The notes under the pieces are model-generated. The model made no database searches. It was not told the origin of the DNA and saw only the letters and a list, made by a program, of their open reading frames with translations. A DNA stretch of 32,256 bases, taken from a virus. The stretch spans positions 1 through 32,256 of the IMG/VR virus record IMGVR_UViG_3300035698_020863; one strand, 5' to 3'. Below are positions 1 through 32,256 of this stretch, one piece after another (the first letter of the stretch is position 1; each line of letters begins with the position of its first letter). Both the position numbers and the translations under genes were made by a program.

Positions 1-560
1 ACGCTAACCTGAGTGACGCTAACCTGAGGAACGCTGACCTGAGGAACGCTAACCTGAGGAACGCTGACCTGAGTGACGCTAACCTGTGGAACGCTAACCT
101 GAGTGACGCTAACCTGAGGAACGCTGACCTGAGTGACGCTAACCTGAGGAACGCTGACCTGTGGAACGCTAACCTGAGGAACGCTAACCTGAGTGACGCT
201 AACCTGTGGAACGCTAACCTGAGTGACGCTAACCTGAGTGACGCTAACCTGAGGAACGCTAACCTGAGTGACGCTAACCTGAGGAACGCTGACCTGTGGA
301 ACGCTAACCTGAGGAACGCTGGAAGCAACCTAAAGCACATCAAAACCATTAACCTTGAAACATACCCCATCACATATACCAGTGATGTTATGCAGATTGG
401 GTGTGAAAGGCATGATATTGTTGCTTGGAAAAAGTTTAAAGATGATAAAATTTCACGCATGGATGGTCAAGCTTTGGAGTGGTGGAAGAAATGGAAAACG
501 ACTATTTTTAAAATCATTAAAATGTCTCCATGCGAACCAACAAAGCTTAATGCGAAATAG
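1..560 (+). CDS. Pentapeptide-repeat protein, 3' part (5' end outside window)
   Basis: The only supported plus-strand gene. The frame whose codons begin at position 3 stays open from the window edge to TAG at 558-560, giving 185 visible codons. The first 105 residues are 21 uninterrupted pentapeptides of the form A(N/D)L(S/R/W)(D/N), the signature of the right-handed quadrilateral beta-helix of pentapeptide-repeat proteins. About 80 non-repeat residues follow, containing MQIGC, an HDIVAW stretch, an [16 protein letters not shown] stretch and a Lys-rich end. From memory, phage pentapeptide proteins often end in a similar module (IGC, H, W, F, D, I, M, A, WK spacing). Some family members (Qnr, MfpA, AlbG) mimic DNA and protect gyrase, but nothing here shows that role. 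The gene converges on the SF1 helicase gene with about 20 bp between stops. Start and promoter are not visible. Family call is confident; function unknown. Confidence 0.88.
3..317 (+). repeat. Tandem array of 21 near-identical 15-bp units
   Basis: Each unit is GCT (A/G)AC CTG followed by one of AGT GAC, AGG AAC or TGG AAC. Differences are confined to the first base of codon 2 and the last two codons, and the array continues past the left edge. The unit length is a multiple of three, so gain or loss of units changes protein length without changing frame. The array codes for the beta-helix of the pentapeptide protein. Confidence 0.95.
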
Positions 561-579
561 TTCGCACAAACGCCCACCT

Positions 580-2205
580 TCAAAAAAGCCTCACGCTATA
601 ACTTGAGGCCTGAGGAGCGACATATAAATTCTTCTTGGCTCTCGTCATCCCGACATAGAACACCCGCCTCTGGGCATCCCGATCATCTCCGCCTCGATCC
701 CATTCCTGAGCTCCTGCCCTCGAAATGTCAGGAAAAAGGAACACATTGTCAGCCTCAGCCCCCTTAACCGAATGAATAGTGCCCACGATGAGCTGAGGAG
801 GCTCGTGAGGGCCTATGACCTTCCCCGCCCTCATCATTGCCTTGGAAATGAACCGTATTGTCTCTGCTTTGCCCTTAGCGGCCCTCTCCTCCAAAAATTT
901 AAGCATGTGAAGACCCCATGGATCAAAACCGAACCATGGCCCATCTTCTAAATACTGGTGGAGCTGATCAGTTGAAAGCATCTCATGAGCCTTCTCTGTT
1001 TTGGCAATAGCGGCCAGCGTAATCGCGGCCCCTCGTTTAAAGATGCCCGTTTTATTAACCAAGCCTGACCATGCATGAAGATTGGCCGCTGACCAATGGG
1101 CATACATCTTGTCATCGTCCAGCTGGAGGAATTGTGTAACCCTCTGAAGAGTTGATCCCTGCTTTCTCATGATCGGGTTCCAATCACCCCGCTTCAATTT
1201 ATAGGGATTGTGGAACAAAATGCCCTGAGATCGCAACACGGCCACGGCTTCCTTTAACATATAGGAGCAGGAAGCTAACAGCATGCAGTCTTCCCCAAGC
1301 TCAAGCTTCTCAATAATTTTATCCACAATGGGCATTGGGTCTTTATAAGAGCCCTGTAAAAGGTTTTTAACTTCACCTTCCTGATGCTGTGGCTCGAAGT
1401 CCTTCTCCAAGCGATGGTAGCATTTTTTGATCCATGTGTTGGCAACAGCATGCACCGGAGCACCAAGCCTCCAAGACTTAGACAGGATGATCCTGTTTGC
1501 GTCAGGGATGTCTCTATCAATCATGTGACGGGCATCGGCCCCTGTAAATCTGTAGATGGCCTGATCGTCATCTCCAACAAAAACCACCCGCTCCATATTC
1601 TGAGCCCACTTCCTGACGCATTGAAACTGAGCCGCATTGAAGTCTTGTGCTTCATCAACAAACATAACATCAGGGTGTCCCGGGCAACTGTCAAAATTCT
1701 GAGCTCCAAGCGTAATCATGTCCCCATAGTCAATATAACCGCTCGCCCCCTTCCAATCTCCCCACCGTGTGGCAAAGTATCGAATTCTTTCTGGCCACAT
1801 CTCTGGTAAAATTAAACGGCTTCTAAGTAGATTATAAGACTGTAATAAGCCATCCCCAGAACCACTATCGCTGACCCCTTCATCATCAAGGTCGTTTGTT
1901 TCGCCCGTGAGTGTTAAGCTTGGATTACTTTCGTTCCAATCCTTGATATGGGCTTCAGCTATTTTGGGGAGATCGAGGGCTCTATAACAAAGGGAGTGAA
2001 GTGTGCCGACATTGTCAGGCATCACTGGGACATCCCGTTGGACGATTTCAGTTGCCGCGGCCTTAGTGAAAGAGCAGACAACAACCTTGTTGCCACCATG
2101 CTTTTCAACAGCGCGTTCTATATTTTTGGTGAGGGTTGTTGTTTTCCCGGCCCCCGGTGGACCGTAAATATGAAATTCATTATCTGACATCCGCCAACCA
2201 CTCAT
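580..2205 (-). CDS. Superfamily 1 (UvrD/PcrA/Rep-like) DNA helicase
   Basis: This 541-residue protein shows the SF1A helicase motifs in order. GPPGAGKTTT (about 15-24) is Walker A, and VCSFTKAAATEI (43-54) is motif Ia. DEAQD (184-188) is Walker B, and GDDDQAIYRFTGA (211-223) is motif III. SWRL (244-247) is motif IV, VGTIHSVKGAEADNVFLF is motif V, and RVFYVGMTRAKKNLYV near the end is motif VI. The family unwinds DNA 3' to 5' using ATP. The protein is shorter than UvrD (about 720 residues), so accessory subdomains are reduced. It is last in the leftward replication cluster and overlaps the gene before it. The start could be ATG at 2205 or at 2190; neither has a clear ribosome site. Likely role: phage replication or recombination. 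The specific role is inferred. Confidence 0.93.
   Translation of the reverse strand: MSGWRMSDNEFHIYGPPGAGKTTTLTKNIERAVEKHGGNKVVVCSFTKAAATEIVQRDVPVMPDNVGTLHSLCYRALDLPKIAEAHIKDWNESNPSLTLTGETNDLDDEGVSDSGSGDGLLQSYNLLRSRLILPEMWPERIRYFATRWGDWKGASGYIDYGDMITLGAQNFDSCPGHPDVMFVDEAQDFNAAQFQCVRKWAQNMERVVFVGDDDQAIYRFTGADARHMIDRDIPDANRIILSKSWRLGAPVHAVANTWIKKCYHRLEKDFEPQHQEGEVKNLLQGSYKDPMPIVDKIIEKLELGEDCMLLASCSYMLKEAVAVLRSQGILFHNPYKLKRGDWNPIMRKQGSTLQRVTQFLQLDDDKMYAHWSAANLHAWSGLVNKTGIFKRGAAITLAAIAKTEKAHEMLSTDQLHQYLEDGPWFGFDPWGLHMLKFLEERAAKGKAETIRFISKAMMRAGKVIGPHEPPQLIVGTIHSVKGAEADNVFLFPDISRAGAQEWDRGGDDRDAQRRVFYVGMTRAKKNLYVAPQASSYSVRLF
582..609 (-). terminator. Rho-independent terminator inside the 3' end of the SF1 helicase gene
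   Basis: Read on the minus strand, GCCTCA, a 10-nt loop and TGAGGC form a 6-bp stem that is followed directly by TTTTTT. The stem and T-run are themselves the last codons of the helicase (ASSYSVRLF then TGA), so coding and termination are superimposed. It would end leftward transcription before it meets the convergent pentapeptide gene. On the plus strand there is no T-run, so it looks one-directional. Confidence 0.7.
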
Positions 2206-2503
2206 CGGTTATGGCTTGCAGTTCTTCTCTGAGGGTGAGGTCTTTATCAAGTTCGATAGGGGCGGTCCCTGCGGAGGTATCAGAATAATAAATGCCATTT
2301 GTGGATGTTGCCGTGCTACAATTACCCCGAGGATCGTGGGCCCAATCCTGTTGCTGAGCCCCTGCAAGGGCTCCCCCAAGTGTTCCAAGCCCTGTTCCAC
2401 CAATACCTGTCATTTGCATCCTCTGTAAATCTGAATGTTGCCTCTGTAAATCCATAAGCTGTTGTTGCATTAGTCGCTCAACTGGGTCCTCAAATATTGC
2501 CAT
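2180..2503 (-). CDS. Small hypothetical phage protein, Gln-rich start
   Basis: Encodes 107 residues. The first 30 are helical and Gln/Met-rich (VERLMQQQLMDLQRQ), the middle is Gly-rich (GIGGTGLGTLGGALAGAQQQ), and the end is acidic with LTLREELQAITDEWLADV. That ending resembles the end of the preceding 55-residue gene (FKDLREELRALTDERLTG), so the two tails may be related by duplication. Its ATG overlaps the upstream stop as TGATG and its stop overlaps the helicase start, so translation is probably coupled. Function not recognised. Confidence 0.6.
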   Translation of the reverse strand: MAIFEDPVERLMQQQLMDLQRQHSDLQRMQMTGIGGTGLGTLGGALAGAQQQDWAHDPRGNCSTATSTNGIYYSDTSAGTAPIELDKDLTLREELQAITDEWLADVR

Positions 2504-2670
2504 CAGCCAGTAAGCCTCTCATCTGTGAGAGCCCTAAGCTCTTCTCTGAGGTCTTTAAACTTGAGGGGATTGGAAGCAGGGTTTTTAGCCATATATGCAT
2601 TCCATTCCCCTTCAATTTTCTTACACCCCAGAGCGTAAGCCCTGTTTTCTGCTCGTGTGGCAAAGGCCAT
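2503..2670 (-). CDS. 55-residue hypothetical protein
   Basis: A short ORF that begins MAFATRAENRAYALGCKKIE and ends FKDLREELRALTDERLTG. The ATG at 2668-2670 overlaps the stop of the zinc-ribbon frame as TAATG, and its stop overlaps the next start as TGATG. This double overlap, typical of the cluster, is the main evidence that it is real. Composition is charged and helical with one Cys. Function unknown. The C-terminal LREEL(R/Q)A(L/I)TDE(R/W)L motif is shared with the following gene. Confidence 0.6.
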   Translation of the reverse strand: MAFATRAENRAYALGCKKIEGEWNAYMAKNPASNPLKFKDLREELRALTDERLTG

Positions 2671-3188
2671 TAGCTATCCTTGACTTCTTTTTTGAAGCTG
2701 GCTGTAACATTGGGAAGCCGCTCAAGAAGATCTTTATACATGCCATCCATTTTCTCAAGTTGCGTTTCAAGATTTTTCTCGACTTTTTTCTGATAATCAG
2801 CCTTAACTTCAGCGACTTCATCATTCTTTTTGGCGGTGAGATCAAGCTCCCAACTTTTACGGTCAACGGCATCAGCCTCTTTTTCCATTTTCCGCATGTG
2901 AGCAATGTCGTCCATGGCGTGTTTGTTTTTTTGCTCAGCACCTTCGAGATCAAGCTCAGCTTTCGACTTTTCTCTTTCAAGCCGCTCGACAGTATATTTT
3001 AAGGTCCCCTTTTCAGAGGTAAGGGAGTTGACATCAGAATTGAGGCGGACAACGTCATCTGTTGGGTTTTGGTTACCGATTGGACCACAATGGGTGCATT
3101 TAAGCCACCCCTTGCGCCTCTTTAATTTGCATTTACCGCATTTTGGGCAATTAGATATTTTAAATCTCCATCCGTCTGGGGCTTCGCC
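2670..3188 (-). pseudogene. Zinc-ribbon plus coiled-coil ORF with no recognisable start codon
   Basis: An open frame of 172 codons between TAA at 3189-3191 and TAA at 2670-2672. Near its beginning it reads DGWRFKISNCPKCGKCK, then 10 residues, then CTHCG: a four-cysteine zinc ribbon (Cys 14, 17, 31, 34, with an extra Cys 20). A long charged coiled coil follows (EKGTLKYTVERLEREKSKAE and onward), ending ERLPNVTASFKKEVKDS. The zinc ribbon is too regular to be chance, yet the frame holds no ATG, GTG or TTG before the ATG at 2915, which lies in the coiled coil and has no ribosome site. Either the 5' end was lost to an insertion, a rare start is used, or the sequence contains an error. A shorter product from 2915 (81 residues) is possible. 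Zinc ribbons of this kind often bind nucleic acid; the role here is unknown. Confidence 0.55.
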
Positions 3189-3357
3189 TTACCGCTTTCG
3201 TTTCCTCTTTCCCTTGGCTATGCCCTGTCGGGATATTGACCACGCAATGTACGAAAGAAGCGTATGCTTCGTCAAAACGAATGTTTTGTGAGTACTTTGC
3301 GTGTTATCTTCTACTCCTCTGGGAAATGCGTAAAGGGTATAGAAGGCAACTTTAAAT
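3159..3357. other. Candidate small inserted element flanked by a 7-bp direct repeat
   Basis: TTTAAAT occurs at 3159-3165 and again at 3351-3357, with 185 bp between. This interval has no minus-strand ATG except an ATG-GAG-ATT-TAA stub at its end. It holds strong secondary structure and sits at the broken 5' end of the zinc-ribbon frame. The spacing of the two copies is 192 bp (64 codons), so removing one copy plus the interval would leave the frame unchanged. These facts fit a small non-autonomous insertion with a target duplication. A 7-bp AT-rich repeat can also arise by chance, and I see no terminal inverted repeats. Confidence 0.35.
3241..3303 (-). ncRNA. Predicted three-way-junction fold (structured RNA or DNA element)
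   Basis: Bases 3241-3252 pair with 3292-3303 in a 12-bp stem with one T-T mismatch. Inside it are two perfect hairpins: GAAGC-GTAT-GCTTC (3257-3270) and CAAAAC-GAAT-GTTTTG (3273-3288). All three arms close in 63 nt, far more structure than neighbouring sequence shows. On the minus strand it follows a strong purine-rich ribosome-site-like stretch (AGAGGAG) that has no usable start after it. The fold is read directly from the sequence; that it is a functional RNA, replication signal or part of an insertion is inference. Confidence 0.4.
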
Positions 3358-3359
3358 TC

Positions 3360-3761
3360 TTATTCCGGGGCGTTGATCAATTTCAAATTAGCGTCAGGAA
3401 CATCTGCCAATAAGTCTTCACGAAGTTGGTCCCGTTTTCTTTTCTTCTCAGCACTGCGAGCCGCATTCAAGAAGCCACCCTCATTACCCAGAAGTTCCTT
3501 GTGGGCCGTTTGATCAACCCGGGATACGACCCAGTCCATTTTTTGGTCACTGTCAAGGTCAGCGTCAACATCGACCTTGGTAACCTTTACAACGGTCATT
3601 TTATGACGGGTCGTGCTTGGCACAACAACAAGGTCATCAACCGCTATATCAGGGTCAAAGGTTTTGTGCTCTTTGCGGGTATTTCCAAGATCATCATCGT
3701 AACTAGTAAGGACACACCGAGGCTCGGGGTACAGTAGAAAAACTTTTCGGCTATCATGCAT
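3360..3761 (-). CDS. Hypothetical phage protein (133 residues)
   Basis: The protein begins MHDSRKVFLLYPEPRCVLTS and runs to a TAA at 3360-3362. I chose ATG 3761 because AGGAG lies about 8 nt upstream; a longer frame from TTG 3818 would use codons that overlap the promoter-like sequence and the primase stop. The first half is beta-rich and acidic (DLVVVPSTTRHKMTVVKVTKVDVD). The second half is a basic helix (AARSAEKKRKRDQLREDLLADV). There is no known domain I recognise. Its frame is the same as that of the zinc-ribbon ORF downstream, so the two may once have been one gene or a coupled pair. Confidence 0.7.
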   Translation of the reverse strand: MHDSRKVFLLYPEPRCVLTSYDDDLGNTRKEHKTFDPDIAVDDLVVVPSTTRHKMTVVKVTKVDVDADLDSDQKMDWVVSRVDQTAHKELLGNEGGFLNAARSAEKKRKRDQLREDLLADVPDANLKLINAPE

Positions 3762-3782
3762 CAGTCGTCTCCTGTTAATGTG

Positions 3783-3818
3783 AAATAGTAGGCTACATAA
3801 AGTACAAGCTTGTGTCAA
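3783..3818 (-). promoter_or_regulatory. Candidate sigma70-like promoter with two palindromes
   Basis: On the minus strand there is a perfect TTGACA (3818-3813), a 17-nt spacer and a weak TAGCCT (3795-3790). The expected start lies about 20 nt before the ATG at 3761 and leaves room for its AGGAG. The spacer contains the 10-bp palindrome ACAAGCTTGT (3804-3813), and GTAGGCTAC (3788-3796) covers the -10 region, as operators often do. It occupies the longest non-coding gap in the replication cluster apart from the odd region downstream. Activity is inferred. Confidence 0.4.
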
Positions 3819-5356
3819 TCATAAATTTCATTTATTTTTTTATGCCAGACATTCACGTTCACTCTCTTGCCTGCCTGATCATTAAAAGCCTTCTGTTTTG
3901 GTGTCCATCCGGCCCCTCTTAAAAACATGCCCAATTGCTTGGGGGTGAAGTTGGAGTTCTCATTGACTTTAATAAATCTGTGAACATCGTGAGAGAATAT
4001 AAAAACAGTGCCCTCTTCTCTATAAGGTCTGGCTTCCATGCCCACATCAGGGGTGAATTTATCAGCCATCTCGCCTCTATTGGAAAGGTAACGCTGAACC
4101 AAACTGCTTCCATACCCACCTTCTGTGGCCTCCGCACCAAGGTCAACTTTCTCACAGATGCTGAGCATGGCCTGAGCGTTCTGATCCCATGTTGGGCCCC
4201 TCTCCATCCTCACAACCATATCAGTTGCCTGTGCCATGGCCTTCCTGAAGGTTCCTTGGGTCACCAGAAGATCAATTCCACCAGAGACAGCCCCTCTGTC
4301 AGTCACAATCTTATATATGGGAGCCGGATCAGCGATAAACTTAGAGATGCTCAAAAATTTAAAGCCATAAATTTCACTGAGGTTCTCCTTAATGTGGATT
4401 TTCTTTTCATCGGTATCCACAAGCTCAAGGCTTTCAGGGGAGAGATTATCTTTTGCATCGTCTCTTTCCCTCCCCCGTCTTGCCGCCAGAATTGTACGGG
4501 CATAATAATCAGCCCTTAATTTTTCTTCTTCCCCGCTTCTTTCACGGAAAACAACAAGCCCTCCCATGATCTCAAGGTTTGACCAGCGGGCCCCCATGAA
4601 ATAATTGCACATGCTCAGGTCCCATTCAGACTGAGAAGAGAAGTCACCGCGCTCCTTATTCCAAACTTGGTAAGCCGCAGGCACGTTCTCCCAAAGCGTC
4701 AGCATTCTGTCAGCCGGAGGATCGGTAATATCTGCCATGTGAGGGGTGAGCTCGTCAATCAGCTCCTGAAGAACACCGTCTTCAACCTTTATATTAGGGC
4801 GGTCAGGTATGTTGTCAAAAATATCTTCCAAGACCTCCGCGGTCTCTTCAATGGTATCAGGTGAGCTTGGGAGATGTGAGCCAGTGATTGTTAGAAATCT
4901 GCCCCATTGATATATTTCAATATCCCCATGGCGTTTTCTGGCAAGCTCAAGGTCCCCAGTTACAAAAGCCCTGACACCAGTCCCCGAAGGGCTGATCTCG
5001 GTGTAGCTGTCGATCTTGGTAACGAGGGTCAAGGCCCAGTCCGACACAATCCCTGTGTCAGGATCATGACAATTATCAAAGTCGATCCCTGTATAAGGAT
5101 CACTTTCCGCGAGAACAAAACCAATCCCTGCATAGTCAGCATTGTCTTCACAGGCCTTATAAGCCTCCTCAAACGTGCACCATGTAGAGGGCTCCGTTAC
5201 AACTGCTTTCCCACCCGTCTTAGCATTGTAGGGAATTTTGCCAAACTTCTTTTTCCCGGGTATTTCCTTGATTTTCCAAGTCACCCATTGTGGAAGTTTG
5301 GCAAGTTCCTTAATTGCAGGCAAGTCGCGATCTGGTAAGGTTAACCATTCAGACAC
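3815..5356 (-). CDS. Archaeo-eukaryotic-type primase / primase-polymerase
   Basis: About 513 residues. The N-terminal 170 match phage and plasmid prim-pol proteins: LPQWVTWK near residue 25, KIPYNAKTG near 43, YAGIGFVLAESDPYTGIDFDNC (79-99) with the metal-binding D-x-D of GIDFD, SPSGTGVRAF (125-134), and EIYQWGRFLTITG (150-162). The next region (QSEWDLSMCNYFMGARW, then RADYYARTILAARR) resembles the helical PriCT-type segment that follows the catalytic core in such proteins, including NrS-1 phage polymerase. The C-terminal 200 residues have no recognised helicase motifs, so helicase activity must come from other genes. The start at GTG 5356 has GGAG 8 nt upstream; GTG 5365 overlaps that site. 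Expected role: priming and possibly DNA synthesis at the phage fork. Confidence 0.85.
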   Translation of the reverse strand: MSEWLTLPDRDLPAIKELAKLPQWVTWKIKEIPGKKKFGKIPYNAKTGGKAVVTEPSTWCTFEEAYKACEDNADYAGIGFVLAESDPYTGIDFDNCHDPDTGIVSDWALTLVTKIDSYTEISPSGTGVRAFVTGDLELARKRHGDIEIYQWGRFLTITGSHLPSSPDTIEETAEVLEDIFDNIPDRPNIKVEDGVLQELIDELTPHMADITDPPADRMLTLWENVPAAYQVWNKERGDFSSQSEWDLSMCNYFMGARWSNLEIMGGLVVFRERSGEEEKLRADYYARTILAARRGRERDDAKDNLSPESLELVDTDEKKIHIKENLSEIYGFKFLSISKFIADPAPIYKIVTDRGAVSGGIDLLVTQGTFRKAMAQATDMVVRMERGPTWDQNAQAMLSICEKVDLGAEATEGGYGSSLVQRYLSNRGEMADKFTPDVGMEARPYREEGTVFIFSHDVHRFIKVNENSNFTPKQLGMFLRGAGWTPKQKAFNDQAGKRVNVNVWHKKINEIYD

Positions 5357-5377
5357 AACCGACACTCCAAAGTTAAA

Positions 5378-6121
5378 TTAAGAGCGTTCCTCTGCGCCCG
5401 TATTGTCTGCATAGTCACCGTCAATGGGTATTGCTCCAAGTGCAGGGTTAATATCGTCCCTGTAAGACTTGATCCGAGCAGCTTCATGATCAGATAGTTT
5501 ACCAATGCTTTCAAATGTAACTTTAGAATATTTAACGCCTGTAGCATTCTTATCTTCAGTCAGCTTCAGACGGGTTACAACAGTGTAATAAGGCACGTTA
5601 TAGCTTGCCATACGGATAAAGTATTTACGGGCGTTTTTAAGGCTCGTGGGTGGGCAAACCAACATGATTGGAAGAAGACCGTTCTCAGTTAAGAAGAACA
5701 TCCTGCGAGACTGTGAGCAAGCCTGACCTTCACCTTTTTCAGCAGAGCCAAATTTGGAGAGAGGACATTTAACACAGTCACCTCCGGGTTCACCTTCGCC
5801 TTCAATGCAATCCAAAGACTGACAATCAGGGGGCTGGCCGGGGTTGTCTTCAAAACTTTCTTTCCAATAGCTTCGGATGTCTTGAGAATAAATAATAATG
5901 CCATCCACATGCTTGACCATTTGGTCACCTTCCATCGTGTGGACAGTCCAATTTACACCGCCTCCAGATGGGATGCCTAATTTATCAAGATCGAAGATAT
6001 TGAGGTCAGCCCCAACATTTTCTCTGATGACTTCTTGTAGAAGTGATTTGTCAGCGGTAATTGATACAAAATTACTGGCTGGACTTAGGGCAACTTCGGT
6101 CCCTGTTTCTGTTTCGCTCAT
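5378..6121 (-). CDS. Cysteine-rich phage replication-cluster protein, possible ssDNA-binding protein
   Basis: 247 residues with a cysteine cluster in the middle: PDCQSLDC, then GGDCVKCPLSKFGSA, then GQACSQSRRMFF. Next come LPIMLVCPPTS and a beta-rich stretch ending YYTVVTRLKLTEDKN. From memory, many phages carry a similar protein (CxxCP, KFGSA, a later Cys, R-R-hydrophobic, PPTS) near primase genes, sometimes labelled as ssDNA-binding. I cannot verify that label. The tail is acidic (IDGDYADNTGAEERS), a trait of phage ssDNA-binding proteins such as T7 gp2.5. The gene lies directly before the primase, and its start overlaps the upstream stop as TCATGA read on plus. A role with single-stranded DNA at the fork is plausible. 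Confidence 0.55.
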   Translation of the reverse strand: MSETETGTEVALSPASNFVSITADKSLLQEVIRENVGADLNIFDLDKLGIPSGGGVNWTVHTMEGDQMVKHVDGIIIYSQDIRSYWKESFEDNPGQPPDCQSLDCIEGEGEPGGDCVKCPLSKFGSAEKGEGQACSQSRRMFFLTENGLLPIMLVCPPTSLKNARKYFIRMASYNVPYYTVVTRLKLTEDKNATGVKYSKVTFESIGKLSDHEAARIKSYRDDINPALGAIPIDGDYADNTGAEERS

Positions 6122-6582
6122 GATTTTCTGGCTCCTATTGAATATATTTCATGAATGCTTAGAACATCCCTGACACCTTCTTGCAAGAGATTTTCTATGC
6201 TGTTGACAGGGGCTTCCATTGTTTCCTCAAGGTTCTTATAAAAACTTGAGAGTGATCGTGCATTAACAGCGGGTTTAACGTATTCACCCATCCCCGCTTT
6301 AATGAGTGCTTCCGACATATCTTCCGCAGTCACATCCGATTTCTTAGAAACAGCGATGCGCCTTTTGAGATGAATTGTCATGCCTTCAATTTTTGAACTA
6401 CTGGAGCCCATCTGTTGAAAATGATAGAGGACCAACGGCTCTAAGTCAGCCATATCCCTCTTGTTCTTATCGACCTGAGCGGCCAATTCTTTTTTCTGGA
6501 TGGCGAGCTGAGCATATTTCTTAACATGCTTGGCACTGCCTGTCCGTCTGGAGCCATCAGGCTCTGGTTTTTTAACTGCCAT
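6118..6582 (-). CDS. Helical phage protein of the replication cluster
   Basis: About 154 residues from ATG 6582, which has AAGGA upstream and overlaps the end of the XRE gene; a longer frame to 6648 would overlap that gene more deeply. The N-terminal half is a Lys/Gln-rich helix (VKKYAQLAIQKKELAAQVDK). Then come LEPLVLYHFQQMGSSS, KIEGMTIHLKRRIAV and VNARSLSSFYKNLEE. The order helix, 'LE..L..F...G', basic beta strand, then 'VN...L..' recurs in phage proteins of unknown function near ssDNA-binding genes, as far as I recall. It is probably part of the replication machinery. Function not known. Confidence 0.65.
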   Translation of the reverse strand: MAVKKPEPDGSRRTGSAKHVKKYAQLAIQKKELAAQVDKNKRDMADLEPLVLYHFQQMGSSSSKIEGMTIHLKRRIAVSKKSDVTAEDMSEALIKAGMGEYVKPAVNARSLSSFYKNLEETMEAPVNSIENLLQEGVRDVLSIHEIYSIGARKS

Positions 6583-6808
6583 CGGCTTTTTCCTTAAAGG
6601 GTCGGCCCTCTTCAAGAGCCAGATAAAGTTCATCGGAGCTGACACCAATAACAGCGGTCAGCCTTTTCCGTATCATATGGCTTGGCTTGTTACGGCTGTG
6701 CTCCCAGTTCTTAACAGCGTTAAGGTGAACTCCAAGCTTATTCGCAAGGGTCAGTTGGGTCATAGCCTTCCGGCCTCTCCATTCCACAATGGGGTTAATC
6801 TTGTTCAT
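6572..6808 (-). CDS. XRE/Cro-family helix-turn-helix regulator
   Basis: 78 residues. MTQLTLANKLGVHLNAVKNW (15-34) followed by EHSRNKPSHMIRKRL is a Cro/CI-type helix-turn-helix, with the recognition helix around HLNAVKNWE. The length and single domain fit a small Cro-like or XRE regulator that binds a palindromic operator. It is embedded in the replication cluster and overlaps both the SNF2 gene and the following gene. It is therefore expressed with them and may feed back on cluster promoters, for example the palindromes near 3.8 kb. No integrase or opposing repressor gene is seen, so it is not evidence for lysogeny by itself. Confidence 0.85.
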   Translation of the reverse strand: MNKINPIVEWRGRKAMTQLTLANKLGVHLNAVKNWEHSRNKPSHMIRKRLTAVIGVSSDELYLALEEGRPFKEKADGS

Positions 6809-8483
6809 TTTCGCCTCTCATTTCCAAGACGCTATTCACTGCTTTGCGTCTTTTCTTTAATGCCCTGTAAACAATGGGCTCGATTGTTTCCTCAGTCATA
6901 AACTGGGTAAAAGTTACTGGTCTCGTTTGGCCCGGTCTATGAAGGCGAGCACGAGATTGATCATAATCTCCCAACGAAAAGGTTGGTGAGAAATCAATAG
7001 CAAAAGCCGATCTGGTCAGGTCAATTCCTGTGCCACCAGACTTGACATTCACGGCCATAAAATCTATATTATCCGGCATCTCGGATGTTGGCGTAAGATC
7101 ATGACAGCGACCCGTGATCTCTCCGGTTCTCCAACCGCAGGCCTTGGCCACTTCCAACATCTTATCAACCTCCCAAGTAAAATTGCAAAAGCAAATAACA
7201 GGATCGGTTTCAGGGACAAGTCCATCTAAAATATCTTTAAGGGCAACAAACTTGTGGTCGCACATCTCAATTAACTTATCTTCATCATCCATAATGTAGC
7301 CGGAAGCCATCTGCCTGCACCTGATCAATTTTGTCAGGGCATTGGCAACGGTGACTTCACCATTATCCACAAGGGCAAAGAAATTCTCCTCAAGGTCATT
7401 ATAGCTCTCATATGACTTGTCATCCATTTTTAGGTATCTCGGCACCATTAGGAGCTCTGGGAGGTCCAGCACGTCTTCTTTTTTGACCCTGAAGGCTATT
7501 GATTGGAACTTGTCGTTCAGCTCCTCAGTATTCTTAATATCTACAATCCTGTTGACTGTCCGGCCACCCTTGTGGACATCAGCCCGTTCTTCTCTGTTAT
7601 CTCTGATCGTGAGGGGCTCGAAGACGGCATAATGCTGTCTGAATATGTGAGCATTCGATCCAAATATTGCAGGCTCCAAGAAGCGATATTGGCCAAAGCA
7701 ATCCAGCGGAGAGTGAGGCATCGGTGTGCCAGTCAAAGCCAACCTTTGTTTTGCCAATGGGGCCAACTGGTAAATGAAGTGAGCGAGCTTGCTTGCAGGG
7801 TCTTTGGCTCTGTGGCTCTCATCCACAATAACACAATCCCAGTCACGGGCTAAAATCCATGCCCCCATCTTTCCTCGCCAAGCGGCTTCATGATTTACAA
7901 CAACCGCCCATGGTCTGCCTTTAGCGTCAGCAACTGAGGTTTTTAATTCAGCCTTCTTTAAATTTTTAACGGTGCTACCAAGGTCGAGAGTGACAACTTC
8001 CATCTTACCATCATAATGTCTATCAAATTCTCTGGGCCAAACGCCAACAACTGATTTCGGGCATAATATAAGGATGTTTTTATGTCTGCGGTTTTGGACA
8101 ATATCAACGGCAACTTTTGATTTGCCAGTGCCCATATCCATGGCCAACATAACACCCGTTTGATTTCGGGCGAAGTGAAAGGCCTGAAGCTGGTGGTTCC
8201 AACAATCGGTCTTTCTTAAATTAGGTTGAGAGTGGTTATCCAAAATACGATTTATGCCATAAACTTCTTCTTCCACCCAGAGGGATGAAAGTTCTGTCAG
8301 AATTGAGTGTTTGAACCCTTTCCTACAAAGTTTTCGAGCCATCAAAGGCGTTGCCGGAAACTCCCAGTGCCTTGCGGCTTGGTTCCATTCTCCACAAGGG
8401 AGCGATGCCAGAAGCGGCTTCATGCCGAACTCTGTTTTAACTGTGATTTTGGTTCTTGTCCTGCCGATTATTGCTTTGATCAT
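6795..8483 (-). CDS. SNF2-family (DEAD/DEAH-like) helicase/translocase
   Basis: 562 residues. The N-terminus (GEWNQAARHWEFP, about 31-43) resembles the HARP-type DNA-binding element that precedes SNF2 domains. The first motor domain has DMGTGKSK (116-123, Walker A), ILCPKSVVGVWPREF (motif Ia), DESH (221-224, Walker B) and LTGTPM (250-255, motif III). The second has VKSGGTGIDLT (motif V) and QSRARLHRPGQ (motif VI). SNF2 enzymes move on duplex DNA using ATP and remodel or reverse forks. Phage versions are common in replication clusters, but their role is poorly known. No ribosome site precedes ATG 8483; a promoter-like sequence lies just upstream, which would give a leaderless message. Confidence 0.93.
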   Translation of the reverse strand: MIKAIIGRTRTKITVKTEFGMKPLLASLPCGEWNQAARHWEFPATPLMARKLCRKGFKHSILTELSSLWVEEEVYGINRILDNHSQPNLRKTDCWNHQLQAFHFARNQTGVMLAMDMGTGKSKVAVDIVQNRRHKNILILCPKSVVGVWPREFDRHYDGKMEVVTLDLGSTVKNLKKAELKTSVADAKGRPWAVVVNHEAAWRGKMGAWILARDWDCVIVDESHRAKDPASKLAHFIYQLAPLAKQRLALTGTPMPHSPLDCFGQYRFLEPAIFGSNAHIFRQHYAVFEPLTIRDNREERADVHKGGRTVNRIVDIKNTEELNDKFQSIAFRVKKEDVLDLPELLMVPRYLKMDDKSYESYNDLEENFFALVDNGEVTVANALTKLIRCRQMASGYIMDDEDKLIEMCDHKFVALKDILDGLVPETDPVICFCNFTWEVDKMLEVAKACGWRTGEITGRCHDLTPTSEMPDNIDFMAVNVKSGGTGIDLTRSAFAIDFSPTFSLGDYDQSRARLHRPGQTRPVTFTQFMTEETIEPIVYRALKKRRKAVNSVLEMRGENEQD

Positions 8484-8491
8484 TTGGGTAC

Positions 8492-8518
8492 ACTATAGAC
8501 TTTTTATGTACGTTGCAA
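8492..8518 (-). promoter_or_regulatory. Candidate promoter giving a leaderless SNF2 transcript
   Basis: On the minus strand TTGCAA (8518-8513) and TATAGT (8497-8492) are separated by 15 nt. The start would fall within a base or two of the SNF2 ATG at 8483. That matches the absence of a ribosome-binding site before this ATG. The short spacer is a weakness. If real, it separates the DNA-metabolism genes from the nuclease and lysis genes upstream. Confidence 0.3.
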
Positions 8519-8860
8519 CATCTTTTTTATTGTATCTTGAAATTCGTCTACAGATTTAACAACAGCAGTCGGGCAACCCATGCTGTCAGCCATTTCTAGG
8601 AATGATTTTTGTTTTTGGGAAAGCGATCCGCCCGGAGCTTTTAGCTCAATACAGCCCCATGGACGGTCTGGTATCATGATAATAAAGTCCGACACTCCGG
8701 CCTTCACTCCCATCCTCTTAAACTTGACAGCCTCAGTCACACTTCTGTTGCCCCCATTGGGAACATGGAACCAATAAAACTTCATTTGCTTTGAGAGGAT
8801 AAGAGCCATTTGATTGCAAGCAATCTGAAGGTCTTCTTCAGGATGTTTACGCTTGGCCAT
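8504..8860 (-). CDS. VRR-NUC domain nuclease
   Basis: 118 residues, the size of a stand-alone phage VRR-NUC protein. The family motifs are in order: an N-terminal helix with EEDLQIACNQ, then HVPNGGNRS (32-40), GVKAGVSDFIIM (51-62) with the catalytic Asp, IELKAPGGSLS (71-81) with the E-x-K pair, and QKQKSFLEM. This is the PD-(D/E)XK fold. Members act on branched or flapped DNA, and the phage versions are thought to work as structure-specific nucleases or Holliday-junction enzymes. It sits at the boundary of the lysis and replication genes, directly upstream of the SNF2 helicase, suggesting joint action on replication or recombination intermediates. Start ATG directly follows the upstream TGA. 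Confidence 0.9.
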   Translation of the reverse strand: MAKRKHPEEDLQIACNQMALILSKQMKFYWFHVPNGGNRSVTEAVKFKRMGVKAGVSDFIIMIPDRPWGCIELKAPGGSLSQKQKSFLEMADSMGCPTAVVKSVDEFQDTIKKMLQRT

Positions 8861-9097
8861 TCAGCAGTTCTTTTTGGCTAAATCGTTGTTGTCGGCAACT
8901 TTGTCGAGATCGTGCCTCACACCTTCAGGCCATGGGCCAAAACTTGTTAACCAAGCCTTAGTTTCATCTGAGAAGGTCTGGTCCCCGAACCACAAGCAAT
9001 CTGTGGCTACATTGACCCGGATGCCGCTTGTCAGAAAACTACAGCCTGTCAATAACGTCAGCGTCAGTATCAGAATTATCTTTTTCGCGGTGTTCAT
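8861..9097 (-). CDS. Small lipoprotein, possible outer-membrane spanin (Rz1-like)
   Basis: 78 residues from ATG 9097, which has AGGA about 8 nt upstream; an ATG at 9130 gives a longer frame. The N-terminus is Lys-positive, then hydrophobic (IILILTLTLLTGC), with a lipobox ending TGC-S, so signal peptidase II processing is expected. The rest (TDCLWFGDQTFSDETKAWLT and a final NNDLAKKNC) resembles phage Rz1-like proteins with 'C, S-x-x-D, N, C' spacing. It overlaps the previous gene in another frame, as Rz/Rz1 pairs do, and lies just after the holin and endolysin genes. No Pro-rich segment is present, so the spanin call is tentative. Confidence 0.6.
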   Translation of the reverse strand: MNTAKKIILILTLTLLTGCSFLTSGIRVNVATDCLWFGDQTFSDETKAWLTSFGPWPEGVRHDLDKVADNNDLAKKNC

Positions 9098-9248
9098 CTG
9101 CGTCATCCTCAATGTCGTCTTGAGCGTCACGGACTTCTAGTTCACGTTCTCTGGCACCGTCCTCTCGCATATGGTTATCATGCTCAGTTTGTTGAGCCAG
9201 ACCGAATATGGAGAGGACTTTATTGAGTATGCCAAGAAGAGCCTTCAT
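9039..9248 (-). CDS. Small charged helical protein of the lysis cluster
   Basis: 69 residues. A short amphipathic hydrophobic start (MKALLGILNKVLSIFGLA) is followed by a very charged, mainly acidic helix (MREDGARERELEVRDAQDD to REKDNSDTDADVIDRL). The start overlaps the holin stop (ATGA), and the last 59 bp overlap the start of the lipoprotein gene in a different frame. The arrangement (one short N-terminal hydrophobic helix, then a charged helix, nested with a lipoprotein gene) suggests the inner-membrane partner of a spanin pair. The hydrophobic segment is short for a membrane span, so that is inference. Confidence 0.6.
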   Translation of the reverse strand: MKALLGILNKVLSIFGLAQQTEHDNHMREDGARERELEVRDAQDDIEDDADEHREKDNSDTDADVIDRL

Positions 9249-9451
9249 AGAGTGGCTTTAACCCCACCAGCTTTGAAGCGGCCATATACAGCCATAATAG
9301 CACCAAAGCCTTGGATTAAAGCATCAACAGTGCTGTTAACCAAGTCAACATCGTCAGCACCGAAGGAAATACCAAGGGCGGGTAACAATGCAGGCAGTAC
9401 GGACAGAATTAATCCGATGATTGTTTTGCTTTTTAAAAAGAATTTATCCAT
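9245..9451 (-). CDS. Holin-like small membrane protein
   Basis: 68 residues. The start is Lys-rich (MDKFFLKSKT), followed by a hydrophobic helix (IIGLILSVLPALLPALGI), a short acidic loop (SFGADDVDLVNSTV) and a second weaker helix (ALIQGFGAIMAVYGRF), with a basic tail. FFKSKT, LLP and AVYGR-like endings are seen in many small phage holin-like proteins. It lies directly downstream of the M15 peptidase gene. Two membrane segments would give both termini on the same side. Role: timed permeabilisation of the inner membrane so the endolysin reaches peptidoglycan. The family call is by composition and position. Confidence 0.7.
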   Translation of the reverse strand: MDKFFLKSKTIIGLILSVLPALLPALGISFGADDVDLVNSTVDALIQGFGAIMAVYGRFKAGGVKATL

Positions 9452-9453
9452 TT

Positions 9454-9909
9454 TTAATCTCCTAATATACCACCAAAGACACCATTCTTGTTGATTGTCA
9501 AGACTTGTTGGCGGTTGTTTTCTTCATGATAGCTTATATGAACCCACCCTGAGTGGGGCTCACCTGTGTAAAATTCGAGTATCAATTGGTCAAATTCAAG
9601 GAAGTCCCTGACCCATCTGGCAAGGTCGTCATTAGCCACACCAATGATTTCAATATCAGCGGCTTCGCCCTTAATATGCTGAGAGCTGTCCTTTGATCTC
9701 AGAGCCCGATTAAGCTCCTGACATCTGAAGCCTGAGCTTGGAGAAAAACGTCCAAAATGCTGTCTGATCGGGTCGAGGATTTCTGTAGAAAGCACCCTGA
9801 GACGCTCAACAGCTTCAGGGTCCGGGGTATTGTCGATCCCTAGCCTCAAAGCAGTGTTTGAAGCTGTCAATTCCCTGAGTGTAAAATATTTGGAGAGGCT
9901 GACGGTCAT
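9454..9909 (-). CDS. Peptidase M15 family endolysin
   Basis: 151 residues. The zinc-peptidase motifs of the M15 (D-Ala-D-Ala carboxypeptidase-like) family are visible: SGFRCQELNRALRSK (59-73), SSQHIKGEAADIEI (75-88) giving His 78 and Asp 85, and GWVHISY (121-127) giving His 124. The start SKYFTLRELTASNTALR is also typical of the phage members. Such enzymes cut peptide cross-links in peptidoglycan. Without a signal peptide it depends on the holin encoded next. The ATG overlaps the stop of the large upstream virion gene (ATGA). Confidence 0.92.
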   Translation of the reverse strand: MTVSLSKYFTLRELTASNTALRLGIDNTPDPEAVERLRVLSTEILDPIRQHFGRFSPSSGFRCQELNRALRSKDSSQHIKGEAADIEIIGVANDDLARWVRDFLEFDQLILEFYTGEPHSGWVHISYHEENNRQQVLTINKNGVFGGILGD

Positions 9910-12845
9910 CTTGTTTTTTCCTCTAACCGCCCAAAGCGAGTTGGGTCGAAACCTTTATCCTCAAACCTTCCTCGCATGAAGTTGATGCCAGCTTCTCCTA
10001 TGTAGGCCTCAGTATTCCATGCCCTCTCGGCAGAGGCTGTTGCTTGGGCAATCGTTGCCGCTATCCCTGAATATAATCCAGTGTGTTCAGCACTTTTTTG
10101 TTTGCCTTTTCTAAGAACCATTTTTTGGAATGTTTTGTTCAGTATGATATAATCACCAATAAATTTATTGGCAATGATAGGGCGTAGAGCATGTATAAGG
10201 TCAACCCCGGAGCCGGGGGCAAGGCCTTTTACCAGACCCTGTGCTTGGCTTGCCGCGATGAGCTGAACACCAGCGTCCGTTTTAGAGGTAAACAGCTCTG
10301 TCAATAATGAGGCATCGTTCAAGAGTTCCCGGTCTTGGTCGGTTAAGAATTTAGCGGCCCCAGTCGCATCTAATTCAGCAAGGAAGTCATTAAGCTTTTG
10401 TGGAATAATAGCAGTCACCCCATCAACCGTCTCAAACATATTCTCTTTAACATAGTCCATTATTCCAGCACGCATTTGCAAACCAAACCCTTTTTCAGGA
10501 CCTTCTTTTTTGGCAATATCAAGGCCTATCTTAATGGCGGCAGTATTTTTATTTGTCACCAATTCACCGATGGCAATGCCCAGTTTGTTTTGGCGGAGAG
10601 CGAGTTCGTCAAGACCTAATAAATCCAAGCGTTCTTGGTTGCGGCCAATTTCCTTGAGAGCTCGTCTCTCTTTAGTGGTCATTATCATACGGAGAACTCG
10701 GCTGTCGGCTTTCTCTGCCGCATTAAGTTTTGACACAATTGTAGAAGGATCACCCAAAAGGTCACCAATAATTGCGTCTTGAAGGTCTCTGTAAGAATTA
10801 ACACGAACAGCCTTCCCGCCCACTTTCTCACCAACACCAAGAGATTTCCTTATGGTTGTTAGCAGATCAAATGTAGCCGGATCAGCTAAATTAGAGAACA
10901 TGGCTCCAAACTTGCTTGGGCTTTGAGTTTTCAGGGCTTCCACAACAACAATGGAGTTCCTTGTGGCCAACCGCTCCCTGTGGAGAGCACCAGCGGCAGA
11001 AAAGGCTTCGAGTTGTTCAGGGCTGGCATTAATAGGGTTGTCCAAAGACCTACTAACCCGAGCCTTCATTTCAGTGGCAAGGCGAGCAGTTTGGCTTCCA
11101 GCGGCCCCGTCCATCATTTCTCTATTGATGAGATCGCTTAATCTTTCATGGATTGATCTTAGAAATTCATCCGGCTGGCTTACTTTTTCTATACCATTTT
11201 CTAAAATAGTATTGACCCGCCCACCCTCAACGGGGTCAGCCTTATTCAAAGTGTCTATAATGCCCTGAAGAGTACCATCAATCTTATTACCAGACACCAT
11301 TTTAGGGCTGGTGGCATCGGTGGCTGTATTCCCAACATCAGGGAAGTCACCTTCCAAAGCAGACACTAATTCAGGGTCTACCTCTGCGGCTTTCTTTTGC
11401 TTGGCAATTGTTTTAGTCAGGAAAGCGTCTGCAATACTATTAATGTCATCTTGCAATGCCCCAAAATCGTGCTCAGAGGGGCCGTAGCTTCGTGCATTGA
11501 CATAAGCCGCGTCAACCTCGGTCCTGAGATGCATGTCGTACTCTACGATACGCCTCTGCATTCCTTCGGTGGCCTCATTAAAAGGGACCTTCCTCTGTTT
11601 CCCGCGGAAAGAGTTCTGAAAATCCTGAATGAGCCTCTTACTAGCGGCCTTGGCCGTATTAATAAGGTCTTTAACTTCGCTGGTGCTGGCTGTTACTAAA
11701 AAGTCTCCGCGCTTGATGACCTCATTAGCAATTGCCGCTTGGCTTTCTTGGAAGAACTTTTTAAGACTTCCTGAGAGAGCCCCTGCTTGTTTTTGTAAAA
11801 TTTTGAAGATGGGGTTTCTGGTGAGAAGCGTAAAGGGGACTTGCTTCACATTCAGACGATCAGCCGCGGAAAGTATTTGCTCTGCATTTTCTCTCAATTT
11901 AGCAATTGATCCACCTTTGCCATAGTTTGCAATGCCTCGGATAAGAGGTTCTAAAGCCAGCTCACCAACAGCGGCAATCCCACCTTTACCAGCGGCAAGT
12001 TTTAAGGCCTCATCTAAATCTTTTGTGGAACGATCAGTAACTTGCTCGACACCTTCCTGAACCAATTCACCACCGAATGCCCCAAACGCAAGCTTGCCCA
12101 GCCGCCATAAAAGGCTGATGGTTTTCCCCTGTGGGCTATTAGCCAATACTTCTCCTGTAATAGAACCAAGCTCACCGCCCAAAAGGTCAACAAGCTCACC
12201 CATGAATTTGCCCCCGGTGGGGTTCTCTAAAAACTCCCCATCCACAACATCCCAAGCGGCACTTTTATTCCTGCGGAACATAAGCCTTTCTGTTCCGTCC
12301 ATCTCTTTTGAAACAGCAATATCACCAGTTGGGAATTGGCGTTTAAAGTTGGTCATCTTATCTTGTAGCTTTTCAGCAATTGCGACATCGAAGCGGGCAG
12401 TAGCCCCTTTGTTTCTTTGTCCAAGAGTGCCGTCCCCTACATTGTCTTCAGGAGTTCGGACCAATCCTTCTCTCGCCAAAGGAGACATCATATCATTAGG
12501 CTGGGCCCCAAGCTGTGGAGGCCCTTGTTTAAAGTTGGCACTAACACTAAATCCTTGTCTGGCAAGTTCACCAATCAATTGCTGGTCTTCAGCATCAGCA
12601 TTATCAATGCCGTCAAAATTAGCAACATTAATCAACTGCTGGATTTGGCTGTCCTGAGCTCTGAGGTTTTCTTTATTAAAAAGGAAACTGTCTGTCTCAT
12701 CTTTGGTGGGTTCCCGGGTAAGGCTATCGGCATCCACGCCATCAATAACAGACGGTAATTGAACCCCAATTAAGTTGGGCTTCTTCTCAAACAAAAACTT
12801 GTCGAGTTCTTTTTCTTCTTCCTCTTCTTTAGTCTGCTGTAGCAT
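9906..12845 (-). CDS. Large putative internal virion / DNA-ejection protein (T7 gp16 position)
   Basis: 979 residues, the largest product here. It starts with an acidic Glu run (KEEEEEKELDKFLFEKKPNL), has a Gly/Ala-rich hydrophobic stretch (LAFGAFGGELVQEGVEQV, then GKGGIAAVGELALE), and is otherwise helical and charged throughout. No enzymatic domain is recognised, and no transglycosylase motif is evident. Position (after two other large helical proteins, before the endolysin) matches the last internal core protein of T7-like phages, which travels into the cell ahead of the DNA. Start ATG overlaps the upstream stop as TAATG. The role is inferred from size and order only. Confidence 0.65.
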   Translation of the reverse strand: MLQQTKEEEEEKELDKFLFEKKPNLIGVQLPSVIDGVDADSLTREPTKDETDSFLFNKENLRAQDSQIQQLINVANFDGIDNADAEDQQLIGELARQGFSVSANFKQGPPQLGAQPNDMMSPLAREGLVRTPEDNVGDGTLGQRNKGATARFDVAIAEKLQDKMTNFKRQFPTGDIAVSKEMDGTERLMFRRNKSAAWDVVDGEFLENPTGGKFMGELVDLLGGELGSITGEVLANSPQGKTISLLWRLGKLAFGAFGGELVQEGVEQVTDRSTKDLDEALKLAAGKGGIAAVGELALEPLIRGIANYGKGGSIAKLRENAEQILSAADRLNVKQVPFTLLTRNPIFKILQKQAGALSGSLKKFFQESQAAIANEVIKRGDFLVTASTSEVKDLINTAKAASKRLIQDFQNSFRGKQRKVPFNEATEGMQRRIVEYDMHLRTEVDAAYVNARSYGPSEHDFGALQDDINSIADAFLTKTIAKQKKAAEVDPELVSALEGDFPDVGNTATDATSPKMVSGNKIDGTLQGIIDTLNKADPVEGGRVNTILENGIEKVSQPDEFLRSIHERLSDLINREMMDGAAGSQTARLATEMKARVSRSLDNPINASPEQLEAFSAAGALHRERLATRNSIVVVEALKTQSPSKFGAMFSNLADPATFDLLTTIRKSLGVGEKVGGKAVRVNSYRDLQDAIIGDLLGDPSTIVSKLNAAEKADSRVLRMIMTTKERRALKEIGRNQERLDLLGLDELALRQNKLGIAIGELVTNKNTAAIKIGLDIAKKEGPEKGFGLQMRAGIMDYVKENMFETVDGVTAIIPQKLNDFLAELDATGAAKFLTDQDRELLNDASLLTELFTSKTDAGVQLIAASQAQGLVKGLAPGSGVDLIHALRPIIANKFIGDYIILNKTFQKMVLRKGKQKSAEHTGLYSGIAATIAQATASAERAWNTEAYIGEAGINFMRGRFEDKGFDPTRFGRLEEKTR

Positions 12846-14899
12846 TAGAGGCCTCCTGAAATATCGTCAAACCTGTCCATTTCAACCAGCAGATTATCAG
12901 CTTCGTCTCTGCTTAATCCAAGAGACATCAATTGTTTGATGCCTTTTGCAATCTTTTTCTTAGTTTCTATTGGAGCGGTTATTTTCTTGGATAAGAAATC
13001 GTCCATGGAACCATCTAAGCCCTCGAAAGAGTATTTAGGGTCTATGCCAGCATTAAGAGACGCGGCATGCCTGTTGAGCAATTGAAGCTCCAAGAACATC
13101 CGTAAAGCAACCTTGGCATCATCCTCAGACTTGTTGAAGGCCGCACTTAATATCTTCTCTGTCATTTGCTGTTCGCGGGTCGTGAACCTACCAGAGGTCT
13201 CCCCGGTGGCCTCTTCAATACTCTGAGCGACCTGTAAGCTCATCTGAGTGCGGATTTCTTTGGTTTTCTCTGCTGAGAGATTGCCCTCGAAGATAGCGTT
13301 CATCATATCACTGAACCCTTCTTGTGCATCAGCACCTAAGGCGGCACCAATAAAGGAACCGACACTATCTTTTAAAGCACCGCTGATGTCCAGAGCTCCG
13401 GGGTTATTCTGGACATTAATAAGACTGCGAGAAGTAGCGGCAATCTTAGGATTGGATTTCTCAATAACCTTCAGAGCCGCGTCAGTCCTTCCTGCTTTTT
13501 TTGTGCCCTGAGCTTTAAGCTCTGCCAACCGTGCAATCTTTGCCTCTCCCTCTGGGGTTCCTAGCAAGTCTTCGGTTGTTGTCCCAGTCGTCCGTGTAAT
13601 GGTTGACGCTTTTTCAGCGGCCCCTTCCAAGGTCGCAATGTTATCCTGAGCCACTTTTATCGCGGCAGGGTCATTATTGGCTTCAGCTATTTTAAGTTGC
13701 CTGCGTGCTGTTTGGAGGTCTTTATTAATTTTACCAGCGGTGCTCGAAGGATCGTTGAATGTTTTAAACTGATCAGGGGTCATAAACCTGATACCGAAGG
13801 CCTCTAGCATTTGAGGATCGCGGCTCATTGAAAACATTTCTGACTTGGTAAACTGCATACCAGCCTCAGAAAGCTGTTGGTTAATACTGGCAACATCTGT
13901 CGCAAGGAAAATAGCATTCCCGTTGCCGTCCTTCCCATTCTTATTGGTCAAGCTGTCCACAATATCATCCGTTGTGGAGCTTGTGCCTTCAGTCTCATTG
14001 GCCTTGTTGCCAACATCAAACACAGTTGCAAACTTATCCTGTAACGTGCCTCTGTTAATGAAGTCAGTTTGTTTTTGAAAAGCCTCCACTGTGGCCTCGT
14101 CCCTTAGGAGGTCATAAATATCTTTTGGTTTGGCCCCGGAGGCCTGCATGCCTGAGATATGGTCTACTAAAACAGTATTAAACTCTTGGGCTTTTGCAAG
14201 GCCTGCATAGTTATCATTGCCGCTTGCCCCAAACCCTTTGTTGAATTCTATAGCCCTATCGACCATGGCATCCCCTAATTGAGGTCTCAGTTGGTTTATC
14301 ACCAAATCAAAGCCTCTATTCCGCTGATCAGCAGGCAAACTAGCCACAAAGGCAGAGGCTTTGCCTATGGCACTAATGAACAACTTGCTCTCCTCCATCT
14401 TTAATTTTCTCTGCTCAATACGCTTCTCATGCATGGTATTAACAGGAGCTGGCTGACCGTTAAGCCCAGCGGCAACAGAAGAGAACAAAAACCCCAAAGC
14501 TTCAAACGGATTATCCTTGACGGTGCTGTCTATTTTTGAGATTTCAGCCTGCTCAACTTTTTGGGAAATGGCGTTTTGTTCATCAAGCTTGGACATTAAT
14601 TGCTCAGAGCTCATGCCACCTTCTTCGCCACCAGCGGCAACCTCTGACAAGCCTTCAGGAAGACGGCCACTCTCTTGCAAAACCTGACCGATCTGGTCTT
14701 TTACAGAGGGCGGCCTTCCAGCACTTGCATTAATTATAGGCTCCTCTGCCATCCCAAGGTTGACCCCAGATGCCTCTGACGCACTCTCAATTAACTTCTT
14801 GGTCAATTCCCCGGTTTGAGGAGATGATGCAAGCTGGCCCAGAGGGTTTTCAGTCTCTGGGTCGATCTTACGTCTGTTTGTTTCTGCAAATCCGAGCAT
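12845..14899 (-). CDS. Large putative internal virion protein (T7 gp15 position)
   Basis: 684 residues, mostly helical, rich in Ala, Gln, Asn and Asp, with Gly-Asn linkers (FGASGNDNYAGLAKAQE). A region reading NPFEALGFLFSSVAAGLNG is weakly hydrophobic. There is no signal peptide, no membrane span and no known domain that I recognise. Its order between two other large helical proteins, with TAATG overlaps at both ends, indicates a tightly co-translated set of three. By comparison with T7 (gp15, 747 residues) it may line the ejection tube. This is inference by order and size. Confidence 0.65.
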   Translation of the reverse strand: MLGFAETNRRKIDPETENPLGQLASSPQTGELTKKLIESASEASGVNLGMAEEPIINASAGRPPSVKDQIGQVLQESGRLPEGLSEVAAGGEEGGMSSEQLMSKLDEQNAISQKVEQAEISKIDSTVKDNPFEALGFLFSSVAAGLNGQPAPVNTMHEKRIEQRKLKMEESKLFISAIGKASAFVASLPADQRNRGFDLVINQLRPQLGDAMVDRAIEFNKGFGASGNDNYAGLAKAQEFNTVLVDHISGMQASGAKPKDIYDLLRDEATVEAFQKQTDFINRGTLQDKFATVFDVGNKANETEGTSSTTDDIVDSLTNKNGKDGNGNAIFLATDVASINQQLSEAGMQFTKSEMFSMSRDPQMLEAFGIRFMTPDQFKTFNDPSSTAGKINKDLQTARRQLKIAEANNDPAAIKVAQDNIATLEGAAEKASTITRTTGTTTEDLLGTPEGEAKIARLAELKAQGTKKAGRTDAALKVIEKSNPKIAATSRSLINVQNNPGALDISGALKDSVGSFIGAALGADAQEGFSDMMNAIFEGNLSAEKTKEIRTQMSLQVAQSIEEATGETSGRFTTREQQMTEKILSAAFNKSEDDAKVALRMFLELQLLNRHAASLNAGIDPKYSFEGLDGSMDDFLSKKITAPIETKKKIAKGIKQLMSLGLSRDEADNLLVEMDRFDDISGGL

Positions 14900-15003
14900 T
14901 ACACTGCCTCCATTTTCAATCCCAGCATATCGTAATTAACAGCTTTGTAACCATCAATTTCCACAACAGCATCTGGGTATATCTTCTCAACTTCTTGAGC
15001 CAT
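14899..15003 (-). CDS. 34-codon ORF encoding the end of a peptidase S74-type intramolecular chaperone
   Basis: Reads MAQEVEKIYPDAVVEIDGYK followed by AVNYDMLGLKMEAV. GVMAQEV, then YPDAV, then GY..V.YD.L is the hallmark of the S74 chaperone domain found at the C-terminus of tail fibres and other trimeric phage proteins. The same frame continues upstream of the ATG, back to a TAG at 15067-15069. It reads VWAKDRFRGV there, which also fits the family, so the match extends into the overlap with the 501-residue gene. ATG 15003 has AGAGG 4 nt upstream, and its stop overlaps the next ATG as TAATG, so it could be translated alone. The front of the domain (the usual DIRLKENI part with the catalytic Ser-Lys) is missing. 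It is a remnant or a split domain. Confidence 0.6.
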   Translation of the reverse strand: MAQEVEKIYPDAVVEIDGYKAVNYDMLGLKMEAV

Positions 15004-15022
15004 CACGCCTCTAAAGCGATCC

Positions 15023-16528
15023 TTAGCCCAAACTAAGGCCCAGACCTCCTGAACCAAGACCCGTTGCTAAACCACCAAGTCCGCCAAGAATAGAGCCAAG
15101 ACCCATGCTATTGCTCGTTGTTGTGGTCGATCCAGCGGACCCTAATCTAAGGTTCTGGAAGTTACCAAGAGCTCCTGCGGTATTGGCATTAATTCCTGTT
15201 GCTAATCCCAACCCTAGAGCACCCGCTTGATTAACACCACCTAAAAATTGGCCTGTTAATGCAAGGCGGTTATTCGAGGCGGCATTCGCAAGCTGTTGTT
15301 GGAACTGGTTACCTCCTTGGATGAACTGTTGTTGGTTCGCACCAATTTGAGCTCCGGCAGAAACGCGACCAAGGTCGAGACCCGCACTTGCTCCAGCCGT
15401 TTGACCAACTTGTTGACCTTGCTGTAATCCAAATCCTTGTGACTGCCCAGTTAATTGGCCAAGGATTTGAGCGATTGTTAACGGGGTCTGAGCACGAGCT
15501 CCAAACTCAGCTCCTCTAATATCCCTTGTCAGTTGAGCTCCCTGCTCCACTCCAGCCGTCAAAGCGTTGCCTGCACGATCAAGCACAGGACTGTCACCGG
15601 GACGCAACCCTCTGCCGGGGGCTAGGTTGAGCCTTAAATCTTCAGCAAAGCGTTTCTGGAAGGTACTGATGTCAGAGAGACCGCTTTCAAGGGCGAGATC
15701 AGCCTGCTTGGTAATATTATCAAGGATGCCCTGCTGGCCTTCCTCACTGCCCAAACCTCGGATATTATTGAGGTTAATTTCTGCAATCTCGGCACGACCA
15801 CCAGCGTTTGCATCAAACTCTTCTTTCTGAGTTTTAAGCATATCAAGAAGGATCGCATCTTGTTCTGACGGTGTTTGTGCTTTCCTAAGTGCCTCAAGTT
15901 GAAGTTGAAGCAACTCATCCTCAACAGGACGAAGATCAAGGGCTCTTTGAGCCTCACTTTCACTCAACTCTAATTGACGCTCTTGAATGCGCCTCATTTG
16001 TTCTGCATTTACCTCGTCTATTGCGAAGCCTCTTTCAGCCCTGTCTCCTGCGGCCCTTAATAGGTCCGATTGTTGTTCGAGAAGAGTACGGTCAAGGCCA
16101 GCTTGCTCTTTCAAGAATTCAAGTCGATCTCGCATCGCATTAGCTTGGACGAGGTCACCACTCGCCATGGCATCCGCGACAGCCTTATCACCTTTGGAAA
16201 TCGCGTCTATCAAAGCAGGGTCCACAGCTCCTGATTTTGCCAGAGCATCAAAGAAGCTGGTTTGTTGGTCACCAAATTGTTGGGTTAAGCTGGAAGCCTG
16301 ATTAGTTAAAGCCTCAAGGAAGGCTTTGTTTTGCGCCACTTGGCCTTCGCTCAAATCTTTCTGAGACCCAATGAAGCTTTCAAACATCTTTCTAGTGTAT
16401 TCAGACTGTTGATTAATAGCGTCAAGCTGAGCTTGGCTAAGCTGGAGCTGTTTTGCCTGCAATTCCAACTCTGCCGCACTTGGAGGAGGAAGATTAATCT
16501 CAGTAGTTTCTGTTTTGCCACCGCCCAT
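15023..16528 (-). CDS. Putative internal virion protein (T7 gp14 position)
   Basis: 501 residues. It opens MGGGKTETTEINLPPPSAAE, then runs as a long Gln/Leu-rich helical region (LEKQAKQLQ-like heptads from about 25 to 290). After that the protein is rich in Gly, Gln and Ala (LTGQSQGFGLQQGQQVGQTA, then LGGLGGLATGLGSGGLGLSL). The Gly-rich hydrophobic end suggests membrane interaction during DNA ejection. Its MGGG-K start and Pro-rich 'LPPPS' are common in podovirus proteins of this position. It overlaps the GNAT-like gene start by one base. Just after its stop comes the S74 fragment in a +1 frame. Role inferred from order. Confidence 0.65.
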   Translation of the reverse strand: MGGGKTETTEINLPPPSAAELELQAKQLQLSQAQLDAINQQSEYTRKMFESFIGSQKDLSEGQVAQNKAFLEALTNQASSLTQQFGDQQTSFFDALAKSGAVDPALIDAISKGDKAVADAMASGDLVQANAMRDRLEFLKEQAGLDRTLLEQQSDLLRAAGDRAERGFAIDEVNAEQMRRIQERQLELSESEAQRALDLRPVEDELLQLQLEALRKAQTPSEQDAILLDMLKTQKEEFDANAGGRAEIAEINLNNIRGLGSEEGQQGILDNITKQADLALESGLSDISTFQKRFAEDLRLNLAPGRGLRPGDSPVLDRAGNALTAGVEQGAQLTRDIRGAEFGARAQTPLTIAQILGQLTGQSQGFGLQQGQQVGQTAGASAGLDLGRVSAGAQIGANQQQFIQGGNQFQQQLANAASNNRLALTGQFLGGVNQAGALGLGLATGINANTAGALGNFQNLRLGSAGSTTTTSNSMGLGSILGGLGGLATGLGSGGLGLSLG

Positions 16529-16944
16529 TATTTTAACCTCTTCACTAACATATTACCTGAAGCACAGACTTGTGCTCCCCGGCTCTTTAATATTTTTTTC
16601 AACTGCTTATTTGAAAAAGGGACAATTCCCATCATAAGTTGCGACCCATAAAGTTTTAGAGTGGCCATGGCCCCAATAATCAATCTCACACTAATACGAG
16701 CCTTATCTATGTGGCCCAGTGCCGGATTAACAGCCAAGAATTCAATGCGGCCAACAGGCTTCCCTAAGAGGACTTCCACACAGCCTAAAATCTTACCGTC
16801 CATCCGAGCGACAAGCCAGTGGCCATTAAGGTCGGCCCAGTCTAAAAAGTCTAACCCCGCGAAATCCATTTCGACACAAAGTTGTTTGACAAGGTGGCCC
16901 TCTGAGTTTTGGGCAACATCTACAGTTATGTCGGGTCTAGCCAT
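16528..16944 (-). CDS. GNAT-like acetyltransferase-fold protein (T7 gp13 position)
   Basis: 138 residues from ATG 16944 (AAGGA 8 nt upstream); ATG 16953 also lies in frame but is badly spaced. The core is WLVARMDGKILGCVEVLLG, then GRIEFLAVNPALGHIDKARI, with a helix and a final strand around LYGSQLMMGIVPFSNKQLKK. This is the beta-strand plus 'L.V.P..' order of GNAT folds. The acetyl-CoA loop (R/Q-x-x-G-x-G/A) is not clear; GHIDKAR stands in its place, so the enzyme may be inactive or altered. It begins the block of internal virion genes, in the position and near the size of T7 gp13 (138 residues). A structural role is as likely as an enzymatic one. Confidence 0.55.
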   Translation of the reverse strand: MARPDITVDVAQNSEGHLVKQLCVEMDFAGLDFLDWADLNGHWLVARMDGKILGCVEVLLGKPVGRIEFLAVNPALGHIDKARISVRLIIGAMATLKLYGSQLMMGIVPFSNKQLKKILKSRGAQVCASGNMLVKRLK

Positions 16945-17248
16945 TCCATGCATCCTTAAACCAAGTTATAGTTCCGGCAACAAAGCCTGAAACCAGTATC
17001 ATTGTTATATATCCACCATGGACTTTATCCTTGGTGCTCTCTAAATCATCAACGCGGCCTGCTACCCCATCGTGGTCAACCTGTGTCGCACAAGCCCCAA
17101 TCGACCCTTGTATTTTGTCAAGTTTCTTGTAAAGCATCGTGCGGTCTGTTTTGTCTTCAAGGGTCTTGGCGGCTTGTTGGGTTGTTAACATCTCAACACC
17201 AGCCTCCAGCTTGCCGATTGTTCTATTTATTTTGTCAAGCTCACTCAT
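16937..17248 (-). CDS. Coiled-coil protein with C-terminal membrane anchor
   Basis: 103 residues. The first 75 form a charged coiled coil (DKINRTIGKLEAGVEMLTTQ and onward to VDDLESTKDK), and a single hydrophobic segment follows (YITMILVSGFVAGTITWF) with a short DAWNG tail. Small proteins with this layout occur in many phages near lysis or tail genes and are variously labelled holin, spanin or DUF; I cannot choose. The ATG overlaps the end of the small gene upstream, and its stop overlaps the GNAT-like gene start. Confidence 0.7.
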   Translation of the reverse strand: MSELDKINRTIGKLEAGVEMLTTQQAAKTLEDKTDRTMLYKKLDKIQGSIGACATQVDHDGVAGRVDDLESTKDKVHGGYITMILVSGFVAGTITWFKDAWNG

Positions 17249-17381
17249 CTTTACAGACCCTTTCGATTTCCAACTTTATCTTAAATACAGCCGTCTCTTT
17301 TTTAACCACATCCTCACGCAAAAACTCATCGTCAGGGTTTTCTTGCGCCCTGTGATTTGCCTTATCTGTTGCTTTTTTCAT
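17241..17381 (-). CDS. 46-residue hypothetical protein
   Basis: Begins MKKATDKANHRAQENPDDEF and ends IERVCKDE. The ATG overlaps the upstream stop as ATGA, and the stop TGA at 17241-17243 overlaps the next gene start (17248) by eight bases, so it fills an otherwise empty gap exactly. It is strongly charged and helical, with no recognised domain. The double overlap and fit to the gap are the evidence that it is a gene. Confidence 0.6.
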   Translation of the reverse strand: MKKATDKANHRAQENPDDEFLREDVVKKETAVFKIKLEIERVCKDE

Positions 17382-17752
17382 GCTTTAGAGTTCTCCAAAA
17401 ATGCTTGAACCTCAGCAGGGGTTTTATCGGCAGACAAAATCACTTCTCTATGCCATCTACTATCTGTAACATCTATAACAGCAGGGACAGCAGGGATACC
17501 CTCTTTGACCAGTTTTTTAAACTCTTTGGTGGTCGCCTTAACGGCCTCCTGAACAATGTTTCCATCCACATCTTTTATGGCAGGGATGGCATCAACAGGG
17601 ATTTTAACGATTTCATATTCTGCCTCAATAGCGGGGATTTCCGCTTTTGGTGTTATGCTATCGTCATAAGTTTCCATAGCATATCGAATATCAATATTGC
17701 CATTTCTTCTGACGGTTGTTTGGTCTATTACTTTTCTTTCTTTTAGGGCCAT
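17378..17752 (-). CDS. Hypothetical phage protein (124 residues)
   Basis: Starts MALKERKVIDQTTVRRNGNI and is beta-rich with repeated isoleucine-proline-alanine turns (EIPAIEAEYEIVKIPVDAIPAI, then EGIPAVPAVIDV). The end (SADKTPAEVQAFLENSKA) is helical. The repetitive IPAI / IPAV pattern may form short strands. It follows the tail fibre gene, where small fibre-associated or chaperone proteins are often found, but no family is recognised. Confidence 0.6.
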   Translation of the reverse strand: MALKERKVIDQTTVRRNGNIDIRYAMETYDDSITPKAEIPAIEAEYEIVKIPVDAIPAIKDVDGNIVQEAVKATTKEFKKLVKEGIPAVPAVIDVTDSRWHREVILSADKTPAEVQAFLENSKA

Positions 17753-17768
17753 TATATTATCCTTTAAA

Positions 17769-19148
17769 TTAAACGCTATACATCATATCAATAACAAAGG
17801 TGGTATTACCACCACTCATAAGCTCTGCAACTTGGACTGTGCTAATTTGACCACCGTTCACCATACCAATTATATTTCCAACAGCTCCACTACCTGAGAC
17901 TCTAGCTACACAATAAAGGTCGGTATTACTAACATAAGCAATTCTAGCCGTTCCATGATAATCCGCACCTGAACCTGTGGCTGTAAAGGGAAGGGAGAAA
18001 AAAGCGTCACCTGCCCAACTTCCAACATTAGTAAGGTCAACCCGTAAGTAAATATGAACCATATTCCCTACTTTGGTATAGTTTCCACTTTCGGTATATG
18101 CCACAGTCCCTGCTGTTCCTGTTGAACCAGAAAAAACTACTGTAAAAGTCCCCTCCTCATAATCATCAAAGAGGTTTGCGGCGGCGGCTGTGCCGAAGTA
18201 TGCTCCTGCGGCTGAGAAGTCTCCTATTCCCGCAAAGGTGGCACTTGAAGCATTAAGAATTAATTGGTCTACCCATGATATACTAGCTTCTGCCGAACCC
18301 GTTACCGCAGTTGAGAACGTGTGTATATCAGACCCCATTTCATACTTAGTGGCAAGCCCTGTATCTCTGCGCTTCCAAGCCCCATCAAAGAAAGCGTTTT
18401 GTAGGAAATATGTAATCCCACTACCAGAAGCGGCGGCTGTGGACATTAAGCCACCATTACCACCCCATTGAAGGGCATCATAGGTACTAGACCAAGCTTC
18501 CAAGGCGGCAGAGCCTACAGAAGTGTTTTCGAGTAGGCTGTCTCCCGTTGCTGTAACCGTGGTAGCAGATACAGCCGCAGGGGTGTTAGCTCCTAGAATA
18601 CCGTCAATATTGGCGCAATTAATGCCCTCATCAACCTGAACATTACCAGCATCGATCCAGACAGCGTAATTGGTGCCTCCCTCGCTTGGGGGCCCTTTAA
18701 TATAGACAGTGGTAGCAGTCGTCACAGTGCCAGTCGCAGTGATATTTGGTTCATCAATATAAACCGAGGAGACCAAGGCCGTTGTCCCTGCCGGGACGGT
18801 AATTGCATTCGTGGAGAGGACAGCCAAACGATGGACGTTCTCATTAGCATCAGCGGTAAAAGCTTTGGGATTAAGCGTCCAGAAGCCTGTGTCAGCAACT
18901 CCCTGCCAGCCGATAGTAATGGCATCCACACCCTCAACTTTGACATGGATTATGTCGTCAGTGTCAGAGGTGATTGAAGTATCACCGTCAGCATCAAGAA
19001 TAAGTTCTTGGCCGTTGAAATCTTTTGCCTTCGTTGCAGGCCATCCCAAGTCTTGTCCGTTATTGGTGATCTGCGTAAAGGATGCATTCAGATCAGCCGC
19101 GGTAAGCACTTCTCCGGCAGAAAAGGTTTTATAAGGGGTTACAGCCAT
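17769..19148 (-). CDS. Tail fibre / receptor-binding protein
   Basis: 459 residues from ATG 19148 (GGAG 8 nt upstream, just after the preceding stop at 19150); a longer frame from 19172 overlaps that gene. The N-terminus (TPYKTFSAGEVLTAADLNAS) is typical of phage fibres. The middle is beta-rich with DGDTSITSDTDDIIHV and repeats rich in Thr, Ala and Gly. The C-terminal domain contains FDDYEEGTFTVVFSG and YTKVGNMVHIYLRV, a module common in phage tail-fibre ends that bind receptors. No S74 chaperone is attached here, although a fragment of one lies 2.8 kb downstream. Host-range determinant by analogy. Confidence 0.8.
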   Translation of the reverse strand: MAVTPYKTFSAGEVLTAADLNASFTQITNNGQDLGWPATKAKDFNGQELILDADGDTSITSDTDDIIHVKVEGVDAITIGWQGVADTGFWTLNPKAFTADANENVHRLAVLSTNAITVPAGTTALVSSVYIDEPNITATGTVTTATTVYIKGPPSEGGTNYAVWIDAGNVQVDEGINCANIDGILGANTPAAVSATTVTATGDSLLENTSVGSAALEAWSSTYDALQWGGNGGLMSTAAASGSGITYFLQNAFFDGAWKRRDTGLATKYEMGSDIHTFSTAVTGSAEASISWVDQLILNASSATFAGIGDFSAAGAYFGTAAAANLFDDYEEGTFTVVFSGSTGTAGTVAYTESGNYTKVGNMVHIYLRVDLTNVGSWAGDAFFSLPFTATGSGADYHGTARIAYVSNTDLYCVARVSGSGAVGNIIGMVNGGQISTVQVAELMSGGNTTFVIDMMYSV

Positions 19149-19149
19149 A

Positions 19150-20760
19150 TTAGTTCTCCGTACTTTCTGCACCTACAGTGATGAAGCCGCCAAGGCCATG
19201 GACTTCTACGTCCTCATTAACAACACCGTTTGTAATTTCATATTGGATGGCTCTAAATTCTCCGCCCTCTTCACCGAGAGCAGAAAATACCTCAGAAAAA
19301 GCCGCCCCTCCTAATTGAGAGGTCCCTAAAGTAAATTGGTTTAGACTGACGGTTCCTAAAACGTCACTCACTCCTCCTTGACTGATATTAACACTTTGCT
19401 GAGCGTTTGTATCGCGGGTCCAGCCATAAACAACAGCACCATCGTTTTTAACCGCAAGAGAAATTCCTCCTCCAGTCAAGGTCTTCATTTTATCAGCACT
19501 GCCATAATTCATAAAAGGAGTTGCCACCGCATAGTTGAGGGCCGTTACACCATCTAAACTTCTGTTCGCCCTGTCCCATTTTCTGACAAAGCCGTCTGCA
19601 TGGCCACCCATGACAGTTTTTCTGTCTGCTTCATCAGGGTCGATCACATTTGCGATACACCGAACATCATCGTAAGCCAACCACTTCGACCATCTTGGCC
19701 CAGCACCTTCACCATCCATGAAACGATAATCCATCATGAGCACAACATTATTTTCAGCCGCTCCATCCGTTGGCAACGCAAAGAGGACATAGCCATTAAT
19801 ATCATCGTTTAAGGCCTGAGCTTTTCTCAGTTGGTTGAAGGTCAAAGTGCTGTTGAGATAACCCCTATTGATAGCTAAACTCAGAGAATTTTCCCTGAAG
19901 TCACCAAATTGTTGGGTCACTGATAAAGAGCGGATTGTTCCATCTGACCACATAAACAAAACATCGTCCTTGAAGGGAATGGCCGTGCGTTGATTTACAG
20001 CCCCAATGGTATTGATAAACGTCTCTCTGGCCCAAGTGGCGGCTGAAACGCCTGTCATGATGTGAATAGAGCCCTTGTATGGGCCCTTAAAGACGAACAA
20101 GACGTTTTTATGTGAAATGATAGCCGTAATTGCGTCACCATCATCTGGGTCGATCTTAATCGAGCCTGAGCCTGCCCCACTCCAATCCTCTGGATCAAAC
20201 GGGGCTGAATAATAAAGAGTGGACGGGGAGCCTTTAACTCCTGCGGCAAAAACATGGTTTTTATGAGTGGTGCAAAACCCAAAGTTTGGAGGTGAGCCAG
20301 CTAAGTTCTGAGCAGTTGACCCATCATATGACATTGGGACATCAGCAGAAGCATCGTTTGAGATGATAAGAATATCATCAAAGATTTCGAAATCAGGGAT
20401 TGCGTCTGCTTGTTTCCCTGTAAAAATATCGGCAAAGCTTCCATCAGCGTCATCCTTTTTAAAGGTGGTCCCCACAGAGATCACTCTATGCTGGGTTGGC
20501 GTTCCAGAAATTCCCTGTATCCAATAATCAATCAGGCCGACAACAGCGGCTCCGCTCTCAAGTTCAGAAGAGTTTACTTTAATTGTCCCGGGGATTTTTC
20601 TTGGGCCCCCGTCAAGTTCAAAGCGACAATTCTCAGCCTTATTCAAAAACGGCATCATGACATGGCCGAGCTCAGTCGGACCCCCATCGAAATTAGGACC
20701 GAAGTCAGTTGCCCAACCTCCACCAAACAGGTGTTTTACATATGTCCTGTTAGATGCCAT
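19150..20760 (-). CDS. Large beta-rich tail protein (nozzle / DNA-stabilisation type)
   Basis: 536 residues. The N-terminus (MASNRTYVKHLFGGGWATDF, then NCRFELDGGPRKIPGT) and repeats of beta strands with aromatic and Gly turns (YYSAPFDPEDWSGAG, FVFKGPYKGSIHIM) suggest a propeller-like fold. In podoviruses the product at this position, just after the adaptor and before the fibre, forms the tail tube or nozzle (T7 gp12) or the DNA-stabilisation plug (P22 gp10). Sequence alone does not tell which. The start ATG overlaps the adaptor stop by one base. Confidence 0.7.
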   Translation of the reverse strand: MASNRTYVKHLFGGGWATDFGPNFDGGPTELGHVMMPFLNKAENCRFELDGGPRKIPGTIKVNSSELESGAAVVGLIDYWIQGISGTPTQHRVISVGTTFKKDDADGSFADIFTGKQADAIPDFEIFDDILIISNDASADVPMSYDGSTAQNLAGSPPNFGFCTTHKNHVFAAGVKGSPSTLYYSAPFDPEDWSGAGSGSIKIDPDDGDAITAIISHKNVLFVFKGPYKGSIHIMTGVSAATWARETFINTIGAVNQRTAIPFKDDVLFMWSDGTIRSLSVTQQFGDFRENSLSLAINRGYLNSTLTFNQLRKAQALNDDINGYVLFALPTDGAAENNVVLMMDYRFMDGEGAGPRWSKWLAYDDVRCIANVIDPDEADRKTVMGGHADGFVRKWDRANRSLDGVTALNYAVATPFMNYGSADKMKTLTGGGISLAVKNDGAVVYGWTRDTNAQQSVNISQGGVSDVLGTVSLNQFTLGTSQLGGAAFSEVFSALGEEGGEFRAIQYEITNGVVNEDVEVHGLGGFITVGAESTEN

Positions 20761-21803
20761 TAACGATTTCCTCTGTCAGTTATACTGTCAAATCTTTCAA
20801 CACTGCTAAATCTGCGACCCGTCCGGCTGTAAGGCCGTCTTGCTTTGCTGGCATAAACTGATCTGATTGGCTGTATCTTGGGCCTTGGTGCCCCATATTC
20901 CTGATCAGCAGTTGCCCGAAGCATCATGTCAACATAATCACCCTGAGCTGATTGAGCTCTGGCCATGTCGTCTTTCTTGTCACGATACCAAATATAAAGC
21001 GCATAAGAGGTCAGCGCATTTCTGTATCGATACGGAACAATTGGCTCATCGGTGTCAGCCACCATTGAAACCTGTCTGGTTCCATCAGCCGCAACAGATA
21101 ATTTGTCCGTTATAAAAGAATAGGGAAGCAAATACTCAGTGTCAGGAGCCATGTTGAATTGGACTTTTCTGACAGGGGTGGTACTGCCGACAAAAGGTTT
21201 ATCCATAATAGTCGCAATGTCTGGCCGTCCTGTAACTTTATTTGCTGGGAAACGTCTCCTGAAATCTGTCCGGGAAATTATTAAAACATTTCTAAGAGGA
21301 TCAAATGAGCGGACATCCACAAATCGTAGGAAGTCAGCACTCAGGGCATACTCGTCCTCAAAATATAAATAAGAACCATCGCTCGCAATTGTTTCCCCAA
21401 TATAGGGGGTTGTCAGCGTCAAGGATGTATCTGAAGCAACCGCGTCAATCGTGTAAACCTCGTCAGTCCCGTTGATAACGATCTTGCCGCCTGCGACAAT
21501 ATTTTTAACACTGAATGCATCATTGGTATCCCAAGTGGTGGTCGTGCCTGTGAGAGTGGTTGAACCCTTGGTGATTGCAACAGTCCCGGTGGTATATTTG
21601 GCCTTGGTCCGCAAAGTTGCAGTTTCCTCGGCCCATGGGAATTTATACTCAGTACCGATATGCATATCAAGGAGAGCGAGATTGACATATCTTTTGGCCT
21701 GATTGTCAGTCGCAGTGACACCAGTTTGCTCTCTTATCCGATTGACCAAATCCGTGTATATGTCAGAAAAGTCTTTAGGTGCTATTGCTGGGTTAGTTGA
21801 CAT
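20760..21803 (-). CDS. Head-tail adaptor / tail tube protein
   Basis: 347 residues. The first part (FSDIYTDLVNRIREQTGVTA, then AKRYVNLALLDMHIGTEYKF followed by PW) is the helical start of podovirus adaptor proteins (T7 gp11, P22 gp4 type). The middle is beta-rich, with LTGTTTTWDTNDAFSVKNIV and YIGETIASDGSYLYFEDEYA, an inserted immunoglobulin-like or OB-like segment. The end is Arg-rich and basic (ASKARRPYSRTGRRFSS). It lies between head and tail genes, as expected for the ring that joins portal and tail. Structural class is supported; the exact homologue is inferred. Confidence 0.75.
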   Translation of the reverse strand: MSTNPAIAPKDFSDIYTDLVNRIREQTGVTATDNQAKRYVNLALLDMHIGTEYKFPWAEETATLRTKAKYTTGTVAITKGSTTLTGTTTTWDTNDAFSVKNIVAGGKIVINGTDEVYTIDAVASDTSLTLTTPYIGETIASDGSYLYFEDEYALSADFLRFVDVRSFDPLRNVLIISRTDFRRRFPANKVTGRPDIATIMDKPFVGSTTPVRKVQFNMAPDTEYLLPYSFITDKLSVAADGTRQVSMVADTDEPIVPYRYRNALTSYALYIWYRDKKDDMARAQSAQGDYVDMMLRATADQEYGAPRPKIQPIRSVYASKARRPYSRTGRRFSSVERFDSITDRGNR

Positions 21804-21815
21804 TCTAAATCCTTT

Positions 21816-22424
21816 CTATCTGCCGTTTGCATCTTCATTAACTAAAAAATATTGTAGTTCGACCTCAACCTGTGATGCGGCAGAAGACCAAACCCTGAAC
21901 CATACATCGGTCAATGGTTTTATCTTTAAAAATGTTTTATAGCTCTTTTCCACTGTGCCTGTTGCTCCGCCCTCTGACCATAAAACCCGCCTTGGTGCAA
22001 AGGGTGTTGTAATATCTAATAAATCTTCGCGCTCGTATAAAGCAATATCCAAAACCTTATTTGTGGCAACACTAGGGATAACCTCAAGCCTTGTAATATA
22101 AGCCACCTTACCTAATGGTACGGAAAAGAAACCATTCCCAGCCTCCCCAGAGCCGTATTGGACACTGGTATCAACATTACCCTCTTGCCCCTTCATAATA
22201 GAAAGCACTGCCCCTGCACCCGTAACTCTACAAGTTATGTTACCTTTATGAGAGCCGCCATAAGTGCCGCAAGTTTCACTGTGGACTTTGTTAATTCGGA
22301 TATATGTCAAAGCACTTTCGACAGCCGCAGTACCATTGGTGACAATAACCTCAGATTGGTCCTCACCAGTAGCAGATAGACCATGGACTTCAACGCTCTG
22401 AACCCCGGTTGAGTTATAACCCAC
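21816..22424 (-). CDS. Beta-rich virion protein (unknown)
   Basis: 202 residues starting MGYNSTGVQSVEVHGLSATG. Pattern 'V.V.GL...GE.....V..NGT..V......I....' and later GNITCRVTGAGAVLSIMKGQ and FSVPLGKVAYITRLEV point to a beta-sandwich. The text 'NGTAAV' and 'VPLGKVAYI' recurs in marine phage proteins of unknown role, as I recall. The C-terminal half (APRRVLWSEGGATG, then DVWFRVWSSAASQVEVELQY) is also beta. The position between LamG-like and adaptor genes suggests a head decoration or tail-associated protein. Confidence 0.6.
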   Translation of the reverse strand: MGYNSTGVQSVEVHGLSATGEDQSEVIVTNGTAAVESALTYIRINKVHSETCGTYGGSHKGNITCRVTGAGAVLSIMKGQEGNVDTSVQYGSGEAGNGFFSVPLGKVAYITRLEVIPSVATNKVLDIALYEREDLLDITTPFAPRRVLWSEGGATGTVEKSYKTFLKIKPLTDVWFRVWSSAASQVEVELQYFLVNEDANGR

Positions 22425-22426
22425 GT

Positions 22427-23458
22427 TTAACTCCTACCTAATTTTTTCACCAATACGTTGTTGTAAAAAGTAGGACCAATCCAGCCACTATAGTTGTTGA
22501 CGGACCTCGGTAATGTCACAACCCCTCTGGGAGTTGTTCCGCCAAGGACGGCATAACAGCCCTTAGCGAAGTGAAGAACATCATCGTTGGCCGTTTGGGC
22601 TCCAAGAGTTAAGACAAGGTTCTCAGGGATAGCCTGAGCGGTGTTTGTGTCATAAAGCAACATGGTTTCATCGCTGTTACCAGTATCAAGCATAGCGGCT
22701 GAAATTCCATCACCTCTGCCGACAAAAATATGTCTGCTTTTGGTAACGTCCACAGATTGCTCGTAACGAGCTGGCCTGAAGAGTTGGGCATCGTCCATAA
22801 CGAGACTGTCCACCAAGATCGTCCCGGTGGTCGTTGCCAAATGATTGGTCACTCCCAATTCACCGCTTGTAACGGCTAATTGGTCAAGACTGCCAATTGT
22901 AGCACTCACTGCTGGATTGGTTGCATCACCAAGCTGAGAAACATATAAGGATATAGCTCCATCATCTTCCGCATCATCATCAACGACAACTTTAAGTTCA
23001 AGAATATGCCAAACGCCCCGCTCTAATGCTTCTGTAGAAAAGACTGTCGGAGCGAGTTCACCAACGCCAAGATTAATAACCCCGGTGGAAGCTACAATCT
23101 TGAAACCTAAGCAGACTTCCACAGTTGCTGTGGCCTTCAGCTCAAATAAATGAACAGTATCATCGGCTGTTGCGGCAAAATCCTCAGAGAAGTTTACTGC
23201 GATCCTGAACCAAGCAGTGCCAGCCAAGGGAATGTTCATCGCACCCGCCACTAGAATAGCGTCTGCTGTCCCGCCTGCGAGCTTCCATCGTGCTGAATAA
23301 GCCCCATTAAGAGGGACATGATCTTTGTCAGTGCTTCTGGCAAGCTCCGTAAAATGAGGAAAATCGAGCTGACTTTCTGTGTCAGTGTCAGTCTCGCTAT
23401 CCCATTCTGCGGCAGTTCCTTGCTCAAAGTTGCTTTCAAAAATATAAGGGAAAGCCAT
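22427..23458 (-). CDS. LamG/concanavalin-like virion protein
   Basis: 343 residues. FESNFEQGTAAEWDSETDTD at the start, GAYSARWKLAGGT, a strand pair around TVEVCLGFKIVASTGVINLG, and RGVWHILELKVVVDDDAEDD with SLYVSQLGDAT form the sequence pattern of jelly-roll LamG/concanavalin-like domains, which bind carbohydrate. About residue 230 onward is a second, unrelated part ending GWIGPTFYNNVLVKKLGRS. It sits within the head-tail cluster, so it may decorate the capsid and help attach to cell surfaces. Binding of sugar is inference. Confidence 0.6.
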   Translation of the reverse strand: MAFPYIFESNFEQGTAAEWDSETDTDTESQLDFPHFTELARSTDKDHVPLNGAYSARWKLAGGTADAILVAGAMNIPLAGTAWFRIAVNFSEDFAATADDTVHLFELKATATVEVCLGFKIVASTGVINLGVGELAPTVFSTEALERGVWHILELKVVVDDDAEDDGAISLYVSQLGDATNPAVSATIGSLDQLAVTSGELGVTNHLATTTGTILVDSLVMDDAQLFRPARYEQSVDVTKSRHIFVGRGDGISAAMLDTGNSDETMLLYDTNTAQAIPENLVLTLGAQTANDDVLHFAKGCYAVLGGTTPRGVVTLPRSVNNYSGWIGPTFYNNVLVKKLGRS

Positions 23459-23469
23459 ATGAGTGTCCT

Positions 23470-24351
23470 TTATTCTAAGTTATTTTCCTGAATAAGACGA
23501 ACAGCATCAGCCTTGTTTTTTGGCCGAAACCCTGTCGCATTATTAATGCTAACACAGAGAGCTGGCCAACCTTGCGACATGGAGAAGGGCCCTTTCGTAG
23601 CCCAGACAAAGTCAGTAGGAACATCAGCAGAAGTATCTTCGTCAGATGCGTCCGCAATAGACTTCTCGGAAAGAGCAATCTGTTGCTTGATCATTTGACG
23701 TTGATCCGGCTCCAAGAGAGCCATTTTCTGATAAATTTCAGGCAATTCAGCTTTGATGATGAGCATCTCGTGATCTGTAAAGACCACGCTCTTCGCACCA
23801 CCATAGAATTTTTTGCCTTCAATTTGGGTATTATCCATATTCAGCTCTTTAGCACCACCTTTGGGGCGGTACATTTCAAGATTAGCCAAATTCCGGGAAG
23901 CACCGTTCATACCATTATCAAACTCGTGGTCGCTTGCGCCTAAACGTAAACGTAAGTTTTTCCACAATTGTTGTTTAATGGCTGTACGATCCTGCCAGCC
24001 CAAATGTTTATCTACTGCCCCATGAGGATTTTTACGCATTTCCTCCTGAGTACACATTCCCCCGTCAACGATGTCACCTCTCAGGTCTTTTTCAAGCTGA
24101 ATAGCGTCATCCATTTGCTCGGCCTTAAAGGCCTTGGGGGTTTGGTCTTCTAGCGACTGTTCCAAAGTGCGCTTCTGCTTTTTTTGAGCAGACACATCAA
24201 TTTGCTTTCTGGCCGCTTCACTTCCTAGTCTGTTACCAATGGACTTAATATCCCCAACAATCTCTTTCGCTTGGTGAGGCCGCAAGAGAGAAGGTATTGC
24301 TCTCTTTTTTTGTGGTGCTACGGTTTGGTCTATTAGATCAAGGTTGGTCAC
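23470..24351 (-). CDS. Hypothetical protein of the head-tail cluster (293 residues)
   Basis: The first 110 residues are helical, Lys/Gln-rich and charged (RPHQAKEIVGDIKSIGNRLG, KKQKRTLEQSLED). The middle contains NPHGAVDKHLGWQDRTAIKQ and LGASDHEFDNGMNGASRNLANL, and a Lys-Gly section KGGAKELNMDNTQIEGKKFY. After that come EIYQKMALLEPDQRQMIKQQ and a C-terminus of short beta segments. No family is recognised. Proteins of this place and composition in phage clusters can be head-completion or structural proteins; none of that can be tested here. Confidence 0.55.
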   Translation of the reverse strand: MTNLDLIDQTVAPQKKRAIPSLLRPHQAKEIVGDIKSIGNRLGSEAARKQIDVSAQKKQKRTLEQSLEDQTPKAFKAEQMDDAIQLEKDLRGDIVDGGMCTQEEMRKNPHGAVDKHLGWQDRTAIKQQLWKNLRLRLGASDHEFDNGMNGASRNLANLEMYRPKGGAKELNMDNTQIEGKKFYGGAKSVVFTDHEMLIIKAELPEIYQKMALLEPDQRQMIKQQIALSEKSIADASDEDTSADVPTDFVWATKGPFSMSQGWPALCVSINNATGFRPKNKADAVRLIQENNLE

Positions 24352-24364
24352 GTTTTTCTCCTGT

Positions 24365-25294
24365 TTAAGTTATAGCAACGACTAATATGCCGCCATCTGT
24401 TCCGCCAACACCCATCTGGTAATTTTCACCAATTTCCGCTTCTCCGGCTCCGTAACCGTCAAGCATCTTGGTAACACCATCTGAGCAGATACCATAAACG
24501 CACTGAACGCCACCAGCAATTGTTGCCGCTGTTCCGTTAATGCCAATAGTAATCGTGCCAGCAGTTGTGAGTAGTCTTATGCGACTGATAACAAGTGTAT
24601 CGGTTGCCGCACCAGTGACAACAGCCGCGGCCCAAGTTCCAACTGAAAGAAGAATTAACTCATCTTCCACAAGGCTATTGAGAGTAGCTGTCATGTTAAT
24701 TGCTTCGCCCTGAGCACCATCAGATAAATAAGTATTATCGTGAAGGTAAACATTGCTTGCCGCCCCAAGAGCTTCAATGCCCTTCGTGGCGATATTAACA
24801 ACTGGTGTTATCATATCAAATTTGCAGTGATGGATGTGTAATCCGTCAGCCGCGGCAGAAAAGTCAACAGCAGTGTCAGCAGTCACAGGAATAATAGTGA
24901 AACCTGCAATTTCGACATTAGCCGCTGTTACATTAATGGTTTGATCACCTGTCACAGCCGCAATCGTTGTGGCTTGGCTCAAGGGGTTACCACCGCTGAC
25001 AGCATCCAAAGCAAGAAGCTTCACACCAGCCTTAGACAGTGCAAGCGATGCTGATGGCGTGTGAGTACCGGGAAGACACATGATGACCTCTCCTGCACTC
25101 GCTGTGGCGTTTGTAATAGCCTGATTAATTGTAGCCAAAGCTCTTTCAGGGCTCAGACCGTCATTTCCGTCACTGGCAGAATAAGTCTGCCCGTTCAGGG
25201 AGTACCCGCCTGCACCCGGAGCCACCCAATGGATACGACCCATTAGGGATGGCATAATTGATGCATTAGTACCGTATTGTGTTAAAAGTGACAT
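24365..25294 (-). CDS. Right-handed beta-helix virion protein
   Basis: 309 residues. SDGNDGLSPERALATINQAI (about residues 40-60) is the conserved entry motif of phage pectate-lyase-like beta-helix proteins, followed by Ala/Thr/Val-rich turns: GEVIMCLPGTHTPSASLALS, NVEIAGFTIIPVTADTAVDF, LHIHHCKFDMIT, YLHDNTYLSDGAQGEAI. Such helices serve as spikes or decoration and some act on polysaccharides. No catalytic residues can be assigned. The ATG directly follows the stop of the small gene upstream (TAA-ATG). Confidence 0.65.
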   Translation of the reverse strand: MSLLTQYGTNASIMPSLMGRIHWVAPGAGGYSLNGQTYSASDGNDGLSPERALATINQAITNATASAGEVIMCLPGTHTPSASLALSKAGVKLLALDAVSGGNPLSQATTIAAVTGDQTINVTAANVEIAGFTIIPVTADTAVDFSAAADGLHIHHCKFDMITPVVNIATKGIEALGAASNVYLHDNTYLSDGAQGEAINMTATLNSLVEDELILLSVGTWAAAVVTGAATDTLVISRIRLLTTAGTITIGINGTAATIAGGVQCVYGICSDGVTKMLDGYGAGEAEIGENYQMGVGGTDGGILVVAIT

Positions 25295-25510
25295 TTATAT
25301 GCCCTCCGACTTAACATTAAATTTCCCACCACGTTTGCCACCGGGATCGCGGCTGTTAGATTGTGCCTTTCCGGGCAAACCTCCAGCGGGTCCGGGTCTT
25401 TCTGCAAATGTAGTAGACGAAGTAGATTGAACGCCAGTTGGAGCGGGCTTGTGACCCCCTCCAGCTAAGACTTTTCGGTCCTTTATTTCAGTGAAATTTG
25501 GGTTGCTCAT
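25295..25510 (-). CDS. Small basic Gly/Pro-rich protein
   Basis: 71 residues with low complexity: MSNPNFTEIKDRKVLAGGGH, then KPAPTGVQSTSSTTF, and GGLPGKAQSNSRDPGGKRGG. It is likely disordered. It starts in an ATGA overlap with the preceding Lys-rich gene and lies two genes downstream of the major capsid protein, where capsid cement or minor head proteins occur. Nothing in the sequence points to a known family. Confidence 0.55.
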   Translation of the reverse strand: MSNPNFTEIKDRKVLAGGGHKPAPTGVQSTSSTTFAERPGPAGGLPGKAQSNSRDPGGKRGGKFNVKSEGI

Positions 25511-25707
25511 TTCTTCGCATCCTTCTTCCCCGCAGGAGCTTTTTTAGCAGGGGGCTTTTTAGCCTTAGGCTCAGCGATTGAAATTTTAAGATTTCCTATA
25601 TGCTGATGAAGATCAATCACCACAGCATCAAACTTGTCTGACACTGTTTTGGCGTGTTTTTCATCGGCTGTGATAGTGACCGTTTTGATGATTTTTACTG
25701 TTGACAT
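25507..25707 (-). CDS. Small protein with Lys/Pro/Ala basic tail
   Basis: 66 residues from ATG 25707, which has AAGGA upstream; an earlier ATG at 25737 lies inside the hairpin described below and is unlikely. The N-terminal 45 residues contain MSTVKIIKTVTITADEKHAK and VIDLHQHIGNLKISIA, a compact alpha-beta part. The C-terminal 20 are almost all Lys, Pro and Ala (KAKKPPAKKAPAGKKDAKK). This tail resembles histone H1-like tails and would bind DNA or RNA without specificity. It directly follows the capsid gene, so packaging-associated or capsid-interior binding is a reasonable guess. Confidence 0.65.
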   Translation of the reverse strand: MSTVKIIKTVTITADEKHAKTVSDKFDAVVIDLHQHIGNLKISIAEPKAKKPPAKKAPAGKKDAKK

Positions 25708-25725
25708 ATCCGATCCTTTTTTAAA

Positions 25726-25750
25726 GGTGGGGGGCACAAGGCCCCCAACC
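25726..25750 (-). promoter_or_regulatory. GC-rich hairpin downstream of the major capsid gene
   Basis: On the minus strand GGGGGC, CTTGT, GCCCCC form a 6-bp stem. It extends by three more pairs after one mismatch, giving about 10 pairs with a 5-nt loop. It lies directly after the capsid stop and before the ribosome site of the next gene. The sequence after it (CACCTTTAAAAAAGG) has only three Ts, so it is not a classical terminator. It could be a partial terminator or a stabiliser that raises capsid mRNA relative to the genes below. Hairpin seen; role inferred. Confidence 0.5.
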
Positions 25751-25752
25751 GA

Positions 25753-26673
25753 TTAACTGACCTGATTACCAAGGATAAATCTCCAATCAATCCACGCATT
25801 GGAGTAACGCATGTACGCTCTCCATTTCGCGATGAGAGTGTCAAAATCTTCTTGGAAAGCAAATTCAAGAGGAACACGATCAATCCAGAACAACATGTCA
25901 TCTTGCTGGGCACTATCCATCATGAACCAGTTATTGGTGTCAGTCAGGTAGTTCCATTCAATGATTTTATATTGTCCTTCATGGACGTTTCTGTTGTTGT
26001 TCGCTGTGTCTACTTTACCCATGCTGGATACAATCTCGAAGGCAACTTCATAAAGAGAGTTGGGGATCAAGAGAGTATCAGGCATCACAGACATGTTGTT
26101 GCCCCGGTCATCCTTAAAGCCAACCATTTGGATACGGTTAGCCGCAACAGCAGTCGCTGTCAGGGAAGATGTGGCCATGTTGTCAAAGCCTGCTGACGTA
26201 TCAGCATCAGCCGCGTTACTTCCATGAGAGTTGGAGCAAAGTGCTACGCCCTCTGATTGGTTGTAAAACACGCTGTCCACAGAGAAGGCATTGTTGAAGA
26301 TACGAGCTCCATCTTTTTGCCTTGTTCTTTGAGCCGCTTTACCGAGACCTGAAGGTCTGCGATCCATGATGTTGTACTGGTCATCGTCAAATAACTTACG
26401 AGTGACCTGAAAGCCGGACGCAAACTCAATGGGAGTAGAGGTTGTATCGTAGCCTTGGACAGGACTATCATAAGTCACAGAGCCAGAGAACTGTTCAAAA
26501 TCAGCAAAAGCACCGACTTCACTCCATGTCATATTGTTCCGGCCATTAGTTGGAACGAAATTATATAACGTAGGAAGCATGTCGGGAAGTTGCTTGTATT
26601 TGTCGTCAAAGATTGCCTGAAAACGAGGATCAAGTAAATCTCCAAATGCGCCTGATATAGCTGGTGCACTCAT
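25753..26673 (-). CDS. Major capsid protein (HK97 fold)
   Basis: 306 residues, in the range of T7/Mu-type major head proteins. Near the start: GAFGDLLDPRFQAIFDDKYK, then MLPTLYNFVPTNGRNNMTWS, and further FEQFSGSVTYDSPVQGYDTT and SGFQVTRKLFDDDQYNIMDR, which follow the pattern of Mu gpT-like / HK97-fold major capsid proteins. The end contains RVPLEFAFQEDFDTLIAKWR and YSNAWIDWRF, the typical strand-rich C-terminus. It lies two genes after the scaffold, with a gap-filling hairpin after it. There is no sign of a cleaved delta domain in the sequence: the scaffold is separate. Confidence 0.85.
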   Translation of the reverse strand: MSAPAISGAFGDLLDPRFQAIFDDKYKQLPDMLPTLYNFVPTNGRNNMTWSEVGAFADFEQFSGSVTYDSPVQGYDTTSTPIEFASGFQVTRKLFDDDQYNIMDRRPSGLGKAAQRTRQKDGARIFNNAFSVDSVFYNQSEGVALCSNSHGSNAADADTSAGFDNMATSSLTATAVAANRIQMVGFKDDRGNNMSVMPDTLLIPNSLYEVAFEIVSSMGKVDTANNNRNVHEGQYKIIEWNYLTDTNNWFMMDSAQQDDMLFWIDRVPLEFAFQEDFDTLIAKWRAYMRYSNAWIDWRFILGNQVS

Positions 26674-26689
26674 GGTCTTTCTCCTCTAT

Positions 26690-27403
26690 TTAAGGTTTGC
26701 CAGAGAACATGTGATCACCAGAGATAACTTCAACAAAACTTCTTGTTGTACCTTCTCCGGCCTCATCGTTCAATAGGCCAAGTATGTTTACGGGAATGAG
26801 CTCAGCGGCACTTGCATTTACAGCTACCGATAAATCAACTTGATCTAGGGCAGTTGTAAGCGTTAATGCTACTGTAAATAGTGCGAAGTTAGCTCGCAAA
26901 AATTCGTCACCGACTGCGGTGTCTCGTGGGAATGCCACTGTAACTGTTCCAGCAGTTGAACTTACTGAGGTGATCTTACGGACAATACCCGCATTCGCAC
27001 CAGAGTAACCCCAGACAGTGCCCTCATCAAAAGTGGGTGAGGACCATTCTGCGGCAGTTGTAATAGCAAGACCAGCGGTATCCGCTGTGGTGATTGTTTG
27101 TTTAGAAAGAGCTACGTTGTTGGAAGCACTTCCAGAGAGTTTGAGGCGATAAATCGCATCTGCGTTTGTAATAACACTTACCTGAGTTTCAGGATCAGAG
27201 CCATCTGCGTTTTGTGCGGTTCCGTATGTTCCGGCATCAAGACATACTCCCACCATGTCAGCGCAACTTGTTGCGGTTGACTGGGCTAAACCATTGCTTC
27301 CAGCGGCTGGTTTTAACAGCGCGATGTTGGCAATCGTTGTAGCCCCAATGGGATACTTGACGATTTTTGGAGCATTACCGCTTTGTATTTGAGCGAGTTT
27401 CAT
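26690..27403 (-). CDS. Beta-rich head protein, possible decoration protein
   Basis: 237 residues, low in charge and rich in Ala, Thr and Val: MKLAQIQSGNAPKIVKYPIG, then SNGLAQSTATSCADMVGVCL, ATTIANIALLKPAAG, AGIVRKITSVSSTAGTVTVAFP. The pattern and position directly upstream of the major capsid gene fit a head decoration or fibre-like protein, as in other phages. It is separated from the capsid gene by 16 bp. No definite family. Confidence 0.6.
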   Translation of the reverse strand: MKLAQIQSGNAPKIVKYPIGATTIANIALLKPAAGSNGLAQSTATSCADMVGVCLDAGTYGTAQNADGSDPETQVSVITNADAIYRLKLSGSASNNVALSKQTITTADTAGLAITTAAEWSSPTFDEGTVWGYSGANAGIVRKITSVSSTAGTVTVAFPRDTAVGDEFLRANFALFTVALTLTTALDQVDLSVAVNASAAELIPVNILGLLNDEAGEGTTRSFVEVISGDHMFSGKP

Positions 27404-27420
27404 GACTTTTACGTCTCCAA

Positions 27421-27711
27421 TTAATATTGTCCTTCAGGCATAAATACTCCGCACATTATGTTCGTAGATTTACACCCATCACATTCACCGATTGCACCAC
27501 CTCCTAATGGGGGTCTGGTTACCAGATGATAACCGTATGTTTTCGGGTTGAACTTCGGTCCACATTGATGGCATAAGACAATTGTTTTTTTGAGTTCCGC
27601 TAAATCCGTTACCCAGCTACCCGCTGAGCTTAAACGCTTTTTGTGGTTCTCAAGAGCATGGAGACTACCAACATCACTTTCCCAATAAGAGTTTGACTTA
27701 ATGACTTTCAT
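27421..27711 (-). CDS. Small protein with two CxxC motifs
   Basis: 96 residues. LCHQCG and, 30 residues later, GECDGCKSTNIMCG give two CxxC pairs that can bind one zinc ion. Between them is KFNPKTYGYHLVTRPPLGGG, a loop. It lies between the scaffold and head genes, so it may be a minor head or regulatory protein. Its start follows the scaffold stop (TAA C ATG) closely. Role unknown. Confidence 0.6.
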   Translation of the reverse strand: MKVIKSNSYWESDVGSLHALENHKKRLSSAGSWVTDLAELKKTIVLCHQCGPKFNPKTYGYHLVTRPPLGGGAIGECDGCKSTNIMCGVFMPEGQY

Positions 27712-27712
27712 G

Positions 27713-28489
27713 TTATCGTCCCGCTGACCTCTTACTCAGTTCTTTGTCCTCGAATTTTAATTCGGCCTTGACTGCATCCCAGTCTTTATACATCCCATTC
27801 TCAATCTGCTTACCGTAGTGAGCTTTTTGTCTGGATGTTAAACCTTTTGGCATCCCGGAGGTTTCCTCCTCTGATCCGCCATCTCCGCCACCTACATCTT
27901 GGTGAGTGTCTCTATCATGCTCACCTTTGTTTGCGGCTTCTAAAACGCTTATAGAACCAAGAGCTGTTTCTAAGGCCAGAAGCGTGGTCTTATCGTCTGA
28001 GGGATACCCTCTGGAAACAAGATCATTGAACTTCTCTTTTACTCTTTGTCTTTCTGCCGTCCCTTCAATATTTACATTAGGCCTTGCGGCTGTGTAACGA
28101 TTGATGTCAGCTTTCGTCTGTTCTTTCTGAACCTTAACATTTATTTGATTATCGACTTTATTGTCGATCATCCGTTCAGTCTGGTTATCAAAAATTTGGT
28201 TCGCTTGAACCTCACTTATTTTACCATCCTCAACAAACTTGTTAAGTTCAGCTCTTGAATAATTTCGTATCGGTTTGGCTTCCTCTTGCTCATTCGCTTT
28301 CGGTGCTAACGACAAATTTCCATTATTCTGTGAATTCCATGCGATTTGGGCTTTAAGGGCCTCATTCTCAGTCGCTAATGAATTCTTTTTATCATTAACA
28401 GTTTTAAATCTATCGTAAGGAACTGCGTTGCCGGACTGGGCATTTTCGGAATTTGCCTGATGAGCATCATCCTTGTTGGATACGTCCAT
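27713..28489 (-). CDS. Scaffolding protein
   Basis: 258 residues, hydrophilic and helical. The start is Asn/Asp/Ala-rich (KDDAHQANSENAQSGNAVPY), followed by RFKTVNDKKNSLATENEALK (coiled coil). A mid-part follows, with RAELNKFVEDGKISEVQANQ, then a Gly-Asp hinge GGGDGGSEEE. The C-terminus is basic (KGLTSRQKAHYGKQIENGMY, ending LSKRSAGR), typical of scaffolds that bind the coat protein by a basic tail. It is located before the capsid gene, with GGAG about 7 nt before its ATG. It is the first gene after the 28.6-kb terminator. Confidence 0.75.
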   Translation of the reverse strand: MDVSNKDDAHQANSENAQSGNAVPYDRFKTVNDKKNSLATENEALKAQIAWNSQNNGNLSLAPKANEQEEAKPIRNYSRAELNKFVEDGKISEVQANQIFDNQTERMIDNKVDNQINVKVQKEQTKADINRYTAARPNVNIEGTAERQRVKEKFNDLVSRGYPSDDKTTLLALETALGSISVLEAANKGEHDRDTHQDVGGGDGGSEEETSGMPKGLTSRQKAHYGKQIENGMYKDWDAVKAELKFEDKELSKRSAGR

Positions 28490-28505
28490 GGATTATCTCC
28501 AGTAT

Positions 28506-28562
28506 GTCATGACAAAAAGGGGTCAGGGGCCCTGACTGTGGTGAAATCAGTCTATACACCAT
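28506..28562 (-). promoter_or_regulatory. Leader of the scaffold-capsid unit: palindromes and possible -10
   Basis: This 57-bp stretch follows a strong terminator and precedes the scaffold gene. It contains GTCAGGG-G-CCCTGAC (28522-28536, perfect arms), GTCATGAC (28506-28513, perfect) and, on the minus strand, TATAGA (28556-28551) as a possible -10. No good -35 is visible at the proper distance. It would be a natural place for a late promoter or operator, and the stem GTCAGG/CCTGAC with T5 shortly after it on the minus strand could also attenuate. Function inferred. Confidence 0.4.
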
Positions 28563-28598
28563 AAAAAAAAGGCCTGACGCAACTAGTGCATCAGGACC
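28563..28598 (-). terminator. Strong Rho-independent terminator between portal and scaffold units
   Basis: On the minus strand GGTCCTGATGCA, loop CTAGT and TGCGTCAGGCC form an 11-pair stem with one bulged T and one G-T pair, followed at once by eight T. It lies after the 59-residue gene and before the scaffold. The head genes therefore lie in at least two transcription units. Confidence 0.85.
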
Positions 28599-28654
28599 TT
28601 TGTTCGGTTACCCGTTGGGTGAATTGTATCAACCAAATATTAAAAGCGCAAGCC

Positions 28655-28834
28655 CTATCTTTTTTCTGTATCCAATTTGACCTCAGAAGTGGTCTTTACC
28701 ACCATGGGCACTCCGTCTCTAAAGTGGACGGTAATGTTGCCCGTAAGCTGGGACTGCGCGGCCTCTATGTAGGCATTAACGATAGGGACTGGCAATCTTT
28801 TTTGGACCAATGTAAAAACCTCAGACTGGGGCAT
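28655..28834 (-). CDS. 59-residue protein before the terminator
   Basis: Begins MPQSEVFTLVQKRLPVPIVN and ends KTTSEVKLDTEKR with TAG at 28655-28657. The ATG lies inside the end of the upstream gene (14-bp overlap). The sequence is a sensible alternation of helix (PIVNAYIEAAQSQLTGN) and beta strand (TVHFRDGVPMVVKTT), which supports coding. It fills the interval between the upstream gene and the terminator. A plus-strand frame over the same bases is a shadow. No family recognised. Confidence 0.65.
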   Translation of the reverse strand: MPQSEVFTLVQKRLPVPIVNAYIEAAQSQLTGNITVHFRDGVPMVVKTTSEVKLDTEKR

Positions 28835-29225
28835 CTGCCTTCTCCGTTTCTATAGACCCAAGCCGCTCCAGCAAACCTCTGGCCCCTTCTCCGGCTTTAA
28901 TAATGTCATTGGGAAGCTCAGAAATTTCTTTCAGGACGGCAACCCTCTCCTGACTAAGAGCATGGCTGACTTTCGCCTGCATCATAATCTGATTATCCAC
29001 AATGCTGGGATCAAGCAAGATGTTAGAATAATAATTCATGGCCATACTCGCCTGCTCTGAAGCCGCGGAAATAAAGCTCAGGAATAAATCCCAGTCCGGG
29101 TTGCCCGTAAGGTCTGCCATGTTGACCGCTTGGCGAGCAGTTGTCTCAGCCGCCACCCTGCGCTTCTCAATCAAAGGAGCCCGCTTCTTGGCTACGCTTG
29201 TTAGGTAGTCTTTTTTATCACTCAT
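28821..29225 (-). CDS. Helical protein next to portal
   Basis: 134 residues, nearly all helix. MSDKKDYLTSVAKKRAPLIE is basic, then there are Ala/Met-rich helices (AASEQASMAMNYYSNILLD and QIMMQAKVSHALSQERVAVL). The C-terminus is acidic (RLGSIETEKADAPV). The ATG overlaps the portal stop as ATGA. Likely a small head-assembly or head-tail-joining partner of the portal; no family is recognised. Confidence 0.6.
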   Translation of the reverse strand: MSDKKDYLTSVAKKRAPLIEKRRVAAETTARQAVNMADLTGNPDWDLFLSFISAASEQASMAMNYYSNILLDPSIVDNQIMMQAKVSHALSQERVAVLKEISELPNDIIKAGEGARGLLERLGSIETEKADAPV

Positions 29226-31621
29226 TGGGGATTTCCACTTCCATTACCGTTTGCTCCGGGCAATGTTTGGTCTGCCAATTGTCCGGGCTGAAGATTTGTA
29301 GGCATTGCGGTTGGGTCAGGCTGTCCTCCTTGAGGAGGAGCTCCGGGTGATCCTGCCGCTGGAGAATTATTATTTGCTCCTGCCGCGGCTTGTTGTTGCG
29401 CCCGTTGCTGGTCAGCCTGAGCTCTCTGAGCCAGCCCTTCCATATAAGGTTTAAGAAGTGTGTTGACGGCATTTGGATCGAGGTGGCCAAAGTCATCAGT
29501 CGCAATAATTTCCTGAAGTTTTTGCAACTGCTCTGCCGCTCCTCCGGGCTCCAATGGAACTCCGTAAGGTTTCTGTCCCTGCATAACAGACATCAATACA
29601 TCTTCCGCAGAAATTTTAGGAAGAGTGCTGTTAGGTCCGGGAGGGGTTAAATACTGATCTGGGTCTTGGCCAATAATTTTACCCCAATCGCGTTGAAGTC
29701 TATAAATACCGTCAGCATCAATGATACCCAATTGAAGGTTGATGTCCGAGATATAGGTTGCCATCATCCGATCCATGGCATTCTGAAGGGCCTGACGAGA
29801 AGTATTAAAAGCATTCGCATCGAAATCAAAGATGAAATTACCCCTGATCTCTCCTCTGGTTTTAACTTCAATATAAGGATCGTCATCACCAGACTTGGTT
29901 TTAGAAAGTAAAATAGCCTTGTTCTTGGGCAAAAAGATTTCATTCATCTCATGAACAAAGGAATATATATCCCTCAGACCCATGTAGAAGCGTCTCAGGA
30001 TGCGCTCAGGGCGAGCTTCTCCGTTATTCTGCATCATTGCCATGCCTGTGACCGTTCTCAGAGCCGTGGCCCCACCGGGAGGCACTCTGCCGAGCTGTTG
30101 ATCACCAATAAGAGTAAGTTTATCCTGCATATTGCTCAATAAACCGATAGTATTCTGCCCGAAAGTACCAGCTTGGCTGGCAATATTGGGGAATACAACG
30201 TCATTTTTAGGGTCCATGAGAGGATAACCTTCACCGGGAGCCAAGTTTATGACCTCTGGTTGCATGCCACCAGCCGCTCTATAGAAGAAAAATGGTGAAT
30301 TTGTTATCGTTCCGGCATCTGTCATCTGATCGTAAGCAATTTTCATTGCATCATGTGTGCCTTCTGTCAGCTCTAATTGGCTAATGCCACCAATTCTGTC
30401 CTTAATAGGGATGAAACTGGCTGATGCCAACGGTCTTTTGGGCTTTTGAAGAGGATACATCTCTGTCATGAGCTTGGCTTTAGGGACCTTGTCCTTCATT
30501 TCCCTGATAACCCACCAGATAACATCTTCATCAAGGCCGTCACCATCAATATCATAACGGTCAAAAACAGTATAGCGGGTTAAAAGCTTGTGGCTCTCGG
30601 CTCCCTTGATTGGAGCTTTCTGCGTGCCATCCACACCATCGAATGTATCTTTGGCTTCTTCAGTCTCTTCGTGCCGGACCTCTGGGGCGGCAACCTTCAG
30701 GGCCTTAATATCATCATCCGTAATACCATCATACCAGCCCGATGCTTTCATTTTAGTAATCTCATCCACAGTGGGTCTGTCGATTAGAATAACAGCCTGC
30801 GCTCCTTTAGGATTAGAGGGAGACGGTGGCTGTAGGCTTGCCGCTCTGGGTGGAAATAACACTTCTTCCCAATCTTTAACGATTGGAACGGGGCCATCGA
30901 ACACAACGCTATATTCGTTAATAACCATTTCAACTTCATCATCGTCACCTGTAAAGAAAGCAACCTCTTTCCGGCTTCCATCCTCGAAGTGAATTTTCCA
31001 ATCCCAAAAATCAGGACTTGGAATTATTTCCTGAGGAACGACTTTTTGAAAAGCTTGTTGAACGATTGCAGAAAAATATTGCTGGGCATCTGCCTCTTTA
31101 GGCATAGGAGGGAATTTTATTACGTCTGTTGTTTTGGCACTTTCTTTTACCCATGGGATAAAGGTGACAAAGTGGCCGTCATTGGTAAAACAATCCGAGA
31201 GATCGGAAACCATTTTCTCGCCCTCAAGATCAACAAAAAGCTGGTGATCAATAACGCGATCAACCTTCTCTGCCTTCTCGCTTGATTTACTATCTGTCGC
31301 TCTGGCCGTTACCGGGGGCCTCGCGGACATCACAGCATTGTGAAGAGTATCTTGAACCCTGAGAGACTGCGTGGTCATATCTGGAAGCTTAATATCAGAG
31401 CTGTCCGGGAAGGGCCAATCCTTGCCCTCAACCCACTGCCTGAATTTTGCCAGTCTCTGAAGACGATCATCCTTTTCGATGTCGCGATCCTGATCCCAAC
31501 GATCAGCGAACTTTATAATACGATTATAAATTTCTTTCTGGTCAAACTTTAAGGAGTTTTTCCGGGCCCGTCTGACCCGTACCCCATCAATGACTTCCTT
31601 TTGCTTTTTCTCTTTGGGCAC
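29222..31621 (-). CDS. Portal protein
   Basis: 799 residues, large for a podovirus portal (T7 about 536; P22 about 725), because of a Gln/Pro/Gly-rich C-terminal tail (QQAAAGANNNSPAAGSPGAP and onward). N-terminal features: KIIKFADRW-like start, FPDSSDIKLPDMTTQSLRVQ, MSARPPVTARATDSKSSEKA. The core contains IINSPFFFYRA-type helix signals, VFPNIASQAGTFGQNTIGLL, and RVPPGGATALRTVTGMAMMQ, then GEARPERILRRFYMGLRDIY. These match the portal family of tailed phages, especially marine ones, as I recall. The start is GTG at 31621, with AGGA 9 nt upstream. It is the DNA gate at one capsid vertex. The neighbouring terminase is outside the window. Confidence 0.85.
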   Translation of the reverse strand: MPKEKKQKEVIDGVRVRRARKNSLKFDQKEIYNRIIKFADRWDQDRDIEKDDRLQRLAKFRQWVEGKDWPFPDSSDIKLPDMTTQSLRVQDTLHNAVMSARPPVTARATDSKSSEKAEKVDRVIDHQLFVDLEGEKMVSDLSDCFTNDGHFVTFIPWVKESAKTTDVIKFPPMPKEADAQQYFSAIVQQAFQKVVPQEIIPSPDFWDWKIHFEDGSRKEVAFFTGDDDEVEMVINEYSVVFDGPVPIVKDWEEVLFPPRAASLQPPSPSNPKGAQAVILIDRPTVDEITKMKASGWYDGITDDDIKALKVAAPEVRHEETEEAKDTFDGVDGTQKAPIKGAESHKLLTRYTVFDRYDIDGDGLDEDVIWWVIREMKDKVPKAKLMTEMYPLQKPKRPLASASFIPIKDRIGGISQLELTEGTHDAMKIAYDQMTDAGTITNSPFFFYRAAGGMQPEVINLAPGEGYPLMDPKNDVVFPNIASQAGTFGQNTIGLLSNMQDKLTLIGDQQLGRVPPGGATALRTVTGMAMMQNNGEARPERILRRFYMGLRDIYSFVHEMNEIFLPKNKAILLSKTKSGDDDPYIEVKTRGEIRGNFIFDFDANAFNTSRQALQNAMDRMMATYISDINLQLGIIDADGIYRLQRDWGKIIGQDPDQYLTPPGPNSTLPKISAEDVLMSVMQGQKPYGVPLEPGGAAEQLQKLQEIIATDDFGHLDPNAVNTLLKPYMEGLAQRAQADQQRAQQQAAAGANNNSPAAGSPGAPPQGGQPDPTAMPTNLQPGQLADQTLPGANGNGSGNPQ

Positions 31622-32021
31622 GATCCGAGGTCCTTTCTATAACGAAAACGCCCACAGGCCTATTGGCTACATGGGATAACATATTTTTTCTGTGTTGAGC
31701 GAGTTGCCCTGCACTCTTCGGGTTTACCACAACTGCGGCAGAGGCAATCTTTTCTTCATCGGCAAAAGCCGTCAAGACATTATCCCATATTTTACCCAAA
31801 TTGTCACGAGCGTCATCAATATGGTCTTCATGGATGTTAACCCGGGTGATTGATCCGCTCATCAACATCAGGTGTAAATCAAAGCTCACTGGCAAATAAG
31901 TGCCAACCTTTTGGGGCCTGCCTTCATAGATATGGCCGCTCAGGAACCTTGTGTGAATTTCGTGGGTCTGCTTGCCTGATAAGGCACAGTGACCCGGGAT
32001 ATTTGTGTCTGCCCAAGTCAT
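31587..32021 (-). CDS. Hypothetical protein upstream of portal (144 residues)
   Basis: Begins MTWADTNIPGHCALSGKQTH. It contains FLSGHIYEGRPQKVGTYLPV, a beta-rich stretch (VSFDLHLMLMSGSITRVNIH), helices (DARDNLGKIWDNVLTAFADE), and VGVFVIERTSDRAQREKAKG at the end. It overlaps the portal start by 35 bp. The first part has HCALSG and later HTRFLSGHIYEG, with several His and one Cys. There is no match I can name. The position before the portal suggests a packaging or head-assembly accessory protein. Confidence 0.6.
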   Translation of the reverse strand: MTWADTNIPGHCALSGKQTHEIHTRFLSGHIYEGRPQKVGTYLPVSFDLHLMLMSGSITRVNIHEDHIDDARDNLGKIWDNVLTAFADEEKIASAAVVVNPKSAGQLAQHRKNMLSHVANRPVGVFVIERTSDRAQREKAKGSH

Positions 32022-32233
32022 TTTTTTCTCTCAATCTTAACTTCTGGGGCATCGGGGAGTTTAAAATCTTCCTTTGCATAAGCCTTCTGGATTTTTTTAA
32101 GCCCAACATGGAAGGTCTTGGACACCTTATCATGAAGTTCGTCAACAGACTTCAAATAATCCTTGGCCCTTGGTAAACATTTCTCACAGTAAATAGCCGG
32201 GATTACATGCCCAACTGCCGTAAAATCTGCCAT
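32018..32233 (-). CDS. Small CxxC protein upstream of portal (71 residues)
   Basis: MADFTAVGHVIPAIYCEKCL opens the protein, followed by a charged helical part (KDYLKSVDELHDKVSKTFHV) and a Lys-rich end (PDAPEVKIERKK). A single CxxC with an earlier His may bind metal. The ATG (32233) has a weak AGGCGG upstream. Its stop overlaps the next ATG (ATGA). Only about 23 bases of non-coding sequence remain to the window edge, and I see nothing in them. Confidence 0.6.
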   Translation of the reverse strand: MADFTAVGHVIPAIYCEKCLPRAKDYLKSVDELHDKVSKTFHVGLKKIQKAYAKEDFKLPDAPEVKIERKK

Positions 32234-32256
32234 TGTATCCGCCTGTTCACCACAGC

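Follow-up and report, generated by a model that had tools for sequence, protein, structure and literature searches.

At the left end of the window (the entire 32,256-bp virus record), a plus-strand frame built of near-perfect repeats raises the question of whether it encodes a protein, whether the record end is also the end of a phage genome, and what role such a protein might have. Phage pentapeptide-repeat proteins are common, and no functional tests of them were found in the literature. The following features were recognized:

3–560, plus strand: pentapeptide-repeat protein gene, 5'-truncated by the record end (ORF; Pfam PF00805; complete relative L016)
3–317, plus strand: 21 perfect 15-bp units, each a pentapeptide of A(N/D)L plus SD, RN or WN (unit count; TRF; L016 model)
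318–557, plus strand: class A C-terminal module of 80 amino acids, four strands then three helices (40-sequence alignment; AlphaFold2; PHROG 31567)
580–2205, minus strand: phage DNA helicase gene, convergent with the pentapeptide gene (phrog_1967, E 1e-72)
3815–8860, minus strand: replication cluster (PHROG matches), comprising the next three
3815–5365, minus strand: primase (PHROG match)
6795–8483, minus strand: second helicase (PHROG match)
8504–8860, minus strand: endonuclease-like (PHROG match)

The truncated gene and the end of the record

The ORF at 3–560 comprises 185 codons, is open at its 5' end and terminates with TAG at 558–560. An earlier note, made from the letters alone, had described an open plus-strand frame of 21 perfect A(N/D)LXX pentapeptides with a distinct C-terminal module; ORF, repeat count and PF00805 agree with this. 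Also as noted there, the other genes run leftward: all major ORFs outside 3–560 lie on the minus strand and include, by PHROG, two helicases, a primase, a nuclease, the major head protein and the portal. Assignment to the PF00805 superfamily required a minimum of eight A(D/N)LXX-type pentapeptides in a row together with the Pfam gathering score; the window protein has 21 contiguous units and scores 121 bits (E 1.3e-35; cut-off 20.2). The decapeptide repeat region PF25296 reached 40.8 bits with the same protein, under its 45-bit gathering score. Window 3–560 is a genuine protein gene, most of which is present; its missing N-terminal part would correspond to that of relatives such as L016 (IMG/VR 3300022562_000492), a complete gene of 189 amino acids with an N-terminal cap (N-cap).

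TRF reported a single array (window 1–320, period 15, 21.3 copies, score 465), in which each unit consists of ANL or ADL and one of three linked pairs, SD, RN or WN. Only plus frame 3 is open across the array, which is informative since the other two plus frames carry a stop (TGA or TAA) in every unit. An antisense frame of 153 codons (window 2–460, minus strand) is likewise open, because the 15-bp unit length is divisible by three, and was not counted as a gene. The 21 units show zero synonymous differences among themselves. This was considered as a remarkable sign and rejected: across the family, the median numbers of variants are 0.5 (synonymous) and 5 (nonsynonymous), few synonymous variants being expected from recent expansion out of a few units. 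Whether SD alternates with RN/WN was tested as well: the window array gave no significance (p about 0.1–0.2), that of L016 a suggestive value (p 0.007). Comparison within window 1–560 revealed a G+C content of 55 % for the array and 37 % for the C-terminal module (C-module), the whole window having 46 %.

The window array is expected to form a right-handed quadrilateral beta-helix of about five coils. This fold was recognized in a prediction for L016 (pLDDT 94, pTM 0.86), where the rod is preceded by an N-cap (two strands, one helix) and followed by the C-module, and where the rod structurally matches Np275, HetL, MfpA, QnrB and others. The L016 and window genes have C-modules that are 56 % identical and the same vocabulary of SD, RN and WN units; they differ in that L016 is co-oriented with its early neighbours and uses different codons at every degenerate slot of its array. 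The same vocabulary in different codons suggests peptide-level selection and argues that the peptide pattern rather than the DNA has been preserved, although convergence could produce the same picture.

The earlier note located the gene at a genome end, whereas an assembly break inside the repeat best explains why the contig stops there. Among 80 contigs with the family N-cap, 23 end inside the array, compared with about 2.4 expected for random ends by a rough one-sided estimate, and in 3300045999_006059 and 3300045391_005918 the two halves of such a gene lie at opposite contig ends. Pentapeptide repeats have moreover been reported to be 26 times commoner in raw long reads than in assemblies, with repeats blamed for the fragmentation (PMC9238414). 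For these reasons, the window contig most likely broke within the array. A search of viral_contigs with the 15-bp array DNA pattern did not recover the missing N-terminal half and returned one other contig only (L010/L011), which carries a different C-module behind a likewise broken array.

The nearest relative is IMG/VR 3300043256_000370 (G024; 49,521 bp), with a portal 65 % and a helicase (L005/G024) 68 % identical to those of the window. An overlap of 127 bp between its two ends suggests that it is a complete genome (about 49.4 kb); should the window phage have a comparable genome size, the window would lack about one third of the whole. In the window, the stop codons of the helicase and pentapeptide genes are 19 bp apart. 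The corresponding slot of G024, past the helicase and convergent with it, marks the start of a series of small ORFs, at least ten in number and all on the minus strand (L005 7768–12989), beyond which opposite-strand genes resume. By synteny with this one relative, the window gene is probably the distal end of an opposite-strand small-gene cluster and not the self-contained, oppositely oriented gene described in the earlier note. Slot occupancy is known from a single genome, as helicase and portal searches gave G024 as the one complete relative and one further fragment (L158, portal only); DNA-level relatives of window 320–3000 were not found among phage records. The slot itself is occupied in G024 by another tandem-repeat protein (L005:7768–8244, minus strand), whose N-terminal half is unique and whose array is of the DGYGYGYGSGDG type; the class A module is absent from this genome. 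In several relatives the pentapeptide gene points the same way as the early genes beside it. At window 583–609 (minus strand), the inverted repeat GCCTCA..TGAGGC, with six T after it, overlaps the last helicase codons; by eye it is a possible terminator, unlisted by a scan with a loop limit of 8.

The C-terminal module and its exchange among relatives

The term class A phage pentapeptide proteins denotes a grouping made in this analysis, defined by the module core IGC..H...W..F.D..I..M...AL.WW; its further criterion is a cap at the N-terminus belonging to one of two or three types. In an alignment of 40 distinct copies, I28, G29, W38, M49 and L54 are invariant, and among the nearly invariant positions are C30, H33, F41 and D43 (A2 numbering). 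The window module carries this core (IGC..H, W, F.D, M, AL.W) and matches PHROG 31567 (function not annotated) with E 5.5e-10, and all 40 copies match this PHROG; Pfam yielded no convincing family for these copies (best E 0.012, 2 of 40). Searching the C-terminal 80 residues against phage proteins, which the earlier note had recommended, retrieved many phage homologues, and class A homologues occur in viral contigs, bacterial genomes, phage records and plasmid records. Modelling of the fold, likewise recommended, gave a confident AlphaFold2 model of window 315–557 (pLDDT 92), in which three helices follow four strands, and in the class A models a long helix closes the module. Searches of solved structures with the C-module returned no clear match (Foldseek PDB best E 1.5, VIA best Z 3.5), which does not make the fold new; the viral structure models that match it are phage pentapeptide proteins.

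At least five C-module classes, unrelated in appearance, occur behind one and the same N-cap (L071–L150): class A as in the window, class B (CLVGT...PAEQWF), class C (AGCR), class D, which corresponds to Pfam DUF5758, the sole Pfam family among the scanned representatives, and class E (HCRAGWAV). Kinship of class C with class A was suggested by similarity seen by eye and rejected, profile comparison giving a probability of 1.9 %. The class A module is also found on further N-cap types. The 'pentapeptide' proteins of Rheinheimera Barba phages share it with the window protein (about 51–57 % identical over the matched part) but have a second N-cap type and S/R-G units in place of SD, RN and WN. 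Salmonella phage L orf232 and ST64T p22 likewise combine an array with a relative of the class A module (tblastn E 3e-7); they differ from the window protein by another N-cap (LSKILEEHKVWI type) and a diverged C-module. In an Acidobacteriia MAG (L056:3611–5062), two adjacent genes carry the class A module after a Cys-rich NCS/GCS tripeptide array.

Array length and genomic neighbourhood

Between the caps, the arrays of relatives contain 8 to 42 units. Among Barba phages that are identical in N-cap and C-module, the coding sequence measures 498, 513, 558, 573, 618 or 678 nt, always differing by multiples of 15 nt, some of these records containing ambiguous bases inside the array. The array of phage L orf232 and ST64T p22 gains or loses single units: the two phages are >99.9 % identical and have two differing sites, one of which is a single lost pentapeptide (PMC8022706). 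Such changes in rod length could be neutral slippage. Since rods change length quickly, assemblies often break at genes of this family. Five gene copies (L047–L051) reside on the Roseovarius chromosome OX638333.1, in one of which N-cap and array together are 261 nt shorter; array end and downstream sequence (4,352 nt) show one base difference, and the upstream sequence differs between copies.

The earlier note regarded the location as typical of an accessory gene, which fits the relatives, these being situated in early recombination, replication and accessory regions. Among 129 neighbouring ORFs, picked by ORF length and thus a rough survey, helicases, repressors, RecE/YqaJ, Erf/RecT and NinB lead the PHROG and Pfam tallies. 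In the early left operon of ST64T, the gene overlaps the end of ral and is followed by superinfection exclusion, cIII, kil, erf, abc1 and abc2; megablast of the ST64T gene against E. coli genomes gave no match. In Caulobacter phage BL94, the pentapeptide gene adjoins the DNA polymerase gene. In L024, a class A gene is directly preceded by a Tad6-like frame (Thoeris inhibitor, PF25188; L024:2993–3520) that a single TAG interrupts. PADLOC, run at E up to 1 with the window protein and three relatives, gave no match, which neither supports nor excludes a counter-defence role. No test of a class A protein was found in the literature, the papers on the Barba phages and epsilon34 being silent on the gene.

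Comparison among the sequences shows the modular architecture, the conservation of the C-module, the exchange of C-modules and, in relatives, the rapid change in rod length and the early placement.

A proposed role and its alternatives

The favoured reading, to which we assign about an even chance, is that of a modular early accessory adaptor, likely for host takeover or counter-defence. In this protein a short N-terminal cap, missing from the window, leads into a rigid rod, predicted to be a right-handed beta-helix and at least 21 pentapeptides long, and a small conserved C-terminal domain follows; the protein would be made early in infection and bind a host protein. The C-module may provide the specific contact or dimerise the rod, which in turn may act as an evolvable spacer or as a repetitive binding surface, its length being tuned through gain and loss of 15-bp units. 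Host takeover or counter-defence would be the likely use, the latter as one option only because replication and recombination genes also occupy early regions.

Alternatively, the protein could modulate gyrase or topoisomerase in the manner of MfpA, Qnr and McbG, with the rod imitating duplex DNA and the C-module dimerising, which is possible, not favoured and in our judgement unlikely. The family shares with these proteins the beta-helix fold, MfpA and QnrB being among its structural matches, and a helical C-terminal end, its C-module finishing in a long helix; known gyrase-binding pentapeptide proteins dimerise via C-terminal helices, and gyrase inhibitors are encoded by other phages (PMC10886550). 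It differs from them by its larger C-terminal module and by a near-neutral, loop-free array, and it is the latter that disfavours mimicry: calculated from the sequence, the window array has a net charge of –4 over 21 units with 9 Arg, the family median is –0.11 per unit, and no loops interrupt the rod. Furthermore, the window protein stays far under the NCBIfam equivalog cut-offs for Qnr (36.9 versus 240 bits) and MfpA (38.5 versus 360 bits), scores that were obtained with the truncated protein, though the gap is large and complete relatives fail too, and near-identical phages differ freely in array length. The gyrase protection contemplated in the earlier note has gained no positive evidence.

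A helper of phage DNA replication or recombination, i.e. a scaffold for helicase, annealing protein or nuclease that is not host-directed, would agree with the helicase, Erf/RecT, RecE and primase genes that neighbour it, both in the window and in many relatives, as well as with the DNA polymerase next to the gene in BL94. However, the gene is sporadic, the close relative G024 possessing replication genes without the class A module, and it occurs with exchangeable C-modules in very different phages with unrelated replication systems, so that this role, too, appears rather improbable. We are somewhat more sceptical still of a superinfection-exclusion or prophage-conferred defence factor serving the lysogen: the gene adjoins the superinfection exclusion gene in ST64T and occurs in prophages and plasmids, but it is also present in Barba phages (111 records, one host strain; not known to be temperate), and PADLOC yielded no match. 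That the near-perfect 15-bp direct repeats beside the replication cluster are iterons or another replication signal with an incidental coding frame is scarcely credible, given the strong argument that L016 provides against a sole DNA role by keeping the peptide vocabulary in different codons, the in-frame length changes of relatives and the fusion of the array to a conserved protein domain.

Extending the early adaptor reading, a common N-cap and a fast-changing rod might present interchangeable C-modules, each for a different host or defence protein, in a class whose changes in rod length would be an adaptive, rapidly evolving trait that is systematically overlooked in metagenome assemblies; this wider proposal is tentative and rather improbable.

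The window gene belongs to a widespread phage pentapeptide family, of which it is a fairly ordinary representative; its C-terminal domain is conserved yet undescribed. For the interpretation of viral contigs, an end within a pentapeptide array should not be taken for a genome end. The present case offers a clean domain boundary and a confidently modelled, undescribed C-terminal domain, and the natural length variants of the Barba phages and of L versus ST64T make the role of rod length directly testable.
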